64,000 nt of DNA from Frigoribacterium sp. PhB24 (GTDB lineage: Bacteria > Actinomycetota > Actinomycetes > Actinomycetales > Microbacteriaceae): NCBI RefSeq assembly GCF_003755185.1, contig NZ_RKIC01000010.1:186001-250000 (forward strand). Reading direction: 5' to 3'. How positions within the stretch are numbered: the first letter of the stretch is position 1; each line of letters opens with the position of its first letter. Below the pieces are notes generated by a model. The model worked only from the letters and a program-made list of their open reading frames with translations, had not been told where the DNA came from and searched no databases. The translations under genes and the position numbers were made by a program. Positions 1 to 64,000 of the stretch are shown piece by piece.

Positions 1-782
1 TGCTCGGGTTCGGCGGGTTCCTCATGGCGTTCCCGTTCCTGTGGCAGATCATCATGTCGCTGTCGACCAACGCCGAGGTGCAGAGCGTGACGCCGAACCT
101 CTGGCCGGCCGAGCTGCAGTGGCAGAACTTCGCGATCGTCTTCGAGCGGCTGCCGTTCCTCGACCAGCTGCGGACGAGCGTCATCGTCACGATCGCCCGG
201 ACGGTCGCCCAGATCGTGCTCTGCACGATGGCCGGCTACGCGTTCGCCCGGATGCGCTTCCGCGGCAGCGGCGTGATGCTGGCGGTGATCCTGTCGATCC
301 TCATGGTGCCGTCGCAGGTCTACCTGATCTCGCAGTACCAGATCGTCCAGAACCTCGGCTGGCTCGACACCATCGCCGGCATCGTCGCTCCGGGGCTGTT
401 CAGCGCCTTCGGCACGTTCCTGATGCGCACGGCCTTCCTGGCGATGCCCGCCGAACTCGAGGAGGCGGCGCGCCTCGACGGGGCGAACCCGTTCCAGGTC
501 TTCGCCCGGGTCATGTTGCCCCTGGCGGTGCCGTCGATCAGCGTGCTCGCCATCACGACCGTGCTCTGGTCGTGGAACGAGCTGCTCTGGCCCCTCGTCG
601 TCTCGACCTACTCGGACCGCATGCCGCTGTCGGCAGGCCTCGCGACCCTGATCGGCGACAAGACGACCGACTACCCGGTCGTCATGGCGGCGAGCCTGCT
701 GGCCATGGCGCCGGTGCTGATCGCCTTCGTCGTGCTGCAGCGTCGGGTCATCGACGGGCTCGCGCACTCGGGCCTCAAGTAG
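1..782 (+). CDS. carbohydrate ABC transporter permease (MalG/UgpE type), 5' end outside window
   Basis: Inner-membrane permease of a binding-protein-dependent sugar importer. The reading frame is already open at base 3, so the N-terminus lies upstream of the window; an internal Met at 24 is not the start. The visible part has about five hydrophobic segments. It carries the EAA loop that docks on the ATPase (EEAARLDGANPFQVF followed by a hydrophobic helix and LPLAVP, bases about 460-540), and ends with the MalG-like tail QRRVIDGLAHSGLK. Its partner permease and binding protein should lie just upstream. The substrate cannot be read from this part. Confidence 0.9.
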   Translation, partial: LGFGGFLMAFPFLWQIIMSLSTNAEVQSVTPNLWPAELQWQNFAIVFERLPFLDQLRTSVIVTIARTVAQIVLCTMAGYAFARMRFRGSGVMLAVILSILMVPSQVYLISQYQIVQNLGWLDTIAGIVAPGLFSAFGTFLMRTAFLAMPAELEEAARLDGANPFQVFARVMLPLAVPSISVLAITTVLWSWNELLWPLVVSTYSDRMPLSAGLATLIGDKTTDYPVVMAASLLAMAPVLIAFVVLQRRVIDGLAHSGLK

Positions 783-795
783 GCGGCGCGGCCGG

Positions 796-891
796 CTACT
801 TCGAGGTGGCGAGCCCCACGAAGGCGGCCGTGATCAGGCCGGCGCCGACCACGGTGATGGCGATGATGAGGACGTGGAAGAACAGGACCAT
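796..891 (-). CDS. 31-aa single-pass membrane peptide
   Basis: Short open frame starting at ATG 891: Met, then an almost unbroken hydrophobic stretch of about 25 residues (VLFFHVLIIAITVVGAGLIT) and a short tail GLATSK. It fills the gap between the permease and the acetamidase on the opposite strand. The predicted product is one transmembrane helix with no soluble domain. Upstream sequence has only a weak purine run (GAGAG), so translation is not certain. The function is unknown, and chance coding is possible because the frame is also open further upstream. Confidence 0.4.
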   Translation of the reverse strand: MVLFFHVLIIAITVVGAGLITAAFVGLATSK

Positions 892-1014
892 GGGGGCGTC
901 GGTCTCTCTGTGAGCAGGTGGGGCGGGGTCGGGGCGGAGCAGGCGTCCATCGTACCGAGCGTCGCTGGACGGGCACGTCCGGCGGCGGCCGCGGCCGCGG
1001 CCTACGCTCGGACG

Positions 1015-1944
1015 ATGACGACCCACCGCCTGGATCCCGGCACCGAGACCGCCCACGAGGTCTTCTCGCGCGACCACGTCCCCGTGCTGACCATCGACCC
1101 CGGCGACACCGTCGTCGTCCGCTCGCTCGACGCCTCCGGTCACCTCGAGCGGCAGACCGTGCCCGGGGAGGTCACCCCGTACCTGTTCCCGACTCGGCGC
1201 GGCCACGCCCTGACCGGGCCGATCGCCGTCCGTGGGGCCCGCCCGGGTGACATGCTGCGGCTCGACCTGGTCTCGCTCACCCCGGACGACTGGGGGTTCA
1301 CGGTCGCTGCGGCCGCCGACACCCCGATCACCCGCCACCTCGGCCTGGTCGACTCCGAGGCCGCCTGGCTGCTCTGGAGCATCGACCGCGACGCCGGCAC
1401 GGCCACCGAGAGCCGGGGCCTGCGTCGCCCGATCGCGCCGTTCCTCGGCGTCATGGGACTCGCCCCCGCCGAGGCCGGCGAGCACTCGACCATCCCTCCC
1501 CGCGCCTCCGTCGGCGGCAACATCGACTGCCGCGACCTCGTCGCGGGCACGACCCTCTGGCTTCCGGTGGCGGTCGACGACGCCCTGCTCTACCTCGGCG
1601 ACGGACACGCGGCCCAGGGCGACGGCGAGGTGGGCGGCACCGCGATCGAGACCGGCATGACGACGGAGGCACGGGTCGGCCTCGCGACGGATCGCCCGCT
1701 CGCGACGATCCACGCCGAGACGCCCGAGGCCCGCATCACCTTCGGCTTCGACGCCGACCTCAACGTCGCCAGCGCCGACGCGCTCGCCGCGATGGTCGAG
1801 TGGATGCGTCAGCTGTACTCGCTCGACGCCGCCACGGCGCTGGCCTTCGCGAGCACGGTCGTCGACCTGCGGGTCACGCAGGTCGCCAACCGCACCTGGG
1901 GCGTCCACGCCGTGCTGCCCCGCGACGTGCTCGTCCCCGCCTGA
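1015..1944 (+). CDS. acetamidase/formamidase family protein
   Basis: Predicted FmdA/AmdA-type amidohydrolase releasing ammonia from short-chain amides, cytosolic, 309 aa (usual length for the family). Family landmarks are GGNIDCRDL near residue 166 and the metal/active-site block GDGHAAQGDGEV near residue 195. The start is taken at ATG 1015 rather than earlier in-frame codons because TACGCT (1003-1008) lies six bases upstream, which fits a leaderless transcript. It stands alone, with no amide transporter or regulator beside it. The family also contains formamidases, so the exact substrate is open. Confidence 0.85.
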   Translation: MTTHRLDPGTETAHEVFSRDHVPVLTIDPGDTVVVRSLDASGHLERQTVPGEVTPYLFPTRRGHALTGPIAVRGARPGDMLRLDLVSLTPDDWGFTVAAAADTPITRHLGLVDSEAAWLLWSIDRDAGTATESRGLRRPIAPFLGVMGLAPAEAGEHSTIPPRASVGGNIDCRDLVAGTTLWLPVAVDDALLYLGDGHAAQGDGEVGGTAIETGMTTEARVGLATDRPLATIHAETPEARITFGFDADLNVASADALAAMVEWMRQLYSLDAATALAFASTVVDLRVTQVANRTWGVHAVLPRDVLVPA

Positions 1945-2151
1945 GCCGCGCCGCGCCTCCTGCCCGCCGACCGCGGGTCGGCATTCGGGGCACGGAGCCC
2001 GGCGCCACGGCCCGCCGACACCCCGAATTCGGCGTCCCGAATACCTCTGATCAGCACTTTTTCGATCGAGGAGGCGCGTCGGGCATGGCAGGATCGTCAG
2101 GTTCCGAGACACCGGCGTCTCCACCCGACCGTCTCGAAAGGCGCTGCCCCC

Positions 2152-2721
2152 ATGTCGTTCTGGGCCCTCTTCCTCATCGCGCTCGGCGTCTCCGCCGACG
2201 CCTTCGCCGTCGCCCTCGGCAAGGGCCTGCACATGACGCGCTTCAGCGTGCGGCACGCGCTCGTCATCGCCGTCACGTTCGGTGCGTTCCAGGCGCTGAT
2301 GCCCTTGCTCGGCTGGCTGCTCGGTTCGACCTTCGCGCAGTACATCGCGCCGTTCGACCACTGGGTGGCCTTCGGCCTGCTCGCCCTGATCGGCGGCAAG
2401 ATGCTCTACGAGGCGTCCTCCTCGGGTGAGGACGACGAGCAGGACACCGACCGGCTGAACCTCCGCGAGCTCGCCGTGCTCGCGATCGCGACGAGCATCG
2501 ACGCCCTCGCGGTCGGCGTGACCCTGGCGTTCCTGCCGGTGTCGATCGGCTGGGCGATCCTCGTGATCGGCGTGACCACCGCCGTGCTGACCTTCGTCGG
2601 CGTCCTCGTCGGGCGTCGGGTGGGTGCGACGTTCGGCAAGCCGGCCGAGATCGCCGGCGGCGTGATCCTCATCGTGATCGGCGCGAGCATCGTGCTCGAG
2701 CACACGGGCGTCCTCGGCTGA
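2152..2721 (+). CDS. mntP: MntP manganese efflux pump
   Basis: Six-TM manganese exporter of the MntP/YebN family, 189 aa. The two halves are related, each with an acidic residue in a helix: SADAFAVALGKG in TM1 and SIDALAVGVTLA in TM4. An acidic loop (GEDDEQDTD) separates the halves. The membrane spans and these Asp motifs are characteristic of the family, which protects against Mn(II) excess. The ATG follows a CTCGAAAGG Shine-Dalgarno-like stretch with a long spacer. I saw no convincing manganese riboswitch in the 200-base leader. Confidence 0.92.
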   Translation: MSFWALFLIALGVSADAFAVALGKGLHMTRFSVRHALVIAVTFGAFQALMPLLGWLLGSTFAQYIAPFDHWVAFGLLALIGGKMLYEASSSGEDDEQDTDRLNLRELAVLAIATSIDALAVGVTLAFLPVSIGWAILVIGVTTAVLTFVGVLVGRRVGATFGKPAEIAGGVILIVIGASIVLEHTGVLG

Positions 2722-2822
2722 GTCCGTGACGGACTTCCGGCCGCTGCGGAGTGCCCGCGGGGTCTCAGGGCATGTCGGCGGGTTGCCGTCCTCGGCGGCG
2801 GGTCGGCGCTGACCCGCCGGGG

Positions 2823-2881
2823 GTGACGGGAACCCGCCGACCCCGTGACGGGAACCCGCCGGGGGTGACGGGAACCCGCCG
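2823..2881 (+). repeat. three imperfectly spaced copies of a 17-bp repeat
   Basis: GTGACGGGAACCCGCCG occurs at 2823-2839, 2845-2861 and 2865-2881, with further GGCGGGT/ACCCGCC words on both sides that can pair. It sits between the convergent ends of mntP and the serine hydrolase, so it may act as a composite terminator. Nothing else is seen in this 206-base gap. Confidence 0.6.
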
Positions 2882-2927
2882 GGTGCGACGGCGCAGCCTG
2901 CTCGGCACCCAGGAGGCGCGGGTCGCG

Positions 2928-4433
2928 TCAGTCGCGAGGCATGCGCAGCTGCGTCAGCGCGGGCGCGTGCAACGGCTGGGTCTCCCACAGGGCCGTGAAG
3001 GTCGCGTCCGCCTCGTCGAGCGTGAGGTGCAGGCGGTGCGGCGTCTCGACGAAGACGAGGTCGACGTGCAGCAGGTCGGCCGACCGGGTGGCGCTCGCGG
3101 CGACCGGAGTCCGGGCGGTGCCGTCGTGACCGTCGCCGTCGCCGGAGCCGTCGGTCACGACCCAGTCCTCGGCCTCGACCCGGGCCACGAGGCGGGCGTC
3201 GCCCTCGACGAGGGTGAGCGTGGTCGCGGTGTCGGCCGAGGCGCGCAGTTCGACCCCGGTCAGGCCGGGCTGGTCGTTGCCGGCGGCCGCGGTGAACGAG
3301 ACGAGCCGCTCGGTGCCGGGGGAGTGCCGGTCGCCGACCCGCGCCTCCTCGGCGGCCGGCCGGACGGGTGCGGCGTCGTGCTCGCTCGGACCGGCGACCC
3401 CGGGCAGGGCCAGGTCGCCGAGACGGGTCGCCAGCGAGGCGTCGGCCGACGAGTCGCCCACCTGAGCCGCGTCCGTCCCGAAGGCGGGCAGCAGGTGCCC
3501 CCACGCCGCGTCGAGCACCGCTTGCATGTCGAGCGACTGGCCGGTCAGCGCGAGGACGACGTCGTGCTCGGGCAGCACGACGGCGAACTGCCCGTAGGCG
3601 CCGTCGCCGCGGTAGCCGTGGCGGGCCATCCAGAACTGGAAGCCGTAGCCCTGGCTCCAGTCCGGGTTCGACTCGCCCGCGTTCGACACGTGCGAGCGCG
3701 TGGCCTCGGCGACCCACTCACGCGGCAGCAGCTGCCTGCCGTCCCACTCGCCCTGCTGAAGGTACAGCTGCCCGAGGGCCGCGATCGCGTGGGTCGTGGC
3801 GTGCAGGCCGCTGAAGCCGAGCTCGCGGCCGGACTCGTCACGCTGCCAGCCGACGTCGCCGATGCCGAGCGGGTCGAGCAGGCGGGGGCGTAGGTACTCG
3901 CTGAGCGACTGGCCCGTGACCCGCTGCACGATCGCGCCGGCGGTGAAGGTGCAGGGCTGGTTGTAGGCGAACACGGTGCCCGGCTCGGCGTCGGGCGGGG
4001 TGAGCAGGAACCCTCGCACGACGTCGACCGGGTCGATGGCGAGCGCCCGGTCGAGGGTCTCGGCCCGGTGGCCGCTGGCCATCGCGAGCACGTGTCGGAC
4101 GCGCATCGACCGGCTGCGCGGGTCGGTGACCTCGGCGTCGAGTTCGGGGAAGTGGCCGAGGACGGTGTCGTCGAGCCCCATCAGCCCCTCGGCCACGGCG
4201 AACCCGACCGCCGACGAGGTGAAGCTCTTGCTCAGCGAGTAGAGCAGGTGCGCGCGGTCGGCCGAGTACGGAGCCCACCAGCCCTCGGCGACGACCTGCC
4301 CGTGGCGCAACAACATGATGCTGTGCGGCTCGACGCCGGCGGTGGTCTCGAGGGCGTCGACGAAGGCGGAGACGCCCGCCGCGTCGACGTTCTGGGCGGA
4401 GGGCGTGCTGCGTGGCAGCGTCGACGGAGTCAC
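2928..4433 (-). CDS. serine hydrolase, beta-lactamase/class C penicillin-binding-like family
   Basis: A 501-aa hydrolase of the beta-lactamase-related (Pfam Beta-lactamase) superfamily. The catalytic SxxK is S66-L-S-K69 in YSLSKSFTS; the second motif region is FAYNQP at about 155-160, and a later RGDGAYGQF replaces the usual HxG motif. The catalytic core ends near residue 320. The remaining about 180 residues form an Asp/Ala-rich C-terminal extension seen in many actinobacterial esterase-like members. No signal peptide is visible, so it is probably cytosolic. True beta-lactamase activity is unlikely; esterase or amidase activity is inference. Confidence 0.82.
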   Translation of the reverse strand: MTPSTLPRSTPSAQNVDAAGVSAFVDALETTAGVEPHSIMLLRHGQVVAEGWWAPYSADRAHLLYSLSKSFTSSAVGFAVAEGLMGLDDTVLGHFPELDAEVTDPRSRSMRVRHVLAMASGHRAETLDRALAIDPVDVVRGFLLTPPDAEPGTVFAYNQPCTFTAGAIVQRVTGQSLSEYLRPRLLDPLGIGDVGWQRDESGRELGFSGLHATTHAIAALGQLYLQQGEWDGRQLLPREWVAEATRSHVSNAGESNPDWSQGYGFQFWMARHGYRGDGAYGQFAVVLPEHDVVLALTGQSLDMQAVLDAAWGHLLPAFGTDAAQVGDSSADASLATRLGDLALPGVAGPSEHDAAPVRPAAEEARVGDRHSPGTERLVSFTAAAGNDQPGLTGVELRASADTATTLTLVEGDARLVARVEAEDWVVTDGSGDGDGHDGTARTPVAASATRSADLLHVDLVFVETPHRLHLTLDEADATFTALWETQPLHAPALTQLRMPRD

Positions 4434-4681
4434 CCCCCGACCCTATGCCCGTCCCCGCCCCTGCCCCTGCCCCCGTGTGCACATCGCGACACGTGAGCGT
4501 GCAGGCCCGCCGATCCGGGCAGACGAGCGGCGTGTCGCGCGCGTTCTGTCGGGTTCGGTACGCCTGCAGGGCTCCGGCAGGTCGGGTTCGGCCCGCCGAC
4601 CCGCGCTCGGCAGGTCGTGACCGACGCGCGGCCGGGCCGAGGCGTCCCGGCGTGGGGGGAGGTGAGCCGAGGAGGCGCGGG

Positions 4682-5365
4682 TCAGGTCGCGAGGGACGTC
4701 AACCGCCGGTCGACCAACGGCACGAGATCCCGCGCCAGCACCACGAGGACGATCGAGTCGTCGATCTCGGCGCCCCAGCCGACCAGGTCGGGATCGGTGT
4801 CGATCAGCACGGCCTCGCGTTCGACCCCGTCGACGACGAGCAGCGCTCCCGACTGCGCATGCCGGTCGGTCACGGGGGCGTCCAGCACGGGCGCGGCGCC
4901 GTCGGGCCGGGCGCTCCGCCCCTCGGCGGTGTTGATCAGCACGTGGTTGAGGTGCCGGGCGAGATGCTCGGCCACGGAGACGGGTTCGGCAGGCGGCGCC
5001 GGGTCGTCGGGCGCGACCATGGTGACCACCGCCTCCCACAGCATCGGGTACCGGAACGCCCGCAGCCCGGCCACGAACCAGCCGGGCTGCCCCGCAGCGA
5101 GGGCGTCGGCCAGGTGGCCGTCGATCTCGGCGACGTTCTCGACCAGGTTCGACGGGGCATCCGGGTCGGACGGGTCGGCGACGAAGACGTAGTTCAGGGC
5201 GACCTCGTCCAGCACGTGGTCGTGGCCGACCGTGCTGGGCTGCGTCAGATCGAGTCGGGGCTGGTCGACGAACGTGAAGACGGGGCGCCCGAACGTCGCG
5301 GCGACCTCAGAGGCCGTCTCAGGGCGCGGCAGGTCGCGCAGGTCGGCGTTCTCGACGGGGTCCAT
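4682..5365 (-). CDS. hypothetical protein, coupled to the EamA transporter gene
   Basis: A 227-aa soluble-looking protein that I do not recognise. It is rich in acidic and aliphatic residues, with no signal peptide and no obvious catalytic motif. Its ATG at 5365 overlaps the TGA of the upstream transporter gene (TGATG), so translation is coupled and the two are very likely one transcription unit. The start is chosen from that overlap. A role linked to the transporter substrate is inference only. Confidence 0.75.
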   Translation of the reverse strand: MDPVENADLRDLPRPETASEVAATFGRPVFTFVDQPRLDLTQPSTVGHDHVLDEVALNYVFVADPSDPDAPSNLVENVAEIDGHLADALAAGQPGWFVAGLRAFRYPMLWEAVVTMVAPDDPAPPAEPVSVAEHLARHLNHVLINTAEGRSARPDGAAPVLDAPVTDRHAQSGALLVVDGVEREAVLIDTDPDLVGWGAEIDDSIVLVVLARDLVPLVDRRLTSLAT

Positions 5366-6411
5366 CACTCCATGGTCGCACCCCGGCCGTGGGCGACCAC
5401 CGTGTCGGCGACCACCGCATCCTGGGCCACCGCGTCGGCCACGACCTCGGCCTCGCGGGTGCGCTCGGCCCGGACGAGGCCGATGCCGACGACGATGAGC
5501 AGCCCGCCGCCGAGCTGCAGCGGGGTGAGGGCCTCGTCGAGCAGCAGCCAGGCGTAGAGCGCGGCGGCCGCGACCTCGAGCAGGCCGACGAAGGACGCGA
5601 GGCGCGAACCGAGCATGCTGCTGGCCGTGATGCTCGTGGCGTAGGCGACCGCGGTGGCGACGACGCCGACCACGAGCATGGGCACCCACCACGGCACGAT
5701 CGCGTCGAACAGGGGCACGTCGGCGGCCGAGGTCGTGAAGGGCACGAGACCGGTCAGCCCCAACGACCCGAGCAGGGCGGAGCCGACGAGCAGGCCCGAC
5801 GCCGCCAGCGCGACCGGGGGCAGGTCGCCGCTCGGCCTCGCGGCGATCACGAAGTAGGCGGCGCAGCAGACCATGGCCGCACCGGCCAGGGCGAGCCCGA
5901 CGGGGTCGAGGGCCACGCCGCCGTTCGGGGCGACGATCAGCAGGAGGCCCGCGAAGGCGATCACGGAGCCCACGAGGACGACGGCCTGAGGCACGCGCCG
6001 CGTGGTCACCCAGGCCACACCGACGAGCAGCAGCGGGGCGAGGTACTCGACGAGGATCGCCGTGCCGACCGGGATGCGCACGACGGCGGCGAAGTAGAAG
6101 ACCTGGGTGCCGGCGACGCCGATCACGGCCATGCCGAGCACACGCCACCGGGCGCGCCAGATCGGTCCGAGCCGACCGCGCAGGGCGACGAGGGCGACGG
6201 GTGCGAGCACGACCCCGCCGATCAGGGCCCGGACGGTGACGGCGGCCACGGGGCTCCAGCCGGACTCGAGGAGGGGCTTCACGAAGGGACCGGAGAAGCC
6301 GAACGACGCGGCGGCGATCACGGCGACGAGAAGCCCGGCGGTGGTCGAGGCGGGTCGCCCTGCGGCGAGGGGTGCCGTCCGGGACGTGGTCGTGGTCGCG
6401 CCGGTGCTCAC
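5365..6411 (-). CDS. EamA/DMT-superfamily transporter
   Basis: A 348-aa drug/metabolite transporter with about ten membrane helices in two EamA repeats (first repeat begins LLVAVIAAASFGFSGPFV). GTG 6411 is chosen as start because AAGGAG lies six bases upstream. TTG 6444 and ATG 6438 are also in frame but lack a ribosome site. Members export amino acids, metabolites or drugs. A CGNR regulator is divergently transcribed from the same intergenic region, an arrangement that suggests it regulates this gene. The downstream unknown gene is translationally coupled. Confidence 0.88.
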   Translation of the reverse strand: MSTGATTTTSRTAPLAAGRPASTTAGLLVAVIAAASFGFSGPFVKPLLESGWSPVAAVTVRALIGGVVLAPVALVALRGRLGPIWRARWRVLGMAVIGVAGTQVFYFAAVVRIPVGTAILVEYLAPLLLVGVAWVTTRRVPQAVVLVGSVIAFAGLLLIVAPNGGVALDPVGLALAGAAMVCCAAYFVIAARPSGDLPPVALAASGLLVGSALLGSLGLTGLVPFTTSAADVPLFDAIVPWWVPMLVVGVVATAVAYATSITASSMLGSRLASFVGLLEVAAAALYAWLLLDEALTPLQLGGGLLIVVGIGLVRAERTREAEVVADAVAQDAVVADTVVAHGRGATME

Positions 6412-6503
6412 GAGGGCTCCTTCTGTCAGGGCCGTCATGCACAATGGGTGGTGACGCGCCGTCTCTGTCGCGAGCGTACGACCGTCTCTGATAAGGAGTC
6501 AAC

Positions 6504-7058
6504 TTGCATTTCGCCCCTGACACAGAAGACGTCCTCGAGTTCAACGTCGCCCTGGTCAACACCGGTGCCGGCGCGAGTCGGTCCGGCGACGACGAGCTCT
6601 CGACCCGGGCCGAGCTGAGGGCCCTGCTCGACTCGTTCGCCTTCTCGGGCCGCTTCGACCGCGACGACGCCGAGCTGGCCTCGGTACAGGGGGTCCGGGC
6701 CGAGCTGCGGCGCATCTGGACCCTCGAGCGCGACCTGCTGGCCGCCGAGGTGAACCGCATGCTGGCCGACAGTGTCTCGTCGCCCCGGCTCGTGCGACAC
6801 GACGCCCTCGACTGGCACCTGCACGCCACGAGCGACGACGCGCCCCTCGCCGACCGCATCCGCGTCGAGTCGGCCCTGGCCCTGGTGGACGTGATCCGCA
6901 CCGACGAGACCGGTCGGCTGCGGGCCTGTGCCGCGGACGACTGCGACGGGGTCTTCGTCGACCTGTCGCGCAACGGGTCCAAGCGGTTCTGCAGCGTCCG
7001 CTGCGGCAACCGGGTCAACATGATCGCCTTCCGCGAGCGCCGGGCCGACGCCGACTGA
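6504..7058 (+). CDS. CGNR zinc-finger protein (ABATE domain), probable transcription regulator
   Basis: A 184-aa protein with an N-terminal ABATE-like domain and a C-terminal CGNR zinc finger: CAADDCDGVF, then FCSVRCGNR close to the end (four Cys positions visible). The family is thought to bind DNA and regulate stress or transporter genes. The start is TTG 6504, preceded by AAGGAG with a seven-base spacer, which decides it. It is divergent from the EamA transporter with only about 90 bases between starts, so control of that transporter is likely (inference). Confidence 0.85.
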   Translation: MHFAPDTEDVLEFNVALVNTGAGASRSGDDELSTRAELRALLDSFAFSGRFDRDDAELASVQGVRAELRRIWTLERDLLAAEVNRMLADSVSSPRLVRHDALDWHLHATSDDAPLADRIRVESALALVDVIRTDETGRLRACAADDCDGVFVDLSRNGSKRFCSVRCGNRVNMIAFRERRADAD

Positions 7059-7228
7059 CGCCCGATGGCCGGCTGAGGGGCCCCGTCTGGTCATCGGCTT
7101 CGTCGGGCCGTCGATGCTCGCCGTGTCCCGCAGGCGATTTCGGGGGCTCCACCGAGAAGGCTCCGACGCGCGCTGCCTCACCCATGGCTTCAGCTGAACG
7201 GGCGAGCCGAAACCCGCTATGTCCGATG

Positions 7229-7257
7229 TGTTGTGAAGAACGTTGGTTCGCTAGTAT
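7229..7257 (+). promoter_or_regulatory. probable promoter of the secreted-peptide/ABC operon
   Basis: TAGTAT at 7252-7257 is a good -10 hexamer, with TGTTGT (7229-7234) 17 bases upstream as a weak -35. It is in an unusually AT-rich stretch for this genome. The leader from here to ATG 7347 is about 80 bases. Confidence 0.5.
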
Positions 7258-7308
7258 GTTTAGTACCGGTGGCTCTCGGAAGCCAGCTATCTCGTTCAAC
7301 GACGAACA

Positions 7309-7332
7309 ACCGGGAGGCATCGTCCTCCCGGT
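7309..7332 (+). promoter_or_regulatory. 5'-UTR hairpin just upstream of the ribosome site
   Basis: Perfect 9-bp inverted repeat, ACCGGGAGG (7309-7317) and CCTCCCGGT (7324-7332), with a 6-base loop. The GGAAAAGGAG ribosome site of the next gene starts directly after it. The left arm itself contains GGGAGG. A hairpin here could control translation of the first operon gene or stabilise the transcript. Confidence 0.5.
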
Positions 7333-7346
7333 GGAAAAGGAGAGAC

Positions 7347-7709
7347 ATGTCCGCGAAAACGAGTTTCGTGACGTTCCTTCTCGCTGTGGGTCTGGTCGCC
7401 GGTGGCGCCGTGACGGCGGCTCCGGCGAACGCTGTAGGGACTGTGAACGGCAAGTGCAGCTACTACGACTCTTTCGTCGGCACGAGCTCTCGCAGCGGCA
7501 ACAGCTCTACCGCCGGGCAGAAGAAACTGTGCGGAAACGTGAAGGTCCGCGTCGGGTACAACGTTTCTGGTGGTACCGCCCTCTACACGTCCTGGAAGTC
7601 CGGATACGGGCTCGTCATCCAGGGCCCCGTCGGCTATCAGGTATTCGGTGGCGAACACACGGTGTCCAATCCGACCCTGGGGGCTCACCCCAAGCTCGTC
7701 CGGTCATGA
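7347..7709 (+). CDS. small secreted two-cysteine protein, first gene of ABC operon
   Basis: A 120-aa precursor with a clear Sec signal (residues 1-29, ending APANA) and a mature part of about 91 residues. The mature part has two cysteines (C37 and C62), many Gly/Ser/Tyr residues and a C-terminal GEHTVSNP segment. The start is fixed by AAGGAG six bases upstream. The stop overlaps the start of the lipoprotein gene (ATGA). Size and context, followed by lipoprotein, adaptor, ATPase and permease, resemble secreted bacteriocin-like peptides encoded with a transporter. I cannot place it in lactococcin 972 or another named family. Codon use is less GC-biased than that of most genes here. Confidence 0.8.
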   Translation: MSAKTSFVTFLLAVGLVAGGAVTAAPANAVGTVNGKCSYYDSFVGTSSRSGNSSTAGQKKLCGNVKVRVGYNVSGGTALYTSWKSGYGLVIQGPVGYQVFGGEHTVSNPTLGAHPKLVRS

Positions 7710-8191
7710 GGCAGGGGCTGCTCGCCATCGCGGTGGCGGTTGCGGCGGTGACGCTCAGTGGTTGCAGTGGGGCGGCAGAAACGCCGTCTGACTCGCCCGG
7801 CGAGGCTGCTGTCTCTCAACAACAGGTCGACGCTCTCCGGGACGGTGACGTCACCTGGGACGAGTACCAGACCGGCTTCGCGGCTTACCAAGCGTGCCTC
7901 AGCAAGGAGGGATACGAACTCGTCGATCCACACATCGCAGATGATCTGATGGACTTCGCCGTTCCCGGTGCGGCCGTGGAATCGGGGGCCGACGACACGT
8001 GCTACCAGTACAACTGGTCGAAGATCGATGATGTCTGGCAGGTCGCCCACCAAGACACCTCAGCGTCAGCAAGGCTCGTCGCCGCATGCTTGGAGGCGAA
8101 TGGGATCACGCCTCGGCAGAAGTACACGGACAACGTCGAACTGCTGAACGAGAACGGCATCGACGTATCTGGTTGTCCCGTCAATGGCTGA
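7706..8191 (+). CDS. four-cysteine lipoprotein in ABC operon
   Basis: A 161-aa protein with a lipoprotein signal: hydrophobic N-terminus then lipobox LSGC (C20), so membrane-anchored outside the cell. The mature domain has two similar stretches, each with aromatic residues and a Cys-containing helix (YQACLSKEGYEL and VAACLEANGIT), plus TCYQYNW and a final SGCPVNG. This gives four further cysteines that could form two disulfides. The ATG overlaps the upstream stop (ATGA), and its own stop overlaps the next start by eight bases. It may bind or neutralise the secreted peptide (inference). Confidence 0.82.
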   Translation: MRQGLLAIAVAVAAVTLSGCSGAAETPSDSPGEAAVSQQQVDALRDGDVTWDEYQTGFAAYQACLSKEGYELVDPHIADDLMDFAVPGAAVESGADDTCYQYNWSKIDDVWQVAHQDTSASARLVAACLEANGITPRQKYTDNVELLNENGIDVSGCPVNG

Positions 8192-9344
8192 GCGAACACG
8201 CGACGAGCGACCGGTGCGTTCGGTCGTCGGGCTGTGCGGGGGCCTTGCGCTCGTCGCCCTCTGGGCCGCTCCCGTGGGGCTCCTCGCGGTCTCGGTCCAC
8301 GGGGCGAAGGCGGAGCAGAACCGATCTGTGACCATCGCGGCTCCCGACATCGTGACCGTCGGGAGCCGAGACGCGACCTCACATCAAGCCGTCACGGTGA
8401 CGGCACGGTCGGGTCCCGCTCCCGAGGTGACGACGCAGCTCGAAGGCACCATCACGCGTGTCGCCATCGAGCTAGGCAGCGAGCTGTCTTCTCATGAGGA
8501 ACTGTTCGCTCTGAACGGCCGCCCCGCTTTCGCGTTCATGGAAGAAACACCCCTGTATCGTGACCTCTCGATCGGGGACTCCGGGCCAGACGTCCTGGCT
8601 CTGGCCCGCCATCTGGTGAGCGCGGGTGTGCTCAGGGACAACGACGTGGACGGCATTTTCGGGCCGCGGATGCGGGCGGCGGTGGAGAAGTACCAGGTCC
8701 AGGCCGGATTCCCTAGGGATGGGACTTTCCTGCGTTCTTACGTGGTCTACGTACCGCCCTCTTTCGGTGCCGTGTCCTCTGTGCTCCTGCGCACGGGGCA
8801 AGAGATCTCCGCCGAGACCACTGTGATGACCGGGAGCTCACCCGTCGATGATGTCGAGATTCGGTCCGCCAGCGATGGCTCTCCTGTGCGCGATGCCGAT
8901 CAGGGGGCTGTCACCGTCGTCATCGGTTCTGAGCAGGTGGATCTCAACTCCATTGCAGTCGAAGAACAGCAGGCCAGCACTCTGATTTCCGTTCTCGAGA
9001 CGGGGGTCTCCCGTGGTGCCATCACTGTCACGGAATCAGAATCAGACAAGATCGTGACCCGGCAGTACTCCGGCGCGTTCATCGCGACGTCACGAGGGGA
9101 GCCCAGGGGGAGCGTCCCGGCGACAGCGGTATACACCACCGCCACCGGCCGTTCGTGTGTCGTCGAGAGTGGATCATCGACCACGTGGCAGGAGCAGGGA
9201 ATGACGGTCCACCGACTCGATGCCGCGACGGCAGATGTCGGAGAGCTGGGGCAGTCCCTCATCGACGCGACCCTCATCGGCTCGTCGGTTGTCAGAGACC
9301 CCTCAGTGCTTCCGCAGAAGGTCCTCCGGCAATGCATGTCGTGA
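8184..9344 (+). CDS. membrane-anchored adaptor with peptidoglycan-binding domain
   Basis: A 386-aa protein with an N-terminal membrane helix (about 18-40) and an extracytoplasmic region resembling the membrane-fusion protein of an ABC exporter. Inserted at about residues 124-170 is a PG_binding_1 domain, recognisable by GDSGPDVLALARHL and DGIFGPRMRAAVEKYQ. Such adaptors dock on the cell wall in MacAB-like systems of Gram-positive bacteria. The gene overlaps the lipoprotein gene by eight bases and the ATPase gene by 13 bases. Together with those two it probably forms the envelope part of the transporter. Confidence 0.85.
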   Translation: MAERTRDERPVRSVVGLCGGLALVALWAAPVGLLAVSVHGAKAEQNRSVTIAAPDIVTVGSRDATSHQAVTVTARSGPAPEVTTQLEGTITRVAIELGSELSSHEELFALNGRPAFAFMEETPLYRDLSIGDSGPDVLALARHLVSAGVLRDNDVDGIFGPRMRAAVEKYQVQAGFPRDGTFLRSYVVYVPPSFGAVSSVLLRTGQEISAETTVMTGSSPVDDVEIRSASDGSPVRDADQGAVTVVIGSEQVDLNSIAVEEQQASTLISVLETGVSRGAITVTESESDKIVTRQYSGAFIATSRGEPRGSVPATAVYTTATGRSCVVESGSSTTWQEQGMTVHRLDAATADVGELGQSLIDATLIGSSVVRDPSVLPQKVLRQCMS

Positions 9345-9955
9345 TCGAAGACGTCGGTTTCTCATATCGAAACCGGCACGTGTTCTCCGGGCTTCAAGCC
9401 ATATTCCACGAAAACGAGGTCACCGCTCTCGTCGGACCATCCGGTAGCGGCAAATCGAGCCTCTTGGCGGCCATCGCCGGCTTCACCGAACCAACGCAAG
9501 GAGCCATCTGGCTCGTCGCGAACGATGATCGCCTCAGACCCCGACCGGCCGCGGTGTCCTGGATCGCACAAGGCGCCATCGTCCTCAATGCCCGTACATC
9601 TCTCGACAACGTTCTCCTCGGTCCCCTCAGCGAAGGAAAGACACACGAGGAAGCCGTGGAGCTCGGCATGCGAGCGCTCGACGACGTCGGGCTCTCGGAA
9701 CGTGCCGGTTCGCTCTGTAGCACCCTTTCAGGCGGTGAAAGACAACGCGTCGCCGTTGCACGATCGCTGGCCTCCTCTCGGCCCCTGATCCTTGCCGACG
9801 AACCCAGTGCCGGACTGGACGAAGCCAATACCCGGGGCCTGTCACACCTGTTCACCACGCTCCGACGAACAGCGACCGTCATCATCGCCACTCACGACCC
9901 CGTGATGATCGACGCGGCTGATGACGTCATCAACCTCCGAAGCAGCACCCGGTGA
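9332..9955 (+). CDS. ABC transporter ATP-binding protein (MacB/LolD-like, short)
   Basis: A 207-aa nucleotide-binding subunit with Walker A GPSGSGKS (35-42), signature LSGGERQ near 131, Walker B LILADEP near 151 followed by SAGLD, and the switch His in THD near 187. It is slightly shorter than the usual 220-230 aa. ATG 9332 is chosen because it lies inside the end of the adaptor gene; GTG 9341 is an alternative. The stop overlaps the permease GTG (GTGA). It should energise the permease encoded next. Confidence 0.9.
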   Translation: MHVVIEDVGFSYRNRHVFSGLQAIFHENEVTALVGPSGSGKSSLLAAIAGFTEPTQGAIWLVANDDRLRPRPAAVSWIAQGAIVLNARTSLDNVLLGPLSEGKTHEEAVELGMRALDDVGLSERAGSLCSTLSGGERQRVAVARSLASSRPLILADEPSAGLDEANTRGLSHLFTTLRRTATVIIATHDPVMIDAADDVINLRSSTR

Positions 9956-10989
9956 GCAACACCACCTGGCGGCTCTCCTCTCTCGTCCGTGAGGCAGCTC
10001 TCAACGTCGCGAACCCCTGGTCGCGAATGTGCACGTTGCTCCTCCTGGCCGCCCTGGCCGGTTCGACCTGCGCGTCTTTCGCCGCATGCGAGTCGGCAGG
10101 TTTCACGAACCGACTCGACCACTTAGAAGCACGAGGGTCGAACGTCCTCTCCTTCCAAGCGTCCGCGTCAGACACGAACGTCACGATTTCCCGAGCGTCG
10201 TGTGAAGCGCTTGCTGTTCAGGGAGGAGTCTCGAGGGCCGGCCTCCTGATCTCCGAGGGCACCCGAGACGTTCCAGAGATCGGCGGACGAACACCTGTCC
10301 TCACGGGAAGCGTCACGTTGTTCCCCCCGCTCGCCTCACGCGACGGGCTGCTGGGTCCCAACCTCGTCACGTCTTCCGAAGAACGCTACGTCTCGCTCGC
10401 GCCCGCAGAAGTCAGGCATGTCAGCGTGAACGACCGTCAACCAGAGGGGATCCCCACGAACAACGCCCTCGTCCTGCCGCTGTCCATCGAGCGCACATCA
10501 GCACCGAACTGCCTCGTGGTCCTGGACAGATACCAAGACATCCGAACTGCGGTGGCAACACTCGAACCCCAGCTCGAGGTGTCCGGAGGTCCATTGATCG
10601 CTCGCACGCAGTTGAGTCAGACCTCCGACCCTGTCGCGGATTGGCGACACCGGCCAGGGCAGTACCTGCCGCTGGCCATCGGTCTGATCGGTGGATTCTG
10701 TTCCAGCCTCCTCCTCTGGACTCGCGCGAACGACATAGCTGCCTATCGGCTTTCGGGAACATCGAAGCGATCGCTCGCACAGCTGCTCAGCGTCGAGATG
10801 CTTCTCGTCGTAGGTCTCTTCGCCACCAGTGGCACCGTCGCCGCTCAGGTGCTTCGGTGCGACCTCGTCAGCCTCTCCGAGGTGTTCTTCTGGATGCTCG
10901 GAGGGGCCGCCACGTGGTTGCTGGCGGCATCGGTCGGCATCGGTCGATCCGTTGTCGCACGAGCCTCGACACTGGCAAGGGAGCGCTGA
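9952..10989 (+). CDS. ABC transporter permease, four TM segments with large outer domain
   Basis: A 345-aa membrane protein with FtsX/MacB-like topology: TM1 at about 25-45, an extracytoplasmic domain of about 190 residues, then TM2 (about 237-256), TM3 (279-300) and TM4 (306-330). Several cysteines lie in the outer domain. Sequence similarity to named FtsX families is weak, so the call rests on topology and on coupling to the ATPase (GTGA overlap). It is the last gene of the operon, followed by a weak hairpin. Export of, or resistance to, the upstream secreted peptide is the simplest role. Confidence 0.72.
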   Translation: MSNTTWRLSSLVREAALNVANPWSRMCTLLLLAALAGSTCASFAACESAGFTNRLDHLEARGSNVLSFQASASDTNVTISRASCEALAVQGGVSRAGLLISEGTRDVPEIGGRTPVLTGSVTLFPPLASRDGLLGPNLVTSSEERYVSLAPAEVRHVSVNDRQPEGIPTNNALVLPLSIERTSAPNCLVVLDRYQDIRTAVATLEPQLEVSGGPLIARTQLSQTSDPVADWRHRPGQYLPLAIGLIGGFCSSLLLWTRANDIAAYRLSGTSKRSLAQLLSVEMLLVVGLFATSGTVAAQVLRCDLVSLSEVFFWMLGGAATWLLAASVGIGRSVVARASTLARER

Positions 10990-10992
10990 GAC

Positions 10993-11040
10993 AGCCCCGG
11001 TCACGTCGACCCGGTCGGGCGCGGATGCCTGATCGGGGCT
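10993..11040 (+). terminator. possible terminator of the peptide/ABC operon
   Basis: An 11-bp inverted repeat with one G-U pair (arms at 10993-11003 and 11030-11040) directly follows the permease stop codon. The loop is long and there is no T-tract, so it is only a candidate. Confidence 0.35.
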
Positions 11041-11070
11041 CGGTGATCGGGCGGCGTCGACCGCGCGCAC

Positions 11071-11091
11071 CAATTGCATTGTGCACAATTG
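11071..11091 (+). promoter_or_regulatory. OhrR-type operator
   Basis: A 21-bp element with CAATTG at both ends and the perfect palindrome ATTGTGCACAAT (11078-11089). It lies about 18 bases before the -10 (TACAGT) of the MarR gene. CAATTG half-sites are typical for OhrR/MarR regulators, so autoregulation is likely. Confidence 0.75.
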
Positions 11092-11121
11092 AATCGCCCG
11101 CAACGTGCTACAGTCGCCCAC

Positions 11122-11628
11122 ATGACCGCAGCAGCCGCCCCGACGACCCCGGGCCCGACGCCCGTGCTCGACGAGCAGATCTGCTTCGCGCTCTACAACG
11201 CCTCGCGTGCCGTCACGGCCCGCTACCGTGACCTGCTCGCCCCACTCGGCCTCACCTACCCGCAGTACCTCGTGCTGCTGGTCCTCTGGCAGGGCGGCCC
11301 GACGACGGTCTCCGAACTCGGCCACCAGCTGCAGCTCGAGTCGGGCACGCTGTCGCCCCTGCTCAAGCGGCTCGAGACCCACGGGCTGCTCACCCGCACC
11401 CGTTCGGTCGTCGACGAGCGCACGGTCGACGTCGCCCTGACCGGCGCGGGGGTCGCCCTCCGCGAGCAGGCCGCCGGCTTCGCCGACCAGATCTGCGGCG
11501 CCACCGGCCTCGAGCTGACCGACCTCCAGACGCTGCGAGCCGACATCGCCGCCCTCGCGGCCGCCGTCCGGGCGAACACCGCCGCGGTCGCCGCCGCCAC
11601 CCCGCCCCGTGCAGACCAGCCACACTGA
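11122..11628 (+). CDS. MarR-family regulator, OhrR type (organic peroxide sensor)
   Basis: A 168-aa winged-helix regulator. The N-terminal QICFALYNASRAVTARYRDLL contains the redox-sensing Cys (C18, numbered from ATG 11122) typical of OhrR. The DNA-binding helices follow (TTVSELGHQLQLESGTLSPLLK). The start is ATG 11122, because TACAGT lies seven bases upstream (leaderless); the frame is open further upstream but would then include the operator. Oxidation by organic hydroperoxides should release it from the palindrome upstream. It is followed by an OsmC-family peroxidase gene, the expected target. Confidence 0.87.
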   Translation: MTAAAAPTTPGPTPVLDEQICFALYNASRAVTARYRDLLAPLGLTYPQYLVLLVLWQGGPTTVSELGHQLQLESGTLSPLLKRLETHGLLTRTRSVVDERTVDVALTGAGVALREQAAGFADQICGATGLELTDLQTLRADIAALAAAVRANTAAVAAATPPRADQPH

Positions 11629-11692
11629 CCCACCCGAACCCCACATCCCGTCCGGCGTCATCGTGACGCCGCCCCACGAAAGAGAGCACCTC

Positions 11693-12133
11693 ATGCCCAC
11701 TCGCACCTCACGCACCGCCTGGAACGGCAGCCTCGAGACCGGCGAAGGCCAGGTCGAGCTGTCGAGCTCGAAGCTCGGCACCTACGACGTGTCGTTCCCC
11801 AAGCGTGCCGCCGACGACGCCAACGGCGCCACCAGCCCCGAAGAGCTGCTCGCCGCGGCCCACTCGGCCTGCTACGCCATGCAGTTCTCGGCCGTCCTCG
11901 GCCAGGCCGGCGGCACCGTCGAGGCCCTCGACGTCAAGGCCGACGTCTCGCTCGGCCCGGACTCGGCCGGCGGCTTCAAGCTCACCGGCATCGTCCTCAC
12001 CGTCCGCGGCGAGGTCTCCGGCATCGACGAGGCCGCCTTCCTCGAGGCCGCCCAGAACGCCGAAGAGACCTGCCCGGTCTCGAAGGCCCTGACCGGCGTC
12101 GAGATCACCCTCGACGCCGCGCTCGAGGCGTAG
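11693..12133 (+). CDS. OsmC/Ohr-family peroxidase
   Basis: A 146-aa OsmC-family thiol peroxidase that reduces organic hydroperoxides. The two catalytic cysteines are visible, in AHSACYAMQFS and ETCPVSKALTG. A ribosome site GAAAGAGAG precedes the ATG. It follows the OhrR-type regulator by 64 bases, on the same strand, and is probably cotranscribed and induced by peroxide. It ends in a strong bidirectional hairpin shared with corA. Confidence 0.92.
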   Translation: MPTRTSRTAWNGSLETGEGQVELSSSKLGTYDVSFPKRAADDANGATSPEELLAAAHSACYAMQFSAVLGQAGGTVEALDVKADVSLGPDSAGGFKLTGIVLTVRGEVSGIDEAAFLEAAQNAEETCPVSKALTGVEITLDAALEA

Positions 12134-12160
12134 GCCCGAGCCGCAGCACCGCACCGCCTC

Positions 12161-12208
12161 GAGAACGCAGGAGGCGCGGGTCACCCGACCCGCGCCTCCT
12201 GCGTTCTC
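12161..12208. terminator. bidirectional terminator between osmC-like gene and corA
   Basis: Perfect 22-bp inverted repeat (12161-12182 and 12187-12208) with a 4-base loop, exactly between two convergent genes. Its inner part is the genome-typical word AGGAGGCGCGGGT paired with its complement. Confidence 0.85.
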
Positions 12209-12244
12209 CGCGTCCCGGCCCGGCCGGGCCGGCCCGACTCGACG

Positions 12245-13303
12245 TCAGAGCCACTTCTTCCACTTGAAGACGCCCCAGATGCTGGCGCCCACGGCGACCA
12301 TCGCGGCGACCGCCATCGGGTAGCCGAACTGCCAGTGCAGCTCGGGCATGTTGTCGAAGTTCATGCCGTAGACGCCGCCGACCAGGGTCGGGGCGAAGAG
12401 GATGGCCGCCCAGCCCGAGATCTTCTTGACCTCGTCGTTCTGCTGCAGGCCGACCTCCGACAGGCGCCGGGTCTCCTCGTTCTGGGCGAGCCCGGCCTCG
12501 GACAACCGACGCATCTCGTCGTTCTGCGCCTGGGTGACGAGCGTCGAGTGCACCGTCAGGGCGTTCTCGAGCAGGGCACGGAACGTGTCGGCGCGCTCGC
12601 CGATGCGCAGGACGTGGTCGAGCACGTCGCGCAGCGAGCGCTGCAGCTCGACGTCGACGCCGTACTTGTCCGACCCGCGCAGCAGGTTCTCGAGCATGCC
12701 GCGCAGCGGGCTCGTCGCGCGCTGGAAGCTGATCACCTCGCGCAGCAGCTCGTAGATGCGTCGTGACACCTCGGGGTCGCCGCCGAAGAGCTCGTCCTCG
12801 ATCTCGTCGATGTCCTTCTCGATGCCGGCGACCACCGGGCCGTAGCCGTCCACCACCTGGTCGAGCACGGCGTAGAGCACCGCCTCGGGGCCGAGCGCGA
12901 GCAGCTCGGGGCTCGACTCGAGGCGACGGCGCACCCGACCGAGGTCGGGGTTCTCGGCGTGCCTGATGGTGATGACGAAGCCCGGACCGACGAACACGTG
13001 CACCTCGCCGAACTCGACCGTCTCCTCGGCGTCGAGGTAACGGGCCGAACGCAGCACGACGAAGAGGGTCTCGCCGAAGCGCTCGAGCTTGGCGCGCTGG
13101 TGGCCCTTGAGCGCGTCCTCGACGGCGAGCGGGTGCAGGTCGAACTCCTGCGCGATCGAGCGCACCTCGTCGGGGTCGGCTCGGTACAGGCCGATCCAGG
13201 CCATGCCCTGGTGTTCGTGCAGCAGCTCGAACGTCTCGTCGAGGTTCGCCGGGCTGTCGGTGCGGTGCCCCGCGACGTAGATGCCGTTGTCGATGAGTGC
13301 CAT
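12245..13303 (-). CDS. corA: CorA family magnesium/cobalt channel
   Basis: A 352-aa CorA divalent-cation channel. The long soluble N-domain is followed by two C-terminal TM helices with the signature YGMNFDNMPE and the basic tail KWKKWL. The start is ATG 13303 (MALIDNGIYV); the frame is open upstream but reads low-complexity sequence. The stalk helix before TM1 carries three near-identical 14-15-residue units (QNDEMRRLSEAG, QNEETRRLSEVG, QNDEVKKISGWA), where relatives I know have fewer. The upstream region shows no Mg riboswitch I can recognise. Confidence 0.92.
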   Translation of the reverse strand: MALIDNGIYVAGHRTDSPANLDETFELLHEHQGMAWIGLYRADPDEVRSIAQEFDLHPLAVEDALKGHQRAKLERFGETLFVVLRSARYLDAEETVEFGEVHVFVGPGFVITIRHAENPDLGRVRRRLESSPELLALGPEAVLYAVLDQVVDGYGPVVAGIEKDIDEIEDELFGGDPEVSRRIYELLREVISFQRATSPLRGMLENLLRGSDKYGVDVELQRSLRDVLDHVLRIGERADTFRALLENALTVHSTLVTQAQNDEMRRLSEAGLAQNEETRRLSEVGLQQNDEVKKISGWAAILFAPTLVGGVYGMNFDNMPELHWQFGYPMAVAAMVAVGASIWGVFKWKKWL

Positions 13304-13875
13304 GGTCTGCGATCCTGCCGTTCGTGGTGCGACGACCGTTCGTCGAAGAACGGAGTCGTGCCGGGAGGTGGTCACGACAGCCGTGCGGACGACGGGTGCG
13401 CGGTGGGGGCCGGGGCCGACGCACACGGGCGACGACACGGCACCCGGGTGCTGAGTCGTCGACGACGTGCGTCGACGGGAGACGTCGGTGCCCGTGGGCA
13501 TCGCTCGTGGTCGGTCGAGGACGCCGCTCAGACGAGCGACGTGGACGGCGCGACCACGGAGGGATGCCGCGGGGCGCCAGTACTGTCACCAGCCATCGCC
13601 GCTCACCTGCCTTCCGTCGTGCTGCCGCCGGGCCCGGTGGGGCCGTGGGCCCGGTCGGGCCGTGGGACAGCGTACCCCTGCGGGCACGCGGGGTCGACCG
13701 GTGGCCGCCCGGCGGCCGGGGGAGCCGAGGGAGAAGGAGGCGCGTGTCGCCGTTGACCCGTGCCTCCCGCGTCCACGATCGGGTTTCGCGACCTGCAGAC
13801 GGCGTCACTCTGCCACCGGTGCGACGAGGACACGAGCCTGAGTCGCTTTCGTGACCTGATCGATACGGTGGATCG
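13304..13875. other. 572-base gap, no gene recognised
   Basis: This divergent region separates corA and the D-2-hydroxyacid dehydrogenase. It holds GC-rich reiterations (GGGCCCGGTGGGGCC and similar) near 13630-13670, one AGGAGGCGCG copy near 13737 with a nearby partial complement, and the TACGGT -10 of the next gene. Open frames crossing it look like shadows. Confidence 0.5.
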
Positions 13876-14850
13876 ATGAGCACCGTCGCCGTCACCATCC
13901 TTCCCGCCGCCTCCGCCACCGCCGACTCCGAAGGGTCGTCGGGCGACACCTGGGGCGTGGCCCCCGCCCGCCGGGCCATCGACGCGACCGACGCCCGCCT
14001 TATCGAGCTCGGCGACGAGACCGAGATGATCGTCGTCGGTGGTCGCGTCGACCAGGACGAGCTGCGCACGGCGATCGAGCGGAACCCGGGCGTCCGCGTC
14101 GTCCAGCTGCCGAGCGCCGGCGTCGACGCGTACGTCGAGACCATGCAGGCCACCGCCCGCGAGGGACTCGTCTTCACCAGTGCGAAGGGCGCCTACAGCG
14201 CACCCGTGGCCGAGCACGCCCTGGCCCTGACGCTGGCGACGCTGCGCTCTCTGCAGATCAGGGCCCGCGCCTCCTCGTGGGAACGCGAGCAGCGCGGCAT
14301 CACGTTGAACGGGGCGACCGTCACCATCGTCGGGGCCGGTGGCATCGGCACCGAGCTGATGCGCTTGCTGCGGCCGTTCGACGTCGAGGTCACCATGGTG
14401 CGCCGGACCGACGAGGCCGTGCCCGGCGCCCACCGCACCGTCACCGTCGACCGCCTGGCCGAGGTGCTGCCGACGAGCGACGTGGTCGTCGTCGCCGCCG
14501 CCCTGACCGGCGGCACCCGCAGCCTGCTGGGCGCCGACGAGTTCGTCGCCATGAAGGACACCGCCGTGCTGGTCAACATCGCCCGGGGCCCGCTCGTCGA
14601 CACCGACGCGCTCGTCACGGCGCTCGCCGAGGGGCGGATCGGTGCCGCCGGCCTCGACGTGGTCGACCCCGAGCCGTTGCCCGACGGCCACCCGCTCTGG
14701 GCCGAGCCGCGCGCCCTGATCACACCGCACCAGGCCAACACCAACGACATGACCGAGCCGCTGTTCCAGGCCCGGGTCGAAGCGAACATCCGCGCGCTCG
14801 CCGAGGGCGGGGACCCCGAGGGCGTCGTCGACGTCGAGCAGGGCTACTGA
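13876..14850 (+). CDS. D-isomer-specific 2-hydroxyacid dehydrogenase
   Basis: A 324-aa NAD(P)-dependent dehydrogenase of the D-2-hydroxyacid family (phosphoglycerate, glyoxylate or lactate type). The nucleotide-binding motif is VGAGGIG. The catalytic set is visible: Arg in NIARGP, Glu in DPEPLPDGHPLW and His in ITPHQAN. TACGGT at 13864-13869, six bases before ATG 13876, indicates a leaderless start. The N-terminal 30 residues are less conserved. An aldo/keto reductase gene follows about 100 bases downstream. The substrate is not determined. Confidence 0.9.
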   Translation: MSTVAVTILPAASATADSEGSSGDTWGVAPARRAIDATDARLIELGDETEMIVVGGRVDQDELRTAIERNPGVRVVQLPSAGVDAYVETMQATAREGLVFTSAKGAYSAPVAEHALALTLATLRSLQIRARASSWEREQRGITLNGATVTIVGAGGIGTELMRLLRPFDVEVTMVRRTDEAVPGAHRTVTVDRLAEVLPTSDVVVVAAALTGGTRSLLGADEFVAMKDTAVLVNIARGPLVDTDALVTALAEGRIGAAGLDVVDPEPLPDGHPLWAEPRALITPHQANTNDMTEPLFQARVEANIRALAEGGDPEGVVDVEQGY

Positions 14851-14953
14851 CCCACCTCGGGGTGCCCACCTGGGAACGAACCAGCACCCGACGCGTTAGA
14901 CCTGGGTAGTCGCCGCGCCGACCCGACGCGACGTTCGCGAAAGGAACCCCCGC

Positions 14954-15901
14954 ATGCCCCTCATCGGAACATCCGACCTCGACGTCTTCCCCCTCGCCCT
15001 CGGCGGCAACACCTTCGGCTGGACCAGCGACGAGGCCGAGTCGCACTCGGTGCTCGACGCCTTCGTCGCCGGCGGAGGCAACTTCGTCGACACGGCCGAC
15101 GTGTACTCGGCCTGGGCCGACGGCAACTCGGGCGGCGAGTCCGAGACCGTGATCGGTACCTGGCTCGCCCGGGGAGGCGCGTCCCGGCGTGACGAGGTCG
15201 TCATCGGCACCAAGGTCAGCCAGCACCCCGAGTTCCCCGGGCTCGGCGCCGCCAACGTCGCGGCCGCGGCCGACGCCTCGCTGACCCGCCTGCAGACCGA
15301 CCACATCGACCTCTACTGGGCGCACTTCGACACCGGGGACGACCTCGCCGAGACCCTCGGCGCCTTCGACGCCCTGCAGGAGGCCGGCAAGGTGCGACAC
15401 GTCGGCATCTCGAACTTCTCGCCCGACCGCATCACCGAATGGATCGAGATCGCCCGCCGCGAGGGCTTCGCGGCCCCGGTCGCGCTGCAGCCCCACTACA
15501 ACCTCGTGACCCGCGAGGCCTACGAGCGCGACCTGGCACCGCTCGCCGCCCTGAACCAGCTCGGCGTCACCCCGTACTTCTCGCTCGCCGCGGGCTTCTT
15601 GACGGGCAAGTACCAGACGCGTGACGACATCTCGGGTGCCCGCAGCGGCAACGTCGAGGGCTACTTCAGCGACGAGGGACTCGAGGTCGTGGCCGCCCTG
15701 CGCGACATCGCCGGCGCCCACCAGGTCGAGATCGCCACGATCGCCCTCGCCTGGCTGCAGGCGCAGCCGCGTGTCGTCGCCCCGATCGCGAGCGCCCGCA
15801 CCCTCGAGCAGCTGCCCGCCTTGCTGGCCAGCGCGAGCGTGGCGCTCAGCGCCGACGAGCTCGCCGCCCTCGAGGCCGTCTCGGCCCGCGTTCCGGCCTA
15901 G
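14954..15901 (+). CDS. aldo/keto reductase
   Basis: A 315-aa NADPH-dependent oxidoreductase with a TIM-barrel fold. The catalytic tetrad positions are recognisable: Asp/Tyr in FVDTADVYSAW, Lys in IGTKV and His in YWAHFDTG. The cofactor-binding end includes PIASARTLEQL. AAAGGA lies upstream of the ATG. It resembles the YajO/AKR11-12-like group often annotated only as aldo/keto reductase. It is probably separate from the dehydrogenase gene upstream. Confidence 0.9.
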   Translation: MPLIGTSDLDVFPLALGGNTFGWTSDEAESHSVLDAFVAGGGNFVDTADVYSAWADGNSGGESETVIGTWLARGGASRRDEVVIGTKVSQHPEFPGLGAANVAAAADASLTRLQTDHIDLYWAHFDTGDDLAETLGAFDALQEAGKVRHVGISNFSPDRITEWIEIARREGFAAPVALQPHYNLVTREAYERDLAPLAALNQLGVTPYFSLAAGFLTGKYQTRDDISGARSGNVEGYFSDEGLEVVAALRDIAGAHQVEIATIALAWLQAQPRVVAPIASARTLEQLPALLASASVALSADELAALEAVSARVPA

Positions 15902-15911
15902 GGCCTTCCGA

Positions 15912-16006
15912 ATCGACGACCCGCGCCTCCCGGGCCGCCTCGCCCCGCGCCTCCCGGGCCGCCTCGCCCCGCGACGAGCGGGGCGGGGCCGACCCCGGAG
16001 GCGCGG
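15912..16006. repeat. left copy of 71-bp hairpin direct repeat, with internal 24-bp duplication
   Basis: It is identical over 71 bases to 17614-17684, except that a 24-bp segment is duplicated in tandem here (95 bases in all). The unit folds on itself: CCGCGCCTCC pairs with GGAGGCGCGG, and an inner CGCCCCGC pairs with GCGGGGCG. It serves as the terminator of the aldo/keto reductase gene and marks the left edge of a low-GC island. Confidence 0.85.
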
Positions 16007-16016
16007 GTGCACCACA

Positions 16017-16208
16017 TCAGCGCATGATCGGCGGCGTGGTCGTGTGATAGCCGAGGTCGTGGCAGCCGCGTTGCCTGGGCTGGGCATGAGTCTCGTCGTC
16101 CGGCAGCTGAGTCAGCTCGTCCGTCGTGACGCGGGCCAAGGCCCTCTGGCCACTCGCGGTATCGATGGCGACCGTCGCCGGCAGTCCGATGGGCAGCTGC
16201 CGCTCCAT
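16017..16208 (-). CDS. possible 63-aa protein or gene remnant in the island
   Basis: Open frame of 63 codons beginning MERQLPIGLPATVAIDT. It reads like real protein in its first 40 residues and like random sequence after that. No good ribosome site is seen (GGGAG lies 12 bases upstream). It could be the remnant of a larger gene. No family recognised. Confidence 0.22.
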   Translation of the reverse strand: MERQLPIGLPATVAIDTASGQRALARVTTDELTQLPDDETHAQPRQRGCHDLGYHTTTPPIMR

Positions 16209-16721
16209 GAACTCAGCGGGCTCCCGCGGGCGCGGCCCTTGGCCCCGGGTGGTTCGCCGTTCTCACCGACGACACACGGGAACCCGCAGCAACGATCGGG
16301 GGTGGCCGTCGCGCTGCCCCCGCCGTCGTGCAGTCCCGCACGTGGCCATATCCAGAGGTGTGTGGGTGTCGCTGCATTCGACGTCCTGGGAGCGGGGGCT
16401 CGGGACGGCCTGCAATGAGCCGGGCGGACCCGTCGAGAGGGCAGCGGGCGGACGCTCGGCACAGACGAAACGAGGGTGCACGCGGCGGACGTGAGGGTGG
16501 GCCGGAGCCTCCTGTGGCCAACCCTATGAGGAGTGTGATATTAATACTTAGGCGGGCCATGGAGCCGTCGGCCGCCCCCACTTCCTGGTGAGGCGGGTTT
16601 GTCACCGTTCGCTCGAGCGTTCGCTTTCGCGTCGGTACTCCCCAGGCTCTGGCTTGCACACACGAGCTAGAAGCCACCAATCCCAGCGGCGTACACGCTC
16701 TGGGTAGACCTTGGGGAGATC
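16209..16721. other. gap within the low-GC island, no convincing gene
   Basis: It contains an AT-rich tract (GATATTAATACTTAG, 16537-16551) that is striking in this genome and could hold a promoter for the secreted protein gene, and a TTGCAC at 16654-16659. Reading frames crossing it have no recognisable domain. Confidence 0.4.
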
Positions 16722-17321
16722 ATGAGAAAACTGGTCACATCCCGCTTTCTTAGCATCGCGGGCGCGACCGCAGCACTAGCTCTGATGCTCGGGGGCGCGG
16801 CTCCTGCGAACGCGGCAACGCCGCCTCACGAGGGGCAGATCCCGGTGTCCGCGACCGATGGTGAAGAAGGCGCCGACTTCACCGACTTCGGCGTTGTAGT
16901 AGAGGGCACATTTCCGGCGTCAGGCCCCGCAGGCTTCGCAGCGCCAAGCACAACCAACCTCCGACGCGTCAGTTTCGGGCCTTGCACGCTGTACCCATCT
17001 TATGCTCACGCACGGAAGTCTGGTAACTGGCTCGTCGTAGGAAGCAAGCCCTACACGAATTGTTCAAAACGGGTGACATCGATCCATCAAAAAACTACCG
17101 TCTATAAAGTTCTTGTGCCAGGAGTCAATATGACCTACGCCTCGTATTCAGGAGGCAACCGTGGAGAAAGTCGCTACGAGCAAAGAAACATTGATCCGCA
17201 TTGCAAGAACACGAAACGCACGACATGGTTCACCGTCACAAACGGGACGGTTGTCTCCGGCGGTAAGTCCTATTACGCGCAAACCGTCGGCCCCAAAAGA
17301 ACCTTGGCCTGCGGCACCTAG
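16722..17321 (+). CDS. secreted four-cysteine protein of unknown function
   Basis: A 199-aa precursor with a Sec signal (1-31, ending APANA) and a mature part with four cysteines (GPCTLYPSY, YTNCSKRV, DPHCKNT, TLACG) that probably form two disulfides. The C-terminal half is basic, aromatic and beta-rich. The start is fixed by GGGGAG six bases upstream. The codons are markedly AT-richer than neighbours, suggesting acquisition by transfer. I do not know its function. Related-looking Cys-patterned secreted proteins occur in actinobacteria as hypotheticals. Confidence 0.8.
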   Translation: MRKLVTSRFLSIAGATAALALMLGGAAPANAATPPHEGQIPVSATDGEEGADFTDFGVVVEGTFPASGPAGFAAPSTTNLRRVSFGPCTLYPSYAHARKSGNWLVVGSKPYTNCSKRVTSIHQKTTVYKVLVPGVNMTYASYSGGNRGESRYEQRNIDPHCKNTKRTTWFTVTNGTVVSGGKSYYAQTVGPKRTLACGT

Positions 17322-17352
17322 TATGAGAAAAGAATCAGAGAATGGAGCCGAC

Positions 17353-17556
17353 GTGACTACACCAGCAGCGGTGTGGATTGTTCTCCAGGACGCGTATGAC
17401 AGCGAAACGGTCCTGGGAGTATTTGGGGACATGGATGCGGCCGATGCGTACGCCGACTCTGTCCGGCCCCGATTTCCTGACGGGGCCATTTTCTACACCT
17501 GCTACCCCGTCGGGTGGACTCATGATGAAAATGCTACGAGGTACAAGTCTCGCTGA
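17353..17556 (+). CDS. small cytosolic protein next to the secreted protein
   Basis: A 67-aa protein (TTPAAVWIVLQDAYDSE...) with alternating strands and one helix rich in Asp/Ala, no signal peptide and one Cys. GTG 17353 is preferred over ATG 17323 because GGAG lies five to six bases upstream of the GTG. It begins 31 bases after the secreted protein gene, on the same strand, so cotranscription is likely. A small intracellular partner beside a secreted protein can be an immunity or chaperone protein, but nothing in the sequence proves that. Confidence 0.6.
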   Translation: MTTPAAVWIVLQDAYDSETVLGVFGDMDAADAYADSVRPRFPDGAIFYTCYPVGWTHDENATRYKSR

Positions 17557-17613
17557 CGCATGGAGCGCTCCGGCCACGACGTTGGCGACACGTTAATTTG
17601 ACAAGCCGAACGC

Positions 17614-17684
17614 ATCGACGACCCGCGCCTCCCGGGCCGCCTCGCCCCGCGACGAGCGGGGCGGGGCCGACCCCGGAGGCGCGG
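17614..17684. repeat. right copy of the 71-bp hairpin direct repeat
   Basis: Identical to the unit at 15912-16006 apart from that copy's internal 24-bp duplication. It lies 57 bases after the small island gene and ends 32 bases before the next gene start. Confidence 0.85.
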
Positions 17685-17716
17685 TGCGCGCAGCACTCTC
17701 GGCGTACGGTCGAGCG

Positions 17717-18352
17717 ATGAGCAGCGCGACCCCCGACCAGCGGTTCCACGGACGCATCGCCGGCTTCGGCACGACCTCCGGGACGCGTGTCGTCGTCGGT
17801 CTGTGGAACCGTTCGCCGTTGGGCCGTTTCGTCGACGTGATGGTCGAGACCGCCGACGGTCATCGAGTGCTCCTGGCTCCGTCACAGGCCGTCGCCGACT
17901 ACGTGTCCTCGACATACACGTTCGACGAGGTGCGGGTGCAGCCCGTCTCGTGGCGCGGCGTCGACCGGACGCTGCGGGTCTCGGCCGGCCCCGACGATGC
18001 GGGCGGCGACGTGCTCGACCTGTCGCTCGAGATCGGGCCCGTGTCGCCGCTCGGCCGGCTGCTGCGGCTCGTGCCCCGGGCGTTCGCGACCCGGCCCGGC
18101 TGGCTGACGCTGATCGACCCGGTCGCCCGCCTGCTCGTTCCCGGGGCGCGCACCGCGGGCACGGCGGGCGGCGGCCGACGCGAGTACTACGGCGTGACGC
18201 TGGCCCGCCGCGTCGTCGCGGTCGACGCGCGTCTCGACGGTCGCGCGCTTGGGGCCCTGGCCCCGCTCGACCCGCCCGTCCGCTTCGGCTTCGGTTCGGC
18301 GCCCGCCGACCCGAGCCTCGTCGACGTCACCACGACCATCCGCGAGCGCTGA
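17717..18352 (+). CDS. conserved-looking hypothetical protein
   Basis: A 211-aa soluble protein with no signal peptide, beta-rich at first (FHGRIAGFGTTSGTRVVVGLW), with a central segment on VSPLGRLLRLVPRAFATRPGW. I do not recognise a family. TACGGT at 17705-17710, six bases before ATG 17717, supports this start and a leaderless transcript; an upstream in-frame Met at 17684 would fall inside the repeat. It is followed by a 15-bp inverted repeat. Confidence 0.75.
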   Translation: MSSATPDQRFHGRIAGFGTTSGTRVVVGLWNRSPLGRFVDVMVETADGHRVLLAPSQAVADYVSSTYTFDEVRVQPVSWRGVDRTLRVSAGPDDAGGDVLDLSLEIGPVSPLGRLLRLVPRAFATRPGWLTLIDPVARLLVPGARTAGTAGGGRREYYGVTLARRVVAVDARLDGRALGALAPLDPPVRFGFGSAPADPSLVDVTTTIRER

Positions 18353-18407
18353 CCGCGCCCGACCGCCACCCGTCCGCCGGCCTGCCCCGACCCGTTGCGC
18401 ATTGCGC

Positions 18408-18449
18408 TTCGTGCACCGCACCCTGGCTAGAGGCGGTGCGGTGCACGAA
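18408..18449. terminator. 15-bp perfect inverted repeat after hypothetical gene
   Basis: Arms at 18408-18422 (TTCGTGCACCGCACC) and 18435-18449 with a 12-base loop. A second, outer pair CGTTGCGC / GCGCAACG (about 18393 and 18486) encloses it. No T-tract follows. It may end the upstream transcript or act as an operator for the monooxygenase gene. Confidence 0.5.
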
Positions 18450-18543
18450 ACGCGGTGCCCGAGGCACTGCCGCCCGCGCGCCGTGGCGCAACGCGGGGTC
18501 ACGAACCGGGGGACGAGGAGGCGCGGTGCGGCACAGTAGGACG

Positions 18544-19962
18544 GTGAGCACCGCAGACACCCCCGCGTCCGATCCGACCACCGCCGTCCCCGCCGCGAAG
18601 AAGAAGTTGATCCTCAACCTCTTCGAGATGAACTGCGTCGGGCACATCACGCACGGACTCTGGCGGTTGCCGCACAACCACCGCAGCGAGTACAAAGACC
18701 TGGCGTACTGGCTCGAGCTGGCCCGCCTGGCCGAACGCGGCGGTTTCGACGCGATCTTCATCGCCGACGTGCTGGGTGCCTACGACGTCTTCGGCGACAG
18801 CGCGGCGCCGGCCCTGCTCGAGGGGATTCAGGCGCCGAACAACGACCCGATGATGGTCGTCCCGGCGATGGCCGCGGTGACCGAGCACCTCGGCTTCGGC
18901 ATCACCTTCTCGACGAGCTACGAGCCGCCGTTCGCCTTCGCGCGGCGCATGTCGACGCTCGACCACCTCACGAAGGGGCGCGTCGGCTGGAACGTCGTCA
19001 CGTCGTACCTGCCGAACGCCGCGCGCAACTTCGGCCTCGACGCCGAGATCCCCAAGGCCGAGCGCTACGCCCGTGCCGCCGAGTACCTCGACGTGCTCTA
19101 CAAGCTGTGGGAGGGCTCGTGGGAGGACGACGCCGTCGTCGCCGACCCCACCGCGGACGGCCTCCGGCCCGGTTCGGGCGTCTACACCGACCCGGCCAAG
19201 GTCCACGCGATCGACCACGTCGGCGAGCACTTCCGGGTCGCCGGCCCGCATCTCAGCGAGCCGTCGCCGCAGCGCACGCCCGTGCTCTTCCTGGCCACCG
19301 CGTCGCCGAAGGGCGTGGAGCAGGCGGCCCGCAACGCCGAGGTCGTCTTCACCGGCGGGCCCGCCGTGAGGGCGGTCGGTGCCGCCACGCGCGAGGCGGC
19401 CGTCGCGGCCGGGCGCTCCGCGGACGACGTGTCGTTCATCGTCCAGGCCGGCGTCATCACGGGCGAGACCGACGAGGTCGTCGCCGAGAAGCTCGCGCTC
19501 TACCGCTCGTTCGCCAGCGAGCAGGGCAAGCTGGTCCACCGCAGCATCCCGTTCGACGCCCCGTCGCACCCCCGCGACCGCACGGTGCGCGAGGCGCTCG
19601 AGGCCGAGGGGCGGCTCGACCACCCGGGGGCCGCGGCGCTCCCGCTCGACATCACGGTGGGTCAGCTGATCGACTCGGTCGACGAGGCCTGGGGCGGCAC
19701 GTTCTTCGTCGCGGGCACCCCCACGGTCGTGGCCGACGCCATCGAGCGCTGGCTCGACGACGAAGGCATCGACGGCATCAACCTGCGTCAGTACCACTCG
19801 TTCGACACGCTGAAGGACTTCGTCGACCTGGTCGTGCCCGAGCTGCGTCGTCGGGGTCGGCTGCGCGAGTCGTACGTGCCCGGCGAGACGCTGCGCGAGC
19901 GGTTGACCGGCGGTGGGCCCCGGCTGCCCGGGACGCATCCTGCGGCTGCCTACCGACGCTGA
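18544..19962 (+). CDS. LLM-class FMN-dependent monooxygenase, NtaA/SnaA/DszA type
   Basis: A 472-aa flavin-dependent monooxygenase of the nitrilotriacetate/pristinamycin/dibenzothiophene-sulfone group. Recognisable are LNLFEMNCVGHITHGLW at the start, EPPFAFARRMSTLDHLTKGRVGWNVVTS, and FVAGTPTVVADAIERWLDDEGIDG near the end. It needs reduced FMN from a separate reductase, not seen nearby. GTG 18544 lies six bases after CACAGT (leaderless pattern). The substrate is unknown; many relatives act on chelators or sulfur compounds. Confidence 0.9.
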   Translation: MSTADTPASDPTTAVPAAKKKLILNLFEMNCVGHITHGLWRLPHNHRSEYKDLAYWLELARLAERGGFDAIFIADVLGAYDVFGDSAAPALLEGIQAPNNDPMMVVPAMAAVTEHLGFGITFSTSYEPPFAFARRMSTLDHLTKGRVGWNVVTSYLPNAARNFGLDAEIPKAERYARAAEYLDVLYKLWEGSWEDDAVVADPTADGLRPGSGVYTDPAKVHAIDHVGEHFRVAGPHLSEPSPQRTPVLFLATASPKGVEQAARNAEVVFTGGPAVRAVGAATREAAVAAGRSADDVSFIVQAGVITGETDEVVAEKLALYRSFASEQGKLVHRSIPFDAPSHPRDRTVREALEAEGRLDHPGAAALPLDITVGQLIDSVDEAWGGTFFVAGTPTVVADAIERWLDDEGIDGINLRQYHSFDTLKDFVDLVVPELRRRGRLRESYVPGETLRERLTGGGPRLPGTHPAAAYRR

Positions 19963-20031
19963 GCCCAGGAGGCGCGGCGCGGGTGGGCGCACCGCTCCCG
20001 TCGGGGCGCGGTGCGCGGTGCGCGGGGCGCC

Positions 20032-20511
20032 TCAGCGCGCGGCGGGGCTGCGGTACCGCGCGGGGACCGGCGGGACCCGCAGCCACGTGGTCCGGCTACC
20101 GCCGCGGGCGTCCGACCACTCCACGAAGACGGTGCCGAGGGCGACCAGCGCGTCCAGCTCGACCGGGGTGGCGATGCCGAGCAGGGCCCCGGGGCGCAGT
20201 TTGTCGCGACCACGGACGGGCCCGCCGGGCAGGTCGACGAGCACGTCGCGAACCGGTCGTCCCACCGTGCGGAGCACCAGGCAGGTGCCGAGGGGCAGGC
20301 TCGGGTCGCTGCCGTCGTTCGGCAGGTCGAGCCAGGACAGCACGAAGGCGGCGGGCCGACGCAGCCGGGTGGCACGCTCGCGCCGAGGGCGCGTCGGGCG
20401 GGTCGCCGTCGCCGGGGCGGCCACGACGGTCGCGGCGGGGTCGAGCGTGGTCGCGGCGTCCGAGGGATCGGTGGTGCCCGGGCGTCCGGTGTCGGGCTCT
20501 GCGGTGTCCAT
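20032..20511 (-). CDS. hypothetical protein
   Basis: A 159-aa protein starting at ATG 20511, with GGGGGA nine bases upstream. The first 55 residues are low-complexity (Asp/Thr/Ala/Pro). The rest looks like a folded beta-rich domain (SWLDLPNDGSDPSLPLGTC, LVALGTVFVEWSDARGG). The frame is open to 20718 but the extension looks non-coding. No family is recognised. It is convergent with the monooxygenase gene, the stops being 69 bases apart. Confidence 0.55.
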   Translation of the reverse strand: MDTAEPDTGRPGTTDPSDAATTLDPAATVVAAPATATRPTRPRRERATRLRRPAAFVLSWLDLPNDGSDPSLPLGTCLVLRTVGRPVRDVLVDLPGGPVRGRDKLRPGALLGIATPVELDALVALGTVFVEWSDARGGSRTTWLRVPPVPARYRSPAAR

Positions 20512-20697
20512 CGTGTTCTGTTCCCCCGAAGTCGTGGTGTCGTCCGTGGCCGTGTCGTCGTCGACGTGGCTCTCGAACGGCTCCGTCCAGCGAACCGCAC
20601 CCGGGCGTGGGGGACAACGGGGCACGGCCACCCAGTACGGGGGTGGGGCGGTCCCCAATCCGGGGGACGCGGATCGGGGGACGTCGTGTCGTCTGGC

Positions 20698-20794
20698 TAG
20701 GCTCGACGGGTGCACCACCGTCGCGCACGAGAACGCCGAGATGTCACGACCTGCCGCTCACCTTCTTTCTCGAGCGGCATGTCGTGACATCTCG
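20698..20794 (+). promoter_or_regulatory. leaderless 25-codon ORF overlapping a strong hairpin (possible attenuator)
   Basis: TAGGCT (20698-20703) stands six bases before GTG 20710, which opens a 25-codon ORF (MHHRRARERRDVTTCRSPSF and five more residues) ending at TGA 20785-20787. The second half of the ORF lies in a hairpin: 14-bp arms 20737-20750 and 20781-20794, plus inner 7-bp arms 20753-20759 and 20772-20778, all perfect. The stop codon is inside the right arm. This is the geometry expected of a translated leader that affects folding upstream of the alditol oxidase gene. Confidence 0.5.
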
Positions 20795-20815
20795 CCCAGG
20801 GCGCCGCAGCGAGGC

Positions 20816-20831
20816 GAGTGAGCGCTCACTC
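20816..20831 (+). promoter_or_regulatory. LacI-type operator upstream of alditol oxidase
   Basis: Perfect 16-bp palindrome GAGTGAGCGCTCACTC. It overlaps the -35 region of a promoter whose -10 is TAGACT (20850-20855), so bound repressor would block polymerase. Its core is the same as at 23718 and 29319. Confidence 0.8.
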
Positions 20832-20886
20832 CGCGCCTCGAGGCTCGCCTAGACTCGACGGAGCACCCCGAGCCGAAGGAGTCTCC

Positions 20887-22143
20887 ATGCAGAACTGGGC
20901 CGCCAACGTCGAGTACTCGACCACCGACCTGCGTCGCCCCACGAGCCTCGACGAGCTGCGTGACGTCGTCACCGGCAGCCGTCGCGTCAAGGCCCTGGGC
21001 TCGCGTCACTCGTTCAACCGGGTCGCCGACACCGACGGCACCCTCGTCTCGCTCGAGGCGCTCGGCACCCCCGTCGAGATCGACTCGGCCGCGGGTACCG
21101 TCCGCGTCGGCGCCGGCACGACGCACGCCGCGCTCGCCGGCGAGCTGCAGCGTCGCGGCCTGGCCCTCCACAACCTCGCCTCGCTGCCGCACATCTCGGT
21201 TGCCGGTGCGGTCCAGACCGGCACACACGGCTCCGGTGTCGGCAACCCCGCCCTCTCGGCCGGCGTCCGCGCCGTCGAGCTGGTCCGGGCCGACGGCAGC
21301 CTCGAGACCGTCCGCCGCGGTGACGACGCGTTCGGCGCCTCCGTCGTCTCGCTCGGTGCCGTGGGTGTCGTCACGGCCCTCGAACTCGACACCGTGCCCA
21401 CCTTCGACGTCGAGCAGACCATCCACGAGCACCTGCCCTGGGCGGCCGCCCTCGAGCACCTCGACGCCGTGCTGGCCAGCGCCTACAGCCTGAGCTTCTT
21501 CACGCGCTACGACGGGGACGGGGTCGACCAGGTCTGGTCGAAGCACCGGGTCGGTGACGAGGTGGGCCTCGACCTGCGCGAGCTCGGCGCGGTGCGGGCC
21601 GACGCGACCACGCACATGATCCCCGGGGCCGAGACGGCGGCCGTGACGCAGCAGGGCGGCGTGGCCGGCCCGTGGCTCGAGCGCCTGCCGCACTTCCGTT
21701 TCGACTTCACGCCGAGCGCCGGCGAAGAGATCCAGAGCGAGTTCTTGATCCCCGCCGAGCACGCCGCCGCCGCCATCGAGGGGCTGCGGGGCATCGCGCA
21801 CACCTTCGCCGACGTGCTGATGGTCAGCGAGATCCGCACGATCGCCCCCGACGACGCCTGGATCAGCCCGAGCAGCGGCCGCCAGAGCGTGGCCTTCCAC
21901 TTCACCTGGCACCGCCGCCCCGACGAGGTGCTGGCCGCCCTGCCCGAGATCGAGCGGGTGCTCGGAGCGTTCGACGCGCGCGCGCACTGGGGCAAGGTCT
22001 CGACCGCCACGCACGCCGAGCTGCGCCGCGTGTATCCGCGTCTCGGCGACTTCGCCGCCCACGTCGAGTCGGTCGACCCCGAGGGCCGCTTCCGCAACCC
22101 GTTCCTGTCCGCGTCCGTCCTCGGAGAGCCCGCCCATGTCTGA
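20887..22143 (+). CDS. alditol oxidase-like FAD protein (D-arabinono-1,4-lactone oxidase family)
   Basis: A 418-aa VAO-type flavoenzyme. The N-terminal FAD domain has ALGSRHSFNRV, whose His is the covalent FAD attachment site in AldO of Streptomyces, then LPHISVAGAVQTGTHGSG. The C-terminal half matches the ALO domain (HWGKVSTA, then DPEGRFRNPFL). AldO oxidises xylitol, sorbitol and similar polyols with oxygen. AAGGAG precedes ATG 20887. It overlaps the aldose epimerase gene by eight bases and has a LacI-type operator upstream, tying it to the pentose genes downstream. A paralogue is at 60354-61631. Confidence 0.88.
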   Translation: MQNWAANVEYSTTDLRRPTSLDELRDVVTGSRRVKALGSRHSFNRVADTDGTLVSLEALGTPVEIDSAAGTVRVGAGTTHAALAGELQRRGLALHNLASLPHISVAGAVQTGTHGSGVGNPALSAGVRAVELVRADGSLETVRRGDDAFGASVVSLGAVGVVTALELDTVPTFDVEQTIHEHLPWAAALEHLDAVLASAYSLSFFTRYDGDGVDQVWSKHRVGDEVGLDLRELGAVRADATTHMIPGAETAAVTQQGGVAGPWLERLPHFRFDFTPSAGEEIQSEFLIPAEHAAAAIEGLRGIAHTFADVLMVSEIRTIAPDDAWISPSSGRQSVAFHFTWHRRPDEVLAALPEIERVLGAFDARAHWGKVSTATHAELRRVYPRLGDFAAHVESVDPEGRFRNPFLSASVLGEPAHV

Positions 22144-23191
22144 GCCCACCCCTGTCGCGTCGGTGCCGCCGCCCGGCAGCACGCCTCCCGCCGTCGCCCC
22201 CGCGCCGGGCGCGCCGCCGACCGCGAGGCTCGTCACGTCGGCGCTGCCCGTGTCGGGCGCGCAGGTCGTGCTCGAGCGTGGCGGCTACCGTGCCGAGGTG
22301 GCCGGGGTGGGTGCCACGCTGCGCACGCTCACGTTCGAGGGTCGCGACCTGGTCGTGCCGTTCGACGCCGACGAGGTGCGGCCCGGCTTCCGCGGTGCCC
22401 TGCTCGCCCCGTGGCCCAACCGCGTCACCGACGGGCGCTACGAGCGCGACGGCGTCGAGCACCAGTTGCCGCTCAACGAGGTCGAACGCGGCCACGCCCT
22501 GCACGGTCTGGCGCACTGGGCCGACTGGACGATCGACCAGGCCCAGGCCGCGCGGGCCTCGGCCTCGTTCGTGCTCGCGCCGAGCGACGGTTACCCGTGG
22601 CGGCTGGCGCTGTCGGTCGTCTACGAGCTGACCGACGACGGGCTCACGACGACCGTCACGGCCCGCAACGCAGGGACGGGCGTCGCCCCCTACGGCACCG
22701 CCCCGCACCCGTACCTGGTCGCCGGCGAAGGCCGCGTCGACGACTGGACGTTCACGCTGCCCGCCGCGAGCTACCTCGAGGTGACCGACGACCGACTCGT
22801 GCCCGTCGGTACCCGCCCGGTCGGCGACCGCGAGGGCTTCGACTTCCGTGAGGGTCATGCGATCGGCGACCTCTTCGTCGACCACGCCTTCACCGACCTC
22901 GCGTCCGCCGCGGTCGACGCCGTCGACGGCCCGGCCGGCCCCGGTCAGGAGGCGCGGGTCACCGCCACGGTCACCGCGCGCGACGGACACGGGGTCACGA
23001 TGTCGTGGGGCGCCGAGCTGCCCTGGGTGCAGGTGCACACCGCCGACCGCCCGGAGCCCGAGAACGACCGCATCGGCCTGGCCGTCGAGCCGATGACGTG
23101 CCCGCCCGACGCCTTCAACTCGGGCGACGACCTCGTGCTGCTCGCGCCCGGCGAAGCCCACACGGCCAGCTGGACCATCACGGCGTTCTAG
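22136..23191 (+). CDS. aldose 1-epimerase (galactose mutarotase-like)
   Basis: A 351-aa mutarotase-fold protein that interconverts sugar anomers in the cytosol. Catalytic landmarks are the His in RGHALHGLAHW, the His in GTAPHPYLVAG and the acidic residue in AVEPMTCPPDAFNSG. A Pro/Ala-rich 30-residue leader precedes the fold. It is translationally coupled to the alditol oxidase gene (8-base overlap). A copy of the AGGAGGCGCGGGT word lies inside the gene near 22948, encoding the surface segment GQEARV. Confidence 0.9.
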   Translation: MSEPTPVASVPPPGSTPPAVAPAPGAPPTARLVTSALPVSGAQVVLERGGYRAEVAGVGATLRTLTFEGRDLVVPFDADEVRPGFRGALLAPWPNRVTDGRYERDGVEHQLPLNEVERGHALHGLAHWADWTIDQAQAARASASFVLAPSDGYPWRLALSVVYELTDDGLTTTVTARNAGTGVAPYGTAPHPYLVAGEGRVDDWTFTLPAASYLEVTDDRLVPVGTRPVGDREGFDFREGHAIGDLFVDHAFTDLASAAVDAVDGPAGPGQEARVTATVTARDGHGVTMSWGAELPWVQVHTADRPEPENDRIGLAVEPMTCPPDAFNSGDDLVLLAPGEAHTASWTITAF

Positions 23192-23203
23192 CGTGGCCTG
23201 ACA

Positions 23204-23257
23204 CCCCCGAACCGGCACGACACCCCACGAGCCCGGGGTGTCGTGCTGGTTCGGGGG
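23204..23257. terminator. bidirectional terminator after aldose epimerase
   Basis: 23-bp inverted repeat with one G-U pair (arms 23204-23226 and 23235-23257) and an 8-base loop, between convergent genes. Confidence 0.85.
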
Positions 23258-23275
23258 CGCCGCGCCGCGCCGCCC

Positions 23276-23581
23276 TCACACGGCGACGAGCGGCTCGGTC
23301 TGCCAGGTCATCGCCGAGACCGTGCCGGGCAGGCAGCGCTCGAGTGCTGCCTCGAGCGCTCGGCGCGTGCGGCGTGCGGTCAGCTCGTCCCGCACGACGA
23401 CGTCGAACCGCAGGGCCTCGGGCAGCTCGGTCAGCAGCACGGTCCCGGCATCGGCGAGCTGCACGAGGTACTGGCCGACCTCGACCCGTGCCGCCCGGTG
23501 CTCGGCCAGCAGGCGACGCGACAACCAGAACAGGCCGGCGGCGTCGTGGGCCGTGTGGACGGTCGCGGTCACGGTCATCAT
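23276..23581 (-). CDS. hypothetical protein
   Basis: A 101-aa soluble protein of alpha/beta appearance (GLFWLSRRLLAEHRAARVEV, LVQLADAGTVLLTELPEALRFDVVVRDELT). It starts at one of two adjacent ATG codons (23581 or 23578). CACAGT lies six bases upstream of 23581 on the minus strand, matching the leaderless pattern. No recognised family. It is divergent from the ABC importer leader. Confidence 0.65.
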   Translation of the reverse strand: MMTVTATVHTAHDAAGLFWLSRRLLAEHRAARVEVGQYLVQLADAGTVLLTELPEALRFDVVVRDELTARRTRRALEAALERCLPGTVSAMTWQTEPLVAV

Positions 23582-23672
23582 GCCCACACTGTGCCGTGAC
23601 GACCGCTCACGCGCGTGAACGGCGTGTGGCGAACGTGTAAAACCTGTCGCGACACGCCGGGCGCGACCCGAC

Positions 23673-23701
23673 TTGACAAGCACCTGCACCTCGTTCATTA
23701 T
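23673..23701 (+). promoter_or_regulatory. sigma-70 type promoter of the sugar ABC importer
   Basis: TTGACA (23673-23678), 17-base spacer, CATTAT (23696-23701): a near-consensus housekeeping promoter, rare in such GC-rich sequence. Confidence 0.85.
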
Positions 23702-23717
23702 TGCCCAGCACCACTCG

Positions 23718-23733
23718 ATGTGAGCGCTCACAT
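23718..23733 (+). promoter_or_regulatory. LacI-type operator of the sugar ABC importer
   Basis: Perfect palindrome ATGTGAGCGCTCACAT placed about +10 to +25 relative to the start expected from the promoter at 23673-23701. It is well positioned to block initiation. Confidence 0.88.
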
Positions 23734-23826
23734 TTTCAGGTCAGCGCTCGACCGTCCTCGCGACGGGCCATCATGCTCCACGCCGCGACACCCCCAGCCA
23801 CACGTTTCCTGACGAAGAGGTCAACC

Positions 23827-23916
23827 GTGAACAGCTCCTCCCTCCGCCGCCCGGTCGCTCGACCGGTCGTCCGCACGTCGCCCGCCTCGCGCCTCCTCGC
23901 GGCCGCTCCGGCCTGA
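23827..23916 (+). CDS. possible 29-aa leader peptide in the importer 5' UTR
   Basis: GTG-started frame, MNSSSLRRPVARPVVRTS continuing to 29 aa, preceded by GAAGAGG at a plausible distance. It lies in the 370-base leader between the operator and the binding-protein gene. Its first bases (CAACCGTGAA...GCTCCTC) echo the start region of the binding-protein gene at 24075-24095. It could be a regulatory leader or chance. Confidence 0.25.
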   Translation: MNSSSLRRPVARPVVRTSPASRLLAAAPA

Positions 23917-24079
23917 CGTCCCCTCAGCCCCGACGGGCGGCCCTCGAGCACCCGTCGGCCCGGCGCGTCCCCGGCCACCCGAGCCGTCGAGCGCCAGCAC
24001 CACAGAGATCCCTCTCACAGCACCATCACCCGTCATCGACGACGCCGTCGAGATGACACCTGACACGAATGGAACAACC

Positions 24080-25207
24080 GTGAAGAAAAAGCTCCTCGTC
24101 GGCATCGTCGCCGTCGGCATGGCATTCTCCCTGGCCGCCTGCTCCGGCGGTGGCGGCGGACGCGGCGGTGACGCCGGCGGCAGCAGCAGCGGCGACAACG
24201 CCGGTGCGCTGATCGGCGTCGCGATGCCCACCAAGGTGTCCGAGCGCTGGATCAAGGACGGCGACGCCGTCAAGAGCGCCCTGGAAGACAAGGGCTACAA
24301 GGTCGACCTCGAGTACGCCGACAACAAGATCCCCCAGCAGGTCCAGCAGATCAGCAACATGATCACCAAGGGCGCCAAGGTGCTCATCGTCGCCTCGATC
24401 GACGGCGGATCGCTCAGCGACCAGCTCGACTCGGCCGCCAAGGCCGGCATCAAGGTCATCTCGTACGACCGTCTGCTGACCGGCAACGAGAACGTCGACT
24501 ACTACGTCTCGTTCGACAACTACAAGGTGGGCGTCGACCAGGGCACCAGCCTGCTCACGGGTCTCGGCCTCGCCGACGCCGACGGCAAGAAGGTCGACGG
24601 CGCCTCGCCCAAGACCATCGAGGTCTTCGCCGGCAGCTCCGACGACAACAACGCGACCTTCTTCTTCAACGGCGCGATGGACACCCTCAAGCCCTACATC
24701 GAGGACGGTTCGCTGACGATCGGCTCCGGCCAGGACCAGTTCACGCAGGCCGCGACGCAGCAGTGGGACCCCGCCACGGCCAAGGCCCGCATGCAGAACC
24801 TGATCGCCTCGACCTACTCGGGCGGCACCAAGCTCGACGGCGTGCTCTCGCCCTACGACGGCATCTCGATCGGCATCATCTCGGCGCTCGAGGGTGCCGG
24901 CTACTCCAGCGACGCCCTGCCGGTCATCACCGGCCAGGACGCCGAGGCCGCCTCGGTCAAGTCGATCATCGAGGGTCAGCAGTACTCGACCATCTACAAG
25001 GACACCCGTCAGCTCGCCGACCAGTCCGTCGTGATGGCCGATGACATCCTCAACGGCAAGACCCCCGAGACGAACGACGACAAGACGTACGACAACGGCG
25101 TGAAGGTCGTCCCGACCTACCTCTTCCAGCCCACCATCGTCACCAAGGACAACTACAAAGAGGTCCTGATCGACAGCGGCTACTACACCGAGGCCGACCT
25201 CAAGTAG
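24080..25207 (+). CDS. chvE: ChvE-like multiple-sugar-binding lipoprotein
   Basis: A 375-aa periplasmic-binding-type lipoprotein that captures monosaccharides for the ABC importer. The signal MKKKLLVGIVAVGMAFS is followed by lipobox LAAC (C21) and a Gly/Ser linker. The core has the ChvE/XylF-type start GVAMPTKVSERWIKDG and ITGQDAEAASVKSI. GTG 24080 is chosen because it gives a proper signal peptide; ATG 24053 is an alternative without a ribosome site. It is first in the importer operon under a LacI-type operator. ChvE relatives bind arabinose, xylose, galactose and glucose. Confidence 0.92.
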   Translation: MKKKLLVGIVAVGMAFSLAACSGGGGGRGGDAGGSSSGDNAGALIGVAMPTKVSERWIKDGDAVKSALEDKGYKVDLEYADNKIPQQVQQISNMITKGAKVLIVASIDGGSLSDQLDSAAKAGIKVISYDRLLTGNENVDYYVSFDNYKVGVDQGTSLLTGLGLADADGKKVDGASPKTIEVFAGSSDDNNATFFFNGAMDTLKPYIEDGSLTIGSGQDQFTQAATQQWDPATAKARMQNLIASTYSGGTKLDGVLSPYDGISIGIISALEGAGYSSDALPVITGQDAEAASVKSIIEGQQYSTIYKDTRQLADQSVVMADDILNGKTPETNDDKTYDNGVKVVPTYLFQPTIVTKDNYKEVLIDSGYYTEADLK

Positions 25208-25225
25208 GTCCCTCCCCTGCGAGAG

Positions 25226-25262
25226 ACGAGGAGGCGCCGGTCGCCGACCAGCGCCTCCTCGT
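25226..25262 (+). terminator. intercistronic hairpin between binding protein and ATPase genes
   Basis: 12-bp perfect inverted repeat (25226-25237 / 25251-25262) followed by TTCCTC. It sits inside the operon, so it may act as a partial terminator or RNA stabiliser giving excess binding protein. Confidence 0.65.
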
Positions 25263-25309
25263 TCCTCTGCTCCCAGCGGCACCCACCCGACACACGGAAG
25301 AAGGAACAC

Positions 25310-26860
25310 GTGGCGAACACGATCCTCGAGATGCGGGAGATCACCAAGACGTTCCCCGGCGTCAAGGCCCTGCAGGACGTCACGCTCGAGGTCGAGCGCG
25401 GCCAGGTCCACGCGATCTGCGGCGAGAACGGCGCCGGCAAGTCGACGCTGATGAAGGTGCTCTCGGGCGTCTACCCGAGCGGCTCGTTCGACGGCCAGAT
25501 CCTGCTCGACGGCCAGCCCGTCGACTTCAAGAACATCAACGACTCCGAGGCCGCGGGCGTGGTCATCATCCACCAAGAGCTCGCGCTCAGCCCGTTCCTC
25601 TCGATCGCCGAGAACATCTTCCTCGGCAACGAGCAGTCCAAGAACGGCTTCATCGACTGGAACAAGACCAACCTCGACGCCGCCGGCCTGCTGGCCCGCG
25701 TCGGCCTGCGCGACAACCCGGTCACCAAGGTGGTCGACATCGGCGTCGGCAAGCAGCAGCTGGTCGAGATCGCCAAGGCACTCTCGAAGCGCGTGAAGAT
25801 CCTGATCCTCGACGAGCCGACGGCCGCCCTGAACGACGACGACTCGGCCCACCTGCTCGACCTGATCAAGAGCCTGCAGGGGCAGGGCATCACGTCGATC
25901 ATCATCAGCCACAAGCTCAACGAGATCAAGGCGATCGCCGACAAGGTGACGATCATCCGCGACGGCAAGACCATCGAGACCCTCGACATGCACGCCGACG
26001 AGGTGTCCGAGGACCGCATCATCAAGGGCATGGTCGGCCGTGACCTCGAGAGCCGCTACCCGGCCCACGAGTCGACGGTCGGCGAAGAGCTGCTCCGCAT
26101 CGAGGACTGGACCGTCCACCACCCCCTCGACTCGACGCGCGAGATCATCCACCAGGCCAACCTCACCGTGAAGGCCGGCGAGATCGTCGGCATCGCCGGG
26201 CTGATGGGTGCCGGACGCACCGAGCTCGCGATGAGCGTCTTCGGCAAGAGCTACGGCACCGGCATCTCGGGCACCGTCTACAAGCGCGGGCAGAAGATCG
26301 ACACGTCGACGGTCAGCAAGGCCATCGCCGCGGGCCTGGCCTACGCCACCGAGGACCGCAAGAAGTACGGTCTGAACCTGATCGACGACATCACGCGCAA
26401 CGTGTCGGGTTCGGCCCTGGGCAAGCTCGCGAACTGGGGCTTCGTCAACCGGTCCGAAGAGAGCACCGTCGCCGAGCGCTTCCGCAAGAGCATGAACATC
26501 AAGGCGCCCACCGTGGCGTCGGTGACGGGCAAGCTCTCGGGCGGCAACCAGCAGAAGGTCGTGCTGTCGAAGTGGATGTACGCCGACCCCGACGTGCTGA
26601 TCCTCGACGAGCCCACCCGCGGCATCGACGTCGGCGCCAAGTACGAGATCTACACGATCATCAACCAGCTCGCCGACGCGGGCAAGGGCGTCATCGTCAT
26701 CTCGTCCGAGCTGCCCGAACTGCTCGGCATCTGCGACCGCATCTACACCCTCTCGGAGGGACGCATCACGGCCGACGTGCCGATCGCCGAGGCGACCCCC
26801 GAATTCCTCCTGAAGTACATGACCCTCGAACGAGAGAGCCCCGTCAATGAGCGCGCCTAG
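25310..26860 (+). CDS. gguA: multiple monosaccharide ABC transporter ATP-binding protein
   Basis: A 516-aa double nucleotide-binding ATPase of the sugar class (XylG/RbsA/MmsA). The first half has Walker [10 protein letters not shown] and Walker [13 protein letters not shown]. The second half has a degenerate P-loop GLMGAGRTE, signature LSGGNQQK and [13 protein letters not shown]. This pair of normal and degenerate P-loops is typical. GTG 25310 follows GAAGGAAC. The gene overlaps the permease gene by 14 bases. It energises uptake of sugars bound by the upstream lipoprotein. Confidence 0.94.
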
Positions 26861-28115
26861 CCCCACCCAGGCCACCGACCCGAAGCCCACGGGCGGGTCG
26901 CCCACCTCCCGTCAGCCGCAGTCCGGTTCGGGTGGCAACCCGATCACGGGTGCGGTCTCGTACCTCGGCGGCCAGCTGCGTCAGATCGGCCTGTTCATCG
27001 CGCTGATCGTCATCGTGCTGTTCTTCCAGATCACCACGAACGGCATCACCCTGGCGCCGATCAACGTGTCGAACCTGGTGGTGCAGAACAGCTACATCCT
27101 GATCCTCGCCATCGGCATGGTGATGGTCATCATCGCCGGACACATCGATCTCTCGGTCGGGTCCATCGTCGCCTTCACCGGCGCCATGGCCGGCGTCATG
27201 ATCACGCAGTGGGGCCTGCCCTGGCCGCTCGCCGTGGTGCTCTGCCTCGTGCTCGGCGCCCTGGTCGGGGCCTGGCAGGGATTCTGGATCGCCTACTTCG
27301 GCATCCCGGCGTTCATCGTGACCCTGGCCGGCATGCTCGCGTTCCGCGGGGCCGCCCAGATCGCCCTCCAGAGCCAGCAGATCTCGCCCTTCCCCCAGGG
27401 GTTCCGTGACATCGGCTCGGGCTTCCTGCCCGCCTTCGGCACGACCGGCTACGAGCCGCTGACGCTCGTCCTGGGCGCCGTCGCCTCGCTGGCCCTCATC
27501 GGCACCGGCCTGCGCGGACGCGCGACGCGTCGCAAGTACCAGCTCGAGGACGAGCCCTTCCTGTGGTTCATCACGAAGATGGTCTTCACGGTCGCCCTGG
27601 TCATGTACATCGGGTTCCTGCTCGCCAGCTACTCGGGCACCCCGATCGTGCTGGTCGTGCTCGCCGTGCTCGTCGTCGCGTACTCGATGGTCATGAAGAA
27701 CTCGGTGTTCGGTCGTCACGTCTACGCCATCGGTGGCAACCTGCACGCCGCCGAGCTGTCCGGTGTCAAGACCAAGCGCGTCACGTTCCTGCTGTTCGTC
27801 AACATGGGTGTCATCGCGGCCCTGGCCGGTGTCGTCTTCACCGGTCAGCTCAACCTCGCCAGCCCCAGCGCCGGCAACGGGTTCGAGCTCGACGCCATCG
27901 CGGCCGTGTTCATCGGTGGCGCCGCCGTCACCGGTGGCATCGGAACGGTCACCGGCGCCATCGTCGGTGGTCTGATCATCGGCATCCTGAACAACGGCAT
28001 GTCGATCCTCGGTGTCGGCACCGAGTACCAGTCCCTGATCAAGGGCCTCGTGCTGCTCGCCGCGGTCGCGTTCGACGTCTTCAACAAGCGTCGCGCCGCC
28101 TCGTCCGGCAAGTAA
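26847..28115 (+). CDS. gguB: multiple monosaccharide ABC transporter permease
   Basis: A 422-aa BPD_transp_2-type permease with about ten membrane helices. Typical motifs are [19 protein letters not shown] and [19 protein letters not shown], then a final [15 protein letters not shown] 40-residue Pro/Ser/Gly N-terminal extension precedes TM1. Length matches the MmsB/GguB group. It completes the ChvE-GguAB importer and is followed by a terminator hairpin and the LacI-family gene. Confidence 0.94.
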
Positions 28116-28132
28116 CGAGCCGCACCATCCGG

Positions 28133-28175
28133 CGACGAGGCGCGGTTCCCGGTCACGGGGGCCGCGCCTCCTCGT
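28133..28175 (+). terminator. terminator of the importer operon
   Basis: Stem of GACGAGGCGCGG (28133-28144) with CCGCGCCTCCTCGTC, one bulge, and an inner CCCG/CGGG pair, 18 bases after the permease stop. Confidence 0.7.
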
Positions 28176-28274
28176 CTCCCCGCCCCGGGCGGGAACCGAC
28201 CAGACCGCAGGAGGCGCGGGCCGGCCGCGCAGGACACCGTCGTCCCGAAAACCGAACCGAACTAGGATCTCCTC

Positions 28275-29264
28275 GTGGCAACCCTCTTCGACGTCGCGGC
28301 CGCGGCCGGCGTCTCGCACCAGACCGTGTCACGAGTCGTCAACGGCGACCCCACCGTCCGTCCCGCCACCAAGGCCAAGGTCGACCTCGCAATCGACGAG
28401 CTCCACTACCGGCCGAGCCTCACCGCCCGGGCGCTGGCCAGTCGCAAGACGAAGTCGCTGGGCGTGATCAGCACGGGCTTCCCGTTCTACGGGCCGTCGA
28501 GCACCATGCACGGGTTCAACGGGGCCGCCCGACGCGCCGGCTACCAGGTGTCGATGGCCACGCTCGACGTGGACGACCGGCAGGGCATGCGGCAGGCGCT
28601 CGACTCCCTGGTCGGCCAGAACGTGGCGGCCATCGTGCTCATCGCGCCCGACGCCGAGGCTCTCGAGGTGCTGCGGCGCTCCGGGGTGTCGGTGCCGCTC
28701 GTCACAGCCGACAGCGAGGCCGAGGACGGGCACCACACCGTGTCGTTCGACCAGGCCGCCGGGGCCGAGGCCGCCGTCGAGCATCTGGTGTCCCTCGGCC
28801 ACCACCGCATCGCGCACGTCGCCGGGCCCGACGGGTGGATGGACGGTCGCGAACGCGAACGGGGCTGGCGCGAGGCCTGCGGACGGCTCGGTGTCGACTC
28901 GACGGTGTTGCTGCGGGGTGACTGGACGCCGGGCTCCGGCCATCGCATCGGACGTGAGCTCGCGGCCCGCGACGACGTGACGGCCGTGTTCTGCGGCAAC
29001 GACCAGATGGCGCTCGGTGTCGTGCACGCCTACGTCGACGCGGGGTGCGTCGTGCCGCGCGACGTCAGCATCGTCGGCTTCGACGACATCCCCGAGGCCG
29101 AGCACTTCGTGCCGCCGTTGACGACCGTGCGACAGGACTTCGAAGCCCTGGGGCGCCGTCTCATGACGACGGTCGAGGCCGTGCTCGCGGGCGACGACGC
29201 GCCGGTCGCGGCGCTCGACCCCGAGCTCGTCGTCCGACGTTCGACGGCGCGGCCCCTGCACTGA
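28275..29264 (+). CDS. LacI-family transcriptional repressor, probable pentose regulator
   Basis: A 329-aa LacI/GalR regulator: N-terminal HTH (LFDVAAAAGVSHQTVSRVVNG) and hinge helix (LTARALASRKTKSLGV), then a sugar-binding domain ending VGFDDIPEAEHF. GTG 28275 is leaderless, with TAGGAT at 28263-28268. It sits between the sugar importer and araBDA. Palindromes with core TGAGCGCTCA at three promoters in this window are the obvious targets. The effector is probably arabinose or a related pentose (inference). Confidence 0.92.
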   Translation: MATLFDVAAAAGVSHQTVSRVVNGDPTVRPATKAKVDLAIDELHYRPSLTARALASRKTKSLGVISTGFPFYGPSSTMHGFNGAARRAGYQVSMATLDVDDRQGMRQALDSLVGQNVAAIVLIAPDAEALEVLRRSGVSVPLVTADSEAEDGHHTVSFDQAAGAEAAVEHLVSLGHHRIAHVAGPDGWMDGRERERGWREACGRLGVDSTVLLRGDWTPGSGHRIGRELAARDDVTAVFCGNDQMALGVVHAYVDAGCVVPRDVSIVGFDDIPEAEHFVPPLTTVRQDFEALGRRLMTTVEAVLAGDDAPVAALDPELVVRRSTARPLH

Positions 29265-29288
29265 CCGGCCTGCACCCCCCGTGCGAGA

Positions 29289-29318
29289 TTGCACGGTCCC
29301 ACTCGCTCATGTGAGAAT
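29289..29318 (+). promoter_or_regulatory. araB promoter
   Basis: TTGCAC (29289-29294), 18-base spacer, GAGAAT (29313-29318). The LacI-type operator abuts the -10. Confidence 0.6.
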
Positions 29319-29330
29319 GTGAGCGCTCAC
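29319..29330 (+). promoter_or_regulatory. LacI-type operator of araBDA
   Basis: Palindrome GTGAGCGCTCAC, continued with one mismatch on each side (AATGTG...CACTTT). It starts directly after the -10, 25 bases before the araB ATG. Confidence 0.85.
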
Positions 29331-29355
29331 TTTCGCATCAGGACAAGGACGTTCC

Positions 29356-31170
29356 ATGGCTGAGACCGCCATCCCCTCCGACCCGTCGCCCGCGGCCCCC
29401 GACCCCGCCGGCACCTCGGCCGACGCGTACGTCGTCGGCGTCGACTACGGCACGCTCAGCGGCCGGGCCGTCGTCGTCCGCGTGCGCGACGGTGCCGAAC
29501 TGGCCAGCGCGACGTTCGAGTACCCGCACGCCGTCGTCGACCGCACGCTGCCCGGCACGGGCGAGCGACTGCCCGCCGACTGGGCCCTGCAGGTGCCGGC
29601 CGACTACGTCGACGTGCTGAAGAACGCCGTTCCCGAGGCGCTCCGTGCGTCGGGCGTCGACCCTTCCGCGGTCGTCGGCATCGGCACCGACTTCACCGCC
29701 TGCACCATGGTGCCGACCACCGCCGACGGCACCCCGCTGAACGAGCTCGACCGCTTCGCCGACCGCCCGCACGCGTTCGTCAAGCTCTGGCGCCACCACG
29801 CCGCCCAGGGCCAGGCCGACCGCATCAACGAGCTGGCCGCCGAACGCGGCGAGAGCTGGTTGCCGCGCTACGGCGGACTCATCTCGAGCGAGTGGGAGTT
29901 CGCCAAGGGCCTCCAGCTGCTCGAGGAGGACCCCGAGGTCTACGCCGCCACCGAGCACTGGGTCGAGGCCGCCGACTGGATCGTCTGGCAGCTCAGCGGT
30001 CGCTACGTGCGCAACGCCTGCACCGCCGGGTACAAGGGCATCTACCAGGACGGTGAGTACCCCAGCCGTGAGTTCCTCTCCGCGCTGAACCCCGACTTCG
30101 CCGACTTCGCCGAGACCAAGGTCGTCCACGAGATCGGCGCCCTGGGTGACGCCGCGGGCACGTTGACCGCCGAGGCCGCCGCGTGGACGGGCCTGCCCGA
30201 GGGCATCGCCGTGGCCGTCGGCAACGTCGACGCGCACGTGACGGCGCCGGCCGCCAAGGCCACGCAGCCCGGCCAGATGGTCGCGATCATGGGCACGAGC
30301 ACCTGCCACGTCATGAACGGCTCCACGCTCGCCGAGGTGCCCGGCATGTGCGGCGTCGTCGACGGCGGCATCGTCGACGGGCTCTACGGCTACGAGGCCG
30401 GCCAGTCCGGCGTCGGCGACATCTTCGCCTGGTACGTGAAGAACCAGGTGCCGCAGTCGTCGGTCGACGACGCCGCGGCGGCCGGCAAGAGCGTGCACCA
30501 ACACCTCACCGACCTCGCCTACGAGCAGCCCGTCGGGGCCCACGGCCTCGTGGCCCTCGACTGGCACAGCGGCAACCGCTCGGTGCTCGTCGACCACGAG
30601 CTGAGCGGCGTCATCGTCGGCCAGACGCTCAGCACCACGCCCGAAGAGGGTTATCGTGCCCTGCTCGAGGCCACGGCCTTCGGCACGCGCCGCATCGTCC
30701 AGGCCTTCGAGGAGTCGGGCGTGCCGGTCACCGAGTTCATCGCCGCCGGTGGCCTGCTGAAGAACCCGCACCTGATGCAGACCTACAGCGACGTGCTGCG
30801 CCTGCCGATCTCGACGATCACGAGCGAGCAGGGCCCGGCCCTCGGCTCGGCCATCCACGCCGCCGTCGCGGCGGGCGCCCACCCCGACATCCGGTCGGCG
30901 GCCGAGGCCATGGGCAGCGTCGACCGGGCGACCTACGTGCCCGACGAGGCGAATGCCGACGCCTACGACGCGCTCTACGCCGAGTACCTCGTGTTGCACG
31001 ACTGGTTCGGCCGCGGCGGCAACGACGTGATGCACCGCCTTCGCGCGATGCGTCGCGACGCGACCCGCGCCTCCTCGGGTTCTTCGGCGACCGCCGAGAG
31101 CGACCGCGGCACGGACGCCGTCGAGCAGGACGCCACCGCGTCCACGAGCGACGCGCAGGTGACCGCATGA
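29356..31170 (+). CDS. araB: L-ribulokinase
   Basis: A 604-aa FGGY-family kinase that phosphorylates L-ribulose to L-ribulose 5-phosphate with ATP. Motifs: phosphate-binding [14 protein letters not shown] near the start, [13 protein letters not shown] (catalytic region), and C-terminal [22 protein letters not shown]. An extra about 35-residue Ser/Thr/Asp-rich tail (after HRLRAMRRD) is not part of the fold and overlaps a CGCGCCTCC copy (TRASSGSS). It is first in araBDA; its stop overlaps araD (ATGA). Confidence 0.96.
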
Positions 31171-31880
31171 CCGGCTGGATCGACCGCTCGACGCAGGCGG
31201 CCATCGACGCGACCCGAGAGGACGTCGCGACCCTGCACGCCGAGCTCGTGCGCTACGGGCTGGTCGTCTGGACGGGCGGCAACGTCTCGGGTCGCGTGCC
31301 CGGCACCGACCTGTTCGTGATCAAGCCGAGCGGGGTGCTCTACGACGACCTGACGGCCGAGAACCAGATCCTCTGCCGCCTCGACGGCACCGTGGTCGAG
31401 GGGACGCCGGGCAGCGACCGCAGCCCCTCGAGCGACACCGCGGCGCACGCCTACGTGTACCGGACCATGCCGCACGTCGGGGGAGTGGTGCACACCCACT
31501 CGACCTACGCCACGGCGTGGGCCGCCCGCGGCGAAGCGATCCCGTGCGTGATCACGGCGATGGCCGACGAGTTCGGCGGCGAGATCCCCGTCGGGCCGTT
31601 CGCGATCATCGGCGACGACTCGATCGGACGCGGCATCGTCGCGACGCTCACGGGTCACCGCAGCCGGGCCGTGCTGATGCAGAACCACGGCGTCTTCACG
31701 ATCGGCAAGGACGCCCGGGACGCGGTCAAGGCCGCCGTCATGACCGAGGACGTGGCACGGACCGTCCACGTCACGCGCCAGCTCGGCGAACCCATCCCCA
31801 TCCCGGCAGAGAGCATCGACGCCCTCTTCGACCGGTACCAGAACGTGTACGGCCAAGCCCCCGCAGGAGAACTCAAGTGA
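31167..31880 (+). CDS. araD: L-ribulose-5-phosphate 4-epimerase
   Basis: A 237-aa class-II-aldolase-fold metalloenzyme that converts L-ribulose 5-phosphate to D-xylulose 5-phosphate. Zinc ligands are seen in [14 protein letters not shown]; a further conserved His lies in [18 protein letters not shown] and IKPSGV form the phosphate site. ATG 31167 overlaps the araB stop, and its own stop overlaps the araA GTG (GTGA). Length matches the family. Confidence 0.95.
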
Positions 31881-33406
31881 CGAACGACACCCTCGACCCG
31901 ACCGCCTTCCTCGCCTCGAGAGAGGTGTGGTTCCTCACCGGCAGCCAGGGCCTCTACGGCGAAGAGACGCTGAAGCAGGTCGCCGACCAGTCTCGTGCCA
32001 TCGCCGACGAGCTCGCCGCCGCCTCCGACGTGCCCGTGCGTCTCGTCTGGAAGCCCGTGTTGACCGACGCCGACGCGATCCGCCGCACCATGCTCGAGGC
32101 CAACCTCGACGACTCCGTCATCGGCGTGACGGCCTGGATGCACACCTTCAGCCCGGCCAAGATGTGGATCGGCGGCCTCGACGCCCTGCGCAAGCCGCTG
32201 CTGCACCTGCACACGCAGGCGAACGTCGCCCTGCCCTGGGCCGACATCGACTTCGACTTCATGAACCTCAACCAGGCGGCGCACGGCGACCGCGAGTTCG
32301 GCTACATGCAGACCCGTCTCGGCGTGCCGCGCAAGACGGTCGTCGGGCACGTCAGCGACCCGCGCGTCCAGCAGCAGGTGGGCACCTGGATGCGTGCCGC
32401 TGCGGGGGCCTCGGCCATGCGCTCGCTCAAGCTCGCGCGCTTCGGCGACAACATGCGCTTCGTCGGCGTGACCGAGGGCGACAAGACCGAGGCCGAGCTG
32501 GCCTTCGGCGTGCAGGTCAACACCTGGGGCGTCAACGAGCTGGCCGAGGCGGTCGCGGCGGCGTCCGAGACGGCGATCGACGAGCTCGTCGCGGTGTACG
32601 AGGCCGAGTACGACGTCGTCCCCGAGCTGCGGGCGGGTGGCGAGCGTCACCAGTCGCTGCGCGACGGCGCCGCCATCGAGATCGGCCTGCGGTCGTTCCT
32701 CGAAGAGGGCGGCTTCAGCGCGTTCACGACGAACTTCGAGGACCTGGGCGCGCTGAAGCAATTGCCGGGCCTCGCGGTGCAGCGCCTGATGGCCGAAGGC
32801 TACGGCTTCGGTGCCGAGGGCGACTGGAAGACCTCGGTGCTGGTGCGCGCGGCCAACGTGATGGGCGCCGGGTTGCCGGGTGGCGCCTCCTTGATGGAGG
32901 ACTACACGTACCACCTCGTGCCCGGCGAGGAGAAGATCCTCGGTGCGCACATGCTCGAGGTCAGCCCGGCGCTCACGTCGGGACGTGCCTCGCTCGAGGT
33001 GCACGCCCTCGGCATCGGCGGCAAGGACGACCCGGTGCGCCTGGTCTTCTCGGCCGACCCCGGCCCGGCCGTCGTCGTCGCCATGAGCGACGTGCGCGAC
33101 CGGTTCCGCCTCACGGTCAACGTGGTCGACGTCGTCGACCCCGATGAAGACCTTCCGAATCTGCCCGTGGGGCGCGCGGTGTGGAAGCCCCGTCCGTCGT
33201 TCGCCGTGTCGGCCGAGGCCTGGCTGACCGCCGGCGCCGCGCACCACACCGTGATGTCGACCGCGGTCGGACTCGAGGCCTTCGAGGACCTCGCGCGCAT
33301 CGTCGAGACCGAGCTGCTCGTCATCGACGAGGAGACCCGCATCCGCGACTTCCGCCACGAGGTCGCCTGGAACGCCGCGTACCACCGTCTCGCCCGCGGC
33401 CTGTAG
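31877..33406 (+). CDS. araA: L-arabinose isomerase
   Basis: A 509-aa isomerase that converts L-arabinose to L-ribulose, first step of the pathway. Family marks: [18 protein letters not shown] at the N-terminus, [16 protein letters not shown], the Mn ligand residues in TTNFEDLG and EDYTYHL, and [11 protein letters not shown] 31877 overlaps the araD stop, with AGGAG upstream. With araB and araD it completes arabinose conversion to xylulose 5-phosphate. Confidence 0.96.
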
Positions 33407-33461
33407 GCGCTGCGCGAGGCGCTGCGCGAGGCGCTGCGCGAGGCGCTGCGCGAGGCGCGAG
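33407..33461 (+). repeat. four tandem copies of a 12-bp unit after araA
   Basis: GCGCTGCGCGAG repeated exactly four times (33407-33454) plus a partial copy, starting on the base after the araA stop codon. Confidence 0.9.
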
Positions 33462-33471
33462 GCTCGTGCAT

Positions 33472-33528
33472 CGAGTGGTCCCGGATCGTCCTCCGCCCCC
33501 CCGGCGGACGACGATCCGGGACCACTCG
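33472..33528 (+). terminator. araBDA terminator
   Basis: Perfect 19-bp inverted repeat (33472-33490 / 33510-33528) with a C-rich loop, followed by TTTCC. Confidence 0.85.
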
Positions 33529-33575
33529 TTTCCGTGCCGGGGGCATACGGCGACGCCGGTCGTTGTTACCCCCGC

Positions 33576-34589
33576 ATGAGCATTCCCCTCTCGATCCTCG
33601 ACCTCGCCCCCGTCGCACCCGGTCAGACCGTGCGCGAGAGCTTCGCGGCCTCCGTGGCCCTGGCGCAGCAGGCCGAGGCGAGCGGGTACCGGCGGGTCTG
33701 GTACGCCGAGCACCACAACATGGCCTCCATCGCGTCGAGCGCGACGTCGGTGCTGATCGCCCACATCGCGAGCCAGACGTCGACCATCCGCCTCGGCTCG
33801 GGCGGTGTCATGCTGCCCAACCACTCGCCGCTCGCCATCGCCGAGCAGTTCGGCACCCTCGAGACCCTCCACCCGGGCCGCATCGACCTCGGTCTCGGCC
33901 GCGCCCCCGGCAGCGACCAGGCCACGTTCCGCGCCATGCGCCGCGACCCGGCGTCGTCCGAGCGCTTCCCGCAGGACGTCGTCGAACTGCAGGCCTTCCT
34001 CGCGGGGGAGTCCCGCGTCGCCGGCGTCCAGGCCGTCCCCGGTGCCGGCACGAACGTGCCGTTGTACATCCTCGGCTCGTCGCTGTTCGGCGCGAAGCTC
34101 GCCGCCGCCCTCGGCCTGCCCTACGCCTTCGCCTCGCACTTCGCTCCCGGCGACCTGGTCGACGCCGTCTCGGCCTACCGTCGCGAGTTCCAGCCGTCGG
34201 CCCAGCTGAGCGAGCCGTACGTGCTCGCCGCCGTCAACGCGGTCGTCGCGGACGACGCGGACGACGCCGACACCCAGTTCGCCGCCGTCAAGCGTCAGCG
34301 CCTGATGATGCTGCTCCGCCAGAGCGGGCAGATCGACCCCACGCGCGAGTTCGGCGACGACGAGCTCGACCACCTGCTGCGCACCCCCGTGGGTCAGCAC
34401 GTCCAGACCATGACGACCTACACCGCCGTCGGCACGCCCGGCGACGCACGCGAGTACATGGAGCAGTTCGCGCGCACGGCCCAGGCCGACGAGCTGATCG
34501 TCGCGCACTCGGCCTCGTCGACGGAGGCGCGCCTCCGCTCGGTCGCGCTGCTCGCGGACGCGATGCGGCCGGCCCCCGCCGCCGTGTAG
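33576..34589 (+). CDS. LLM-class flavin-dependent oxidoreductase (MsnO8/YhbW-like)
   Basis: A 337-aa luciferase-like TIM-barrel oxidoreductase, single-component group. Typical segments are [40 protein letters not shown] and [16 protein letters not shown]. Such proteins bind FMN or F420, and most have unknown substrates. It starts at ATG 33576 just after the araBDA terminator, with no strong ribosome site. It does not seem part of the pentose system. Confidence 0.9.
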
Positions 34590-34601
34590 CCCGCGTCGGG
34601 G

Positions 34602-36047
34602 TTACGGCGCGGTGAAGAGGAAGACGAAGACGACGGCGACCGGCTGAAGCGCCGCACCGCCGAGCAGCATCGTCCGACGCAGCCACGGCCGCGACGAGAT
34701 CGCCGGCGTCCCGAGCACGGGGCTGAGCGGCATGAGCAGGCGGAACAGGCTCTGCTGCGGCAGGAACACCGCGACGAGGTAGGCGAAGAACCCCGCGACG
34801 AAGGCGACGACCTCGTGGCCGAGTCGCAGGGTCGAGCGGCGGGTCATCCAGAACGTGAACGACGCGACGATGGCCAGGACGAGCACGATCCCGCCGATGC
34901 CGAGCCAGCGTCCGGCCAGCAGGAACCACGGTGTCAGCGGCACGAACGCGGGGCGTCCGACGTAGTCGACCCACCAGGCCATCTCGGTCTCGAGGTAGGC
35001 GTCCGACTGTCCTGTCACCACGTGGGCGACGACCGGCCACGCGAGCCCGGCCGCGGCCATCGCGAGCCCCGCCACGACGATCGTCGTCACCTCGCGCGTC
35101 GGCATCCGACCGCCGACGACGAACTCGCGCAGCCCGGCCCAGGCTCGTCGGGCCGACGTTCGGGCGGCGAGGGCGAGCGCAGGAGGCGCGGTGCCGATCC
35201 CGGCGATGCGTCGCGTCCCGGCGTCCCCGGTCGACGGCGACCCCGCGACGGTCGGCGCCGCGACGGTCGGCGCCGCGGCGGTCGGCGCCGCGGCCGCGGC
35301 CGCGACCGTCGACCGCCCCGCCGGCCGCTCGCGCTCGGTGTGCCAGCGCACGATCAGGTGGATGCCGAGCGCCAACGCCAGGGCGAGCGCACCGGGCCGG
35401 ACGAACGAGGCGACGATGCCCGCTGCCGCCACGAGCGGGTACTGCCGCCGCTGCATGGCGAGCAGGCCGCCGAACATCAGCAGCAGGAAGAGGCTCTCGG
35501 CGTAGCCGACCGACATGACGAAGGCCATCGGTCCGAAGCAGAACAGCAGCACGGCCCAGAGGGCCCCCGTGTGTCCGACCTTCGTCACGAGCAGGCGGTG
35601 GAGCACGATCGCGGCGCCCGCACCGAACACGGTGGCGAGCAAGGGCGCGGCGACGATGAAGTCCATGCCCGTGGCCACCATCAGCAGGTGGCAGAGGTAC
35701 GGGAAGACCGGCAGGAACGCCCACTCGTTCGGCAGCACCTCGCCGGTCGCGCCGGTCGGCAGGGTCGACGGATAGCCGTGCAGCGCGATCGTGCGGTACC
35801 GGTCGGCGTCCCACGACGAGGTGAAGTCGAGGAAGCTGCGGTCGCTGCCGGGCGTGATGAAGGTCGCCCCGGCCAGCTTGGCGATCTCGTAGACGGCGAA
35901 CAGCACACTCGTCGAGAACAGCCGGGACGCCAGGTAGACGACCACCACGCTGCGCCAGCTGCCCGAGAAGCGACCGGCCAGGTCGACGGAGAACGCGGGT
36001 CGACGCTGCCTCGTCGCCGTCGGCGACGCGATCGTCTCGCGGCTCAC
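34602..36047 (-). CDS. PIG-V-like integral membrane glycosyltransferase
   Basis: A 481-aa polytopic membrane protein resembling actinobacterial PIG-V-type mannosyltransferases. After TM1 there is an outer loop with WDADRYRTIALHGYP (the acidic pair expected for a GT-C enzyme), then EWAFLPVFPYL, GYAESLFLLLMFGGLLA and further helices. It probably adds a sugar from a polyprenyl carrier outside the membrane. GTG 36047 follows AGGGGG. A cytosolic linker encodes Ala/Pro/Thr repeats (about 35239-35300, 15-bp DNA units). Confidence 0.8.
   Translation of the reverse strand: MSRETIASPTATRQRRPAFSVDLAGRFSGSWRSVVVVYLASRLFSTSVLFAVYEIAKLAGATFITPGSDRSFLDFTSSWDADRYRTIALHGYPSTLPTGATGEVLPNEWAFLPVFPYLCHLLMVATGMDFIVAAPLLATVFGAGAAIVLHRLLVTKVGHTGALWAVLLFCFGPMAFVMSVGYAESLFLLLMFGGLLAMQRRQYPLVAAAGIVASFVRPGALALALALGIHLIVRWHTERERPAGRSTVAAAAAAPTAAAPTVAAPTVAGSPSTGDAGTRRIAGIGTAPPALALAARTSARRAWAGLREFVVGGRMPTREVTTIVVAGLAMAAAGLAWPVVAHVVTGQSDAYLETEMAWWVDYVGRPAFVPLTPWFLLAGRWLGIGGIVLVLAIVASFTFWMTRRSTLRLGHEVVAFVAGFFAYLVAVFLPQQSLFRLLMPLSPVLGTPAISSRPWLRRTMLLGGAALQPVAVVFVFLFTAP
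35239..35300 (-). repeat. 15-bp coding tandem repeat in the glycosyltransferase
   Basis: Three copies of a 15-base unit (GCGACGGTCGGCGCC and a one-base variant) encode APTVA-type repeats in a cytosolic linker, so length changes would stay in frame. Confidence 0.75.
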
Positions 36048-36117
36048 CGCCCCGCCCCCTGTCCGGTCATCTGGTCGACGCTACCAAGACTCGGCCGGGA
36101 CGGGGCAAGATCGACCC

Positions 36118-37227
36118 GTGCCCCTTCCGTCCTTCGCCGCCCTCGGGATCGACGACGTGGCGGTCACGGTCTACCGTCACGTCGTCGCCGGGGGCGGCCC
36201 GGCGGACGAGGACAGTGCGGCGGCCGGGCCGACCGCGGCGGCCGTGGCACGAGCCGTGCGCCTCGACGAGGCGACGGCCCTGGCCGCCCTGGAGCGCCTC
36301 CGTTCGCTCGGGCTCGTCCAACGGACGGCGGGCGGCGAGGGCTACGGTGCCGTCGATCCTCGCGTGGCCGTGCCGGCGGTGGTCGCCGCGCGCGCCGACG
36401 AGCTCGTCGAGGTGCGGGCGGCCGTGCCCGAGCTCGGCGAGCTGTTCGACGAAGGGCGGCGTCCGCACGACGCCGACCAGCTGACCAGGGTCGTCGTCGG
36501 TCACGCGGCCGTGGGCGACTGGTACTCCCGGCTCGAGCACCGCGCCACCACCGACTTCGTCGCCTTCGACCGTCCGCCCTACGTGGTCGCGTCCAACGAG
36601 TCCACCCAGCGGGTCGCCCTCGGGCGCGGGGTGCGCTGGCGGGCCGTCTACACGGTCGCGAGCATCTCGGTCGACGGCAGCTGGCAGGGCGTGCACCGCC
36701 TCGGAGCCGACGGGGAGGAGGCCCGCATCACGCACGACCTGCCGGTCAAGCTGGCCATCGCCGACCGTCGTGTCGCCCTCGTCTCGATCGGCCACGACCC
36801 CGAGAGGCCCGAGGCCCTGGTGACCGAGTCCGAGCCACTCGTCGCCGCGCTCTACGACCTGTTCGAGGCCCGCTGGCGTGGCGCGTCGCCCGTGCCCGGG
36901 ACGCCCGGTGTGGGTCGCGCCGCGGTCGACTGGGCCTCGGTGGCCGCCCGGCTGGCGGCCGCGTCGGCGTCCGGAGCGACACGGACGCGCGGTGGCGCCG
37001 TTCCGTCCCGAGACGAGGAGGCGCGACCGGCGACGCGCCCTCCCACCCCCGCCGAACGCGACCTGCTGGCCCTCGTGGCCGCCGGGGCCACCGACGACGT
37101 GATCGCGGGTCAGTTGGGCATCTCGTCCCGCACCCTGCGGCGGCGCCTGCACGCGCTGTTCGACGAGCTCGGCGCGAGCAACCGCTTCCACGCCGGCGTC
37201 GAGGCCGCCCGCCGCGGCTGGGTCTGA
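36118..37227 (+). CDS. transcriptional regulator with TrmB-like N-domain and LuxR-type HTH
   Basis: A 369-aa regulator. The N-terminus looks like a winged helix (TALAALERLRSLGLVQRTAGG). The middle is a PLD/sensor-like domain, and the C-terminal about 60 residues are a LuxR-type HTH (TPAERDLLALVAAGATDDVI, then GISSRTLRRRLHALFDELGA). GTG 36118 lies six bases after CAAGAT (leaderless-like). It is divergent from the glycosyltransferase. Such proteins often precede serine proteases in actinobacteria, and a secreted subtilase lies 1.2 kb downstream. The inserted linker near 37015 contains an AGGAGGCGCG copy. Confidence 0.8.
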   Translation: MPLPSFAALGIDDVAVTVYRHVVAGGGPADEDSAAAGPTAAAVARAVRLDEATALAALERLRSLGLVQRTAGGEGYGAVDPRVAVPAVVAARADELVEVRAAVPELGELFDEGRRPHDADQLTRVVVGHAAVGDWYSRLEHRATTDFVAFDRPPYVVASNESTQRVALGRGVRWRAVYTVASISVDGSWQGVHRLGADGEEARITHDLPVKLAIADRRVALVSIGHDPERPEALVTESEPLVAALYDLFEARWRGASPVPGTPGVGRAAVDWASVAARLAAASASGATRTRGGAVPSRDEEARPATRPPTPAERDLLALVAAGATDDVIAGQLGISSRTLRRRLHALFDELGASNRFHAGVEAARRGWV

Positions 37228-37318
37228 GTCAGCCGACGCCCAGGCGGTTCACGGCTCGCCCATCGAGTCACCTCGATAGCGTCCCGGACGGTACCCCTCC
37301 GCCCCGTCCCGAGTCGCC

Positions 37319-38315
37319 GTGTCGAGGCTCTCCCTCGTCTCCGTGGGCACCCTCGCCGCCGTCTACGCGATGGCCGGGGCCCTCGTGGTCCTCACGCTGC
37401 GTCGACCGCGTCGGGCCGTCACCTGGTGGCGCTGGATCGCCGGAGCCGCCGCCCCGGGGGCCGGGCTCGGCGCGGTCGTCACCTGGTGGCTCGGAGACGT
37501 CGAGGACGTCCTCGACGTCTCGCCCACCTGGGTCGACCGGCTCTGGGTCGGTGCCCTGCTGGTGGTCGTCGGCACGGCCGTGGTCGCCCTGGTCCGCGGG
37601 GGCACCCGGCGACGCGTCCTGGCCGTGTCGACGGCCGTCGTGATGGTCCTCGCCACGGGGCTCGCGATCAACCGCGACGGCGGGCTCTTCCCGACCGTGG
37701 GCTCGCTGCTCGCTGCTCGGCATCTCGGACGTGCCGGCACTCGTCGTGTCGGCCGCGCAGACGGCCGCCGTGCGGGCCGGACGGACGGCGACCCCGGACA
37801 CGCCCGACCTGGGGCGCACCTGGCGGGCACCGGCCGACCTGCCGTCGAAGGGGCGGCTCGGCAGCGTCAGCATCCCGGGCACGGCGTCCCGATTCGACGC
37901 GCGGGACGCGCTCGTCTACCTGCCGCCCGCCGCGCTCGCGGCCGACCCCCCACCCCTCCCCCTCGACGTCGTCCTGTCGGGACAGGGCCCCGGCGCAGCA
38001 CCCGAGAACCTGGTCGACGCCGGGCGGATGGTCGAGACGCTCGCCGCCGTCGCCCGGGCGCACCACGGCTTCGGCGGCGACCGCGCCGCGTACGACGCCG
38101 CCCAGCCGCTCGCCGTGCTGGCCGCCCGCGCGCCCTACGTCGGCAGCGCGGGGTCCAGCGGTCACGACTGGTCGACGGCGTCCCGGGGGCTCGCCACGGG
38201 GACGGACTGGCTGACGGCTCGGCTCGGGCTCACGGGAACGTGGGGAGGCGCGGCGAGGCGACCGTCCGCCGAAGGGGGGACGTCCTCGGTGCCCCACCCG
38301 CGCCTCCTCGTGTGA
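37319..38315 (+). pseudogene. decayed membrane-anchored alpha/beta-hydrolase (esterase)
   Basis: The first frame (from GTG 37319) encodes four membrane segments and runs to GGLFPTVGSLL. The continuation of the same protein (GISDVPALVVSAAQT ... GTASRFDARDALVYLPPAA) is in another frame. A 7-bp tandem duplication, GCTGCTC at 37705-37711 and 37712-37718, separates them; removing one copy restores one frame. Further on, the region that should hold the nucleophile Ser is missing: after ARAHHGFGGDRAAYD the frame continues with parts normally near the C-terminus (SGHDWSTASRGLATGTDWL). So frameshift plus internal deletions make it non-functional. Confidence 0.75.
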
Positions 38316-38472
38316 ACTCTCTGGCCGGAGCCGGTCAGTGGCCGCTTTCGGCCATGACCCCCACTAGAGGGTCAGGCGCATTCACAGGTAGTTCTTATGG
38401 ATCGACCGCGGCCGGGGGCTGCGGCGCACCCCCGACAGCACGCTCCGCACGGCGTGCATCGAAAGGCGATCC

Positions 38473-41400
38473 GTGATCACACCAACCGGCCGACGCAGGC
38501 CGACCGCTCCGCCCCGCACCCGCCTCCGTGGAGGCCTCGCCACCCTGCTGGCCACCGGCGTCGTCGCCGCGGGCCTCGTCGCGGTGCCGGCCACCGTCTC
38601 CTTCGCCGCGGATGGTCCGGCCGTCGTGGGCGACAGCCAGTTCGCCGACGGCAAGTACATCGTCACGCTCCGCGAGCCCGCGGCCGCGACCTACGACGGC
38701 GGCACGCCGGGCCTCGCCCGCACCGCCGTGCCCGAGGGCAGCGACCTCGACGCGCAGAGCGCTCCCGTCCAGGACTACGCCGAGCACCTGCGGGGCGTCC
38801 AGCAGGACGTCGCCGCGGCGGCCGGCGCGACCGTCGAAGCGAGCTACGCCGTCACGACCAACGCCTTCGCCGCCGACCTCACCGCGGACCAGGCCGCGAA
38901 GCTCGCGAGCGACCCGGCGGTCGCCGCCGTCTCGAAGAACGAGCTCCTCAAGCTGCAGGCGACGCCCTCGACCGAGTTCCTCGGCCTCGGCGACGCCGAC
39001 GGGAACGGTGGCGTCTGGGACGCCGTCGGCGGGCGTGAGAAAGCCGGCGACGGAGTCGTCGTCGGCATCATCGACTCGGGCATCGCCGCCGGCAACGCCT
39101 CGTTCGCCGGCGACCCGCTGGGGTCGGCGAGCGACACCGAGCCCCATCTCGACGGCGACCGGACCGTCTTCGCCAAGGGCGACGGCGGCACCTTCACCGG
39201 CGTGTGCCAGACCGGGGTGCAGTTCGACGCGGACGACTGCAACACGAAGCTGATCGGTGCCCGCTACTTCGTCGACGGCTTCGGCGTCGGCAACATCGGC
39301 ACCGAGGACCAGGGCGAGTACCTCTCGCCCCGTGACGGCAACGGCCACGGTTCGCACACGGCGTCGACCGCAGCGGGCAACGCCGACGTCGAGGCCACCA
39401 TCGGCGACCGCTCGTTCGGCACCGTCTCGGGCGTCGCGCCCGCCGCGAAGATCGCGGCCTACAAGGTCTGCTGGGACGGCCCCGACCGCGTCGCCACCGA
39501 CGACGACGGCTGTGCCACGCTCGACTTGATCGCCGCCATCGAGGCCGCGGTCACCGACGGCGTCGACGTCATCAACTACTCCATCGGCGGGGGCGGCGCG
39601 ACGAGCACCTTCTCGGCCACCGACCAGGCGTTCCTCGGCGCGGCCTCGGCCGGCGTCTTCGTGGCGGCCTCGGCCGGCAACGACGGCCCGACCCCGACGA
39701 CCGCCGACAACGCCGCGCCCTGGGTCACCACGGTCGCCGCGTCGACGATCCCCAGCTACGGTGCGACCGTGCGGACCGCCGACGGCACCGACTACCTGGG
39801 TGGTTCGATCACCGTGCCGACCGGCACCGACGGCCTGACGGGCGACCTCGTCTCGTCGACCGCCGTCGCGGCCACCGGCGCGGACCCCACCGCCGTCGCC
39901 CTCTGCGCGCCGGACACGCTCGATCCCACGAAGGCCGCCGGCACGATCGTGCTGTGCGACCGCGGCGTCTACGACCGCACGGCCAAGTCGGCCGAGGTCG
40001 GGCGTGCCGGCGGCATCGGCATGGTGCTCGTCAACCCGACGAGCAGCTCGGTCGATCTCGACGAGCACGCCGTCCCCACCGTGCACCTCGACGCCGACGC
40101 CTACGACGCGATCCACGCGTACGCCGACACCGAGGGCGCTGCCGTGACCCTGCTCGACGGCAACCCGGGCACGCTGCCCGAGCCCGCCACCCCGCAGATC
40201 GCGGGCTTCTCGTCGCGTGGTCCGGTGACGGCCGACGGCGGCAACCTGCTCAAGCCCGACATCTCGGCCCCCGGCGTGGCGATCCTCGCCGACGGAGCCA
40301 ACGCGCAGGGCGAGCCCGGCACGTACGAGTTCCTGTCGGGCACGTCGATGTCGTCGCCGCACATCGCCGGCCTTGCCGCGCTGTACCTCTCGACGAGCGT
40401 GCACCCCGACTGGACACCCGACGAGGTCAAGTCGGCCATGATGACGACCGCCTACGACCTCGTCGGAGAGGACGGAGCCCCGAGCCGGGACGTCTTCGCC
40501 CAGGGCGCCGGCCACGTCGACCCGACCGCGTTCCTCGAACCCGGACTGCTCTACGAGAACGGCCCGGCCGACTGGCAGGCCTACGTCGACTCGATCGACA
40601 CGGTCGACGGCACCGACTCGTCGCTCAACCTGCCGTCGATCAGCGTCGGCTCACTCGCCGGCACCGCACAGGTCACGCGGACCGTCACCTCGACCGGCGC
40701 GGGCACCTACACGGTCGCCCCGATCGAGATGGACGGCGTCACGGCGTCGGTCGAACCCTCGACGCTGACCTTCGGCGCCGCGGGTGAGAAGCAGGACTAC
40801 ACGGTCACCTTCACCCGGACGACGGCCGCGCTGGACCAGTTCGCCACCGGCTACCTCACCTGGACCGACGGGACCCACGACGTGCGCAGCCCGCTCGCCG
40901 TGCGGCCCGTCCAGCTGCAGGCACCGGCCGAGGTGGCCGGCGAGGGCGCCACGGGCGAGGCGGCCTTCGACGTCACGGCCGGCGACGCCCTCGAGCTGCC
41001 GCTCGCCACCGAGGGGCTCGCCGCCGGACAGGTCACGACCGGTTCGGGCACGGCGGGCGCCGACGCGGCCGAGACGCCGGTCACGATCGCCGAGGGCACC
41101 ACCCACGCCCGCTTCGCGCTCGACAGCGCCGACGACACGGCCGACCTCGACCTGCTGCTCTACACGGCCGGTGCCGACGGCGCGCCCGACCAGCTCGCCG
41201 CCTCCTCGGCGACGGGTTCGGCGGACGAGCAGATCGACCTCGACGCCCCGGCTGCAGGCGAGTACGTGCTGCTGGTCGACTTCTACAGCGGGGCCGGGCA
41301 GCTCGACTACACGCTGACCTCGTACCTGCTCGACCCGGCGGCGGCCGTCGGCGGCCTCACGGTCGATCCGGCCACCCTCACGGCCGGACTGGGCGAGACC

Positions 41401-41649
41401 ACGACCTTGACGGCGTCCTGGAGCGGCCTGCCCTACGAAGGGACCTTCCTCGGTCGCGTCGTGTACGGCGACACCGGGCAGGTCACCTACCTGACGGTCG
41501 CCTCGGGTGCGGAGCCTGAGACGCCGACCGACCCGGGCCCGGGCCCCGGCCCCGGCCACCCCGGCGGATGGAACCTCGGCGACATCCTGCAGTGGATCTG
41601 GAACGCCTTGGGCGACCTCTTCCACAGCTGGTTCCCGTGGCGCGGGTAG
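38473..41649 (+). CDS. secreted subtilisin-like serine protease (S8) with PA and C-terminal domains
   Basis: A 1058-aa preproprotease. Signal and propeptide (inhibitor I9-like, YIVTLREPAA) are followed by the S8 catalytic domain with Asp201 (GIIDSGI), His292 (NGHGSHTAS) and Ser625 (GTSMSSPH). A PA domain is inserted around residues 450-560. After the catalytic domain come Fn3-like and beta-sandwich modules. The last 45 residues are a Pro/Gly linker and a Trp-rich tail (LGDILQWIWNALGDLFHSWF), which may associate with membrane or wall. GTG 38473 follows GAAAGG. Likely role: extracellular protein degradation, possibly during plant association. Confidence 0.93.
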   Translation: MITPTGRRRPTAPPRTRLRGGLATLLATGVVAAGLVAVPATVSFAADGPAVVGDSQFADGKYIVTLREPAAATYDGGTPGLARTAVPEGSDLDAQSAPVQDYAEHLRGVQQDVAAAAGATVEASYAVTTNAFAADLTADQAAKLASDPAVAAVSKNELLKLQATPSTEFLGLGDADGNGGVWDAVGGREKAGDGVVVGIIDSGIAAGNASFAGDPLGSASDTEPHLDGDRTVFAKGDGGTFTGVCQTGVQFDADDCNTKLIGARYFVDGFGVGNIGTEDQGEYLSPRDGNGHGSHTASTAAGNADVEATIGDRSFGTVSGVAPAAKIAAYKVCWDGPDRVATDDDGCATLDLIAAIEAAVTDGVDVINYSIGGGGATSTFSATDQAFLGAASAGVFVAASAGNDGPTPTTADNAAPWVTTVAASTIPSYGATVRTADGTDYLGGSITVPTGTDGLTGDLVSSTAVAATGADPTAVALCAPDTLDPTKAAGTIVLCDRGVYDRTAKSAEVGRAGGIGMVLVNPTSSSVDLDEHAVPTVHLDADAYDAIHAYADTEGAAVTLLDGNPGTLPEPATPQIAGFSSRGPVTADGGNLLKPDISAPGVAILADGANAQGEPGTYEFLSGTSMSSPHIAGLAALYLSTSVHPDWTPDEVKSAMMTTAYDLVGEDGAPSRDVFAQGAGHVDPTAFLEPGLLYENGPADWQAYVDSIDTVDGTDSSLNLPSISVGSLAGTAQVTRTVTSTGAGTYTVAPIEMDGVTASVEPSTLTFGAAGEKQDYTVTFTRTTAALDQFATGYLTWTDGTHDVRSPLAVRPVQLQAPAEVAGEGATGEAAFDVTAGDALELPLATEGLAAGQVTTGSGTAGADAAETPVTIAEGTTHARFALDSADDTADLDLLLYTAGADGAPDQLAASSATGSADEQIDLDAPAAGEYVLLVDFYSGAGQLDYTLTSYLLDPAAAVGGLTVDPATLTAGLGETTTLTASWSGLPYEGTFLGRVVYGDTGQVTYLTVASGAEPETPTDPGPGPGPGHPGGWNLGDILQWIWNALGDLFHSWFPWRG

Positions 41650-42394
41650 TGGGCACGGCCTGAGGGCCTGAGCCACCCGGCGGCGGCCACCTTCTCCCGA
41701 AGGCGGCCGCCGCCTCCCCGTGTGCCCTGCCCCCTGCCCCTGCCCTGCCCCTGCCCTGCCCCGCCCTGCCCTGCCTGCCTGCCCCACCCTGCCCTGCCTG
41801 CCCCACCCTGCCCTGCCTGCCCCGCCCTGCCCTGCCTGCCCCACCCTGCCTGCCCCACCCGTGGGCAACTCCGGGTTGCTGCCGCGGGTCCGGCGTGCTC
41901 GTGCGGGGTGCCGCTCGCGGTGTGGCAGGGGTCAGGAGTTGCCGTGGCGGGCGTTCGTCGCGTGGGAAACTCCGGGTTGCTGCCGCGGGTTCGGCGTGCT
42001 CGTGCGGGGTGCCGCTCGCGGCGTGGCAGGGGTCAGGAGTTGCCGTGGCGGGCGTTCGTCGCGTGGGAAACTCCGGGTTGCTGCCGCGGGTCCGGCGTGC
42101 TCGTGCGGGGTGCCGCTCACGGTGTGGCAGGGGTCAGGAGTTGCCGTCGCGGGACGGGCGCCGCGCCGGGTCCGATGCCCCGGAGCAGGTGGCTCTGGGG
42201 GCCACCGACGCCGCCCGTTCCTCGTCCGGGTGATCTGTCCCCCGAACGGTGGACACTGTCAGGGTCCCGGTCCTACCTTGAGTGTCACCCGAGACGTGAC
42301 GATCCCCGCTCACCCGAACCCGGCACCGTACCCGAACACGGCGCCGGGCGAGCAGGTCGAGGCGCGCGCCTGCCCTACCCGGAAAAGGCACCAC
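41650..42394. repeat. low-complexity and 101-bp tandem repeat block
   Basis: 745 bases without a gene. At 41720-41860 is a degenerate CCCTGCCTGCC microsatellite-like tract. At 41861-42153 are three tandem copies of a 101-bp unit (starts about 41861, 41962, 42063; a few substitutions). Each contains GGCAACTCC or GAAACTCC at one end and GGAGTTGCC at the other. The open frame that crosses it is an accident of period and composition. The last about 200 bases lead to the next gene. Confidence 0.9.
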
Positions 42395-44113
42395 ATGCAT
42401 TCGCTCACCCTCGCAGGGACTCCCCGTCGCGGGCGGAGGGCCCAGCGCCTGTCCGCCGCGCTGCTCGCCACCCTCGCCCTGGCCGGCACGGCCGCCCTCG
42501 CCGGTGCCGCCGCGCCGGCCCGGGCCGCCGAGATCGACAACGCCATCACGAACGTGACGGTCACCCCGACCACGCCGAAGCAGGGGACCCAGCTCACCAC
42601 GACGATCGCCTGGCAGGTCCCGGACGACACCACGGCCGGTGACACCTTCACGCTGGCCCTCAGCGAGCACCTGAAGAACCTGCCGACGGAGTTCGCGCTC
42701 CGTGACCCCGCCACCGGCGCGATCGTGGCCGACGCCACCGTCGTCGGGACGCGACCCTCCGTGGTCACGTTCACGATGACCGACTACGCCGAGGCCCACC
42801 TCAACGTCAGCGGACAGGCGTTCGTCACGTCGGACTTCGAAGGGAGCACCACGCCCTCCGGCGTCCCCACGCCGTTCACGTCGACCACGAACGACGGGCG
42901 CGACTTCACGACCGTGGTCACCCCGACCGGGGTGCCCCGCGGCCAGGACCAGCCCACCAAGTACGGCACCTACGCCGCCGCCGACCAGGGACGCTCCACG
43001 GCGGCCCGCTTCCTCACCTGGCACGTGCTCACCCCGCTGGGCGCGTTCGAGTCGGCCACGACGACGGACGCCGTCCCCGCGGGACAGGCCTGGACCTACG
43101 ACTGCGACACCCTGGTCACCGACTCGATCCGCCTCAAGGCCGACGGCACCTCCGCCGCCCCCGTCGCCGTCACCCCCACGTCCTCCACCTGTTCGCCCGC
43201 CGGCTTCAGCGTGACCTGGGGTGCCCAGGTCGCCAACGTGCAGGACCGCGTCAGCATCGCCGTGAGCCTCCCCGCGCCGACCGGAACCGCGACGCCCGCG
43301 CAGACGTTCACCAACCTGGCGACGGTGTCGACCGTCGTCGGCGGCGTCACCACGACCGGTTCGGTCAGCTCGTCCAAGACCCAGGCCTCGGCCGGGGGAG
43401 AGGGCAGCGGTGACGTCCCTGTCCCCGTCCCCGCCGTCACCATCACGAAGGACGACGCCGCGGGCAACGCGGCCGACACCGCCGACGCCGCCGTCATCCT
43501 CGCCGACGGGACCGCCTCGCTGGCCTACCGGGTGACCAACACGGGTGCCGACGCGCTCGCCGACGTCACGGTCTCGGACGCGGTCGTCGCCAACGGGACG
43601 GTCACGGGGCTGAGCTGTGACTTCAGCGCCCTGGGCGGACCCGCCACCGGCGTCACCTGGGCCGGCCCGCTCGCGGTCGGAGCGTCGTTCGACTGCACCG
43701 CCGCCCTGACGGGTGTCACGGCCGGTGACGTCGACCACCACGACGTCGGCACCGTGACGGCGCGCGGTATCGGGTCGGGGCAGGCCGTCACGGCTTCGAA
43801 CGACTGGTTCGCCCGCACCCCCGCCGTCGCGATCGCGCCCACGACGCCGTCGTCCGCGCCCACGACGCCGTCGTCCGCGCCCACGACTCCGGCCGCCGCC
43901 GTTCCCGCGGCGCGCCCCGCCGCTCCGGCCGTGTCGACGCCCCGAGCCGCCGCCTCCGCCGGTCTCGCCTTTACCGGAGCCGAGTTGACAGGCCCGGTCA
44001 CGCTGGCCGCGCTGCTCACCCTGCTCGGTGCCGCGCTCGTCGTCGGAAGCCGTCGCCGAGCGGCCCGCGCCGCCCTCACCGGGGACGCCGACCGCACGCA
44101 CCGCGGCGAGTAG
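42395..44113 (+). CDS. secreted adhesin-like protein with LAFTG sorting signal
   Basis: A 572-aa surface protein. A long signal (1-44, ending ARA) is followed by two Ig-like regions resembling SdrC/ClfA-type fibrinogen-binding folds (VTFTMTDYAEAHLNVSGQAF), then a DUF11-like domain (TASLAYRVTNTGADALADV). A TTPSSAP repeat linker comes next, then the sorting signal LAFTG (524-528), a hydrophobic helix and an Arg-rich tail. LAxTG is the motif used by class E sortases of actinobacteria, so covalent wall anchoring is expected. AAAAGG precedes ATG 42395. No sortase gene is in the window. Confidence 0.87.
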   Translation: MHSLTLAGTPRRGRRAQRLSAALLATLALAGTAALAGAAAPARAAEIDNAITNVTVTPTTPKQGTQLTTTIAWQVPDDTTAGDTFTLALSEHLKNLPTEFALRDPATGAIVADATVVGTRPSVVTFTMTDYAEAHLNVSGQAFVTSDFEGSTTPSGVPTPFTSTTNDGRDFTTVVTPTGVPRGQDQPTKYGTYAAADQGRSTAARFLTWHVLTPLGAFESATTTDAVPAGQAWTYDCDTLVTDSIRLKADGTSAAPVAVTPTSSTCSPAGFSVTWGAQVANVQDRVSIAVSLPAPTGTATPAQTFTNLATVSTVVGGVTTTGSVSSSKTQASAGGEGSGDVPVPVPAVTITKDDAAGNAADTADAAVILADGTASLAYRVTNTGADALADVTVSDAVVANGTVTGLSCDFSALGGPATGVTWAGPLAVGASFDCTAALTGVTAGDVDHHDVGTVTARGIGSGQAVTASNDWFARTPAVAIAPTTPSSAPTTPSSAPTTPAAAVPAARPAAPAVSTPRAAASAGLAFTGAELTGPVTLAALLTLLGAALVVGSRRRAARAALTGDADRTHRGE

Positions 44114-44123
44114 CCGTCCGACA

Positions 44124-44175
44124 CGGGGGTGCCGGGTCCGGCGGACGTCTCATCCGCCGCACCAGGCACCCCCCG
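44124..44175 (+). terminator. probable terminator after the surface protein gene
   Basis: Imperfect hairpin pairing CGGGGGTGCC with GGCACCCCCCG, with an additional TCCGGCGGA / TCCGCCG pair inside. Confidence 0.5.
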
Positions 44176-44226
44176 TTCGTCCAACCTGCGCATCCCTGAA
44201 ACAGACGTGGACTAGGTTCGCTACTC

Positions 44227-44919
44227 GTGGAAGAACACAACGGACACACGATGCGCGTCGTCAGCTACAACCTGCGCGAGCACACGGCCAAGGGCGAGAT
44301 CCGTGCGCTCGCCGAGGACAACGACGCCGACGTGCTCTGCCTGCAAGAGGCCGACACGAAGGACATCCCCGACGAGTTCGGTGACTTCGCCCTCGCCGCC
44401 TCGACCCACAACAACCGTCTCGGCCTGGCGGCCTACTACCGCCGGACACGATTCGAGCTGCTGGGCACGAACGTCTACGCGTTGAAGAAGTCGATGCACG
44501 ACCGGGTGATGTCACCGGCGCACGAGCGCCTGCTGGCCATGCACCTGGCCGACCGCCAGAGCGGACGCGACGTGCTCATCGGTTCGTTCCACGCCGCGCC
44601 CCTCACGGCCACGAACGGCCTGCGCAAGAAGCAGGTCGAGTCGGCGCACCGCCTGATGCGCGCACTGGCGCCGGGCGTGCCCATGTTGATGGTGGGCGAC
44701 TTCAACTACCCGTGGTTCCACGGGGGTCTCCGCAAGCACATCGAGCGGGACGGCTTCGTGCTCACCCGCAGCTCGACGCCGACCTACCTCGGCTACAAGT
44801 ACGTCAAGGGCCACTTCGATTTCGCGACGAGTTACGACCTCAAGATCGAGGACGTCGTGACGCTCCCGGCCGGGGTCAGCGATCACCGGCCGATCCTGGT
44901 CCGCGCCCAGGGGCTCTGA
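44227..44919 (+). CDS. endonuclease/exonuclease/phosphatase-fold hydrolase
   Basis: A 230-aa EEP-superfamily enzyme. The conserved blocks are RVVSYNLRE, DVLCLQEADT (metal-binding Glu), MVGDFNYPW and SDHRPILV (catalytic Asp-His). Possible substrates are nucleic acids, phosphoesters or phosphoinositide-like lipids. It is a compact single-domain protein without signal. GTG 44227 is eight bases after TAGGTT. Confidence 0.9.
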   Translation: MEEHNGHTMRVVSYNLREHTAKGEIRALAEDNDADVLCLQEADTKDIPDEFGDFALAASTHNNRLGLAAYYRRTRFELLGTNVYALKKSMHDRVMSPAHERLLAMHLADRQSGRDVLIGSFHAAPLTATNGLRKKQVESAHRLMRALAPGVPMLMVGDFNYPWFHGGLRKHIERDGFVLTRSSTPTYLGYKYVKGHFDFATSYDLKIEDVVTLPAGVSDHRPILVRAQGL

Positions 44920-45003
44920 GCCCGCGGTCGCTCGGCCCACGGTGCCCGACGGGCCCGGTCACCTCTCGGTGGCCGGGCCCGTCGTCGTGGTACCGGGCGA
45001 ACG

Positions 45004-45044
45004 CAGGAGGCGCGGTGCGGCCGACAGCCACACCGCGCCTCCTG
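45004..45044. terminator. bidirectional terminator
   Basis: Perfect 14-bp inverted repeat (CAGGAGGCGCGGTG at 45004-45017 and its complement at 45031-45044) between convergent genes. Confidence 0.85.
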
Positions 45045-45076
45045 AAGGTCGTCGCGCCCTCGGGCGCTCGTCGGGG

Positions 45077-45355
45077 TCAGGCGGCGAGTGCGAGCTCGCG
45101 CGTCTCGACCGACGAGGCCTGCACGATGGTGCGGCTCGGCTCGTGACGCCAGCTGCGACCGGGGATGACCCAGCCCGCGGCACCGTCGACGACGACGGAC
45201 GCGCCGACGCGGACGGCGGCGGTGACGTCGTCGCGCCAGGCGCGGACGGCGAACTCGGTGCCGCGGTCGTCGACGACGACGAACTCGACGAGGCGGGCGG
45301 TGGTCAGGGTGGGCGCGGTCGTGACCGTGCCGGTGATGCTGATGATGTCGTTCAT
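45077..45355 (-). CDS. small OB-fold, SSB-like protein
   Basis: A 92-aa protein starting at ATG 45355 (MNDIISITGTV). The pattern ITGTVTTAPTL, VEFVVVDDRGTEFAVRAWRDD and VRVGASVVVDGAAGW follows the beta-strands of single-stranded-DNA-binding/OB-fold domains, but it is shorter than SSB and lacks its tail. It may bind nucleic acid (inference). The frame is open further upstream but that part is Arg/His-rich low complexity. It is convergent with the EEP gene and divergent from the aldo/keto reductase. Confidence 0.65.
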   Translation of the reverse strand: MNDIISITGTVTTAPTLTTARLVEFVVVDDRGTEFAVRAWRDDVTAAVRVGASVVVDGAAGWVIPGRSWRHEPSRTIVQASSVETRELALAA

Positions 45356-45687
45356 GATGCTCGATTTCGATGTGTGCTCTGTGCTGCGACAGAATCCGTG
45401 GGACGACCCGCCGGGTGGGCGGTCGTGGTCCGCCTGACGGCGGTGGTCGGGCCTGCGATGACGGCGGCCGGAGAAGTAGGGCATCGATGATCGGTGGTCA
45501 TCGTGCGCATCCGGCGAGGTCGTCTCGCGTGGCTTTTCGGGCGGTGCACCGGTGTGGACTCGGTCGTCACCGCACGGGGACTCTGTGAGAAGAGAGGCCC
45601 AAGCGACTCATGACTGTAACACGCCCGGGGTACGCGCACCAGTGCTTCCTTGGAAGACCCGACGGGGTCGGGTGGTTGGCTGTACAC
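45356..45687. other. 332-base divergent gap
   Basis: It separates the OB-fold gene and the aldo/keto reductase. It holds the inverted repeat ACGACCCGCC/GGCGGTCGT near 45400-45424 and GATGA/TCATC words near 45487-45510. TTGGCT at 45676-45681 is the -10-like element of the aldo/keto reductase. No gene seen. Confidence 0.5.
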
Positions 45688-46527
45688 ATGACCACGATCC
45701 CCACCATCACCCTGAACAACGGAATCCAGATCCCCCAGCTCGGGTTCGGCGTCTACCAGGTCGACCCGGCCGAGACGAAGGACGCCACCCTCACGGCGTT
45801 CGAGGTCGGGTACCGCCACATCGACACTGCCGAGATGTACGGCAACGAGGCGGGCGTCGGCGAGGCGATCGCCGAGAGCGGCATCGACCGCGGCGAGATC
45901 TTCGTCACCTCGAAGCTCAACAACGGCTTCCACAAGCGTGACGACGCGCTCAAGGCGTTCGACGGCACGCTCGACGCGCTCAAGCAGGACTACGTCGACC
46001 TGTTCCTCATCCACTGGCCCCTGCCCGGCATCGACGTCGACTACGTCGAGACCTGGAAGGCCCTGGAAGAGATCCACGCGAGCGGCCGCGCGAAGTCGAT
46101 CGGTGTCTCGAACTTCCAGCAGCCGCACCTCGAGCGCATCCTCGACGAGGGTTCGGTCGTGCCGGTCGTCAACCAGATCGAGGTGCACCCGTACCTGACC
46201 CAGGACGCTCTGCGCGAGTTCGGCGTCTCGAAGGGCATCCACACCGAGGCCTGGTCGCCCATCGCCCAGGGCGGCGTGCTCAAGGACGAGACCATCACCG
46301 AGATCGCCGAGCGCGTGGGCAAGTCCACCGCCCAGGTGACGCTGCGCTGGCACATCCAGCGGGGCGACATCGTCTTCCCGAAGTCGGTCACGCGGTCGCG
46401 CGTCGAAGAGAACTTCGACCTGTTCGACTTCGAGCTGACCGACGCCGACGTGGCCGCGATCACCGCCCTGAACAAGGACGAGCGCACCGGCCCGAACCCG
46501 GACGAGTTCAACTACATCCCCAGCTGA
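45688..46527 (+). CDS. aldo/keto reductase (2,5-diketo-D-gluconate reductase-like)
   Basis: A 279-aa AKR5-type oxidoreductase. The catalytic set is visible: HIDTAEMYGNE (Asp, Tyr), VTSKLNN (Lys) and FLIHWPLPG (His). The cofactor end has FPKSVTRSRVEENFDLFDFEL. Starting at ATG 45688 gives the usual length, and TTGGCT lies six bases upstream. Relatives reduce 2,5-diketogluconate, glyoxals or aldehydes with NADPH. Confidence 0.93.
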   Translation: MTTIPTITLNNGIQIPQLGFGVYQVDPAETKDATLTAFEVGYRHIDTAEMYGNEAGVGEAIAESGIDRGEIFVTSKLNNGFHKRDDALKAFDGTLDALKQDYVDLFLIHWPLPGIDVDYVETWKALEEIHASGRAKSIGVSNFQQPHLERILDEGSVVPVVNQIEVHPYLTQDALREFGVSKGIHTEAWSPIAQGGVLKDETITEIAERVGKSTAQVTLRWHIQRGDIVFPKSVTRSRVEENFDLFDFELTDADVAAITALNKDERTGPNPDEFNYIPS

Positions 46528-46701
46528 TCCTCCGATCGGCACGGCGCCGCACCGAGGTGTGACGCCGGGGCACCGAGGCCGGGCCCGCACGTCGTCACGA
46601 CGCGTGGGCCCGGCCTCGGCACGTCGGGGCATCCGGTGGGCGCCTAGTACGATCGACGTTTCCCCAGACCACAGCCGACCAGACCCGGAGGGCGTGACAC
46701 G

Positions 46702-47466
46702 GTGCGACGGTTCGTCGGCGTCCTACGCCTGCTCGCGGCCGCCGTCGGCGTCGTCGCGCTGGTCGCCGACTTCGTCTACGTGCTCGGGTTCAGCACCTTC
46801 AGCTCGATCAACTACTTCAGCTACTTCACTCAGCAGAGCAACATGGCCAACGTCGTGGTGCTCACGGTCGCGGGGGTGCTGGTGCTGAGCGGCCGTCCCG
46901 AGCCCGGATGGTTCGCGGGTGTCCATGCCCTGGTCAGCACATACGTCATCGTGTCGGGCATCGTGTTCGGCATCATCGTCGCCGAGTCGGCCGGCCACAA
47001 CTACCGCATCGAGGTGCCCTGGTCGAGCCAGGTGCTGCACTTCGTGATCCCGACCTTCGTGCTCGTCGACTGGGTGCTCGGTCCCGACCGCCCCCGGGTT
47101 CGCTGGCGCGTGGTGTCGATCGTGCTGGTGTTCCCGCTCGTGTGGGGCGTGTTCACGATCGTCCGCGGCGCTGACGTCGGCTGGTACCCGTACTTCTTCC
47201 TCGACCCGGCGCAGGTGACCTGGCCGGGCGAGTTCCTGCTCTACAACGGCATCGCCCTGGGGACGATCGTCGGCGTGCTCGTCGCGCTCGTCGCCCTCAG
47301 TCACGTGCGGCCGCACGCGCGGGCCCGGCCGGGGGGCGGGCCGGCGTCACCGACGCGCGCTGCGCCTCCCGCGGTCGGGGGACCAGGAGGCGCGGGTCAG
47401 GACGTCGGGTCGGGCGTCGATCCGTCGGTGGGCTCAGGGGCCCCGTCGGCCACGAGGTCGAGGTAG
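46702..47466 (+). CDS. Pr6Pr-like integral membrane protein
   Basis: A 254-aa protein with six to seven membrane helices and the family-typical FSYFTQQSNMANVVVL segment near residue 45, plus PWSSQVLHFVIPTFVLVDW. Many actinobacteria carry such Pr6Pr/FAR-17a-like proteins of unknown role. GTG 46702 follows GGAGGG. The last 40 residues are a disordered Gly/Pro/Ser tail. That tail overlaps the convergent amine oxidase gene by 70 bases. Confidence 0.78.
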   Translation: MRRFVGVLRLLAAAVGVVALVADFVYVLGFSTFSSINYFSYFTQQSNMANVVVLTVAGVLVLSGRPEPGWFAGVHALVSTYVIVSGIVFGIIVAESAGHNYRIEVPWSSQVLHFVIPTFVLVDWVLGPDRPRVRWRVVSIVLVFPLVWGVFTIVRGADVGWYPYFFLDPAQVTWPGEFLLYNGIALGTIVGVLVALVALSHVRPHARARPGGGPASPTRAAPPAVGGPGGAGQDVGSGVDPSVGSGAPSATRSR

Positions 47467-48926
47467 GGCGCCAGGCTCCGCATCGCCGCGGCCACCGCCG
47501 CGTCGTCGTCGAGCGCGCCGAGCTCGGTCGCCGCGTCGCCGCCCGTCAGGGCGACCAGGACGGGGGCTCCCGTGGCCGGCATCAGGTTGACGAAGAGTCG
47601 GTAGGGCGCGTCCTCGTCGAGCACGGCCCAGACCGTGGCCCGGGTGGACCAGAAGGCCTCGTCGAAACGCAGCCAGAGCACCTCGCGGTCGCCGACGCCG
47701 AGGGCCTCGATCGCGTCGGCGTGGGTGGACGGCAGCTCGGGCGAGAACTCGGGGACCCCGGTCTTGAGCACCCCCAGAGGGATCGTCGACACGGCGCGGT
47801 CGACCGAGAGCGACTCGCCCGTGGCGAGCCGCAGCCCGACGCCCTGGTCGCCGTACTGCACCCGGACGACGTTGCTGTCACGCAAGACGTCGAGGCCCTC
47901 GAGCAGGCCCGCGACGAAGCCCGACAACCCACCCGTCACCAGCGTGTCACCGGTCGGCAGCAGGTCGCGTGCCGGATCGTCGCCGAGCGTCGCGACGGCC
48001 AGGTCGTCCGCCTCGGCGCCCCAACGGGCCGGGAGCAGGTCGTCGAGCACGAGGGCGAGACGGTCGGCGTCCGAGACCCCGTCGGAGCCGGGGAGGGTCG
48101 AGACCTGGTCGGCTCCGGACCCCGCGAGGGCGTCGGCGACACTCGTGCCGGTGTCGGCATCGCTCGTGGAGGCGCGACCGGCGGCCCAGGACGCGGCCTG
48201 ATCGAGACGGTCGGCCGCGTCGCCGAGCGAGTCGGTCGTTGCGTCGGACGTCCGGACCTCGATGGTGTCGTCGAGCGGCCGCGTACGGACCCGGGTCAGG
48301 GCGAGGGCGGCCTGCAGGGCCACCGACTCGGGCCCGCCGAGCAGGCCGACCCCGAGTTCGACCGGGTAGGGCCAATCGTCGCCGTGCACGCTGTGCACCC
48401 GCCCGCCGACCCGGCCACGGGCCTCGACGACGACGACGTCGTAACCCCGGTCGGCCAGGGATCGCGCCGCGGTCGCCCCCGCCATGCCGGCGCCGATGAC
48501 GGCGATGCGCTCGTCCGCCCCGGCGACCTCGGCGACCTGCGCCGCGACGTCGAAGCCCGACTGACGGGCCCCGTAGACGGTGCCGCCCATCGTCGAGGCG
48601 ACGGCTTCGCCGGCGAAGAAGAGCCGGTCGTCGAGGGGGGTCCCGAGCAGCCGACGGTCGGCGTCGGACGTGCCGGGCGTGAGGTGGCTCGTCGCCCCGA
48701 GCGAGTAGGGGTCGTCGGTCCACGAGCTGCGGCGGAAGGCGGCGGGGACGACGGTGGCCCCCGGGGTCGGGGTCGGGGTCGGCGTCGGCGTCGGGGCCGG
48801 CGTGCCGGTGGCCGTCGAGGTCGGGCTGCCGGCGGGCGTGGGGGACCCCGTCGTGCACGCCGACAGCACGAGGATCGCGGCCCCCGAGACCGTACCCGTC
48901 AAGAACGCTCGCCGACTGATGCCCAT
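47397..48926 (-). CDS. Tat/lipoprotein flavin amine oxidase with circularly permuted domain order
   Basis: A 509-aa FAD-dependent oxidoreductase, exported and lipid-anchored: SRRAFLTG twin-Arg region, lipobox LSAC (C24), then a Thr/Pro linker. Residues about 65-135 (SSWTDDPYSLGATSHLTPG, RLFFAGEAVASTMGGTVYGA) correspond to the C-terminal FAD-binding segment of ordinary amine oxidases. Only afterwards comes the Rossmann start IAVIGAGMAGATAARSLADR (140-160) and GRVGGRVHSV. The chain ends where a normal enzyme would continue into the GEA segment. The frame is unbroken. ATG 48926 is chosen for the signal. The substrate could be an amine or polyamine (inference). Confidence 0.85.
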   Translation of the reverse strand: MGISRRAFLTGTVSGAAILVLSACTTGSPTPAGSPTSTATGTPAPTPTPTPTPTPGATVVPAAFRRSSWTDDPYSLGATSHLTPGTSDADRRLLGTPLDDRLFFAGEAVASTMGGTVYGARQSGFDVAAQVAEVAGADERIAVIGAGMAGATAARSLADRGYDVVVVEARGRVGGRVHSVHGDDWPYPVELGVGLLGGPESVALQAALALTRVRTRPLDDTIEVRTSDATTDSLGDAADRLDQAASWAAGRASTSDADTGTSVADALAGSGADQVSTLPGSDGVSDADRLALVLDDLLPARWGAEADDLAVATLGDDPARDLLPTGDTLVTGGLSGFVAGLLEGLDVLRDSNVVRVQYGDQGVGLRLATGESLSVDRAVSTIPLGVLKTGVPEFSPELPSTHADAIEALGVGDREVLWLRFDEAFWSTRATVWAVLDEDAPYRLFVNLMPATGAPVLVALTGGDAATELGALDDDAAVAAAMRSLAPYLDLVADGAPEPTDGSTPDPTS

Positions 48927-49071
48927 GGTCCGCCCATTCTCGCAGCCGCGGCGCACGACCGCGCGCCGGACCGGGCCCGCGGCCGACGCCTCGAGGCGGA
49001 GGCGGTCCTGGGGCCCGGCACCGCGCCTCCTGGGGTGTCCTGGCGCCCGGCGCCGCGCCTCCTGGTCGCGG

Positions 49072-49101
49072 TCTCAGGCGTCGACGGTCTCAGGCGTCGA
49101 C
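49072..49101 (-). repeat. 16-bp tandem duplication of a gene end
   Basis: GGTCTCAGGCGTCGAC is repeated directly, so the last five codons plus stop of the hydrolase gene occur twice. Just beyond, near 49010-49060, an about 30-bp unit containing CCGCGCCTCCTGG is also duplicated. Confidence 0.75.
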
Positions 49102-49887
49102 GGTCTCGAGGAAGGTTCGCAGCAGATCGGTGACCTGATCGACGGGCAGCAGCGACGAGGCGTGGTCCTGGCCGACGAGCGAGTAGAAGACCGCGGCGGG
49201 CATGCGGCGGGCGGCCTCCTGCGACTCGCGGTGGCGGTCGACGTCACGCGTGCCCGCCAGCAGCAGCGTGGGGACCTCGACCGAGTCGAGCTGCGGGATC
49301 GTGAGACCACCCCCGGTCTCGGCCGCGGTGAAGAAGGCGGCCAGGGCGGCCGGATCGTCCTGCATGAAGGCCAGGCGGGTCTCGGGATCGATCGGGCGGC
49401 CGATCGTCTCACCCCACCGGTCCACGAAGCGGGCCATGCCACCCGTCGTCAGGGCGTCGTGCCAGTCGGGCGTGAACGTGGCACCGATGTTGCCGTTCAT
49501 CGGGGCCCAACTGCCGCCGATCGTGGTCAGCGTGCGGATCCGGCCGGGCTCGTGCGCCGCGATCGAGAGCCCGATGCGGGCCCCGAACGAGTAACCGACG
49601 TAGTGCGCCGGCTCGAGCCCCGTGTCGTCGAGCACGGCCGCGACGTCGCCTCGGTGCAGGCGCATGTCGTAGGCCGTCGAGTCGTGGGGCTTGCCGCTCT
49701 TGCCGTGGCCGCGCATGTCGAGGGCGATCACCGTGAAGTCGCGCTGCAGGTCACGTAGGTAGCCGAGGCCGCGCCAGGTGCCGCGCGACAGACCCGAGCC
49801 GTGCACGAGCAGCAGGGGCGGACCGTCGCCGTCGACCTCGTAGGCGATCTCGGTGCCGTCGACGGGGTTCGGGGTGGTCGCACGCAT
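49090..49887 (-). CDS. alpha/beta hydrolase
   Basis: A 265-aa alpha/beta-hydrolase-fold enzyme. Oxyanion region LLLVHGSGLSRGTW, nucleophile elbow GYSFG, acid in LLLAGTRDVDRH and catalytic His in VGQDHASS. CAGACT lies six bases before ATG 49887 on the minus strand (leaderless pattern). The frame continues upstream into low-complexity repeat sequence and is not used. Likely an esterase or lactonase; the substrate is unknown. Confidence 0.9.
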   Translation of the reverse strand: MRATTPNPVDGTEIAYEVDGDGPPLLLVHGSGLSRGTWRGLGYLRDLQRDFTVIALDMRGHGKSGKPHDSTAYDMRLHRGDVAAVLDDTGLEPAHYVGYSFGARIGLSIAAHEPGRIRTLTTIGGSWAPMNGNIGATFTPDWHDALTTGGMARFVDRWGETIGRPIDPETRLAFMQDDPAALAAFFTAAETGGGLTIPQLDSVEVPTLLLAGTRDVDRHRESQEAARRMPAAVFYSLVGQDHASSLLPVDQVTDLLRTFLETVDA

Positions 49888-50295
49888 CCCCCCAGTCTGG
49901 CAGCGCGGTACAGCCCGTGCAGGTTGTGGTCGTAGTGCTCGTTGCGCTCGTTGCGCTCGTTGCGCTCGTTCATCCCATGCGGCTCGTGCGGCCCGTGCTG
50001 TTCGTTCTGCTCGTGCGGCTCGTGCGGCTCGTGCTGCCAGGGCGACGGCGTTCCCGGGGCGTGCCGACGGCCGACGTCGGCAACTCCTGCATCGTGCCGC
50101 CGGCACCGTCTTCGAGCGGCGCCACGGGCGGCGGCCGCATCCGCGCTCAGGATTTGCCGTCCGGGTCGGCGCCACGTCGGTACGTCCTCCCCGTGTTCGG
50201 CGGCCGCTGAGGGGCGGCAGGCGTCCGGCTGGCCGGAAACGGTCAGGGCGAGGTGGGCATGGTCGGCCTCTGCGAGACCGGAGCAGGGTGGGGGC
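49888..50295. repeat. 408-base gap with 9-bp repeats and one palindromic element
   Basis: GCTCGTTGC-type 9-bp units run at about 49936-49970, followed by GCTCGTGCG-type units at 49982-50035. Open frames here read as repetitive Val/Leu/Arg or Asn/Glu/Arg peptides and are not genes. At 50079-50158 lies a GGCAACTCCTGC ... CAGGATTTGCC element of the family described at 41861. Confidence 0.75.
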
Positions 50296-51045
50296 ATGGT
50301 CGATGCTTGGACGGCGGCACAGATCCGCGAGGCGGAACGGCCGCACCTCGAGGCGGGCGAGCCCCTGATGCAGCGGGCCGCCGACGGACTCGCGGAGGTC
50401 GTCCGCGACCTGCTCCGCGCCTCCTCGGTGTCTCGGTACGGCCGTGCGGCCCGAGTGCTGCTGCTCGCGGGCAGTGGGAACAACGGGGGCGACACGCTCT
50501 TCGCGGGGGAGCCGCTCGCCCGTGAGCTCCTGCCCCGAGGAGGCGCGGTGACCGTGGTGCCCGTGGGGACCCGCGTGCACGAGGCGGCACTGGCCGCCGC
50601 ACTGGACGCCGGGGCCGCTCTCGATGACGTGGGACCGTGGTGCGATCCCGAGGCCGTGGCCGCGCGGCTGCCGGGGTACGACGTCGTTCTGGACGGACTG
50701 GTGGGAACGGGATCGAGTGGGGTCGGGCTCCGAGGAGACGCGCTCCGCGTGGTGCGGGCCATGCTGCCGGTGATCACGGGCGCGGACTCGGCGTCGACGG
50801 GCGGCCTGCGGAGGTCGGCGCCGCTCGTGATCGCCGTCGACGTTCCGAGCGGCATCGGAGTGGACGACGGGGCCCTGCCCGAACCGCCCCTCGTGTTGCC
50901 GGCGGACGTCACCGTCACGTTCGGCGGGCACAAGGTCGGGCTGCTGGCAGGACCCGGTTCGGGGCTGGCCGGTCGCGTCGTGCTCGTCGACATCGGCCTC
51001 GGCTCCGAGCTCGCGCGCGTGACCCCCGCATTCTCGACCCGCTGA
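50296..51045 (+). CDS. nnrE: NAD(P)H-hydrate epimerase domain protein
   Basis: A 249-aa YjeF_N-domain enzyme that epimerises damaged NAD(P)HX so that a dehydratase can repair it. Landmarks are LMQRAADGLAEVV, VLLLAGSGNNGGDTLF, VLDGLVGTGSSG, IAVDVPSGI and VTFGGHKVGLL. The dehydratase half (often fused) is absent, so this is the stand-alone form. ATG 50296 follows a G-rich stretch. Two CGCGCCTCC/GGAGGCGCG copies lie inside the gene, at loops. Confidence 0.9.
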   Translation: MVDAWTAAQIREAERPHLEAGEPLMQRAADGLAEVVRDLLRASSVSRYGRAARVLLLAGSGNNGGDTLFAGEPLARELLPRGGAVTVVPVGTRVHEAALAAALDAGAALDDVGPWCDPEAVAARLPGYDVVLDGLVGTGSSGVGLRGDALRVVRAMLPVITGADSASTGGLRRSAPLVIAVDVPSGIGVDDGALPEPPLVLPADVTVTFGGHKVGLLAGPGSGLAGRVVLVDIGLGSELARVTPAFSTR

Positions 51046-51125
51046 TCGCGCGCGGCTTGCCGGGCCCCACGCCCGCCTTCCGGCCGCGCCTCCGCCTCGT
51101 CCCCGCGATCACCCTCCCCGGTGCG

Positions 51126-51210
51126 GGTGGCAACTCCTGTCCGCTGTCGTCGAGGGTACGACCGGACGGGGTCCGGCCACGTCGTGAGCGCCGGGGGCAG
51201 GAGTTCTCGA
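51126..51210. repeat. palindromic repeat of the GGCAACTCC family
   Basis: GGCAACTCCTG at 51129-51139 and CAGGAGTTCTC at 51199-51209 bracket about 60 bases in the 302-base gap downstream of the epimerase gene. Other half or full copies: 41861-42153, 50079-50158, 52206-52215, 54077-54158. Confidence 0.7.
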
Positions 51211-51347
51211 CGCCCGGACCGCGTCGGCGGCCGGACGTGTCACCGGGTCGGTGTCGTCTCGTCCCCAAGGATCGTCATCCGTCGCCCCGTCCCCTGCACG
51301 AGGAACGATCGTGGGGCGGCCACCGCGGCTCGGACACGCTCGGTGGC

Positions 51348-52313
51348 ATGACCACCATCGCCGAACTCGTCTCGTCCGCCGGAGGGCTGCTCCACAAACG
51401 CGACCTGGTCTCGCACGGAGCCACCGACCGTCACCTCACCGTCGCCGTCCGGTCGCGGAGCGTCAGCAGGCCGCGCCGGGGGTGGTACTCCACGTGGCCG
51501 TCCCACGACCCTCGCTACGTCGCGGTGGCCGTGGGGGGCCGGCTCACGGGTGCTTCCGCCCTCCATCTGCTCGGGGCGTGGTCGTGGCGTCGAGCCCCCG
51601 TCACGGTGTCGGTGCCCGTCACGGCTTCGCGCCTCCGGAGGCGACGTGGCGTGCGAGTTGTGTGGGACCCGGTCGAGCTGAGCAGTCGGGGTTCGACGTG
51701 GGCGGTGGACCCTCGAGACGCTCTGGCCCGTGCTGTCGTCGAGACGCGCTCGCTCGAGGACGCGGTCATCCTCGTCGACTGGGCGAGAGAAGCCGGCATC
51801 GTGCGGGACGACGAGGACGCCATCGAGGTGCTGTCCCGCAGGAGCGCCGACGCCGCCGGCCTCGTGGCCTGGAGCGACGGCGGCGCGGAGAGCATCCTCG
51901 AGAGCGCCGCCGGCACGAGACTCCGTCGAGCCGGGCACCACGTGGTGCGCCAGGTCCCCATCGAGGGGACCGGCAAGATCATCGACATGGTTGTCGACGG
52001 GATCGTCGGCTTCGAGACCGACGGCCGACTCCATCACGAGAGACGCTTCAACGAGGACCGGCTCAAGGACGCGGACATCGCCCGGAACGGCCGGGTTCCG
52101 TTCCGGGCGAGCACGACGATGGTGCGGGACAGGTGGGTGTCGACGGCCGCGGCGATCGACGCCCTCATCCGTACGGCGGGCGGCCCCCGTCCGGTCGACG
52201 GTGTCGGCAACTCCTCCCTTCCACGACTGCTCGGGTCCAGAGGCCGCAGGAGGTGGCGGCTCGCGGTTCCCCGAGGGCGCGACGGTCGAGCAGCGCTGTC
52301 ATGGGCGACATGA
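51348..52313 (+). CDS. AbiEi-type antitoxin domain / DUF559-like protein
   Basis: A 321-aa protein. The N-terminus matches the AbiEi antitoxin winged-helix pattern (AELVSSAGGLLHKRDLVSHGATDRH, here in two parts around residue 15). The C-terminal domain resembles DUF559/Vsr-type nuclease folds: ESILESAAGTRLRRAGH, IDMVVDGIVGFETDGRLHH and RFNEDRLKDADIARNG. Such solitary proteins are common in Microbacteriaceae, and no AbiEii toxin is adjacent. The last about 40 residues run into a GGCAACTCC repeat and look non-conserved. CACGCT lies seven bases before ATG 51348. Confidence 0.78.
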   Translation: MTTIAELVSSAGGLLHKRDLVSHGATDRHLTVAVRSRSVSRPRRGWYSTWPSHDPRYVAVAVGGRLTGASALHLLGAWSWRRAPVTVSVPVTASRLRRRRGVRVVWDPVELSSRGSTWAVDPRDALARAVVETRSLEDAVILVDWAREAGIVRDDEDAIEVLSRRSADAAGLVAWSDGGAESILESAAGTRLRRAGHHVVRQVPIEGTGKIIDMVVDGIVGFETDGRLHHERRFNEDRLKDADIARNGRVPFRASTTMVRDRWVSTAAAIDALIRTAGGPRPVDGVGNSSLPRLLGSRGRRRWRLAVPRGRDGRAALSWAT

Positions 52314-52323
52314 GGCGCAGGCC

Positions 52324-52428
52324 GGAAGCCCCTCCGCCCGAGCCAGTGCGGAAGCCCCTGCGCCCGAGCCAGTGCGGAAGCCCCTGCGCCCGAGCCAGTG
52401 CGGAAGCCTCTGCGCCCGAGCCAGTGCG
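52324..52428. repeat. 26-bp minisatellite, four copies
   Basis: Units starting GGAAGCCCCTGCGCCCGAGC at 52324, 52350, 52376 and 52402, nearly identical, in the gap between the convergent DUF559-like and MFS genes. The period is not a multiple of three. Confidence 0.9.
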
Positions 52429-52443
52429 GGGGCCGCGACCGGA

Positions 52444-53928
52444 TCAGCGCCGGGGGGAGTCCTTCGAAGAAGGAACGACGGAGAGTGGAGTCGTGATCGT
52501 CTCGAGCGACTTGCGAGCCGCGTCCACACCGAAGATCAGGGCGATGACGCCGCCGACCAGCATGACGCCCGCGCCGAGGAAGTACCCACCGGTCAGGGGC
52601 CCGCGGTCGCTGCCGTCGCCGATCAGGGCGCCGTAGAGGCTGGGTGCGACGGCCCCGACGATCTGGCCGAGCGCGAAGAAGTAGCCGATCACCTGGCTCC
52701 GTAGCTCGAGCGGGAAGATCTCGCTCACCGTCAGGTAGGCCGATGAGGCCCCCGCCGAGGCGAAGAAGAACGACACGCTCCAGAACGCGGTCTGCGTCGC
52801 GGCGTTCAAGACGTCCGCCTGGAAGAGGATCGCCGACACTGCCAGGACGGCCGCCGAGACGGCGTAGGTCAGGAAGATCATCTGCCGTCTGCCCCAGCTG
52901 TCGAACAACGGGCCCAACACGAGCGGTCCGAGCAGGTTGCCCACGGCGAAGATCAAGAAGAAGTACTGCGTGCTGCTGGGGCTCGTGCCGTAGAAGTTCT
53001 GGAGCACGAGCGCGTAGGTGAAGAAGATCGCGTTGTAGAGGAACGACTGCGTGATCATCATCGCGGCACCGACGAAGGTGCGCTTCGGATAGTCGCGTAC
53101 CAGGGTGCGGATGATGGTCGTGAACGCGATCCGCCCCGCGGCGACCACCTCGATGGCCTGGTCGTCGGATACCGGCGTGAGGTGGTCGGTGCCCTTGTCG
53201 CGTTCGACCCGGGCTTCGATGTCGTCGACGGTCGACTCGGCCTCCTGCTCGCGGCCGTGCGTCATCAGCCACCGTGGGCTCTCGGGGATGTGCCGCCGCA
53301 GGTAGATGATCGCGAGTCCGAGCACGGGGCCGATGAAGAACCCGATGCGCCAGCCGACGTTCTCGGCGAACAGGTCGGGGTTCAACAGGAAGATGTTGGC
53401 TGTGGCCCCGAGAGCCGCTCCACCCCAGTACGTGCCGTTGATCGCGATGTCCACACGACCTCGGTACTTCGACGGTATGAGCTCGTCGATCGCCGAGTTG
53501 ATGGCGGCGTACTCGCCGCCGATGCCGGCGCCGGCGAAGAACCGGAACACGGCCAGGAAGGCGAAGTTTGGCGACAGGCCGGCGATGGCGCTCGCCACGA
53601 GGTAGATCGCCAGAGTCAGGATGAAGAGCTTCTTCCGGCCGAGGCTGTCGGCCATGCGCCCGAAGATCAAGGCGCCGAAGACCTGGCCGACGAGGTAGAT
53701 CGTGCCCAACAGGCCCACCTCGGCCGCGGTGAGCCCGAGGTCGGCCTGGAACCCGGCCGAAGCGACGATCTGGATCTCGAGCCCGTCGAGCACCCAGGAG
53801 AACCCGAGGCCCACGACGATCGACCAGTGGAACCTCGTCCACGGCAGGCGGTCCATCCGGGCCGGGACGAGACTGCGCGTGCCACCGCCCGAGGCGCCGG
53901 TCGGCGAGGTGGTGGGTGAACTTGTCAT
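52444..53928 (-). CDS. MFS sugar/metabolite transporter
   Basis: A 494-aa major-facilitator protein of the sugar-porter-like type with twelve predicted helices. Signature loops: GRMADSLGRKKLF after TM2, PESPRWLM before the central loop, and FDSWGRRQM in the second half. The start is ATG 53928, with GGGAGG six bases upstream. The central cytosolic loop is long and acidic. Substrate unknown; relatives import sugars, inositol or aromatic acids by proton symport. Confidence 0.92.
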   Translation of the reverse strand: MTSSPTTSPTGASGGGTRSLVPARMDRLPWTRFHWSIVVGLGFSWVLDGLEIQIVASAGFQADLGLTAAEVGLLGTIYLVGQVFGALIFGRMADSLGRKKLFILTLAIYLVASAIAGLSPNFAFLAVFRFFAGAGIGGEYAAINSAIDELIPSKYRGRVDIAINGTYWGGAALGATANIFLLNPDLFAENVGWRIGFFIGPVLGLAIIYLRRHIPESPRWLMTHGREQEAESTVDDIEARVERDKGTDHLTPVSDDQAIEVVAAGRIAFTTIIRTLVRDYPKRTFVGAAMMITQSFLYNAIFFTYALVLQNFYGTSPSSTQYFFLIFAVGNLLGPLVLGPLFDSWGRRQMIFLTYAVSAAVLAVSAILFQADVLNAATQTAFWSVSFFFASAGASSAYLTVSEIFPLELRSQVIGYFFALGQIVGAVAPSLYGALIGDGSDRGPLTGGYFLGAGVMLVGGVIALIFGVDAARKSLETITTPLSVVPSSKDSPRR

Positions 53929-54334
53929 GGGTCGGCCTCCCGGTGATGCGTGACGACGAGTGCGCAGGCTGCAACTCTGCAGAAGCTGCACGTGCACGGA
54001 CGCTACTCGCGCCCGGCGTCCCTGTCCGCGCCGACAGGGGGGTCGTCACAGCAGCACATGCGCGAGGGCTCGTGTCGAGAACTCAGGGCTTCCGAGGAGG
54101 CGCGGGCCGAGAGAACCGGGGCCCGGACGAGGGGCGAAGCAGCGATCAGGAGTTGGCCGCGTTCGTCGGTCGGCCAGGGGATCGGGCGGGAGGGGCGGGA
54201 GGGCTGGAGGTTGCCAGGGGCCACGAGGTCAGAGGTCGCCGTTGCGAGAACCGTCGCTGTTGTGGTCGCGGCGAGGCGCGAGGCGCGACCCGCGACCCGC
54301 GACCCGCGAGGGGCGAGGCGCGAGGCGCGAGTTA
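53929..54334. other. 406-base gap with repeat elements
   Basis: It holds a GAGAACTCAGGG (54077) / CAGGAGTTGGCC (54147-54158) element of the GGCAACTCC family, one AGGAGGCGCGG copy near 54095, and a GCGAGGCGCGAGG/CGCGACCC reiterated tract at about 54270-54332. No gene. Confidence 0.6.
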
Positions 54335-55828
54335 CTAGTGCGCGACGACCGGCTCGGCTCCCTCGACGACCGGCGGGCGTCGCACGAAGAACGACCCCAC
54401 GACGGCGAACACCGAGATGATCGCACCGACGAGGAACGCGGCACGGACGCCGGCTCCGGTCGCGGCGGCGCCGGCGCCGGACTGGCTGGCGGCGGCGGTC
54501 GCGGCCAGGGTCATCACCGTGACGAACACGGCCGTGCCGGCGGCTCCGGCCAGCTGCTGGACCGTGCCGACGATGGCGCTGCCGTGCGAGTAGAGGTTCG
54601 ACGGCAGCGAACCGAGGCCCGAGGTGAACAGCGGGGTGAACATGAAGGCGAGCCCGATGCTGAGGGCGACGTGCGCGCCGAGCACCATGGGGATCGGCGT
54701 GGACTCGGACACCGTCGACATGAACCAGAGCACGGCGCTGACGAGCGTGGTGCCCGGCACGAGCAGCACGGTCGGGCCGTACCTGTCGAACAGGCGGCCC
54801 ACGACGGGCGACAGCAGCCCCTGGACGAGACCGCCGGGCAGCAGCAGCAGCCCGGTGGCGAGCGGGTCGAGGCCGTGGACGTTCTGCAGGTAGATCGGCA
54901 GCACGATCAGGGTGCCGAAGAGAGCGATCATGCCGACGCCGAGCACCGAGGCCGAGATCGTGAAGGTGCGCGACGAGAACGTCCGCAGGTCGAGCAGGGC
55001 CCGGTCGCGGCGTTGCAACGAGCGCTGACGCAGGACGAACGCGGCGAGTGCGACGACACCGACGGCGAGCGGCACCCAGGCGGGCACGGCGGCCTCGGCC
55101 CCTTCGCCGATGGAGCTGAGCCCGAAGACGATCCCACCGAAGGCGAACGCCGAGAGGATGACCGAGGTGACGTCGAGAGGCACCTTCTTCGGGGTTGTGA
55201 CGTTCTTGACCCGGGCGGCGCCGAGGGCGAGCGCGGCGAGCGCGATCGGCAGCACGAGGATGAACATGAAGCGCCACTCGAGCACGCTCAGGATGACGCC
55301 CGAGATGGTCGGCCCGATGGCCGGGGCGACCGAGATGACGATCGAGATGTTGCCCATGGTGCGGCCGCGAGTGGCCGGCGGCACGAGGGTGAGCACGGTG
55401 GTCATCAGCAGCGGCATCATGATGGCCGTGCCCGAGGCCTGCACGACGCGGCCGAGCAGCAGCACGCCGAAGCCGGGAGCGATCGCCGAGATGGCCGTTC
55501 CCAGGCTGAACAGGCTCATCGCGGTGATGAACACCGGGCGGGTGTTGAAGCGCTGCAGCAGGAACCCCGTGATCGGGATGACCACGGCCATGGTGAGCAT
55601 GAAGCCCGTGGTCAGCCACTGGCCGGCCGTGACCGTGATGTCGAGGTCGCGCGTGAGGCTGGGTAGCGCGACGCCCATGATCGTCTCGTTGAGGATCACC
55701 ACGAAGGCCGAGACGAGCAGTAGCCCGATGACGAGCTTGTTGCGGGCGGCGGTGTCGGCCTGGTCGACGTCGGCTCCCGTCGTCGCGGTGTCGCGGACGG
55801 TCGTCGGGGGAGAGGGGTCGATGCTCAA
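54335..55828 (-). CDS. DHA2-family MFS multidrug exporter
   Basis: A 497-aa EmrB/QacA-type exporter with 12-14 membrane helices. Motif C appears as APAIGPTISG; motif A-like LNETIMGVALPSLTRDL lies in TM1. The start is TTG 55828, supported by GAGGAG eight bases upstream and by lack of another start near the N-terminus. Hydrophilic Asp/Thr-rich first 30 residues. Probable proton-driven export of drugs or dyes. No regulator adjoins it. Confidence 0.92.
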   Translation of the reverse strand: MSIDPSPPTTVRDTATTGADVDQADTAARNKLVIGLLLVSAFVVILNETIMGVALPSLTRDLDITVTAGQWLTTGFMLTMAVVIPITGFLLQRFNTRPVFITAMSLFSLGTAISAIAPGFGVLLLGRVVQASGTAIMMPLLMTTVLTLVPPATRGRTMGNISIVISVAPAIGPTISGVILSVLEWRFMFILVLPIALAALALGAARVKNVTTPKKVPLDVTSVILSAFAFGGIVFGLSSIGEGAEAAVPAWVPLAVGVVALAAFVLRQRSLQRRDRALLDLRTFSSRTFTISASVLGVGMIALFGTLIVLPIYLQNVHGLDPLATGLLLLPGGLVQGLLSPVVGRLFDRYGPTVLLVPGTTLVSAVLWFMSTVSESTPIPMVLGAHVALSIGLAFMFTPLFTSGLGSLPSNLYSHGSAIVGTVQQLAGAAGTAVFVTVMTLAATAAASQSGAGAAATGAGVRAAFLVGAIISVFAVVGSFFVRRPPVVEGAEPVVAH

Positions 55829-55951
55829 GTGGGGCTCCTCGGAGATGACGGCGGGTATGCCTGTGCGGCTGAACGTACGAGACGGTCCGGTTCTTCCCGA
55901 TCCGTCACGAACGCGTCGCCGTCACCTGCGAGGAGGCGCGGTGCGGGTCGG

Positions 55952-56830
55952 TCAGACGTCGCGTCGCTTGACGAGCGCGAGCGCCAGTCCGAAGAGCACC
56001 ACGACCCAGCCGATGAGCACCAGCAGGGCGCTCCACGGTTCGAGGACGAGGGCCCCGTCGGGGCTCGGCAGCGCCACGGCCGACTGGCCGGAGACGACGT
56101 AGTCGTAGAGCCGGGCGGCAGCGTTCGGCGGGATGATCTCGGCCAGCGTGTAGACCCAGGCGGCGTCGACGAACGCCGTGAAGATCTGGACGATGATCGG
56201 CAGCACGAAGACCAGGCCCACCGCGGCCGCGATGGCCCCGGCGCCGTTGCGGATGATGGCGCCCAGTGAGAAGGCGATCATGCCGGTGAACGCGATCGAC
56301 GCCGCGGCGCCGAGCACGCTCTGCCAGAGGGCCCCGTCGCCGAAGTCGACCGTGATGTCGTTCGACGGCAGGATCGCGCTGTTGATCAGCAGGGTGACGA
56401 CGAGGGCGACGAGCGAGACCACGAAGAGCGTCAGCGTGATGACCACGAGCTTGGCGACGACGGCGGGCAGGCGTCTGGGCACCGTGGCGAAGGTCGACCG
56501 GATCATGCCGGTGCCGAACTCGCCGGTGATCACCAGGACGCCGAGGATCGACGCGACGAGCTGACCGAAGACCACGCCGACCGAGACGGACTGCGCGACG
56601 ATCTGCTGCTGTTGTTCGGCGCTGGCCTGACCGGCCTCGAACAGGCCCGCGCTGACCGCGAACAGCGCGCCGAAGCCGACGATGATGACGACCATGATCG
56701 ACAGGCACCACCAGGTCGAACGCAGGGTGCGCAGCTTGATGACCTCGCTGCGGAGCACGCCGCCGAAGGTGAGCTTCGAGGTCGGACGTGCGGGGCGGTC
56801 GCGGTGACGGGTGGGGGTCGTGGCGGTCAT
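55952..56830 (-). CDS. ABC-2 type transporter permease
   Basis: A 292-aa ABC-2 permease with six membrane segments (first at about 43-65, in WWCLSIMVVIIVGFGALFAV). The cytosolic motif LGVLVITGEFGTGMIRSTFA is typical of BcrB/NatB-like permeases. Its start overlaps the stop of the upstream ATPase gene (ATGA), so both subunits are made together. Probable export of a peptide antibiotic or similar compound. Confidence 0.9.
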   Translation of the reverse strand: MTATTPTRHRDRPARPTSKLTFGGVLRSEVIKLRTLRSTWWCLSIMVVIIVGFGALFAVSAGLFEAGQASAEQQQQIVAQSVSVGVVFGQLVASILGVLVITGEFGTGMIRSTFATVPRRLPAVVAKLVVITLTLFVVSLVALVVTLLINSAILPSNDITVDFGDGALWQSVLGAAASIAFTGMIAFSLGAIIRNGAGAIAAAVGLVFVLPIIVQIFTAFVDAAWVYTLAEIIPPNAAARLYDYVVSGQSAVALPSPDGALVLEPWSALLVLIGWVVVLFGLALALVKRRDV

Positions 56831-57789
56831 CGGGTCGCTCCCTGGGGGGTCTGCGCGTCGTCGGCGACGTGGCTGCCTCGCGCCGCGCCTCCTGCGTGGT
56901 ATTCGACGGAGTCTTGCGTGAGGGTCATGTACGCGTCCTCGAGCGAACGGACGAGCGGGGTGAGTTCGTGCAGCACGACGCCGGACGAGGCGGCCAGGTC
57001 GCCGACGCGCTCGGCGGTGACGCCCCGCAGCTCGACGACGCCGGGCTCGACGGCCGTGACGGCGACGTCGGGCCCCTGCAGCAGCGAGACCAGGTGGTCG
57101 GCGTGCGGACTGCGGACGCGGACCGCGTCACCCGAGGCCTGCGAGATGACGTCCGAGATGGGGGAGTCGGCGAGCACCTTGCCTCGCCCGAGGACGATGA
57201 GATGGTCGGCGGTCTGCGCCATCTCGCTCATCAGGTGCGACGAGAGGAACACGGTGCGGCCCTCGCTCGCGAGGAAGCGGGCCAGGGTGCGCACCCAGAC
57301 GACGCCCTCGGGGTCGAGGCCGTTGACCGGCTCGTCGAGGATGACGGTGGCGGGATCGCCGAGCAGCGCGGCGGCGATGCCGAGACGCTGCCCCATGCCG
57401 AGCGAGAAGCCGCCGACGCGCTTCTTCGCGACCGACTCGAGGCCGGTCAGGGCGATCACCTCGTCGACGCGCTTCTTGCCGATGCCGTGGGTGGCGCCCA
57501 TGGCGAGCAGGTGGTCGTGGGCGCTGCGACCGGTGTGCACGGCCTTGGCGTCGAGCAGGACACCGACCTCGTGCAGGGGCGCCGCGTGGTCGGCGAAGCG
57601 CTTGCCGTTGACCGTGACGCTGCCGCTGGTGGGGCGGTCGAGCCCGACGATCATGCGCATGGTGGTCGACTTGCCGGCGCCGTTCGGGCCGAGGAACCCG
57701 GTGACGAGACCGGGTCGGACCGTGAACGTCGCGTCGTCGAGGGCGCGCTTGTCTCCGTAGATCTTGGTGAGGTTCCGGGCTTCGATCAT
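56827..57789 (-). CDS. ABC transporter ATP-binding protein (BcrA/NatA type)
   Basis: A 320-aa ATPase: Walker A GPNGAGKST, signature FSLGMGQRLG (variant of LSGGQ), Walker B TVILDEPVNGLD and H-loop SSHLMSEM. The C-terminal 100 residues form the accessory domain common in drug-resistance ABC ATPases. It is first gene of a two-gene unit with the permease (4-base overlap). The last 25 residues are low complexity and include a GGAGGCGCGG copy (AGGAARGSH). Confidence 0.93.
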   Translation of the reverse strand: MIEARNLTKIYGDKRALDDATFTVRPGLVTGFLGPNGAGKSTTMRMIVGLDRPTSGSVTVNGKRFADHAAPLHEVGVLLDAKAVHTGRSAHDHLLAMGATHGIGKKRVDEVIALTGLESVAKKRVGGFSLGMGQRLGIAAALLGDPATVILDEPVNGLDPEGVVWVRTLARFLASEGRTVFLSSHLMSEMAQTADHLIVLGRGKVLADSPISDVISQASGDAVRVRSPHADHLVSLLQGPDVAVTAVEPGVVELRGVTAERVGDLAASSGVVLHELTPLVRSLEDAYMTLTQDSVEYHAGGAARGSHVADDAQTPQGATR

Positions 57790-57951
57790 CGCGTGCGTCC
57801 TGTCGTCGGCATGCTGAGGGGTGTCCGCATCGACCCAGGCTAGGGGCGGGGGGTGTCCAGGGCATCCCCCGCTCGGCCGAGACCTGCGGACGGCGCATGG
57901 TCCCCCCGGTGGACACCCGGGGGCGGGGCCGACCGGTTAGGGTCGTCCCTC

Positions 57952-58686
57952 GTGATCGCCGACACCCTGTTCGCCGCCCTGCCCGCCTCGACCGGCGGGG
58001 GGTTCGTCCTGTTCAACCCGGACGAGTTGCTGCCCGCCCTCGGCCCCTGGGCCCTCGCGGGCATCTCGTTGATGGTCTTCATCGAGTCGGGTGTGCTGTT
58101 CCCCTTCCTGCCCGGCGACTCGCTGCTCTTCACCGCCGGCGTGCTGCACGAGGCGTTGGGGCTGCAGGTCTGGGTGATCGCGCTCTGCGCGTTCGTCGCC
58201 GCGGTGCTGGGCGACCAGGTGGGCTACTTCCTCGGCAACCGCTTCGGCCGCCGACTGTTCAAGGACGACGCGCGCATCCTCAAGACGGCCTACCTCGAGC
58301 GGGCCGAGGCCTTCTTCGCGAAGTACGGCGGTACGAGCCTGATCCTCGGTCGCTTCGTCCCGATCGTCCGCACCTACGTCCCGTTGGCGGCCGGGACCGC
58401 GGGCTACCGGTACCCCAAGTTCCTGCTCTTCAACGTGACGGGCGCCTTCCTCTGGGCCGTGGGCATGACCGTGCTCGGCTCGCTGCTCGGAGGCATCCCG
58501 TTCATCCGAGACCACATCGACGTGCTCGCGGTCGTGCTCGTCGTGCTGTCGGTCGTCCCGATCGCCCTGCACGCCCTGCTCGCCTGGCGCCGGTCGCGCC
58601 GCGAGGCCGCCCTCACCGAGTTCCGGACCGCCGACGTCGGCGACGACGCGGGCACCGGGCCCGACGCGGTCGGCCGCCCCGAGTGA
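57952..58686 (+). CDS. DedA family membrane protein
   Basis: A 244-aa DedA/SNARE-associated (VTT) protein. Typical: FIESGVLFPFLPGDSLLFTAG, FLGNRFGRRLF, and RFVPIVRTYVPLAAGTAGYRY with the two conserved Arg. These proteins are lipid transporters or scramblases needed for envelope homeostasis. GTG 57952 is eight bases after TAGGGT (leaderless pattern). Its stop overlaps the next gene (GTGA). Confidence 0.93.
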   Translation: MIADTLFAALPASTGGGFVLFNPDELLPALGPWALAGISLMVFIESGVLFPFLPGDSLLFTAGVLHEALGLQVWVIALCAFVAAVLGDQVGYFLGNRFGRRLFKDDARILKTAYLERAEAFFAKYGGTSLILGRFVPIVRTYVPLAAGTAGYRYPKFLLFNVTGAFLWAVGMTVLGSLLGGIPFIRDHIDVLAVVLVVLSVVPIALHALLAWRRSRREAALTEFRTADVGDDAGTGPDAVGRPE

Positions 58687-59402
58687 CCGCTTCGCCGCTC
58701 GGCTCGGTCGACGACCTCGTCGCGCGCGCCCTCGCGGTCCACGCCCGGACCCAGGAGGCGCGGCTCGGCTCCTCGCAGGGCGTCGCGACGGCCGCCGGGT
58801 CGCCACCCGTACCCGCCCGCACCCTGATCGGCGTCGCCGGTGAGCCCGGCGGCGGCAAGAGCACGGCTGCCGCAGCCGTCGTCGATGGGCTCACCCGGGT
58901 CGGGGTGAGGTCCGTCGTCGTGCCGATGGACGGGTTCCACCTGGCCGGATCCTCTCTCGGGCGGCTCGGACGCCTCGACCGCAAGGGAGCGATCGACACC
59001 TTCGACGCCGACGGCTACCTGGCGCTGCTCGACCGGCTGCGGTCGCGCTCGACGACGGTCTGGGCACCCGAGTACGTCCGCGGCGTCGAGGAGTCGATCG
59101 GCGGTGCGATCGAGGTCGACCCGTCGGTCGAGGTCGTGGTCAGCGAGGGGAACTACCTGCTGGCCGAGCTCGCGCCGTGGCCCGAGGTGCGCTCGGCGTT
59201 CGACGAGGTGTGGTTCGTCGACACCCCCGCCGAGCTGCGCCGTCGCTGGCTCGTCGCCCGGCACGTCCGGTTCGGCATGACGTCCGAGGCCGCCGCGGCC
59301 TGGGCCGCCGGCCCCGACGAGGCGAACGCCCGACTCGTCCGGGCCACCGGCGCCCGGGCCGACGTCGTCGTCGACGCCGGCCGTCTCTGGCCCGACGCTT
59401 GA
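58683..59402 (+). CDS. P-loop kinase of the nucleoside/uridine kinase family
   Basis: A 239-aa kinase of the PRK/uridine-kinase-like group, often annotated as nucleoside/nucleotide kinase or fructose transport system kinase. Walker A is GEPGGGKST near residue 52, followed by VVPMDGFHLAG (catalytic Asp), KGAIDTFDADGY, VWAPEY and VVSEGNYLL. GTG 58683 overlaps the dedA-like stop. The first 40 residues contain an AGGAGGCGCGG copy (TQEARLGS). The substrate, possibly a sugar or pantothenate-like molecule, is not determined. Confidence 0.88.
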   Translation: MTASPLGSVDDLVARALAVHARTQEARLGSSQGVATAAGSPPVPARTLIGVAGEPGGGKSTAAAAVVDGLTRVGVRSVVVPMDGFHLAGSSLGRLGRLDRKGAIDTFDADGYLALLDRLRSRSTTVWAPEYVRGVEESIGGAIEVDPSVEVVVSEGNYLLAELAPWPEVRSAFDEVWFVDTPAELRRRWLVARHVRFGMTSEAAAAWAAGPDEANARLVRATGARADVVVDAGRLWPDA

Positions 59403-59601
59403 CCGCTTGATCGCCCGCCCGCGCCTCCTCGGTTCGGTGCGGGGTGCGCGAGGCGCGGCTCGAGATCTGCACACCGAGCTCAGGAGGCGCGGGTCGGGAT
59501 CTGCAGAGGGGGTGCGGGAGGCGCGGGTCACGTTCGTCGGCCGACCGACCGACCGACCGACCGACCGGCCGTGTCGGGGGTCCGCCGTAGGGTGGACGAT
59601 C

Positions 59602-60270
59602 ATGCGCCTGTTGTTGATCCGTCACGGTCAGACCCCCGACAACGTCGAGGGCAAGCTCGGCACCGTCGCCCCCGGCGTCGGGCTCACCGACCTCGGTCGA
59701 CGGCAGGCCGAGGCCTTGCCCGCGGCGCTCGCCGACGAGACGATCGGTGCGCTCGCGGTCAGCACGCTCGTGCGCACACAGCTCACGGCGGCACCTTTGG
59801 CCGCGGCCCGGGTGCTGAGCCCCACGGTGCTGGACGGGCTGCGCGAGGTGAAGGCCGGCGACCTCGAGGACCGCAGCGACACCGAGGCGGTCTCGGCCTA
59901 CGTCGGTCGTGTCTTCGCCTGGGCCTCGGGCGATCTCGACGCCCGGGTGCCCGGCTCCGAGGACGGGCACGAGTTCTTCGCGCGGTACGACGCCGCCTTG
60001 GCCGAACTGGTCGCGGGGGGCGAGCGCGACGGCCACCGGACGGTCGCGGCGGTCAGTCACGGTGCGGCCATCCGCGCCTGGGTCGGATCGCGAGCGGTGA
60101 ACGCCGACGACGAGTTCATCCGTCATCACCTGCTCGAGAACACGGGCGTGGTCACCCTCGAGGGCACCCTCGACCGCGGCTGGCGCCTGCAGACGTGGCA
60201 GGGCCTGCCCGTCGGCGGAGCCGAGCTGCTCGACCTCGACGCGCCCGACCCCACCGGCGAGTCCTACTGA
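59602..60270 (+). CDS. histidine phosphatase family protein
   Basis: A 222-aa phosphoglycerate-mutase-like phosphatase. The phospho-accepting His is in LLLIRHGQT (RHG at 7-9), the second catalytic His is in VAAVSHGAAIRAW, and REVKAGDLEDRS holds the acid. TAGGGT lies eight bases before ATG 59602. It stands alone. Substrate unknown. The upstream gap holds several GGAGGCGCGGGT copies and a six-fold CCGA tetranucleotide run (about 59541-59567). Confidence 0.92.
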   Translation: MRLLLIRHGQTPDNVEGKLGTVAPGVGLTDLGRRQAEALPAALADETIGALAVSTLVRTQLTAAPLAAARVLSPTVLDGLREVKAGDLEDRSDTEAVSAYVGRVFAWASGDLDARVPGSEDGHEFFARYDAALAELVAGGERDGHRTVAAVSHGAAIRAWVGSRAVNADDEFIRHHLLENTGVVTLEGTLDRGWRLQTWQGLPVGGAELLDLDAPDPTGESY

Positions 60271-60353
60271 CCTTCGACCCGTGGTCGCAGGGCGCCCCGG
60301 GGCGCACGACGCCCTGGCTCCGCACGACGCCCTGGCTCCGCACGATTCCCCTG

Positions 60354-61631
60354 CTAGGCGAGCAGACGCTCCAGGGCCGGCCCGCCGAACTTGCCGTCGG
60401 GGTCGACGTCGCGCACGAGGGCCGCGAAGTCGGCCAGTCGCGGATACGCCGCCACGATCGCCGAGTGCGGCAGGGCCGACAACTTGCCCCAGTGCGGGCG
60501 TGGGGCGAACGGGGCCAGCGCCTCCTCGACGCGGGGGATCAGGGCGGCCACCTCCGCGGGGTGCTTCTTCCAGGTGAAGGCGATTCCGAGGCTGTCCTGT
60601 GGCGTCGGACTCAACCAGAGGGTGTCGCCGGCGACGGTGCGGGTCTCGCAGGTGTGGAGGTGGGGACGCAGGTCGTCTCCGAGGCGTTGCACGGCTCGGA
60701 GGGCGGCAGGGCCGTCGTCGAGGGCCACGAAGTGCTCGCTCTGCAGCTCCGAGCCCACCGACGGGGTGGCGTCGATGCGGAAGTGCGGCAGGCGGTCCGC
60801 CCAGGACCCGACGCTGCCGTCCATCGGCGTGGACTTCGTCCCGGTGACCTCGGCGTGTTCGTCGACGGGAGCGGGGCGCGCGCCCCAGAGGTCCCGGGGC
60901 ATCGACACGTCGGCGAGGCCGTCGGGCACGCGTGACTTGACGAGCACCTCGCGGATTCGCTGGTCGAACTCGTGGAAGAAGCTGACGCTGTAGCCGGCGC
61001 CCATGACGTCGACCAGATGGTCGTCGACGCTCGACCAGGGCAGGTCGACGTAGGTGTCCTGCCGCATGCGGAACCCGGGCTGCACGTCGAGGGTCACCCG
61101 GACGACGACGCCGAGGGCGCCCAGGGCGACGACGCTGCCGTCGAACTCGGGCTGTCCACGACGCACGGTCCGCAGCGACCCGTCGGTGCCGACGATCTCG
61201 AGGGCCGAGACGGCGCTCGACATGCTGCCGAGGCCGAGACCCGAGCCGTGGGTGCCCGTGGCGATCGCCCCACCCACCGAGATGTGCGGCAGCGAGCCCA
61301 TGTTGAGCAGGGCGAGCCCGTGTCGGTCGAGGTGCTGGGCGACGACGGCGTAGTTCGTGCCGGCACCGACGGTGACGCTGCGGCCGTCGTCGGCGATGAC
61401 GGGGTCGGCGGGCAACGCCGTGGTCGACACGAGCAGGCCGCGGCCGTCGGCCACGTCGCTGAACGAGTGGCGCGTGCCCAGTGCCCGGATGCTCGGAGCG
61501 CCGGCGATGAGCTCGCTCAGCTCGTCGACGGTGCTCGGTCGCACGACCCGCGTCGCGCCGTAGCTGAAGCTGTCGGCCCAGTTCCGCTCGTCGCGTCGGG
61601 GTGGCCGGATGGTCTCGTGCGTCGTCGTCAC
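60354..61631 (-). CDS. alditol oxidase-like FAD protein, paralogue
   Basis: A 425-aa VAO-family oxidase related to the protein at 20887-22143: ALGTRHSFSDV (His for covalent FAD), LPHISVGGAIATGTHGSG, HWGKLSALP and DPDGKFGGPAL. It shares about the same length and motif order, but is not next to sugar genes and has no TGAGCGCTCA operator. Function predicted as polyol or lactone oxidase. An 18-bp direct repeat (ACGCCCTGGCTCCGCACG) lies beyond its 3' end at 60309-60344. Confidence 0.87.
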   Translation of the reverse strand: MTTTHETIRPPRRDERNWADSFSYGATRVVRPSTVDELSELIAGAPSIRALGTRHSFSDVADGRGLLVSTTALPADPVIADDGRSVTVGAGTNYAVVAQHLDRHGLALLNMGSLPHISVGGAIATGTHGSGLGLGSMSSAVSALEIVGTDGSLRTVRRGQPEFDGSVVALGALGVVVRVTLDVQPGFRMRQDTYVDLPWSSVDDHLVDVMGAGYSVSFFHEFDQRIREVLVKSRVPDGLADVSMPRDLWGARPAPVDEHAEVTGTKSTPMDGSVGSWADRLPHFRIDATPSVGSELQSEHFVALDDGPAALRAVQRLGDDLRPHLHTCETRTVAGDTLWLSPTPQDSLGIAFTWKKHPAEVAALIPRVEEALAPFAPRPHWGKLSALPHSAIVAAYPRLADFAALVRDVDPDGKFGGPALERLLA

Positions 61632-61668
61632 CGGTCGAGTCTCGCACGCGCTCGCGGCGTCGGCCGGT

Positions 61669-62844
61669 TCAGGCGGCGATGCCCTCTTCGTCCTCGCGGA
61701 CGGCGACCCGCTCGTTCGCGAGTCGGGTGGCGCGGACGCTCCAGAGGTGCGTCAGGCCCGCGAGGGCGAGCCCGGCGGCGAGCCAGAGCGAGAGCGTCAG
61801 GGCGGCCCGACCCCAGCCCTGGCCGGGGAAGTAGACGATCGACTGGGTCGCGTGCAGCCACGCCGATCCGTTCCAGAAGGCGCCGAGCGCGCCGAAGAAC
61901 GGCGGCACGAGCTGCGACGAGAAGACACCGCCCGAGCTGGTGAAGTTCAGCATGACGAAGAGCATGGTCAGGGCGGGCGTCGTCCAGTGGCGCAGCAGGG
62001 GATGCAGGCCGATGCCGATGACCACGATGGCGGTCACGTACAACCAGCTGACGAGCGCCACCCCCCAGAGGCCGGTCGTGACGATGCCGTAGACGGGGCC
62101 GACGACGACCGTGCCGATCGCCGCGATCACGGCCGCCGTGACGACACCGGCGAGGAGGCGCCGGCCGAGACCCAGCCGAGCGCTCGCCGCCGAGATGGCG
62201 GCGGCGCTCGCGTACGCACCGACGCTGAGGGCGACGAGCAGGAAGAACAGCCCCTGACCCGTCGGGTCACCCTGTCCGCTCGGGACCACGTCGTCGACCT
62301 TCAGGGGCAGGCCGAGCCGATAGGCGACGGGGCCGAAGACCTTCTGCAGCACGCTCGCGGTCGTGTCCGACGCGGCGGACGAGACGTAGAGGGTCGCGTC
62401 GGCCGTGCCCACCTCGAACGCTCCGGCGATCTCGCGATCGGTGATGAGGGCCCGGGCCGCGTCGGCGTCGGCCACGGTGCGCACGTCGAGGGCGTCGGGA
62501 TCGGCGTCGTTGAGCTGCTGGGCGAAGACCTCGCTCTGGGCCGTGCCGCCGACCACCGCGACCGGCACGTGGTGCGGGGCCGGGTGGCCGAAGGCGCCGA
62601 GGTAGGCGAGGGCCATGCCGGTGGCGAGGAAGAGGGGAATGAGCACGTGCAGCGCGAGGGAGCGCCAGGCGGCGGCGTCGGGGCGGGGCCGACGCGCGGC
62701 CGCCGGCCGGGCGTGCTGGTGACCGCGGGGGAGGCGCGGGTCGGGCCGGTCGTCCCCGCCACGGAGCGCGTCGTCGCGGAACGGGCGCCGATCGGGGTGC
62801 GCGCCGTCGTCGGGTCGGTGCAGGGTCAGGTCGGTGGTCGTCAC
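61669..62844 (-). CDS. YhgE/Pip-like ABC-2 type membrane protein
   Basis: A 391-aa membrane protein: cytosolic Arg/Asp-rich N-terminus (about 60 residues), TM1 (LHVLIPLFLATGMALAYL), an outer domain of about 130 residues, then five TM helices. This YhgE/DUF3533-like layout is found in exporters and phage-infection proteins. GTG 62844 has GAGGAG upstream. A MarR-type gene is divergent with a palindrome between them, so it is probably controlled by that repressor. Confidence 0.8.
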   Translation of the reverse strand: MTTTDLTLHRPDDGAHPDRRPFRDDALRGGDDRPDPRLPRGHQHARPAAARRPRPDAAAWRSLALHVLIPLFLATGMALAYLGAFGHPAPHHVPVAVVGGTAQSEVFAQQLNDADPDALDVRTVADADAARALITDREIAGAFEVGTADATLYVSSAASDTTASVLQKVFGPVAYRLGLPLKVDDVVPSGQGDPTGQGLFFLLVALSVGAYASAAAISAASARLGLGRRLLAGVVTAAVIAAIGTVVVGPVYGIVTTGLWGVALVSWLYVTAIVVIGIGLHPLLRHWTTPALTMLFVMLNFTSSGGVFSSQLVPPFFGALGAFWNGSAWLHATQSIVYFPGQGWGRAALTLSLWLAAGLALAGLTHLWSVRATRLANERVAVREDEEGIAA

Positions 62845-62889
62845 GGGGCTCCTCGTGGTCGGGGGCGCCGTTGCCCGTCAGGTCGTACA

Positions 62890-62904
62890 GTTGCATTATG
62901 CAAC
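62890..62904. promoter_or_regulatory. MarR-type operator
   Basis: Perfect inverted repeat GTTGCAT-T-ATGCAAC in the 109-base region between the divergent YhgE-like and MarR genes. A similar TTGCAT word occurs at the other MarR operator (11071-11091). Confidence 0.8.
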
Positions 62905-62953
62905 ACAAAAGGCGTCCTCGGTGTTCCCGTCTGCCCGCCGTTAGGCTGACCCC

Positions 62954-63394
62954 GTGACGGACCAGCGGGGGCAGCGAGGTATCGACACGGTCTACTCGGA
63001 ACTCGAGACCGTGTCGCGGCGGGCCGTGGCCCGCGCCCGGCACAAGAGCGCTCCGTTGTCGTTCGTCGAACACTCGCTCGTCACCTTCATCGCCGCGAAC
63101 CCCGGTTGCCGCGCCACCGACATCGCGACGGACTTCGGCCTCAACCGCTCGACCGTCTCGCGCCAACTCGGCGGGCTCGTCGAGCTGGGCCTGGTCGAGT
63201 CCGGCGAGGGGGGCGTGGCAGAAGGGCGACGTGGCCAGGCCCTCACGCTGACCGCCCGAGGCCACGACCTGCTCGGCCGCTCGGTCGACGCCAACCGCTC
63301 CGCCCTGGCCGATCGGCTCGAGGGGTGGACGGCCGACGAGGTCGACGCCCTCGCCGCAGCGCTCCACCGCCTCAACTCGGCCTTCGTCGACTGA
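62954..63394 (+). CDS. MarR-family transcriptional regulator
   Basis: A 146-aa winged-helix regulator. DNA-binding part: ATDIATDFGLNRSTVSRQLG, then the wing region LTLTARGHDLL. No sensing Cys like that of OhrR, so it probably binds a ligand. GTG 62954 lies six bases after TAGGCT (62942-62947), a clear leaderless start. It is expected to repress the divergent membrane protein gene, and itself, through the palindrome at 62890-62904. Confidence 0.9.
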   Translation: MTDQRGQRGIDTVYSELETVSRRAVARARHKSAPLSFVEHSLVTFIAANPGCRATDIATDFGLNRSTVSRQLGGLVELGLVESGEGGVAEGRRGQALTLTARGHDLLGRSVDANRSALADRLEGWTADEVDALAAALHRLNSAFVD

Positions 63395-63701
63395 TCCCGA
63401 CGACCGGCCCGGGCGGCGATCTGCCACCGTCACGCGACGCCTGTCGTCGTGGGCGACGCGGAGGGCCCGGTCGCGCCTCCTCGTCATTCGGGGTACAGAT
63501 CGTGTGACGGATGTGACTGGAGTCACGTCGTGCGTCCTGCTGTGCACCCCCGACTGGGGACAAGCCGATCACGAGAAACCCTGAGGTGCGGGTTTACCCT
63601 TCCCGGTTCCGCCCGTAGGCTGATCGAGTTCCCCACCCCCGACGACCGTCGATCCGACGCGTCCTGCGGGCTCGGGACCGACCACAGATAGGTGCTCTTC
63701 C
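63395..63701. other. 307-base gap with promoter of the last gene
   Basis: It contains the inverted repeat GTGACT-GG-AGTCAC (63513-63526) and TAGGCT at 63616-63621 as a likely -10, giving a leader of about 75 bases. I looked for a c-di-AMP (ydaO) riboswitch because the next gene is a cell-wall hydrolase type, and did not find one. Confidence 0.5.
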
Positions 63702-64000
63702 GTGACTTCGCCCGTGACCCCGCCCCGCCGTCAGGGCGTCGCCGCCGCCGCCGCGACGGTGCTGCTCAGCCTCACGCTGGTCGTGTCGGGCACGGTGCTC
63801 GGGGCCTCACCCGCGCAGGCGGCCTCGTACCCGTCGTGGGACGACGTCCAGGCCGCCCGCTCGAGCGAATCCGCCAAGGCCGCCGAGGTCAGCCGCATCC
63901 AGGGGCTGCTCGATCAGCTCGCGAGCGACGCCGCGTCCGCCCAGGCCGAGGCCGAGCGTCTCGGTGCCGAGTTCGAGAAAGCCCAGGCCGATGCCGACGC
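63702..64000 (+). CDS. secreted coiled-coil protein, probably NlpC/P60 cell-wall hydrolase, 3' end outside window
   Basis: First 99 codons of an exported protein: GTG 63702, a signal with hydrophobic core (VLLSLTLVVSGTVLG) and cleavage after SPAQA. An Ala/Glu/Gln-rich coiled coil follows (ARSSESAKAAEVSRIQGLLD). This layout is that of RipA/CwlO-like peptidoglycan endopeptidases, whose catalytic domain would lie beyond the window. The catalytic domain is not visible, so the enzyme call is inference. Confidence 0.65.
   Translation, partial: MTSPVTPPRRQGVAAAAATVLLSLTLVVSGTVLGASPAQAASYPSWDDVQAARSSESAKAAEVSRIQGLLDQLASDAASAQAEAERLGAEFEKAQADAD

Follow-up and report, generated by a model that had tools for sequence, protein, structure and literature searches.

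Organization of the locus

The window, that is, the whole 64,000-nucleotide stretch of Frigoribacterium sp. PhB24 DNA that was analysed, carries a block of five genes spanning positions 7347-10989. Analysis of the open reading frames (ORFs) indicates that the gene calls are real. The genes, along with the hairpin that precedes them, are as follows.

7309..7332, + strand: hairpin ahead of the ribosome site of the peptide gene; 9-bp stem, 6-base loop (RNA fold)
7347..7709, + strand: secreted peptide gene; ATG start, 120 aa; candidate bacteriocin
7706..8191, + strand: lipoprotein gene; ATG start, 161 aa; candidate immunity protein
8184..9344, + strand: membrane-anchored adaptor gene; ATG start, 386 aa; PF01471 match
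9332..9955, + strand: ABC ATPase gene; ATG start, 207 aa; PF00005 match
9952..10989, + strand: MacB/FtsX-like permease gene; GTG start, 345 aa; from hydropathy and weak profile matches

An earlier, sequence-only reading of this DNA had described all five genes as overlapping by 4-13 bases, and overlaps of 4, 8, 13 and 4 bases were measured, with internal stops in none of the genes. Translational coupling probably joins the overlapping genes into a single unit. Their GC content is 0.62-0.65 and their GC3 0.69-0.78, whereas the comparison set, 33 further long ORFs from the window that include some shadow ORFs, has means of 0.716 and 0.85; the less GC-biased codon use noted earlier is thus borne out. 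The 5' hairpin was also found, just before the ribosome site, and the fold of 7260-7360 only modestly beats its shuffles (z -1.88; 10 of 200 equally good). The AT-richer promoter proposed for the block was not recovered, as a sigma-70-type scan of 7050-11150 found no promoter.

The predicted secreted peptide and the lipoprotein

The peptide shows a single N-terminal hydrophobic stretch by hydropathy. Its signal, which was assigned as Sec-type by our own rules, extends by eye to about residue 29 and leaves a mature part of about 91 residues with two cysteines. Against Pfam and NCBIfam, the peptide gave no match at E up to 10. AlphaFold2 models the mature peptide as an all-beta protein (pLDDT 83.8, pTM 0.73). 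When this model was searched with Foldseek and VIA-align, assorted beta proteins were listed (best Z 5.2), and no clear structural neighbour was found. In a PDB search with the peptide-wide profile (A5), the leading match was a nanobody (0.0008), followed by a weaker and mixed set; these were taken as chance.

The lipoprotein carries a lipobox cysteine, Cys20, and four further conserved cysteines (alignments A4, A7 and A13). Its listed homologues comprise 95 with a strict lipobox, after removal of duplicates and odd lengths, and 13 without, several of which show a near-lipobox cysteine by eye. Its predicted structure (pLDDT 90.0, pTM 0.74) gave no convincing match in PDB and structure searches; such absence, here as for the peptide, does not establish that the fold is new.

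The adaptor, the ATPase and the permease

The adaptor has one transmembrane (TM) helix by hydropathy (residues 20-38) and, at residues 133-180, a PG_binding_1 domain (PF01471, 9.1e-8; 32.6 bits against a cut-off of 23), and is thus predicted to bind peptidoglycan. Its profile (A6) also matches a peptidoglycan-binding domain at 8.5e-9. Weak matches of the same profile to biotinyl/lipoyl domains, EmrA and a MexC-like adaptor, at about positions 36-103, suggest a possible lipoyl/HlyD-like part. The ATPase matches PF00005 at 3.1e-25; its best NCBIfam models, CydD (136 bits) and L_ocin_972_ABC (121 bits), both score below their cut-offs.

The permease follows the MacB/FtsX (type VII) layout, in which TM1 is succeeded by a large outside domain and TM2-4; hydropathy places these helices at 26-44, 239-257, 283-301 and 312-330, with about 195 residues outside. 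It has no match in Pfam or NCBIfam. Its profile (A11) weakly matches MacB (0.0052), PsdB (0.023), FtsX (0.062) and BceB (0.096) in the PDB; with another profile (A1), designed TIM barrels ranked above BceB. The MacAB-like character suggested earlier agrees with the profile matches of the adaptor and with the weak ones of the permease. The statement that peptide and permease belong to no nameable family also holds for Pfam and NCBIfam. The homology and structure searches recommended in the sequence-only reading left the peptide and the lipoprotein without a clear structural relative, and gave the permease a weak MacB/FtsX likeness.

Recurrence and distribution of the cassette

The gene set recurs beyond chance. 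The lipoprotein, adaptor, ATPase and permease occur together in 84 of the 88 loci examined, and a lipoprotein or adaptor was seen in none of 20 control loci. Apart from the window, the loci were chosen by a permease match, except L095, which was chosen by its PF09683 peptide. Six of the seven loci of a first set were used, 40 came from the best and some weaker permease matches, and a further 40 from two permease searches, one of them over 299 Microbacteriaceae genomes, from which five short or weak matches were left out. A false permease match (L012, genome G178) served as a control. As the profiles were partly built from the same loci, a search starting from the lipoprotein alone serves as an independent test; it met the full unit at 7 of 9 loci, the window aside.

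Homologues of the window peptide were found adjoining the same partner genes. Of 118 lipoprotein genes, 48 have a small secreted ORF immediately upstream, as compared with 7 among 363 control genes; under the strict adjacency rule of this count, a peptide is present at 46 of 85 loci only. Peptides were chosen by rough rules and by eye, and the resulting alignment (A12) holds 60 peptides from 56 loci. These loci and L071 had a recognised peptide, and the other 31 of the 88 had none. Several lipoproteins are present in 22 of the 88 loci; one locus (L079) has three and no visible peptide.

The permease is sporadic, being found in 38 of the 299 Microbacteriaceae genomes and in none of six other genomes of the genus. 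A housekeeping module of the FtsEX kind, which would regulate an enzyme of the wall and in which the peptide would serve as an inhibitor or a wall protein, would account for the FtsX among the weak permease matches and for the predicted peptidoglycan binding of the adaptor; this patchy occurrence and the GC content below that of the surroundings make it very improbable.

The cassette is flanked by a CGNR zinc-finger gene and a MarR-type gene. The data do not show that the cassette was simply inserted at a conserved site: all six other genomes of the genus have these flanking genes, but widely separated or on different contigs. Plasmids gave no match of the window peptide, the window permease or the L119 permease, phages none of the L119 lipoprotein and viral contigs none of the window permease, and a PHROGs search returned nothing telling. 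A defence system was dismissed, since PADLOC matches the ATPase only, as it does generic ATPases.

Peptide diversity and the relation to lactococcin 972

The cassette peptides are extremely variable, with a mean column identity of 16% in the alignment. The earlier lead towards lactococcin 972 proved fruitful, as 21 of the 60 peptides match PF09683. The remaining 39, including that of the window, do not, and none of their matches to other Pfam families goes below E 0.0072. NCBIfam was applied to 28 of the 60 peptides; a single one matched lactococcin 972, and all other matches stood at 0.018 or worse. The window peptide itself does not qualify as a lactococcin 972: it matches neither PF09683 nor TIGR01653, and the mature parts do not align. 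When 15 window-type or related peptides were compared with the 21 lactococcin-type ones by hhalign, the alignment took in the signal region and extended past it by only a few residues. Lactococcin-type cassettes also occupy another part of the permease tree than the window's. The link of the window peptide to lactococcin 972 is by the shared cassette.

Lactococcin 972 systems (LclA/LclB and an ABC ATPase; PF09683, TIGR01653, TIGR01654 and TIGR03608) likewise combine a small secreted peptide, an ATPase and a membrane protein; unlike that peptide, the window's has two cysteines and no PF09683 match. Of the 19 canonical-type loci fetched, 18 have an ATPase together with a long ORF of about 440-870 aa, and the cassette lipoprotein or adaptor is in 0 of 19. 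No LclB/TIGR01654 membrane protein was found beside the window peptide, and the 345-aa permease there has no NCBIfam match; among four long ORFs of canonical loci that were scanned, however, only one matched TIGR01654, below its cut-off. The genome of the window also has a separate canonical-type lactococcin 972 locus, on another contig. According to a 2024 paper, there is no lactococcin 972 locus in which the roles of genes B and C have been verified (PMC11796350). The cassette, earlier named the strongest candidate for a new system, is not wholly new; it forms a separate branch within a family to which cassettes with lactococcin-972-type peptides also belong.

In Lactococcus, the Bce-like YsaDCB likewise joins an ABC transporter with a small secreted peptide and, according to PMC7438565, protects against Lcn972; unlike the cassette, it works with a two-component system. 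YsaD, the secreted peptide, is described there as modulating the Bce-like module (PMC7438565). A sensing role, with the peptide or lipoprotein as ligand or co-sensor of a Bce-like transporter detecting envelope antibiotics, would be in line with this and with the weak BceB and PsdB matches. It is nevertheless improbable, as the flanking genes do not form a two-component system, the 21 PF09683 peptides are bacteriocins and a column identity of 16% is unlike a conserved co-sensor.

Co-variation of the parts and loci lacking the pump

The trees used here were quick ones with no bootstrap, and the program warned of long branches; on them, the window permease belongs to a supported clade with ten members, and window-type peptides accompany nine of these. 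The lipoprotein tree tracks both main peptide types: the lactococcin type takes 3 changes (19.0 when shuffled) and the window type 2 (11.6 when shuffled), and in neither case did any of 500 shuffles go that low. On the permease tree, the clustering of two smaller peptide groups is less clear; one takes 5 changes (6.8 when shuffled, with 3 of 500 shuffles reaching as few) and the other 3 changes (3.9 when shuffled, with 25 of 500 reaching as few).

Window-type peptides were sought in the 299 Microbacteriaceae genomes; 45 match at E 0.01 or better, and only matches above 40 bits were taken as firm. There are eight such matches, of which three lie without ABC genes, so that the scattering of peptide homologues that would have spoken against the earlier proposal is seen in part. 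Six weaker matches were fetched and the remaining weak ones left. Two loci (L166 and L168) have peptide and lipoprotein without the pump, and a third (L167) has a window-type peptide alone; no such permease is listed in their genomes. Two more (L160 and L161) have the lipoprotein without the pump, L160 also without a visible peptide. As the pair is also met where the pump is absent, the peptide has its more constant partner in the lipoprotein. Its retention beside the peptide where the pump is missing makes the earlier suggestion of an immunity factor a likely one.

These loci also bear on whether the ABC trio brings the peptide through the wall in the manner of MacAB-TolC, with immunity a side effect or located elsewhere. 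Such an export module would suit the overlap of all five genes, the MacB-like permease and the predicted wall-binding adaptor, and a model described in PMC5985334 has MacAB exporting a Sec-delivered disulfide peptide. It is unlikely, given the three loci whose genomes list no such permease and L161 with no pump nearby, though the pump elsewhere in that genome could act in trans. Secretion of a lactococcin-972-like peptide, as reported in PMC11796350, also supports Sec. Of the module proposed in the sequence-only reading, the bacteriocin-like peptide with self-protection is supported; the ABC genes as its exporter are not, as the peptide bears its own Sec-type signal and three of eight window-type matches lack them.

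Comparison with known self-protection systems

NisI is a lipoprotein, the peptide of LanI/LanFEG systems is a lantibiotic with modification enzymes, and AS-48 is a circular bacteriocin. Like the cassette, YknWXYZ and MacAB-TolC combine an adaptor, an ATPase and a MacB-like permease; the window differs in the PG_binding_1 domain of its adaptor and in its dedicated lipoprotein and peptide genes within an overlapping block. YknXYZ protects from the SDP toxin and YknX binds peptidoglycan, and a MacB-like system, AS-48EFGH, likewise adjoins a bacteriocin, according to PMC5985334. LanI and LanFEG (e.g., NisI and NisFEG) also pair an immunity protein with an ABC transporter as a double self-protection (PMC4828448). 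By analogy, the cassette would work in the manner of lactococcin 972 and of LanI/LanFEG, but with different transporter components and a lipoprotein that met no structural counterpart in the searches.

Proposed function and significance

It is proposed, with a probability of about two in three, that the cassette encodes a bacteriocin and the means of self-protection against it: a Sec-secreted peptide, a lipoprotein for immunity and a wall-anchored ATPase-permease that clears the peptide. The 120-aa precursor would leave via Sec, with cleavage of its signal peptide, and the mature part may fold outside into a small, all-beta structure that probably contains a single disulfide. By association, its targets would be related bacteria, and its site of action most likely their envelope, where lactococcin 972 acts at lipid II. 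The lipoprotein, exposed on the outside of the producer's membrane, may neutralise the peptide or shield its target. The adaptor would be held in the membrane by its TM helix and in the wall by its PG_binding_1 domain, and with it the ATPase and permease may draw on ATP to expel the peptide from the gap between membrane and wall, whether the peptide arrives by itself or is passed on by the lipoprotein. The architecture is read from the sequence, and the putative pump action follows MacAB, YknXYZ and LanFEG.

The cassette family is large and little-described. More tentatively, and with the odds slightly against it, it may form a polymorphic antagonism system of Actinomycetes, in which the MacB-type machine, anchored in the wall, stays constant and works with a family of immunity lipoproteins whose fold is undescribed. 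Together they would serve many secreted bacteriocins that look unrelated and are mostly stapled by disulfides. Lactococcin 972 would be one type among several, and peptide-lipoprotein pairs would be gained, duplicated and orphaned as units. As the protective parts here (lipoprotein, adaptor, ATPase and permease) are separate genes, each can be deleted alone, and the question of self-protection is directly testable. If the proposal is true, many Microbacteriaceae and other Actinomycetes would carry narrow-spectrum antibacterial peptides that are missed by current models.

The five-gene block in the window

The sequence-only reading had described five overlapping genes, and this observation is confirmed. 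ORF calls give overlaps of 4, 8, 13 and 4 bases, and every frame is open, with no internal stops:

7347-10989, + strand, five-gene block, made up of
+ strand, peptide gene, 120 aa, Sec-type signal predicted
+ strand, lipoprotein gene, 161 aa
+ strand, adaptor gene, 386 aa, PG_binding_1
+ strand, ABC ATPase gene, 207 aa
+ strand, permease gene, 345 aa

The block is also less GC-rich than its surroundings, as had been claimed (0.62-0.65 vs 0.716). As for its proposed promoter and 5' hairpin, the hairpin is present ahead of the peptide gene, being weakly unusual in RNA folding, and a scan around the block found no sigma-70-type promoter. The placing of the peptide and the permease outside known families holds good; these two and the lipoprotein have zero Pfam matches and no NCBIfam match near cut-off.

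The cassette is flanked by a CGNR zinc-finger gene (window 6504-7058) and a MarR gene (11122-11628). Frigoribacterium is a genus of Microbacteriaceae, and both flanking genes were matched in all six other genomes of this genus, lying about 190-240 kb apart in four and on separate contigs in the remaining two. It seems that a rearrangement meets at the cassette, between the two genes.

Architecture of the machine

By hydropathy, a single TM helix of the permease is followed by about 195 residues on the outside and then by three further TM helices; the permease profile weakly matches MacB, PsdB, FtsX and BceB. For the adaptor, profile comparison finds a peptidoglycan-binding domain at positions 110-167 (8.5e-9), just before which, at about 36-103, are weak biotinyl/lipoyl, EmrA and MexC-like matches. 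MacA-type adaptors possess a hairpin reaching TolC; the predicted wall-binding domain may occupy the place of this hairpin. According to PMC5985334, MacB-type transporters act outside the membrane and YknX binds peptidoglycan; the paper also presents a model in which MacAB exports a disulfide peptide delivered by Sec.

In its predicted structure (pLDDT 90.0, pTM 0.74), the lipoprotein combines helices with a beta hairpin. Across 87 sequences it has, in addition to the lipid-anchored Cys, two invariant and two almost invariant Cys. The mature peptide model, built from 10 sequences, has eight strands (pLDDT 83.8, pTM 0.73). Structure searches gave a best Z of 4.8 for the lipoprotein and, for the peptide, unrelated proteins at a best Z of 5.2.

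A conserved four-gene unit

With the window permease alone as query, 8 of 299 Microbacteriaceae genomes match at 1e-3; the match in G178 is false. A 27-sequence profile at 1e-8 matches 38 of the 299, in 22 of 85 genera, and none of the six other genomes of the window's genus. In the order sample, the first profile matches 99 of 396 genomes at 1e-3, many weakly and in the TM region.

It had been asked whether the genes stay together. Lipoprotein, adaptor, ATPase and permease were all found in 84 of the 88 loci inspected. Two incomplete units (L055, L153) lie at contig ends, and at L121 the lipoprotein was not found. At L118 (genome G028) the ATPase was not found and the permease has a stop, with the lactococcin-type peptide and lipoprotein frames open; this is seemingly a decayed cassette. 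Better profiles found a lipoprotein or adaptor in none of the 20 control loci; the permease is weakly matched in one of them (L099). Because nearly all 88 loci had been picked via the permease, the class was searched with the lipoprotein profile alone, giving 10 matches in 9 of 296 genomes. One is the window itself; of the other nine, seven (L156-L159, L162-L164) have the full unit and two (L160, L161) lack it.

Several lipoprotein genes, four to five, accompany one pump at L058, L146 and L051. One Mycetocola genome, G160, carries five cassettes (L009, L127, L146, L149, L152), with three different peptide types among L009, L146 and L152.

Peptides beside the unit

Small secreted ORFs with highly variable sequences adjoin the unit. 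Under a strict rule, 48 of 118 lipoprotein genes, distributed over 46 of 85 loci, are immediately preceded by one, vs 7 of 363 other genes of these loci (Fisher p about 5e-26, genes within one locus not being independent). Among 60 peptides drawn from 56 loci, at least two Cys follow residue 25 in 49.

The lactococcin 972 lead was upheld. PF09683 (Lactococcin_972) is matched by 21 of the 60 cassette peptides (best 3.1e-15), all ten individually checked ones passing the family cut-off, and not by the window peptide. In part of its family, then, the cassette comes with true lactococcin-972-type peptides, and elsewhere with other types, the window's among them; profiles of the window and lactococcin types have little in common beyond the signal peptide. 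In Rarobacter faecitabidus (L114:7254-7755), a window-type peptide gene is seemingly split across two reading frames, the adjoining two lipoprotein-like genes and adaptor being open; perhaps immunity was retained after peptide loss, or this is a sequencing error.

Among 396 order genomes, PF09683 occurs in 22, at 25 places. Twenty surrounding regions were fetched, one place (L081) being already included and three left out. One region (L095) belongs to the new cassette type. In contrast, the other 19, the canonical loci, have neither lipoprotein nor adaptor (two weak lipoprotein fragments from an earlier profile disappeared with better ones), and in 18 of them a long ORF precedes the ATPase. 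The window's genome has such a canonical locus on another contig (G000:C4:86669-86845; L094:6670-6846, - strand), where the peptide (PF09683, 1.8e-8) is followed by a 716-aa ORF and an ATPase.

The lactococcin 972 genes are lclA, lclB and an ABC transporter (PMC11161930). Lactococcin-972-like peptides presumably take the Sec route, and the B and C gene functions are called unverified for every lactococcin 972 locus (PMC11796350). YsaDCB protects against Lcn972 (PMC7438565). Related genes occur in Bifidobacterium and Propionibacterium, with a different order in the latter (PMC4289311), and a cluster of this family in Frigoribacterium (PMC12823222; see also PMC5786555, PMC4828448). Among the matches listed from the open-licence literature, no title or abstract opening describes this lipoprotein-adaptor-ABC cassette.

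Peptide and lipoprotein without the pump

The peptide might also be scattered without ABC genes, and this was found in part. In the 299 Microbacteriaceae genomes, the window-type peptide profile has 8 matches above 40 bits. Full cassettes hold five (G160 twice, G223, G195 and the window), two are peptide-lipoprotein pairs lacking the pump (L166, L168), and one is a peptide alone (L167); the 27-sequence profile found no permease of this kind in the latter three genomes. Six weaker matches were also fetched: L172 is next to a full unit and L174 to a lipoprotein, a weak lipoprotein fragment lies near L171, and L169, L170 and L173 have no cassette partners nearby. At L161:6991-8394 (- strand), two paralogous secreted Cys peptides are followed by a lipoprotein, the pump not being nearby; its genome (G890) has a full cassette elsewhere (L158).

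These pumpless loci argue against an obligatory export role of the pump, a role in secretion having been proposed for the ABC genes, and for the lipoprotein as the steadier partner of the peptide. The interpretation as a peptide secretion and self-protection module is partly supported.

Co-travel of peptide, lipoprotein and permease

The window permease belongs to a ten-member clade (SH-aLRT 100) in a tree built from 86 permeases. Of these ten, eight carry the window-type label, L071 likewise has a window-type peptide, and at L079 there are three lipoproteins, with no peptide seen. Label changes on this tree number 6 vs 18.1 shuffled for the lactococcin type and 3 vs 7.8 for the window type, a clustering beyond all 500 shuffles; clustering is less marked in two smaller peptide groups (5 vs 6.8, 3/500 as low; 3 vs 3.9, 25/500). 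On the lipoprotein tree, the changes are 3 vs 19.0 and 2 vs 11.6, respectively, with 0/500 shuffles as low. The window lipoprotein belongs there to a starred set of 13, of which 12 are window-type, and which includes the lipoproteins of L166 and L168, the two pairs without a pump. By these trees, peptide, lipoprotein and permease travel together.
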